A DNA stretch of 14,634 nucleotides from Candidatus Kaiserbacteria bacterium (GTDB taxonomy: Bacteria > Patescibacteria > Paceibacteria > UBA9973 > UBA2100), in contig NVTG01000026.1 in assembly GCA_002401495.1 (NCBI GenBank), positions 1-14,634 of the forward strand, read 5' to 3'. The notes below the pieces were generated by a model, which ran no database searches, was not told where the DNA came from, and saw nothing but the letters and a program-made list of their open reading frames with translations. Shown piece by piece: positions 1 to 14,634 of this stretch. Positions within the stretch are counted from its first letter, which is position 1. Each line of letters starts with the position of its first letter. The translations under genes were made by a program, and so were the position numbers.

Positions 1-20
1 GTGGTCTGATGCAAAGAAAA

Positions 21-1025
21 TCATATATGCTTTCCGCTTTCTATAACATGCTCAACTAATGCGTTAGCATAGCCTACCTCGTTGTCATACCAGGCTAGTA
101 CTTTAACTAGATTTCCTCCTACTACTCTTGTCATTGAAAGATCTGCAATTGAAGCGTGTGTTTCCCCTATTATATCGGTTGATACTAATGGCTCACTAGT
201 TGTAGTAAAGAACTTTTCCCATTGAGGGCTTTTAGATGCTTTAAGAAGAGCTTCATTTACCTCTTCTACGGTTGTGTCTTTTTTTGCTATGAAGGTAAGA
301 TCTACTATGGATCCTGCTGGAACCGGTACTCTCATAGAAATACCGTCAAATTTCCCCTCCAGTTGTTCGTGTACCTTTGTTGTTGCAACAGCAGCTCCTG
401 TTGAGGTTGGAATTATATTAACTGCAGCAGCTCTTCCTTTTCTCGGATCCTTTGCAGGTCCATCAACAACTTTCTGTGTAGAAGTGTAGCCGTGCACTGT
501 GTTTAACATTGCCTTTTCAATACCTATAGCCTCATCTAGTATTCCTATAACAGGGCTTCCAGCATTTGTGGTACACGACGCATTTGAACTTATGTCACAT
601 GTCTTTAGTTTCTTTTCGTTTACTCCCATTAGAATTGTAGCTCCCTTAATTCCCGCCTCTTTTGGATCGTCTTTAACTGGCGCTGAAATTACTACTCTTT
701 TTGCTCCAGCCCCAAGGTGCACTTTCGCTTTTTCATAACTGTTGAATACTCCAGTGGATTCAACTACTATATCTATTCCTAAATCCCCCCAAGGAAGATT
801 CTTTGCTTCACGCTCTTGTAGGAATTCTAAGTTTCTAAATTTTTCAAGAATACTCTCCCCTGTTTTACCGTATACAGAATCGTATTTTAGTAGATATTCA
901 AGGTTTGCCTTATCTGCGAGGTCGTTTATAGCTATAATCTCTAAATTTTCATTATTCGCCGCAAGCTTAAAAAACGCCCTCCCTATTCTTCCAAACCCAT
1001 TTATAGCTACTTTGGTAGTTTTCAT
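21..1025 (-). CDS. gap: Glyceraldehyde-3-phosphate dehydrogenase, NAD-type (glycolysis)
   Basis: Cytosolic glycolytic enzyme converting glyceraldehyde-3-phosphate, NAD+ and phosphate to 1,3-bisphosphoglycerate. The 334 residues match the usual length of about 335. Seen directly: Rossmann motif INGFGRIGR (8-16), an Asp at 35 at the end of the second strand (INDL) that favours NAD over NADP, the catalytic motif SNASCTTN with Cys151, the catalytic His178 in TVHGYTSTQ, and the substrate-loop motif NIIPTSTGAA (203-212). The usual second Cys of SCTTNC is Ala here (SCTTNA). The gene is monocistronic in the window and divergent from the 1164-3313 operon. The ATG at 1025 has no Shine-Dalgarno but lies 6 nt after an extended -10 (TGATATACT), so the mRNA is probably leaderless. 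The stop is TGA. Identification is secure. Confidence 0.97.
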   Translation of the reverse strand: MKTTKVAINGFGRIGRAFFKLAANNENLEIIAINDLADKANLEYLLKYDSVYGKTGESILEKFRNLEFLQEREAKNLPWGDLGIDIVVESTGVFNSYEKAKVHLGAGAKRVVISAPVKDDPKEAGIKGATILMGVNEKKLKTCDISSNASCTTNAGSPVIGILDEAIGIEKAMLNTVHGYTSTQKVVDGPAKDPRKGRAAAVNIIPTSTGAAVATTKVHEQLEGKFDGISMRVPVPAGSIVDLTFIAKKDTTVEEVNEALLKASKSPQWEKFFTTTSEPLVSTDIIGETHASIADLSMTRVVGGNLVKVLAWYDNEVGYANALVEHVIESGKHI

Positions 1026-1031
1026 GTTAAT

Positions 1032-1040
1032 AGTATATCA
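1032..1040 (-). promoter_or_regulatory. Extended -10 promoter of gap
   Basis: The minus strand reads TGATATACT, an extended -10 (TGn plus TATACT), followed by six bases and then the ATG at 1025. No good -35 hexamer is present 16-19 bp upstream. A start site about 7 nt after the -10 would fall on the ATG, implying a leaderless transcript. Confidence 0.5.
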
Positions 1041-1126
1041 GTTCTTGTGCAGAGCAGCTAAAGATTGGCACAGTGCACTTGGTAGCCCTACTTCGTCACA
1101 ACGAGTAACTTTTCTTAGAAAAATTG

Positions 1127-1155
1127 TTGAAAAATGCCTATCTGCTAGGTATAAT
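1127..1155 (+). promoter_or_regulatory. Near-consensus sigma-70-type promoter of the ligase operon
   Basis: TTGAAA (1127-1132), a 17-bp spacer and a perfect TATAAT (1150-1155). The first ATG of the operon (1164) lies 8 nt after the -10, so transcription should start at about 1162-1163 and give an essentially leaderless mRNA. This is the strongest promoter in the window. Confidence 0.75.
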
Positions 1156-1163
1156 TATAAGCA

Positions 1164-1373
1164 ATGATCAAATTTGTAACTCACAGCTCTGTTTACTTGA
1201 TACTTATTCTTGCCGTACTGATCCTATTATGGGTCTCACAGAAACAATATACGGAGACCCCTACGATAGGCGAATCTTGTACGAATGACGAAATCCCTGA
1301 TTCTGATACCGAACAAATTACTAACGAGAAAACGGACAACGTATTTTTTGTTGGATGTGCAGGATTTTTATAA
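1164..1373 (+). CDS. Small single-span membrane protein of unknown function
   Basis: A 69-aa protein with one hydrophobic helix at about residues 9-25, then a polar, acidic tail (about 30-60) and a short hydrophobic C-terminus with Cys65; Cys39 is the other Cys. The basic, short N-terminus and the acidic tail suggest an N-in anchor with the tail outside the cell. It is a real gene rather than chance because a TTGAAA-17-TATAAT promoter sits immediately upstream and the ATG falls at the expected start of transcription. It is followed after 27 nt by the next gene in the same frame, with only the single TAA at 1371-1373 between them, so an ancestral longer protein or readthrough cannot be excluded. 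I do not recognise a family. Confidence 0.6.
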   Translation: MIKFVTHSSVYLILILAVLILLWVSQKQYTETPTIGESCTNDEIPDSDTEQITNEKTDNVFFVGCAGFL

Positions 1374-1400
1374 ACTTACTTAAATCTCCTATGCATTCTT

Positions 1401-2093
1401 ATGGCATCTATAATCAAAAAATTTCAACCCTTCCCAGATCCAAAAACTAACGTAACTCAAGACAAAGAGATTAGTCTATGGGTTCCAACTCAATGGGACA
1501 CAAAAGACGTGCAAAACATTTTTCCTGTGCCCGAAGAATGGGAGTGGGAAGCATTGTCTTCTGTAATCTCTGAGATGAACATAACAAGTACCCTGTGTTG
1601 GATAGTTCCTCCAGTCTTACAAATCGAACCTATTGCCTACACGGTCGCCAGAAAACATGGTCTCCCGCTAGTGGCCATCTCCTGCAATAGCGTAAATTTA
1701 TTAACCGAATATTCTAAACAAATCCATATTGATTTCATAGTGACGACTCCAACTTTAAAAGATGAGGTGTTAGAGATTTTACCTACCCTATCTAGGCAAC
1801 CCAGGGCAATTTATGTAATTCATGAAAATCTAGACACAATAACATCCTGGAATACAAACGTACTTGTATTTAATGAGGTTCAAGTAATTCCTGGAATTAC
1901 TTTGTTGTGGCAAAATCTGAACTCTGTTTTACACCAGGGTGATAAGAAGTTTCTACTTAGCAGTGTATTTAGTTGGGATTTTCAGAAAGACTGCACAAGT
2001 ATATCTAGCACTGCGCCTAATCTAAAACTAGGAAACATACAACTCCTTCCCGTACTTAGAAAATGCAAGGATGGAGATTCAATATGTCTATGA
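1401..2093 (+). CDS. P-loop-less relative of an adenylate-forming (PaaK-like) ligase; probable non-catalytic partner
   Basis: A 230-aa protein without a recognisable active site. By eye it parallels the central domain of the ligase encoded next: IVPP followed by LPLVAI about 20 residues on matches TPP followed by SPLIAI. Then comes DFIVTTP against THLMCP at equal spacing, NTNVLVFNEVQVIPGI against NATVSINYSAIEFQGI (N, V and the terminal GI in register), and GNIQLLP against GEIVITT. The Gly/Ser/Thr-rich ATP loop present in the ligase is absent; that region reads WVPTQWDTKDV. The Arg-Thr-Gly-Asp motif and C-terminal domain are also absent. The gene overlaps the ligase start by 10 nt, implying translational coupling and perhaps a complex. 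No Shine-Dalgarno precedes ATG 1401. The homology is a hand alignment, so the family call is tentative; that it is a real gene is likely. Confidence 0.6.
   Translation: MASIIKKFQPFPDPKTNVTQDKEISLWVPTQWDTKDVQNIFPVPEEWEWEALSSVISEMNITSTLCWIVPPVLQIEPIAYTVARKHGLPLVAISCNSVNLLTEYSKQIHIDFIVTTPTLKDEVLEILPTLSRQPRAIYVIHENLDTITSWNTNVLVFNEVQVIPGITLLWQNLNSVLHQGDKKFLLSSVFSWDFQKDCTSISSTAPNLKLGNIQLLPVLRKCKDGDSICL
2067..2076 (+). promoter_or_regulatory. Ribosome binding site selecting the ligase start
   Basis: AAGGATGGAG lies inside the 3' end of the upstream gene and is 7 nt from ATG 2084. This spacing favours 2084 over the in-frame ATGs at 2063 (which overlaps the site) and 2090 (the ATGA overlap with the upstream stop). 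Confidence 0.5.
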
Positions 2094-3313
2094 TTAATCT
2101 TCCTAATAAACTGGAGGGCGTTCTCAAGTATGTTTTAGAAAACCAATTTAGTAGCCTATATAGAGACCTATATTCTACTTCAGACGCTTCCTCCATCTCA
2201 AGCTGGAGTGAATTACCATTTCTAACAAAAGAACATCTTTTGAAAATACCTATCAAAGACAGAGTCTTTTTACCGTATGAAGAAGTCAGAATGATTCAGT
2301 CGACTTCTGGGACATCAGGTACTCCCTTTGTAACGCCGCGCGCAAATATACAACCGTTTAGTTCCTTTTTTAAAGAAATAAACAACGTCCAAGCAGTACT
2401 TGCCTTTACCCCTCCTCAGCATCGAATAATAGAAAGTCTTAGGAAAAGCAAACTAAGATCGCCTTTAATTGCGATCGACCCAATGCATTTGGATCGATCT
2501 GTTGCTATAGCGGCCAAGCTATCAGTTACGCATTTAATGTGTCCCTATCACCTGATAGAACTTTTGAAACCATCCATTGAAAAGTACGGCCTGCGAGAGA
2601 AATTTATTGCAATTATGCCGTTTGGAGCAAAAATTAGCCGCTCTATCTACAATGATTTACAAGATTACTTTCCAAATGCAACCGTATCTATAAATTATTC
2701 AGCTATTGAATTCCAGGGAATAGTTGGTAAGCAAGAAGCCAATTGGGATAATCCTTCTGAGTTTATACCAGCTAAAAATTGCTATCTAGAAATTATCGAC
2801 GACGAAGATAAGAATCTGACAAAGACTGATTCCGTCGGAGAAATAGTTATTACTACTTTAGATCCCAGTAATATAGCCACCCCCTTGCTGCGCTACAGAA
2901 CAGGCGATCTCGCTCGGATTATTAAATATTCTGAGAATAACGAAGAGTACCTCTTTGAAGTACTTGGTCGTAAGATAACTGAAAAAGTTGAACTCCTGAA
3001 TGGAGAACTTCAAGTTTATGAACTAGAAAAGGTACTAGAAGGAGTTGATCCAAAATTAAGTGACCATTTTCAATTACACGTCTATGAAAATCTGGAAAGC
3101 CGATCAAAAAAAGATTTGGTGCTACATGTAGTTAATGATAAAGAGTACTCTCCAAACATCACTAAAGAAAAACTAAGTTCTTATATTGGTGAAAATTTAC
3201 GAATTGCCTCAGGAAAAGTGTACGGCGAGGGAAACTACGGTAACATTGAAATAAAATGGGTTCCCAATTTTCCGCCTTCACCGGTAAAATTCAAAAAAAT
3301 AATCCTGCACTAA
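2084..3313 (+). CDS. PaaK-like adenylate-forming ligase (phenylacetate-CoA ligase family)
   Basis: A 409-aa member of the AMP-forming acyl/aryl-CoA ligase superfamily, closest in style to phenylacetate-CoA ligase (usual length about 430). Such enzymes activate a carboxylate with ATP to an acyl-AMP and then pass it to CoA or another acceptor. Seen: PaaK-type lead-in LPFLTKEHL, ATP-binding loop STSGTSGTP (73-81), adenine-binding motif NYSAIE (204-209), and LLRYRTGDLA (about 268-277) whose Asp binds the ribose. A C-terminal lid domain ends in KFKKIILH, giving a candidate catalytic Lys. The substrate cannot be read from sequence. It is the last gene of the operon, with a terminator 9 nt after its stop. 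Its last 23 nt overlap the end of the convergent permease gene. A start at 2063 would add 7 residues but leaves no ribosome binding site. Confidence 0.82.
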   Translation: MSMINLPNKLEGVLKYVLENQFSSLYRDLYSTSDASSISSWSELPFLTKEHLLKIPIKDRVFLPYEEVRMIQSTSGTSGTPFVTPRANIQPFSSFFKEINNVQAVLAFTPPQHRIIESLRKSKLRSPLIAIDPMHLDRSVAIAAKLSVTHLMCPYHLIELLKPSIEKYGLREKFIAIMPFGAKISRSIYNDLQDYFPNATVSINYSAIEFQGIVGKQEANWDNPSEFIPAKNCYLEIIDDEDKNLTKTDSVGEIVITTLDPSNIATPLLRYRTGDLARIIKYSENNEEYLFEVLGRKITEKVELLNGELQVYELEKVLEGVDPKLSDHFQLHVYENLESRSKKDLVLHVVNDKEYSPNITKEKLSSYIGENLRIASGKVYGEGNYGNIEIKWVPNFPPSPVKFKKIILH

Positions 3314-4184
3314 AAGAAAACCATCCCGAACCATTTCTGGTTCGGGATGACATTTTTCTAAGAACCTTTCTGAGGAACCAGCCGTATTCATCCGTAACAA
3401 TCTGAATAAAAATACCGGTGATTACATTACATAAAGCCATTGCTGTCGAAGCTACAAGAAATTCGGTTGCTTCATAGCTCTCGTGGCCATAAATGAAAAC
3501 CATTCTACCAATTCCAGGAGCTCCACCGATAACTACGGTTTCGCTTAAGACCAACAAGGGCCACATAATCAAGGAAGAAAGCCTCATTCCTGTTCGCAAA
3601 GCAGGCAGCGACAACGGAAATATTACCCAGATCAGTAATCGCATCTGCGACGCGAATTTTAAAGACAGAGCATCCGTTAAGTCTTTAGACATTGTTTTCT
3701 CTTTGCCGTCTAGAATATTTCCAACCAACATTCCTGTCGGCAAAAAGGTAATCATAAATGACACCCAAATATGGAAATAGGCTATCGTCGAAGCATCGAA
3801 ATCGTTGGCCATCGAAATAAATAGCAGGAACGCTATTTTTGGGTATGCAAATACCATTCCGAAAAAGAACCAAACGGTCAGTGAAAACGTGCGTGTCATC
3901 GACAAAATGACAGCGGCAAGATACCCCAAGGGGCATCCAACCAACAGTCCCCAGAGTATCTGTCTGGCACTAAAACCGACCTTGTGTAAAAGCTCCAGCC
4001 AGTTTAAGGAAACGTACCCAAAAACTTTTTGCGGTGAGGCGATCAAAACGTAGTCATAGTGTCCAGATTTCCAGCTGTAGAAAAATCCGCTCAAAACAAC
4101 TCCGATCAATAAAGCGTTAACTAAAACGCGGCATCGAGAGGAGAGTCTGGATTTTGTTAGAGCGATAGAAGTTACATGTCCCAT
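3291..4184 (-). CDS. ABC importer inner-membrane permease, NitT/TauT (SsuC/TauC-like) type
   Basis: A 297-aa permease that would form the membrane channel of a binding-protein-dependent importer. About six hydrophobic segments are visible (roughly 19-37, 74-95, 103-123, 135-155, 201-221, 242-262). The cytoplasmic EAA-type coupling loop lies at about 171-200 (DALSLKF, then IFPLSLPALRTGMRL), and GGAPGIGRMVF (220-230) matches the segment typical of the taurine/sulfonate/nitrate group. The ATG at 4184 has a perfect AGGAGG 8 nt upstream. The last 20 or so residues (from MSSRTR, 278 on) are encoded by the terminator hairpin and beyond, where the frame overlaps the ligase gene. A normal member would end near LRKVLRK, so this tail looks like a lost stop or a junction. 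The transported substrate is unknown. Confidence 0.85.
   Translation of the reverse strand: MGHVTSIALTKSRLSSRCRVLVNALLIGVVLSGFFYSWKSGHYDYVLIASPQKVFGYVSLNWLELLHKVGFSARQILWGLLVGCPLGYLAAVILSMTRTFSLTVWFFFGMVFAYPKIAFLLFISMANDFDASTIAYFHIWVSFMITFLPTGMLVGNILDGKEKTMSKDLTDALSLKFASQMRLLIWVIFPLSLPALRTGMRLSSLIMWPLLVLSETVVIGGAPGIGRMVFIYGHESYEATEFLVASTAMALCNVITGIFIQIVTDEYGWFLRKVLRKMSSRTRNGSGWFSFSAGLFF
3322..3349. terminator. Bidirectional intrinsic terminator between ligase and ABC permease
   Basis: A perfect 11-bp stem, CATCCCGAACC and GGTTCGGGATG, with a 6-base loop. On the minus strand it is followed by TTTTCTTTT; on the plus strand by the weaker ACATTTTTC. It serves the ligase operon, and probably the ABC cassette, although the permease reading frame continues through it to 3291. 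Confidence 0.8.
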
Positions 4185-4192
4185 TTCCAGAA

Positions 4193-4198
4193 CCTCCT
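4193..4198 (-). promoter_or_regulatory. Strong Shine-Dalgarno of the ABC permease
   Basis: A perfect AGGAGG, 8 nt before ATG 4184. It is one of three purine-rich ribosome binding sites confined to the ABC cassette, unlike most other genes of the window. Confidence 0.8.
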
Positions 4199-4238
4199 GA
4201 CGTGAACAAGTGAAGCAATAGTGCTTCTTCTATTTTCG

Positions 4239-4244
4239 AGTATA
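4239..4244 (-). promoter_or_regulatory. Possible -10 element for a separate permease transcript
   Basis: TATACT lies between the ATPase terminator and the permease. The best upstream hexamer, TGTCGG at 16 bp, is poor and falls in the terminator stem. It would give a leader of about 47 nt including the Shine-Dalgarno. Weak evidence. Confidence 0.25.
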
Positions 4245-4252
4245 ACAAAGTT

Positions 4253-4286
4253 AAAAAAAACCGACACCCCTTTTATTGAGATGCCG
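4253..4286 (-). terminator. Intrinsic terminator overlapping the end of the ABC ATPase gene
   Basis: On the minus strand CGGCATC (4280-4286, inside the last codons of the ATPase) can pair with GGTGTCG (4262-4268), a 7-bp stem with two G-U pairs, followed after one G by eight T (4253-4260). The T-run is excellent but the stem is moderate, so read-through into the permease is plausible. Confidence 0.55.
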
Positions 4287-5298
4287 ATAATCTACGACCA
4301 GTACGGAAATCGAACATTAACTGCTGCTCTTCTTTCCACCCAAATGAAATCGTATCCCCGGAGCAAATTTTAGAATCTCCGTTGATTTGTATCAGTATGG
4401 GCTCAGGCATTTCCTGAAGCTGTACTGATATCATTCGATCTTGATCAGGGCCGAGATCTGTAATCAGCGTTACTGTCCCTGAATAATTTTTATCAAGGAC
4501 CGCTGCCACATACATGTCTCTTGGACGTACCCCAATAATGCACTTCTTTCCTCCAAATACATTCAGAGGACCGAAGACCTTAGCGGTCGCTAGGGTCTGG
4601 GGATCTTTTTCAATGAAAGAGGGTGTTCCAACTTGGACCATCTCGCCCTCCTCCATTACACCAACTCTATCCGCCAGCAAATATGCATGCCTCACATTGT
4701 GTGTGACATATATTGAAATTGCTGGAGGATTCGATTTTTGGTGTAAAGATTTTAGAGACCGACAAAGTCGCTCACTACGATCATTATCCAAACTGGCGAA
4801 TGGCTCGTCAAATAGCCAAACGCTTGGAGGATTCTCTGAGAAACGAGCTATGAGCAAACGTGCTAAAGCGACGCGCTGCTTTTCACCGCCAGATAAATCT
4901 TTGACTGGACGTCTCAAAAGATCGCTTATATCGAGTTGCTCCACAACTTCTTTCAAGCTAAGTTGGTCAGCGGGGTTCGATCTAAACCGTAGGGCCTTAT
5001 CCCCCAACCCCAGTAGTATGTTTCTCTCTACAGAAAGAGTGGGTATTAGACCAAATCCTTGCTGCATTAGATTAACACTTCTTTCAAATGGCTTTTCTTC
5101 TTTCAAATCAGAGCCGTTCAAAAGTATTTTCCCGGAATAGTCTCTTTCGAGACCAGAGATTAGACGTAGTAGTGTAGACTTGCCCGCACCTGAAACTCCC
5201 AGGATGCAAAAGAGCTCTCCTTGGGGTATTTCCAGATTAAGATCGTGTACCACGGGAACACCATCGTACGTCTTACTTACTGATTGTAATATCAACAT
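4273..5298 (-). CDS. ABC importer ATPase with C-terminal TOBE domain
   Basis: A 341-aa cytoplasmic ATP-hydrolysing subunit that would power the adjacent importer. All motifs are intact: Walker A GVSGAGKST (34-42), Q-loop Gln79/80, signature LSGGEKQ (135-141), Walker B VWLFDEP (160-166), D-loop SLD (169-171) and switch His200 (VTH). Residues from about 253 carry a regulatory OB-fold/TOBE-like extension beginning IIGVRPRDMYV, as in MalK/PotA/FbpC-type ATPases. Taurine/nitrate-type ATPases (about 255 aa) normally lack it, so the pairing with a TauC-like permease is unusual. ATG 5298 has AAAGGAGG with 8 nt from AGGAGG to the start. A terminator precedes the gene and another overlaps its end. Substrate unknown. 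Confidence 0.92.
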   Translation of the reverse strand: MLILQSVSKTYDGVPVVHDLNLEIPQGELFCILGVSGAGKSTLLRLISGLERDYSGKILLNGSDLKEEKPFERSVNLMQQGFGLIPTLSVERNILLGLGDKALRFRSNPADQLSLKEVVEQLDISDLLRRPVKDLSGGEKQRVALARLLIARFSENPPSVWLFDEPFASLDNDRSERLCRSLKSLHQKSNPPAISIYVTHNVRHAYLLADRVGVMEEGEMVQVGTPSFIEKDPQTLATAKVFGPLNVFGGKKCIIGVRPRDMYVAAVLDKNYSGTVTLITDLGPDQDRMISVQLQEMPEPILIQINGDSKICSGDTISFGWKEEQQLMFDFRTGRRLSASQ

Positions 5299-5306
5299 CT
5301 TTTCGT

Positions 5307-5312
5307 CCTCCT
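5307..5312 (-). promoter_or_regulatory. Strong Shine-Dalgarno of the ABC ATPase
   Basis: AGGAGG within AAAGGAGGA, 8 nt before ATG 5298. This is the same spacing as for the permease. Confidence 0.8.
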
Positions 5313-5350
5313 TTGGTACGAAGTTACAATTTTCCTACCTTAGATAGTAC

Positions 5351-5393
5351 TAAAATATAAAAAAATAGGAAGCGATTTACACCGCTTCCTATT
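5351..5393 (-). terminator. Intrinsic terminator after the ABC binding-protein gene
   Basis: A perfect 11-bp stem (5364-5374 with 5383-5393; AATAGGAAGCG and CGCTTCCTATT on the plus strand) with an 8-base loop, followed on the minus strand by a T-rich tract (5351-5363). It begins 17 nt after the binding-protein stop. It should make the binding protein more abundant than the ATPase and permease, a common arrangement in importers. Confidence 0.85.
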
Positions 5394-5410
5394 AAAGTTT
5401 CGTCGAAAAC

Positions 5411-6592
5411 CTATTCGCAGATAACTGCAAGTTCCGAAAGAAACGAGACCTTCGCTTCTGGATCAGATGGAACCGGTGGTAACCGAAGCCAGGTGGCCAG
5501 ATTTTCCAATCCATCCCTTTTGAAACAACCATTGCCAGCATCCCACATTTCCACGAGCCGAGTAACGCGAGACCTGGTAGGGTCCAGTAGAATGACGCTT
5601 TTGTCATCTGATACACGAAGTGAACCCAAAAAGCTTTTAGAGTTCTCTGTGACCTCAGACATGACATCTGAAATCATAGAATCTACCGGCTTCGAGGCTG
5701 CATCCGTCAACAGTTGAATCAGGCGTTCAATTTTTGCCCGAAAAATCGGATCTTCCAAATTGTCCGCCCACACAAGGGCCGCCATATGAGGCGTTGTAGG
5801 CCACTGATTTGGCGCTACCATTATGCTGTATCCGGTGTCTGCCAGTCGAATTGCTCTTTCATAGGACAGCATGGCAAATTGCACCACGCCCTTTTCCAAA
5901 GCCACTTGTCTGGCGGAACTTTTCCGCATGCCAACCAGGTAGATAGTTTCTTCCTTGTCCTTGGCAGTGGCTTGGTCTGAATCTTTTTGTCCAAGCCACA
6001 CCCTAACACCAGGAAAAGTTTCCCGCAGCATAGCGCCCAGAACTTCTACTGGATGCGCAGGATTACCAGGTCCCAAAGGCCCTGAAGATGCCAACATACC
6101 GCCTTCGTCAATTCTGGTTACGGCGATGGTATTCCCAGACAGAGTAGAAAGATCAAACTTGGATCCTGCTTTGCCGACCAAGGCCTGCTGCAGTCTGTTT
6201 CCATTAGCCCAAACCAACTCGGCGTGAGATGGAAGCAATTCAAGTCCGTCTTTAGAATCTGCCTTCAGTTCCGCTTCCCATTTCACCAGGCCGGAAAGAA
6301 CTTCAACCCCACTTAACGTGACATCAAAAAGGCACTTTTTCATGCCAACTTCTTTTTGACCTACATTGAAAAGTTCAACGACCTCTATGTCGAGATCATA
6401 TCTTTCAGCGTTTTCCGGAGAAAGCGCCTGTCTTGGAACATAGCTGAACCCGAAGTTGGGCCAGCTCTCAATTTTCAGGTGCGTTGGATCTGAAATGTTC
6501 GGGCACTGCGCTGCCGTAGCCACGTATGGAAATATCCCACACATTAGCACAGCAACAGCAGCGGCCCTCTTTGTTAAGGTACTCATGTTCAT
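5411..6592 (-). CDS. Secreted substrate-binding protein of the ABC importer (NMT1/SsuA-like)
   Basis: A 393-aa exported protein that would capture the substrate outside the membrane and deliver it to the permease. Residues 1-28 form a classical signal peptide: Thr-Lys-Arg start, an Ala/Val-rich core and an ATAA cleavage region before Gln29-Cys30. A lipobox is not evident. The mature part begins with a first strand (LKIESWPNFGFSY) as in taurine/nitrate/thiamin-precursor binding proteins, followed by DIEVVELF and a VTLSGVEVL segment typical of that two-lobed fold. The later lobe has IAVTRIDEGGM and VVQFAMLSYERAIRL. Family assignment rests on these and on the neighbouring ABC genes. The ATG at 6592 is preferred over the one at 6586 because AAAGGG is 6 nt upstream. 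It is first in the cassette and has its own terminator. Confidence 0.78.
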   Translation of the reverse strand: MNMSTLTKRAAAVAVLMCGIFPYVATAAQCPNISDPTHLKIESWPNFGFSYVPRQALSPENAERYDLDIEVVELFNVGQKEVGMKKCLFDVTLSGVEVLSGLVKWEAELKADSKDGLELLPSHAELVWANGNRLQQALVGKAGSKFDLSTLSGNTIAVTRIDEGGMLASSGPLGPGNPAHPVEVLGAMLRETFPGVRVWLGQKDSDQATAKDKEETIYLVGMRKSSARQVALEKGVVQFAMLSYERAIRLADTGYSIMVAPNQWPTTPHMAALVWADNLEDPIFRAKIERLIQLLTDAASKPVDSMISDVMSEVTENSKSFLGSLRVSDDKSVILLDPTRSRVTRLVEMWDAGNGCFKRDGLENLATWLRLPPVPSDPEAKVSFLSELAVICE

Positions 6593-6598
6593 GGCTTA

Positions 6599-6604
6599 CC
6601 CTTT
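6599..6604 (-). promoter_or_regulatory. Shine-Dalgarno of the ABC binding protein
   Basis: AAAGGG, 6 nt before ATG 6592 and 12 nt before the alternative ATG 6586. It therefore decides the start. Confidence 0.6.
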
Positions 6605-6619
6605 CTAGTTATGAAACCA

Positions 6620-6650
6620 TTGACTTTCGCCACAAACACAATAGCATTAT
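6620..6650 (+). promoter_or_regulatory. Candidate promoter of the 533-aa gene
   Basis: TTGACT (6620-6625, 5/6 to consensus) with either TAGCAT (6642-6647, 16-bp spacer) or CATTAT (6645-6650, 19-bp spacer). The -10 is ambiguous. The two divergent genes share this 80-bp region. Confidence 0.35.
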
Positions 6651-6665
6651 CTTTACAGAATTCAA
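6638..6665 (-). promoter_or_regulatory. Candidate promoter of the ABC cassette
   Basis: The minus strand reads TTGAAT (6660-6665), a 16-bp spacer and TATTGT (6638-6643), each 4/6 to consensus. It would give a leader of about 40 nt that contains the Shine-Dalgarno. It overlaps the presumed promoter region of the divergent gene at 6673. Confidence 0.4.
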
Positions 6666-6672
6666 ATAAAAA

Positions 6673-8274
6673 ATGATGAGGTACCAAAAAAAATTGACCT
6701 GCATTGCACTTTTTTTGCTTACTCTAAGTGGTTTATTTTTAATGCTACATTTATTTCTGAACCTCCCTAGTTATAATGGTGACGGCCTTTCAAGATATAG
6801 GGTTTTGGCACTACAAGACCCTGTTTTGTCGTTACCGAGCACAGACCTTAAGTCTCTAGATACTGGGATTGAAGCCCTGTCTGACAGCATCCGCTTATAT
6901 TCTAAATACTATGGAGAGGACAGAACTCGGGTTGAGAATTATCTGTACCCTACCAACTTTCTAGAAACACTGTCCTTTACTGAATCTGCTCGTCAGAAAT
7001 TGATACACTCTGAGAGGGTCACGTACAAAGACGCACTCAAATATCACAAAGCCCTACAGTTTTCTTTGAAGCAATATAAAGTGGACATCCAAAATACAAT
7101 TAACCAATTGTCCTCGTTTGGTGATATAAATCTGGGATTTTTAAATGGTATAACATCTACTGATTTTCTAGTGCAGCAGCTTCTAGTTGCAAAGAATAAT
7201 GCGTCAGAGAAACAGCTCCTTGATAATCTTAGATTTGACTGTATAAAGAACGATCATTTACGATGTGGCCAACCTGATCTAGGTGGTAAAAATGTGGAGG
7301 TTAGGGATTTAACACCTGGAGACCAAGCGGTAAGCCCAGAAGTGTTCCAGTATAACCAGGTGGTAAACGACATAGAGTCAATCTCTGTAGACCAACAAAA
7401 TCCCTTGGTCATACACGTAGAAACTTACTGTTACGGTGAGGGCGACTCATTGATTGCATACAAAGTATGGGAGCGCCCTTCTCGCATTAGCGGTATTCCG
7501 GTGGTTGAGCAAACTATTATTAATGACATATTCCTAAAAAAAGCACCCGCTAATTCTACAGATGAATATCTCGCAGGCCTTTCTGAGGACGGCCTATCTC
7601 TTGCGCTTCATTACGTCTCACCTTACTTTTGTACCGATTACGGCCTAGATGCTGGAATTAATCAAACTTCAATTGAGCTAGTTAGACTCCTAAGGAAAAC
7701 CCCCGTCTTTTCAACAATTATCAGTGGTCCTTTCGAAAAGATTGCCTTCCTAGAAAGAAATGTACTCAACAATAACTCAACAATAGACGTTGAACAGTTA
7801 AATGAGTATGTTCGCTTTTTGGAAACAGAACTTGAAGAGAACGAAATTCTTCTGCAAATGGATCTAGGAGAAGATCTTGTGCGAACAATGTATGAATATA
7901 TAACTTTATGGAACTCTAAAAGTGCCGATTTTGACCTTAGTATAGGACTCTTAGAAGATACCGCCTTCACTAACATAAAGGTATTGGCAAATATTAAAAT
8001 ACCTGTCGCCCCTCTCTTTATGACGCGCGGTTATCTTTCGACTGTGTTTTTGCTTAATAATACAACTCTACATACTCAGCCCATAAGCTTGATACATAAG
8101 AAATTTGACACAGAAAACTACATAGATAACTTCTCCATACTTTCATACAAAAACAACGTGGAGCTTCAAAAAGAAATTCCATTAGAGGAGCTAGCCCAAA
8201 CCATAATCAAAGAGCGTTCCAAAAGTCGCCTACTATTAATAGAAGAGTACCCTTCTTTATATATCTATAAATAG
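6673..8274 (+). CDS. Membrane-anchored protein of unknown function (533 aa)
   Basis: Not recognised. Basic N-terminal residues and one hydrophobic helix at about 8-30 predict an N-terminal anchor or uncleaved signal, with the remaining 500 residues outside the membrane. Residues about 55-190 look mostly alpha-helical. A stretch from about 205 to 330 looks mixed or beta-rich and holds three of the six Cys (Cys198 lies just before it, in DHLRCGQPDLGG). Cys190/Cys198 and Cys253/Cys320 could form disulfides. Acidic helical segments at about 370-430 (ETELEENEILLQMDL) follow. No enzyme motif is visible. The sulfatase-fold gene starts 16 nt downstream on the same strand, so a shared role at the cell surface is plausible. 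No Shine-Dalgarno precedes the ATG; ATG-ATG at 6673/6676 leaves the start uncertain by one residue. GC is low (row 7081-7140 is 21/60), like the region 6 operon and unlike the preceding ABC cassette. Confidence 0.75.
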   Translation: MMRYQKKLTCIALFLLTLSGLFLMLHLFLNLPSYNGDGLSRYRVLALQDPVLSLPSTDLKSLDTGIEALSDSIRLYSKYYGEDRTRVENYLYPTNFLETLSFTESARQKLIHSERVTYKDALKYHKALQFSLKQYKVDIQNTINQLSSFGDINLGFLNGITSTDFLVQQLLVAKNNASEKQLLDNLRFDCIKNDHLRCGQPDLGGKNVEVRDLTPGDQAVSPEVFQYNQVVNDIESISVDQQNPLVIHVETYCYGEGDSLIAYKVWERPSRISGIPVVEQTIINDIFLKKAPANSTDEYLAGLSEDGLSLALHYVSPYFCTDYGLDAGINQTSIELVRLLRKTPVFSTIISGPFEKIAFLERNVLNNNSTIDVEQLNEYVRFLETELEENEILLQMDLGEDLVRTMYEYITLWNSKSADFDLSIGLLEDTAFTNIKVLANIKIPVAPLFMTRGYLSTVFLLNNTTLHTQPISLIHKKFDTENYIDNFSILSYKNNVELQKEIPLEELAQTIIKERSKSRLLLIEEYPSLYIYK

Positions 8275-8283
8275 TGCTACTAT
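8275..8283 (+). promoter_or_regulatory. Extended -10 promoter of the first sulfatase-fold gene
   Basis: TGCTACTAT starts one base after the preceding stop codon, and the ATG at 8291 follows 7 nt after it. The expected start of transcription coincides with the ATG, so leaderless. It would give the enzyme a transcript separate from the 533-aa gene. Confidence 0.45.
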
Positions 8284-8290
8284 CTCCCTT

Positions 8291-9694
8291 ATGAAATATG
8301 TATACATAGCATTGGCAGTAATACTTATAATTATCTCCGCCAAAGGTGTTCAATACTTGGAAAGCAATAACGGCACTGTGGCTGATTTCGAATGTGACAA
8401 ATGCAATGTTGTAATCATTGGGTTTGATGCCCTACAAGCAAGACACGTAAGTCACTTGGGATATTCAAGACAAACAACCCCCACGATTGATCTGTTAGCT
8501 AAAAAAGGAATTAGTTTTTCTCATAACTACTCAGTAGCCTCTTGGACAGTGCCTTCTTTCATGTCCTACTTTACTTCCCTATATCCATCTGAACATAAAG
8601 TCACAAATAAATTTGTGACTTTCCAGGGAGATACAAAGGTTCTCTCCAATCTGAAAAAACTTTCTCCTGATGTTCTAACTATAGCTGAGGCATTTAAAAA
8701 TTCTGGATACATCACAGGAGGGTTTACCGGCGATGCCGGTGTTCACTCAAACTTTGGATACTCCCAAGGCTTTGATGTATATACTGATGAATCTGTATTT
8801 GGATCAATCGATAACAGCAGCAATCATGCGCTGAATTGGCTAGATCAAAATCCAGAAAAGCCCTTCTTTATGTTCCTCCACGGATATGATGCGCATGGCC
8901 AATTTAGCGGTGTAGACGAAAACTATCGTTCTAAGTTTACAGATAAGCCAGAGTTTGAAATTACTCCTGAAAGGCAACGGGACTTAAGAGAAGAAGGCCT
9001 GGCCTACGGCCAAATTCTAGTGAGCTCAAGTGAACTAGAAGAATGGAATGCTTGGTACGACGGTAAAATATACGACGCGGATCAACGCATTAAGAAGTTC
9101 CTGGGAGGATTGGAAACGAGAGGACTATTGGAGAATACAGTTATCATTGTTATTTCTGATCATGGAACAGAAATTGGCGAGCATCGTAGATTCGATCATG
9201 GATATAGTCTCTATAATGAACTTATAAACGTTCCCTTAGTAATAACACTGCCAAATAAGGAAATTGGAGAAATTATTGATGTGCATGTACGTAGTATCGA
9301 CCTGGTTCCTACTATTTTCGATATTATAGGAATTGAGTATACGAAGGAGTGGAAAGATCAAATACGAGGGGAAAGTTTACTTCCAATAATAAGTGGAAAC
9401 CGTACTGAAAACTTACCTGTGTTCTCGGAGACTGACTACCGTAATTACACACATAAAAGATCTTATATAAGTCCCGATAACTGGAAATACATACACACCA
9501 TGGAAACCGACTCCGGAGAGTTATACAACTTAACTGCAGATGCAGAAGAGTATAACAATATTATGGAAACAGAAGAAGAGCGTACTAAGGATATGAAAGC
9601 AGAATTATTTAAACATCTTGCCAAGATGGGAGAAGACATAGCAGATGAATGGCCGATTGGCTGTCTGCCAGTTTACGCCGATCAGTGCCTCTAG
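8291..9694 (+). CDS. Membrane-anchored sulfatase-fold hydrolase/transferase with Thr nucleophile position
   Basis: A 467-aa enzyme of the alkaline phosphatase superfamily (sulfatase/phosphodiesterase/phosphoglycerol transferase group). Residues 4-22 form a membrane anchor or signal. The metal-site motifs are FDAL (Asp46), GYDAHG (His202), SDHG (Asp290, His291), GEH, and FDHG (Asp302, His303). The nucleophile motif reads SWTVPSF with Thr86 where a true sulfatase has the Cys or Ser converted to formylglycine. Thr fits LtaS-like or other phosphate-ester enzymes, so 'sulfatase' names the fold only. TSLYPSEHKV follows as usual. A Cys pair C35-x-x-C38 precedes the first core strand and another pair (458, 466) ends the protein. 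It probably acts outside the membrane on a surface polymer or lipid; substrate unknown. The stop is shared with the convergent paralogue. Confidence 0.88.
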   Translation: MKYVYIALAVILIIISAKGVQYLESNNGTVADFECDKCNVVIIGFDALQARHVSHLGYSRQTTPTIDLLAKKGISFSHNYSVASWTVPSFMSYFTSLYPSEHKVTNKFVTFQGDTKVLSNLKKLSPDVLTIAEAFKNSGYITGGFTGDAGVHSNFGYSQGFDVYTDESVFGSIDNSSNHALNWLDQNPEKPFFMFLHGYDAHGQFSGVDENYRSKFTDKPEFEITPERQRDLREEGLAYGQILVSSSELEEWNAWYDGKIYDADQRIKKFLGGLETRGLLENTVIIVISDHGTEIGEHRRFDHGYSLYNELINVPLVITLPNKEIGEIIDVHVRSIDLVPTIFDIIGIEYTKEWKDQIRGESLLPIISGNRTENLPVFSETDYRNYTHKRSYISPDNWKYIHTMETDSGELYNLTADAEEYNNIMETEEERTKDMKAELFKHLAKMGEDIADEWPIGCLPVYADQCL

Positions 9695-11262
9695 TAGTAA
9701 GGTAATATATCTCCCTTATATTTTACTTCTTTAACTGACTCCAATTGTCTAGAAAGCCACTCTTCTAAATCTATCCTCAGGGATTCTGCTATTTCAGTAT
9801 TTTGTAAATACACATTATTTTGCTCCTGAGGATCAATAAGTAAATTGTATAGTTCATATTCCTCTATCTCATCCTCAGCCCCACTTATCTTTCTCCACCA
9901 GCCATACTTCATCTGAACATCCCGACTTACCCTCCAAACTAGCTTCCAGTTATTTTTTATAGCGCCAACATCATAAACTAGCTGATTTTTATCAATCTTT
10001 TTAAATTCAACATACGGGTCCAGCAGTTTCTTGTCTAGCTCCTTCTCTTTTGCTGAGTCTATCTTTGAATAGTTAGGTGCCAGATGTTCCCAGAGTGGGA
10101 TCCTTGTAGAATAGATTGTTCTATCCTCAAATCCCCCAGAGGACCCACCTTTAATCAAGGGGCGCAAACTTAATCCTTTTGCTTGCTGTGCTGGAGAAAA
10201 ATCCAAATAATCCAATACCGTGGGGAGAATATCAATGGAGCCTACTGAAGATTCCACTCTCTTTGGTTTTTGCCCAGGGATTTTAATAATTAAAGGAGAG
10301 TGGATTGTAGTATTATAAATATCGTAGTGTGCATAATATCCATGCTCTCCCAACTCTTCTCCATGCTCTGAATGAAAAATGATTATTGTATTTTTATGTA
10401 ACCCTTCTTTTTTTAACAAGTCAAAAAAGTTTCCTATGTATAAGTCTGTTTTCACTATATTTGCAACATAGGCATTTTCTAAATACTCTTTATCAGATTT
10501 CTCTAGATCCCTCTCTATTTCACCCAAGGAAGTAATAGACCAAACTTTATCATTATAAATTTTACGCAGATGGTTACTCCAACTCAGGCTAGACCCTTTC
10601 AAAAAACCACTGTACTCCTTTTTGCCCGGGAAATCCCCTTCTGCATAAGGCCAGTGTACAGTTCCTATTGTGAGCCACATAAAAAATGGATCTTTAGTAT
10701 TGGCCTTGTCCTCTATCCATGAAAAGGGCGCTTCCGTCTCGTCTCTAAAGGTTCGCCCCCATGTTTGTAACTCTTCAGTACTATACTCAGTGTAGTACTC
10801 ATCAAATCCTCTCTGAAAGTTTTCTCTCATTCCAACGGAAAAATGGAAAAACTCTGGAGAAGACCCAAGCGCAACGGTCTTTAATCCTCCTGCTTTTAAA
10901 TATTCAGCCATCATTTTAAATTTTTCAGGGAGTACGCTGTTAAATCTTGTAACCCCGCTTTCAATTGGATGCAAGGAAGTGTGCGCTACCGTTTCAGAGA
11001 TTGGCGTTAAAAAAGCTTGATTATAATATTTATCAAATATTACCGCTTTTTTTGCCCACTTATCTATATTGGGAGTAGAATTCTTTTTATAACCATATAG
11101 TCCCATCCTATCCGCCCTTAAGCTATCGACTGATATCAATATTACGTTACAAGACGGAGGACATTCCGCCCCTAATGAAGAGCGATTTATAAGTGCATAA
11201 TAAAAAACGGGTGAAAAAAGGAAGCCCAAGAGCACATACTTAAGATAACTATTTATTTTCAT
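9691..11262 (-). CDS. Second membrane-anchored sulfatase-fold enzyme, convergent paralogue
   Basis: A 523-aa enzyme of the same superfamily with an N-terminal anchor at about 8-26. Core motifs: VDSLRAD (Asp46), nucleophile region FLTPISE with Thr86 at the same residue number as in the paralogue, TSLHPIESGV, TVHWPY (His203), HSEHGEELGEHG (Glu299, His300, His307) and AHYD (His312). The metal-binding Asp of SDHG is Glu here (SEHG), and the Pro after the Thr is shifted by one (T-P-I-S against T-V-P-S). This suggests different metal tuning or substrate. Cys34/Cys38 precede the first strand as a CPPSC loop. It is separated by 112 nt from the copper-type operon upstream and has its own extended -10; no Shine-Dalgarno. 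Probably extracytoplasmic; substrate unknown. Confidence 0.88.
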   Translation of the reverse strand: MKINSYLKYVLLGFLFSPVFYYALINRSSLGAECPPSCNVILISVDSLRADRMGLYGYKKNSTPNIDKWAKKAVIFDKYYNQAFLTPISETVAHTSLHPIESGVTRFNSVLPEKFKMMAEYLKAGGLKTVALGSSPEFFHFSVGMRENFQRGFDEYYTEYSTEELQTWGRTFRDETEAPFSWIEDKANTKDPFFMWLTIGTVHWPYAEGDFPGKKEYSGFLKGSSLSWSNHLRKIYNDKVWSITSLGEIERDLEKSDKEYLENAYVANIVKTDLYIGNFFDLLKKEGLHKNTIIIFHSEHGEELGEHGYYAHYDIYNTTIHSPLIIKIPGQKPKRVESSVGSIDILPTVLDYLDFSPAQQAKGLSLRPLIKGGSSGGFEDRTIYSTRIPLWEHLAPNYSKIDSAKEKELDKKLLDPYVEFKKIDKNQLVYDVGAIKNNWKLVWRVSRDVQMKYGWWRKISGAEDEIEEYELYNLLIDPQEQNNVYLQNTEIAESLRIDLEEWLSRQLESVKEVKYKGDILPYY

Positions 11263-11271
11263 TAGATTTTA

Positions 11272-11280
11272 AATGTAGCA
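11272..11280 (-). promoter_or_regulatory. Extended -10 promoter of the second sulfatase-fold gene
   Basis: The minus strand reads TGCTACATT, 9 nt before ATG 11262, predicting a leader of about 0-3 nt. No -35 hexamer is convincing. Confidence 0.45.
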
Positions 11281-11319
11281 TACATCAAAGTTCTAAGGCA
11301 GTAAAAACGCATAAATAGA

Positions 11320-11337
11320 AGAAAATATATATTTTCT
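11320..11337. repeat. 18-bp perfect AT-rich palindrome in an intergenic region
   Basis: AGAAAATATATATTTTCT is its own reverse complement. It lies 40-57 bp upstream of the -10 of the second sulfatase-fold gene and 38 bp past the stop of the YtkA-like gene. It could be an operator or a weak transcript-end hairpin; AT-only centres also arise by chance. Confidence 0.4.
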
Positions 11338-11374
11338 AGGTTGTGGCGGTTTTTTCTAGATTTTGTACCTTTAA

Positions 11375-11902
11375 TTATTCTGAACGTCCAAGAAATTTCT
11401 TCCTGAAAATATAACCAATTAGCAACAAGAAGCTAAAAAAACCGTATAGTATTACTGAGTTATGGTTCTCATCAGCTATTCCCTTTTCAACCTCTAAAGG
11501 AAAAGTTGCTTCAGCTACACTGTCTCCATTATTTTGAAACCTAGCGGAAAGTGTATATTGCCCAGCTTCTGGAAACCTATACGTCATGGTAGCCCCCCCG
11601 AATTTTGCATTATAAACTCCTGTTGCGAATACCGTAGATTTGTCTCTAACAATACGAACCCAAACATCAGTAAAAGTAATTGGTGAGGCGTCTTCGTCTA
11701 ACATTGTAAAATTAAAAACCACTGACGAATCTTCCGTGAAGGTCTCCGTATTATATCCAATATCGATCAACGCATCTCCATCCTGTTGTTCAAAAGAAGA
11801 GCCAGTACCGTGTGCATAGGCTGTCATAATGCTTAGTAACAAAACTCCTGTTGTAATAACTATACTAAATGTTACGTAAATGATTCCTTTGTGTATGATC
11901 AT
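11375..11902 (-). CDS. Exported YtkA/CopC-like beta-sandwich protein with His at the predicted mature N-terminus
   Basis: A 175-aa membrane-tethered protein. A signal peptide covers residues about 1-30 and ends in TAYA, so signal peptidase I would expose His31 as residue 1 (HGTGSSFE). An N-terminal His is how CopC-type copper carriers and other copper-brace proteins bind copper. The 100-residue body is rich in alternating beta pattern with an Ig-like MTYRFPEAGQYTLSARF segment (106-122) as in YtkA/FixH-like domains. A second hydrophobic helix at about 149-166 followed by RKKF anchors the C-terminus. It is the last of four tightly spaced genes, 5 nt after the cupredoxin stop, with no Shine-Dalgarno. 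Copper binding is inference, and the YtkA-like assignment is by eye. Confidence 0.7.
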   Translation of the reverse strand: MIIHKGIIYVTFSIVITTGVLLLSIMTAYAHGTGSSFEQQDGDALIDIGYNTETFTEDSSVVFNFTMLDEDASPITFTDVWVRIVRDKSTVFATGVYNAKFGGATMTYRFPEAGQYTLSARFQNNGDSVAEATFPLEVEKGIADENHNSVILYGFFSFLLLIGYIFRKKFLGRSE

Positions 11903-11907
11903 AATAT

Positions 11908-12312
11908 TTATTTTACTATGATAACACCCGTATAATATGGCGCTAGATGATCGTGGAACCTCCAGGCTCCACGATCATCAAAGATAAAACTCCACTTGTC
12001 TACAGATTTAATAGGATCACGAGGGTCAAATTCGGAATATATACTATGTGTTGGATGTATATTTGATGCAGGCCAATGGAATTTATAATACTCAGGATCT
12101 GCAGAAAACGTTATCCGATCTCCGGCTAAAATAGTTATCTCAGAGGGATCGTAACCCTCTTTAGTAAGAGATATAGAATATTCTGCTCCTTCAATCTCTA
12201 TGCGATCCTCTTCTAGCAGTAAGATGTCTTGGCTTCTATTATTATTCACTAGTAAAAAGACAAGTATTACTAGTAATACAGCTATTAATAATGTTCGTAT
12301 ATTATATTTCAT
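11908..12312 (-). CDS. Membrane-anchored cupredoxin-fold protein lacking the type 1 copper Cys
   Basis: A 134-aa protein with an N-terminal hydrophobic anchor (about 7-22) and one cupredoxin domain outside the membrane. Fold markers: YDPSEITILAGDRITFSA (54-71), the region around His79 in FHWPASN, His86 and His89 (IHPTH), SFIFDDRGAWRFHDH (108-122) and a closing strand TGVIIV. In blue copper proteins the strand after G-x-W/Y-x-F/Y carries the Cys ligand. There is no Cys at all here, and His120/His122 occupy that place, so a type 2-like or non-blue copper site, or another metal, is more likely than an electron-transfer type 1 site. It follows the second repeat protein by 12 nt and precedes the YtkA-like gene by 5 nt, without Shine-Dalgarno, so it is co-transcribed. 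Confidence 0.82.
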   Translation of the reverse strand: MKYNIRTLLIAVLLVILVFLLVNNNRSQDILLLEEDRIEIEGAEYSISLTKEGYDPSEITILAGDRITFSADPEYYKFHWPASNIHPTHSIYSEFDPRDPIKSVDKWSFIFDDRGAWRFHDHLAPYYTGVIIVK

Positions 12313-12324
12313 AAAAAATGTTAA

Positions 12325-13560
12325 TTACAAATTATAAAATGGAATTATGTGTGTCTCGCTACTATCTAAACATTTGGTTTTCCACTTAAGAGGAAGAATG
12401 CCGCAAAAGTCTCCATGCTCACTTGACCCAAAAGTATAATTATAAGATGAATAAAAAAGTAATTCCTGGTAGCACAATTTAGAAACTTCTTCTGAATCAC
12501 TTATTTCACAAATTTCTACAGCTTTTTCAGCCAACTTGTAATCTACCTCAAGGAAACGAGAAGCAGAGTTTGCATAACACTGTGCCTTTACTGGATCACT
12601 AACATACGAACATATTTCCCTTACTTTGTTCACATCAAAATCTATAAGGGCTGCTGCAATATAAAATATACCATTGAGACACCTGGTTCTATCTTGATTG
12701 GAAAAGTCCTTGTCACAAAATCCTTCTATAGCCCCAAGCTCTCCGGCAAGATCACTCTTAAACAAGGGGTGCGTCTCAATGTAGCATGACGTGCGGGGCG
12801 CTCCAGAAAAACGAGAGCAATACTTAATAGCCTCTTCTTTTGTTGTGGGCGCTATGTCTTGAACCAAGGCAACGTCTTCTGGCCCTAGGGTTTGAAATAT
12901 CTGCATGAATAATCCGTCGTAACATAAGCTTCTGAAATCTTTTTCTTCGCCTACTAATACGCTATCACACACATACAAAGATCGATCCACATCAGCATTT
13001 GTTATATACATCGTTAAGTGACCTAATGCATGATAGCAGCTGGCCTGCTCTAGCCTGGTAAAATCTCTATTGTTTTTGCTTTTCTTGCAAATTTCTTTTA
13101 TCTCAGGAATAAGGTCTTCCATTTCTTTTTCACTAATAGCTGAGCCCCTAAACCTTTCTTGGAATGCTCCGTGTAGAGAACCATTAGAACACATGCCTCT
13201 GGGAGACCGAGCCACCACCTCTGTCCACCTTGAAACATCTTTAGCAGTTTCTTTTGCACTTAAATTATGCCCAAGGACATGACAATACCAATAAGAGTCA
13301 TCCTGCTGTTGGATTAGGTCAGTTATTAGAAAGGCTTCTTCAAATGAAAATCCCCTATCCATTACTTTGGGTATCTCCTCATCATAACAAGAGGGCTTAT
13401 GATCCTCATCTTCGCAAATTTTCAGTATTGATTCTGCTTCTTTTAGCAAAACAGAGTCTACCTTAATTACATTTGCAAAGAGCAAGAATCCAAGAATTAT
13501 AAAGATAGCCGCACTTATAAAAAATGTGTTTGATTTTATCTTAGTTTGAATTTGTACCAT
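12325..13560 (-). CDS. Exported Cys-pair/His-Gly helical repeat protein, paralogue B
   Basis: An unrecognised 411-aa protein with an N-terminal hydrophobic anchor (about 12-28). The body is made of helical repeats: 18 Cys, of which the C-terminal ten form five pairs 11-12 residues apart (248/259, 282/294, 317/328, 351/363, 386/397) recurring every 34-35 residues. Second-Cys motifs are CHVLGH (93), CSNGSLHG (124), CYHALGH (175), CYDGLF (213), CYIETH (259), CLNGIF (294). The architecture recalls disulfide-stapled Sel1/TPR-like repeats such as the Helicobacter Hcp proteins, though there the Cys spacing differs. The His-rich N-terminal repeats could bind metal. ATG 13560 is chosen over 13620: it puts the anchor near the N-terminus and limits overlap with the upstream gene to 20 nt. 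Confidence 0.72.
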   Translation of the reverse strand: MVQIQTKIKSNTFFISAAIFIILGFLLFANVIKVDSVLLKEAESILKICEDEDHKPSCYDEEIPKVMDRGFSFEEAFLITDLIQQQDDSYWYCHVLGHNLSAKETAKDVSRWTEVVARSPRGMCSNGSLHGAFQERFRGSAISEKEMEDLIPEIKEICKKSKNNRDFTRLEQASCYHALGHLTMYITNADVDRSLYVCDSVLVGEEKDFRSLCYDGLFMQIFQTLGPEDVALVQDIAPTTKEEAIKYCSRFSGAPRTSCYIETHPLFKSDLAGELGAIEGFCDKDFSNQDRTRCLNGIFYIAAALIDFDVNKVREICSYVSDPVKAQCYANSASRFLEVDYKLAEKAVEICEISDSEEVSKLCYQELLFYSSYNYTFGSSEHGDFCGILPLKWKTKCLDSSETHIIPFYNL

Positions 13561-14593
13561 ATGTAAACGTATATAAGGAAAGGTTATAGAAATTATTGCA
13601 TTCAACTTTAGAGTTATCAAGTAATCTGTCGCATACTTCTGGCGCTAAACTTCTGTATTCAGGATTAGAAAACATACTCCACGCTACACCAGCATGGCAC
13701 ATACTGATAACATTTTCTGCCATTTTAAAACATGTGTTTGAACTTTCATCAGCATTGTATTCACTCCGAACACCAATCATATCCCCTAGCCCCAGGGAAC
13801 AAGAATCTCTTAACTGCTTGTCTTGTATCTTGGAGCACAGTTCTCCCATCTTTACCCTGTCTCCTTGCAGGACCACCTCCCACCAACCACCAAGTTCGTA
13901 ATAACAAGACGGTTTATACTTATCTAGGACGTTTTTACATTCAGCATAAGGGCTTTTTTTAGTAAACTTATAAGGGTCTGGTACCTCCCCATCAATTGAG
14001 AATGAAGAAGGAGTATTGTGCTCCATGAAGACCCCTGAAGTACACCCAAGAAGTGGGGTTAACTGTGATGTATTTTCACACAATTCTAAAGCCTGCTTTA
14101 GATTATTTACGCCTAAATACTCTACGATACCGTGCCCAATTCCGTGCTGGCACCCAGCACCCATAACGCCATATTGTTCAACACACACATCAGTCGCCAC
14201 TTTGATAAATTCCGTTCCTAAACTTGAAAACCCTATTGTAAACAACCCATGAAAGCATCCAAATCCAAAACTTGAATCGCATACGCTTACTCCGGAAACT
14301 CCTTCATGTTCGAAAATCAACTCTCCTATTATATGAGCTCTGAGATGTCTAATTCCAAAAGATGTTGAAACATTTTGTTCAACAAAGTAACTATAGGCCT
14401 TTAGCGAGCCGTCTTCCAATATTAGATCTCTAAGATAATTTTTATCCTCCGAAGGTTTATAGCTATCGATTTCAAAAATTGGTTCATGACTTTTGTCGTT
14501 CTGAACAAAAATCGGTGCTAATGAGAGCAAGAGTAATATTGGTGCTAAAAAAAGTATTGTTCTTATTGAATTTTTATAATTGCGTTTCTGCAT
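13541..14593 (-). CDS. Exported Cys-pair/His-Gly helical repeat protein, paralogue A
   Basis: An unrecognised 350-aa protein with anchor or signal at about 11-29. All 14 Cys fall into seven pairs: 105/113, 137/148, 172/184, 219/230, 253/265, 288/299, 321/332. Spacing is 11-12 apart from the first pair (8), and the second Cys recurs every 33-36 residues except one 46-residue step. After the second Cys come CFHGLF (113), CQHGIGHG (148), CTSGVFMEH (184), CYYELGGWW (230), CSLGLGD (265), CHAGVAW (299) and CNNFY (332), so His concentrates in the N-terminal repeats. This suggests an alpha-solenoid with one disulfide per repeat and perhaps a metal or ligand site. It is the first gene of the four-gene operon. 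The ATG at 14593 fits the anchor; a GTG at 14617 would add 8 polar residues. Confidence 0.75.
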   Translation of the reverse strand: MQKRNYKNSIRTILFLAPILLLLSLAPIFVQNDKSHEPIFEIDSYKPSEDKNYLRDLILEDGSLKAYSYFVEQNVSTSFGIRHLRAHIIGELIFEHEGVSGVSVCDSSFGFGCFHGLFTIGFSSLGTEFIKVATDVCVEQYGVMGAGCQHGIGHGIVEYLGVNNLKQALELCENTSQLTPLLGCTSGVFMEHNTPSSFSIDGEVPDPYKFTKKSPYAECKNVLDKYKPSCYYELGGWWEVVLQGDRVKMGELCSKIQDKQLRDSCSLGLGDMIGVRSEYNADESSNTCFKMAENVISMCHAGVAWSMFSNPEYRSLAPEVCDRLLDNSKVECNNFYNLSLYTFTYGTNSN

Positions 14594-14607
14594 GAAATTT
14601 CTATCGT

Positions 14608-14616
14608 AATATACCA
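14608..14616 (-). promoter_or_regulatory. Extended -10 promoter of the repeat-protein/cupredoxin operon
   Basis: The minus strand reads TGGTATATT, 14 nt before ATG 14593, predicting a leader of about 7 nt. Any -35 element would lie at or beyond the window edge (14634). If correct, it also argues against the GTG start at 14617, which lies upstream of the transcript. Confidence 0.4.
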
Positions 14617-14634
14617 CATTAAATATCTTTTGAT

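Follow-up and report, generated by a model that had tools for sequence, protein, structure and literature searches.

We conclude that two tandem paralogous proteins, here called A and B, may act together with further paralogues and with cupredoxins as an extracytoplasmic copper-handling hetero-oligomer. For this reading, we estimate a probability slightly below one half (about 0.48). Both proteins are encoded on a stretch of 14,634 nucleotides from a Candidatus Kaiserbacteria bacterium (contig NVTG01000026.1), which is referred to as the window throughout. Each is predicted to be an exported solenoid with five invariant histidines, and these five-His solenoids very probably bind a metal; should they do so, copper is the likely one.

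A tight run of four open reading frames on the minus strand lies at the end of the window and encodes A, B, a cupredoxin-like and an Ig-like protein. The frames of A and B are present as initially annotated. Protein A (14593-13541, minus strand; 350 aa from ATG) has an N-terminal hydrophobic anchor followed by an alpha-solenoid and contains 14 Cys with disulfide-like spacing. Its paralogue B (13560-12325, minus strand; 411 aa from ATG, with an upstream TTG start also open) contains 18 Cys and starts 20 nt inside the 3′ end of A. After gaps of 12 nt and 5 nt, respectively, follow c1 (12312-11908, minus strand), coding for a membrane-anchored single cupredoxin-like domain of 134 aa without Cys, and c3 (11902-11375, minus strand), coding for an exported Ig-like protein of 175 aa that has a hydrophobic segment at its C-terminus; both are recurrent partners. 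The four-gene run may continue upstream past the window; the record holding A comprises 25,454 bases. Promoter and terminator scans performed no better on the sequence than on shuffles.

Comparison of the A and B profiles using hhalign (probability 98.7%, E 2.3e-16, 252 columns) confirmed that the two are tandem paralogues, albeit distant ones. Homologs at E ≤ 0.001 amounted to 231 A-like and 498 B-like proteins, two sets which may overlap. The alignments used below have 120 rows including the query, being the best-scoring of these 231 and 498 proteins and, for a further subfamily D, of 331. No significant match to A or B was found in Pfam, NCBIfam or PDB sequences, and in Pfam nothing was returned for either protein at E ≤ 1, in agreement with the initial annotation, which had not recognized a named family. 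Scanning the 120 A and 120 B rows against Pfam (E ≤ 0.01) yielded a single unrelated match to ARMET_N (one of the 120 A rows, E 6.5e-4), which was dismissed as chance, as were matches of B to tryptophan dioxygenase (E 0.13) and pancreatic lipase (E 0.85). In Sel1-like Hcp proteins, each helical repeat is about 35 residues long and has one Cys pair, and A and B are similar to them in repeat length and Cys-pair spacing; the spacing, the invariance and the paired loss of their Cys would fit one disulfide per repeat. However, A and B add five-His motifs and cupredoxin partners, and a kinship with Sel1 found no support, since neither A and B nor their 120-row sets had a Sel1 match in Pfam. No paper on the family was found in the open-access literature, most subscription journals being outside the scope of this search. 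The family is undescribed as far as searched, and its five-His solenoid matched nothing in the sequence searches. An AlphaFold2 model of A based on the 120 rows (mean pLDDT 91.4, pTM 0.84) shows 18 helices, no strand and a hydrophobic N-terminal helix, which fits the alpha-solenoid, exported or membrane-anchored, that had been predicted from the sequence. Structure searches (Foldseek, VIA) found no close solved fold for A and indicated general solenoid likeness only.

A genome scan detected 33 loci, 26 of which carry Patescibacteria lineages in their titles (Parcubacteria/Paceibacteria lines, Microgenomates, Doudnabacteria and others), while six are titled “bacterium” only and one Gemmatimonadetes. 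The loci carry tandem runs with 136 frames in total, including the two of the window, and the frames belong to four subfamilies (D 42, B 36, A 35, C 23). The pair is part of a four-subfamily, cupredoxin-containing gene cluster, which goes beyond what the window sequence alone showed. A tree built from 74 sampled cores groups A, B and D into one clade each (support 97/85, 100/100 and 97/52, respectively, the last being weak), whereas C requires two changes and gave long-branch warnings. As the A, B and D clades each span several Patescibacteria lineages, the four kinds look old.

The tandem copies had initially been taken as a hint of a heteromer. Gene order supports this idea in part: B follows A at a distance of −20 to 35 nt in ten pairs, found at nine of the 21 places having both, and A-B (10), D-B (10), C-A (9) and D-D (9) are the commonest same-strand neighbors less than 100 nt apart. 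Fused genes exist as well. A C-B fusion of 792 aa (locus L027) is C-like at 11-422 (494 bits) and B-like from 425 on, and cupredoxin-core-core fusions occur at loci L017 and L023. Both kinds of fusion favor a heteromer or, at least, physical association, and together with the recurrent A-B order they back the earlier proposal, while the binding of A to B itself is what we infer. Further gene products were considered by Pfam-scanning one protein from each of ten neighbor clusters found at at least two places. RpiB, Rpe, transketolase, a surface Ig-like protein and a weak glycosyltransferase match were obtained, and five proteins had no family. No transporter was recognized among these ten recurrent neighbors, half of which lack a Pfam family.

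The initial annotation had placed all 14 Cys of A and most of the 18 Cys of B in pairs about 11-12 residues apart, repeating every 33-36 residues. In A (Cys 105, 113, 137, 148, 172, 184, 219, 230, 253, 265, 288, 299, 321, 332), six of the seven consecutive pairs are indeed 11-12 residues apart and the pair starts follow each other at intervals of 32, 35, 47, 34, 35 and 33, i.e., within 33-36 in four of six cases. The remaining pair is 8 residues apart. In B (Cys 49, 58, 93, 124, 158, 175, 198, 213, 248, 259, 282, 294, 317, 328, 351, 363, 386, 397), five of nine pairs have the spacing of 11-12 and the others are 9, 31, 17 and 15 apart, so that “most” means a slim majority (10 of 18 Cys). Pairing is regular in both proteins, which confirms the pattern as a whole: when an equal number of Cys was placed randomly between residue 36 and the end, the observed number of 11-12 gaps was matched in 0 of 20,000 trials for A and 49 of 20,000 for B.

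In A, each of the 14 Cys columns is occupied by Cys throughout all 120 rows; in the B alignment, 18 of the 20 Cys columns are so in about 99% or more. The remaining two B columns, 119 and 128, are both Cys in 92 rows and both something else in 28, with no mixed row among the 120 (p 5.7e-28, not corrected for kinship); the B protein of the window itself has Ser at both positions. Such an all-or-none loss is the behavior expected of a disulfide pair, and the paired Cys of A and B probably form disulfides. In the A model, the first Cys of the pairs 137/148, 172/184, 253/265, 288/299 and 321/332 lies at most four residues from a helix end and the second at most six residues from the start of the next helix. 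This placement, seen for five of the seven pairs, would fit disulfides acting as hairpin staples.

Five His are invariant in 120 of 120 rows in each of A (H83, H87, H115, H150, H154), B (H94, H98, H130, H177, H181) and the solenoid of D (H184, H188, H219, H258, H262); in A and B they are arranged in the motifs HxxxH, HG and CxHGxGH. This supports the suspected His site, and the Cys-x-His-Gly motifs (C-x-H-G, C-x-H-G-x-G-H) are restricted to the N-terminal half as had been stated, the His lying at 83-154 in A (14132..14347, minus strand) and at 94-181 in B (13018..13281, minus strand). No other column of A exceeds 30% His, and its C-terminal half has no conserved His column. Some A members carry HE where HG is usual. 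Counting alignment columns in those cluster members that reach 250 aa, which partly overlap with the 120-row sets, all five His are kept in 128 of 132 proteins (A 34/34, B 34/36, C 22/22, D 38/40). Of the four exceptions, one protein is truncated at the edge of its contig and another is partly unread, while two D proteins have genuinely lost two and all five His, respectively.

The His occupy recurring places within the repeats. In A, H115 and H150 are two residues past the second Cys (C113, C148) of successive repeats, H154 is six residues past C148, and M190 is six past C184 in the following repeat. The same offsets lead in B to H130 and Q134 (from column 128), H177 and H181 (from C175) and M219 (from C213), and in D to H219 and E223 (from a Phe), H258 and H262 (from C256) and N306 (from C300), so that D has an HxxxE between its two HxxxH pairs. 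Conservation of the additional residues is nearly complete: M190 is found in 120 and E191 in 119 of 120 rows of A; Q134, M219 and Q220 each in 120 of 120 rows of B; N306 in 120 and E223, two rows before it, in 119 of 120 rows of D. The Met-Glu in the last row is thus common to A, C (22/22) and relatives from Gemmatimonadota (17/17), while B has Met-Gln throughout. This arrangement suggests that the offset-matched residues line one face of the stacked helices as a ladder. Judging by these alignments, the function of the strictly kept residue set appears clearly to be under selection.

Such a set may also be read as the active site of an enzyme, in which HxxxH / H / HxxxH plus Glu, Gln or Met would form a mono- or dinuclear copper (or iron) center for the binding or reduction of a small oxidant such as O2, the cupredoxin being its partner. 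Type 3 copper proteins and hemerythrin have HxxxH pairs on helices plus a single His, and hemocyanins are multi-paralogue oligomers. The enzyme would work like hemocyanin/tyrosinase or hemerythrin, without belonging to these families. Membership in either was rejected: there are only five invariant His in a solenoid, in contrast to the six His in a helical bundle of type 3 copper proteins, and no Pfam match to the hemocyanin/tyrosinase or hemerythrin families was found. Compared with the five His plus carboxylates of the diiron protein hemerythrin, A, C, D and the Gemmatimonadota members have a conserved Glu, but B has Gln. For type 3 copper proteins, the available part of one study describes an HxxxH around CuB (PMC4364613). 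A catalytic center would explain the invariant neighboring residues better than metal hand-over does, for the whole set, including neighboring repeat positions, is strictly invariant and looks more like catalysis than like sequestration. Further, the site is kept in each of the four subfamilies. Heme-copper oxidase subunit I was found in five of 23 carrier genomes (and in one of 22 non-carriers, which are the next in the genome list rather than a matched sample); it is not required in carriers, and its absence from the matches in 18 of 23 agrees with an oxidant-consuming enzyme. On the other hand, no recurrent electron donor, dehydrogenase or quinone gene was recognized in the clusters, where many neighbors are without family, and the partner cupredoxin has no type 1 site. 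We therefore regard catalysis as unlikely, if by no means negligible, and metal hand-over as the more likely function.

Cupredoxins accompany the solenoids in most clusters. We inspected 33 stretches, namely the window and 32 loci together with flanks of up to 8 kb, and found a cupredoxin, either of the type encoded in the window or of a second type, separate or fused to a solenoid, in 29. Three of the four stretches without it end at a contig edge near the solenoid gene. Reading of frames above 300 aa revealed fusions to a solenoid in 20 stretches, mostly in D; as the D profile includes the cupredoxin, lone cupredoxins were told from D by length. Along with these cupredoxin counts, the motif was recorded in 26 of the 42 D frames. 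In a set of 379 Patescibacteria genomes, we found matches to the A profile (E ≤ 1e-5) in 22 and to the cupredoxin in 151; the latter is present in 19 of the 22 A-carriers and in 132 of the 357 others (odds ratio 10.8, p 5e-6, not corrected for kinship). Removing the center genome of the draw, which had been chosen as a family carrier, changed this to p 1.1e-5. Some of the genome-level cupredoxin matches are the solenoid fusions themselves. No c1 cupredoxin was found in three of the 22 carrier genomes.

The c1 protein of the window has only a weak match to Cupredoxin_1 in Pfam (E 0.0014, under the Pfam cut-off), but the profile of its family matches amicyanin with an E-value of 5.6e-10 and thereby identifies a cupredoxin fold. 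Amicyanin and plastocyanin use a type 1 Cys. Instead, c1 has HPxH (H86, H89) and HxH (H120, H122), kept in 12 of 12 members, eleven of which contain no Cys at all; the twelfth contains two Cys, both away from the ligand position. The ligand Cys of amicyanin aligns with Asp in c1 and with Asn in some members. A type 1 (blue) copper protein was rejected for c1, as the His-Cys-His(-Met) ligands are absent, and c1 is consequently not an ordinary copper electron carrier. A metal site composed of His only is plausible from the conserved motifs. The c3 family occurs in 15 of the 33 stretches, and a His directly follows the signal-peptide-like stretch in 10 of 10 aligned proteins. In the protein of the window this is H31, which would be the mature N-terminus as predicted from that stretch. 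Some copper proteins, CopC among them, are characterized by a His at the mature N-terminus. Cupredoxins of CPR bacteria appear in the accessible portions of two publications as possible NirK donors only (PMC5581439, PMC12931201).

Relatives outside Patescibacteria were found in 51 of 249 Gemmatimonadota genomes. Here, the gene is single in 15 of 16 fetched stretches and the five-His motif is present in all 17 members; a His/Met-rich loop past the last row was seen by eye in nine of 15. The three widest neighbor clusters (in 9, 4 and 3 stretches) are frames overlapping the core gene, and beyond that gene no cluster occurs in more than two of the 16 stretches. Ten neighbors from eight of the 16 stretches (MFS-M23, PMT, DinB, luciferase-like, glutamine synthetase, DeoC, DUF4440/SnoaL and three without family) look unrelated and none of those scanned provides a link to copper. 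A gene on a Kitasatospora plasmid, encoding all five His and the Met-Gln of B, is immediately followed by a Caa3_CtaG gene (E 7e-74), whose product serves to insert copper into cytochrome oxidase. However, this is a single instance, and none of the 23 Patescibacteria carriers searched yielded a Caa3_CtaG match. This copper link does not carry over to Patescibacteria, and the odds of the copper-handling reading are slightly lower as a result. Regarding a mobile origin, there was no plasmid match by DNA, none for B in phages and none for A in viral contigs; one distant match lay on a Gemmatirosa megaplasmid and one match on the Kitasatospora plasmid.

Exported metal-binding helical proteins partnered with a cupredoxin are already known. 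EfeO of the EfeUOB iron system joins an N-terminal cupredoxin to a helical imelysin/M75 domain, according to the part of the source available (PMC9174327), which raises the possibility that the present proteins collect Fe2+ at the cell surface for uptake or oxidation. The model of a D fusion (locus L024; pLDDT 92.7, pTM 0.88) likewise shows a plastocyanin-fold domain at approx. 36-126 followed by a helical domain, and its top Foldseek match is EfeO (E 3e-5); both proteins are exported and have the N-terminal cupredoxin joined to an all-helical domain, and the HxxxE of D would also suit iron. However, whole-length TM-scores of 0.16 and 0.22 indicate that the match concerns mainly the cupredoxin. 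Membership in EfeO/imelysin M75 was rejected, since Pfam (E ≤ 1) returned only Cupredoxin_1 and no M75 for the D protein scanned and nothing of the kind for A and B. In contrast to EfeO, there is a solenoid with regular Cys pairs, a five-His set and several paralogues, and A and B of the window are without a cupredoxin domain. Further, the His/Met-rich loops of the Gemmatimonadota members favor copper, and an EfeU/FTR1 permease was detected in only two of 23 carriers, which lowers the odds of iron uptake again. We consider it improbable.

The low number of FTR1 permeases leaves unaltered another explanation, in which the His have a structural role or hold heme or an organic ligand, and the proteins serve episymbionts as scaffolds for adhesion or host contact. 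Large exported repeat proteins are common scaffolds, and the lack of a conserved His column in the C-terminal half of A is in line with such a role. Patescibacteria are described as epibiotic in the portion of the literature available (PMC12931201). Nevertheless, the five His are kept as a set at ligand-like spacings, also in Gemmatimonadota and Kitasatospora, and the solenoids are fused to cupredoxins. A pure scaffold is, hence, about as improbable as iron uptake.

Returning to copper handling, this reading is favored by the invariant His and Cys, the predicted folds of A and D, the cupredoxin link, the fusions, the His/Met-rich loops, the Kitasatospora gene and the His of c3. Points against it are the missing type 1 Cys of c1, the lack of Caa3_CtaG matches in the 23 Patescibacteria carriers, the lack of a recognized transporter among the ten recurrent neighbors scanned, the Gemmatimonadota neighbors and the three carriers in which no c1 was found. 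We propose the following mechanism. A and B would be membrane-anchored extracytoplasmic alpha-solenoids, most of whose helical repeats of about 35 residues are each stapled by one disulfide. The first repeats would hold the five-His metal site, aided by the conserved Glu, Gln, Met or Asn at fixed repeat positions. Outside the cell, A and B would join the paralogues C and D as well as separate or fused cupredoxin domains in a hetero-oligomer, and this complex would capture copper and pass the metal between the His-only site of the cupredoxin and the five-His sites of the solenoids. A bolder version, which we find doubtful, is an O2-reactive or metal-relay complex that combines the four subfamilies with the His-only cupredoxins and forms a class of its own among extracellular copper or di-metal systems built from several paralogues. 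In this class, the repeats of a stapled solenoid would show the ladder HxxxH / H(E,Q) / HxxxH / M(E,Q) at fixed positions. If true, some ultra-small bacteria would have a metalloenzyme at their surface.

The family comprises hundreds of members, and neither a Pfam or NCBIfam entry nor a solved relative was found for A and B. Small genomes devote many kilobases to several copies of these solenoids. If the site binds copper, metal economy and perhaps oxygen or electron chemistry would take place on the surface of Patescibacteria.

A second type of cupredoxin-like protein (cluster c2), in which a GxYGYxCD motif is often present, was detected in 9 of the 33 stretches around solenoid genes (L013:5138-5623, L019:910-1503 and L025:1034-1543, among others). 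This count includes L012:10058-11506, a member of solenoid subfamily D which carries the c2-type domain at its own C-terminus. The 533-aa protein encoded at 6673-8274 (+) of the window matched no Pfam family on scanning; its relatives (cluster c4) were mapped at seven places in the fetched stretches, the window counted, and the c4 protein is possibly a further recurrent neighbor of the solenoid clusters. Two such clusters, in L013 and L027, have in common a two-gene pair located inside both (neighbor clusters c24 and c25; L013:9212-10647 and L027:9013-10466), and a scan of the L013 pair returned no Pfam family.

Elsewhere in the window, two proteins assigned by Pfam to the alkaline-phosphatase/sulfatase superfamily, each with an N-terminal hydrophobic segment, are encoded by convergent genes (8291-9694, +; 9691-11262, −). 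On inspection by eye, a clear Cys/Ser-x-Pro-x-Arg formylglycine motif was seen in neither. The genes at 3291-6592 (−) resemble an ABC importer set of permease, ATPase and substrate-binding protein.

A D-like member at L006:4644-5699 (+) keeps none of the five conserved histidines of the putative metal site and sits in a cluster whose other members are intact; it may be a non-binding subunit. Finally, genes for DsbA-like thioredoxins occur in the fetched stretches (L018:9594-10313, checked against Pfam as the single representative, L018:13187-13933, L019:13857-14585 and L025:3-587), consistent with a requirement for disulfide formation.
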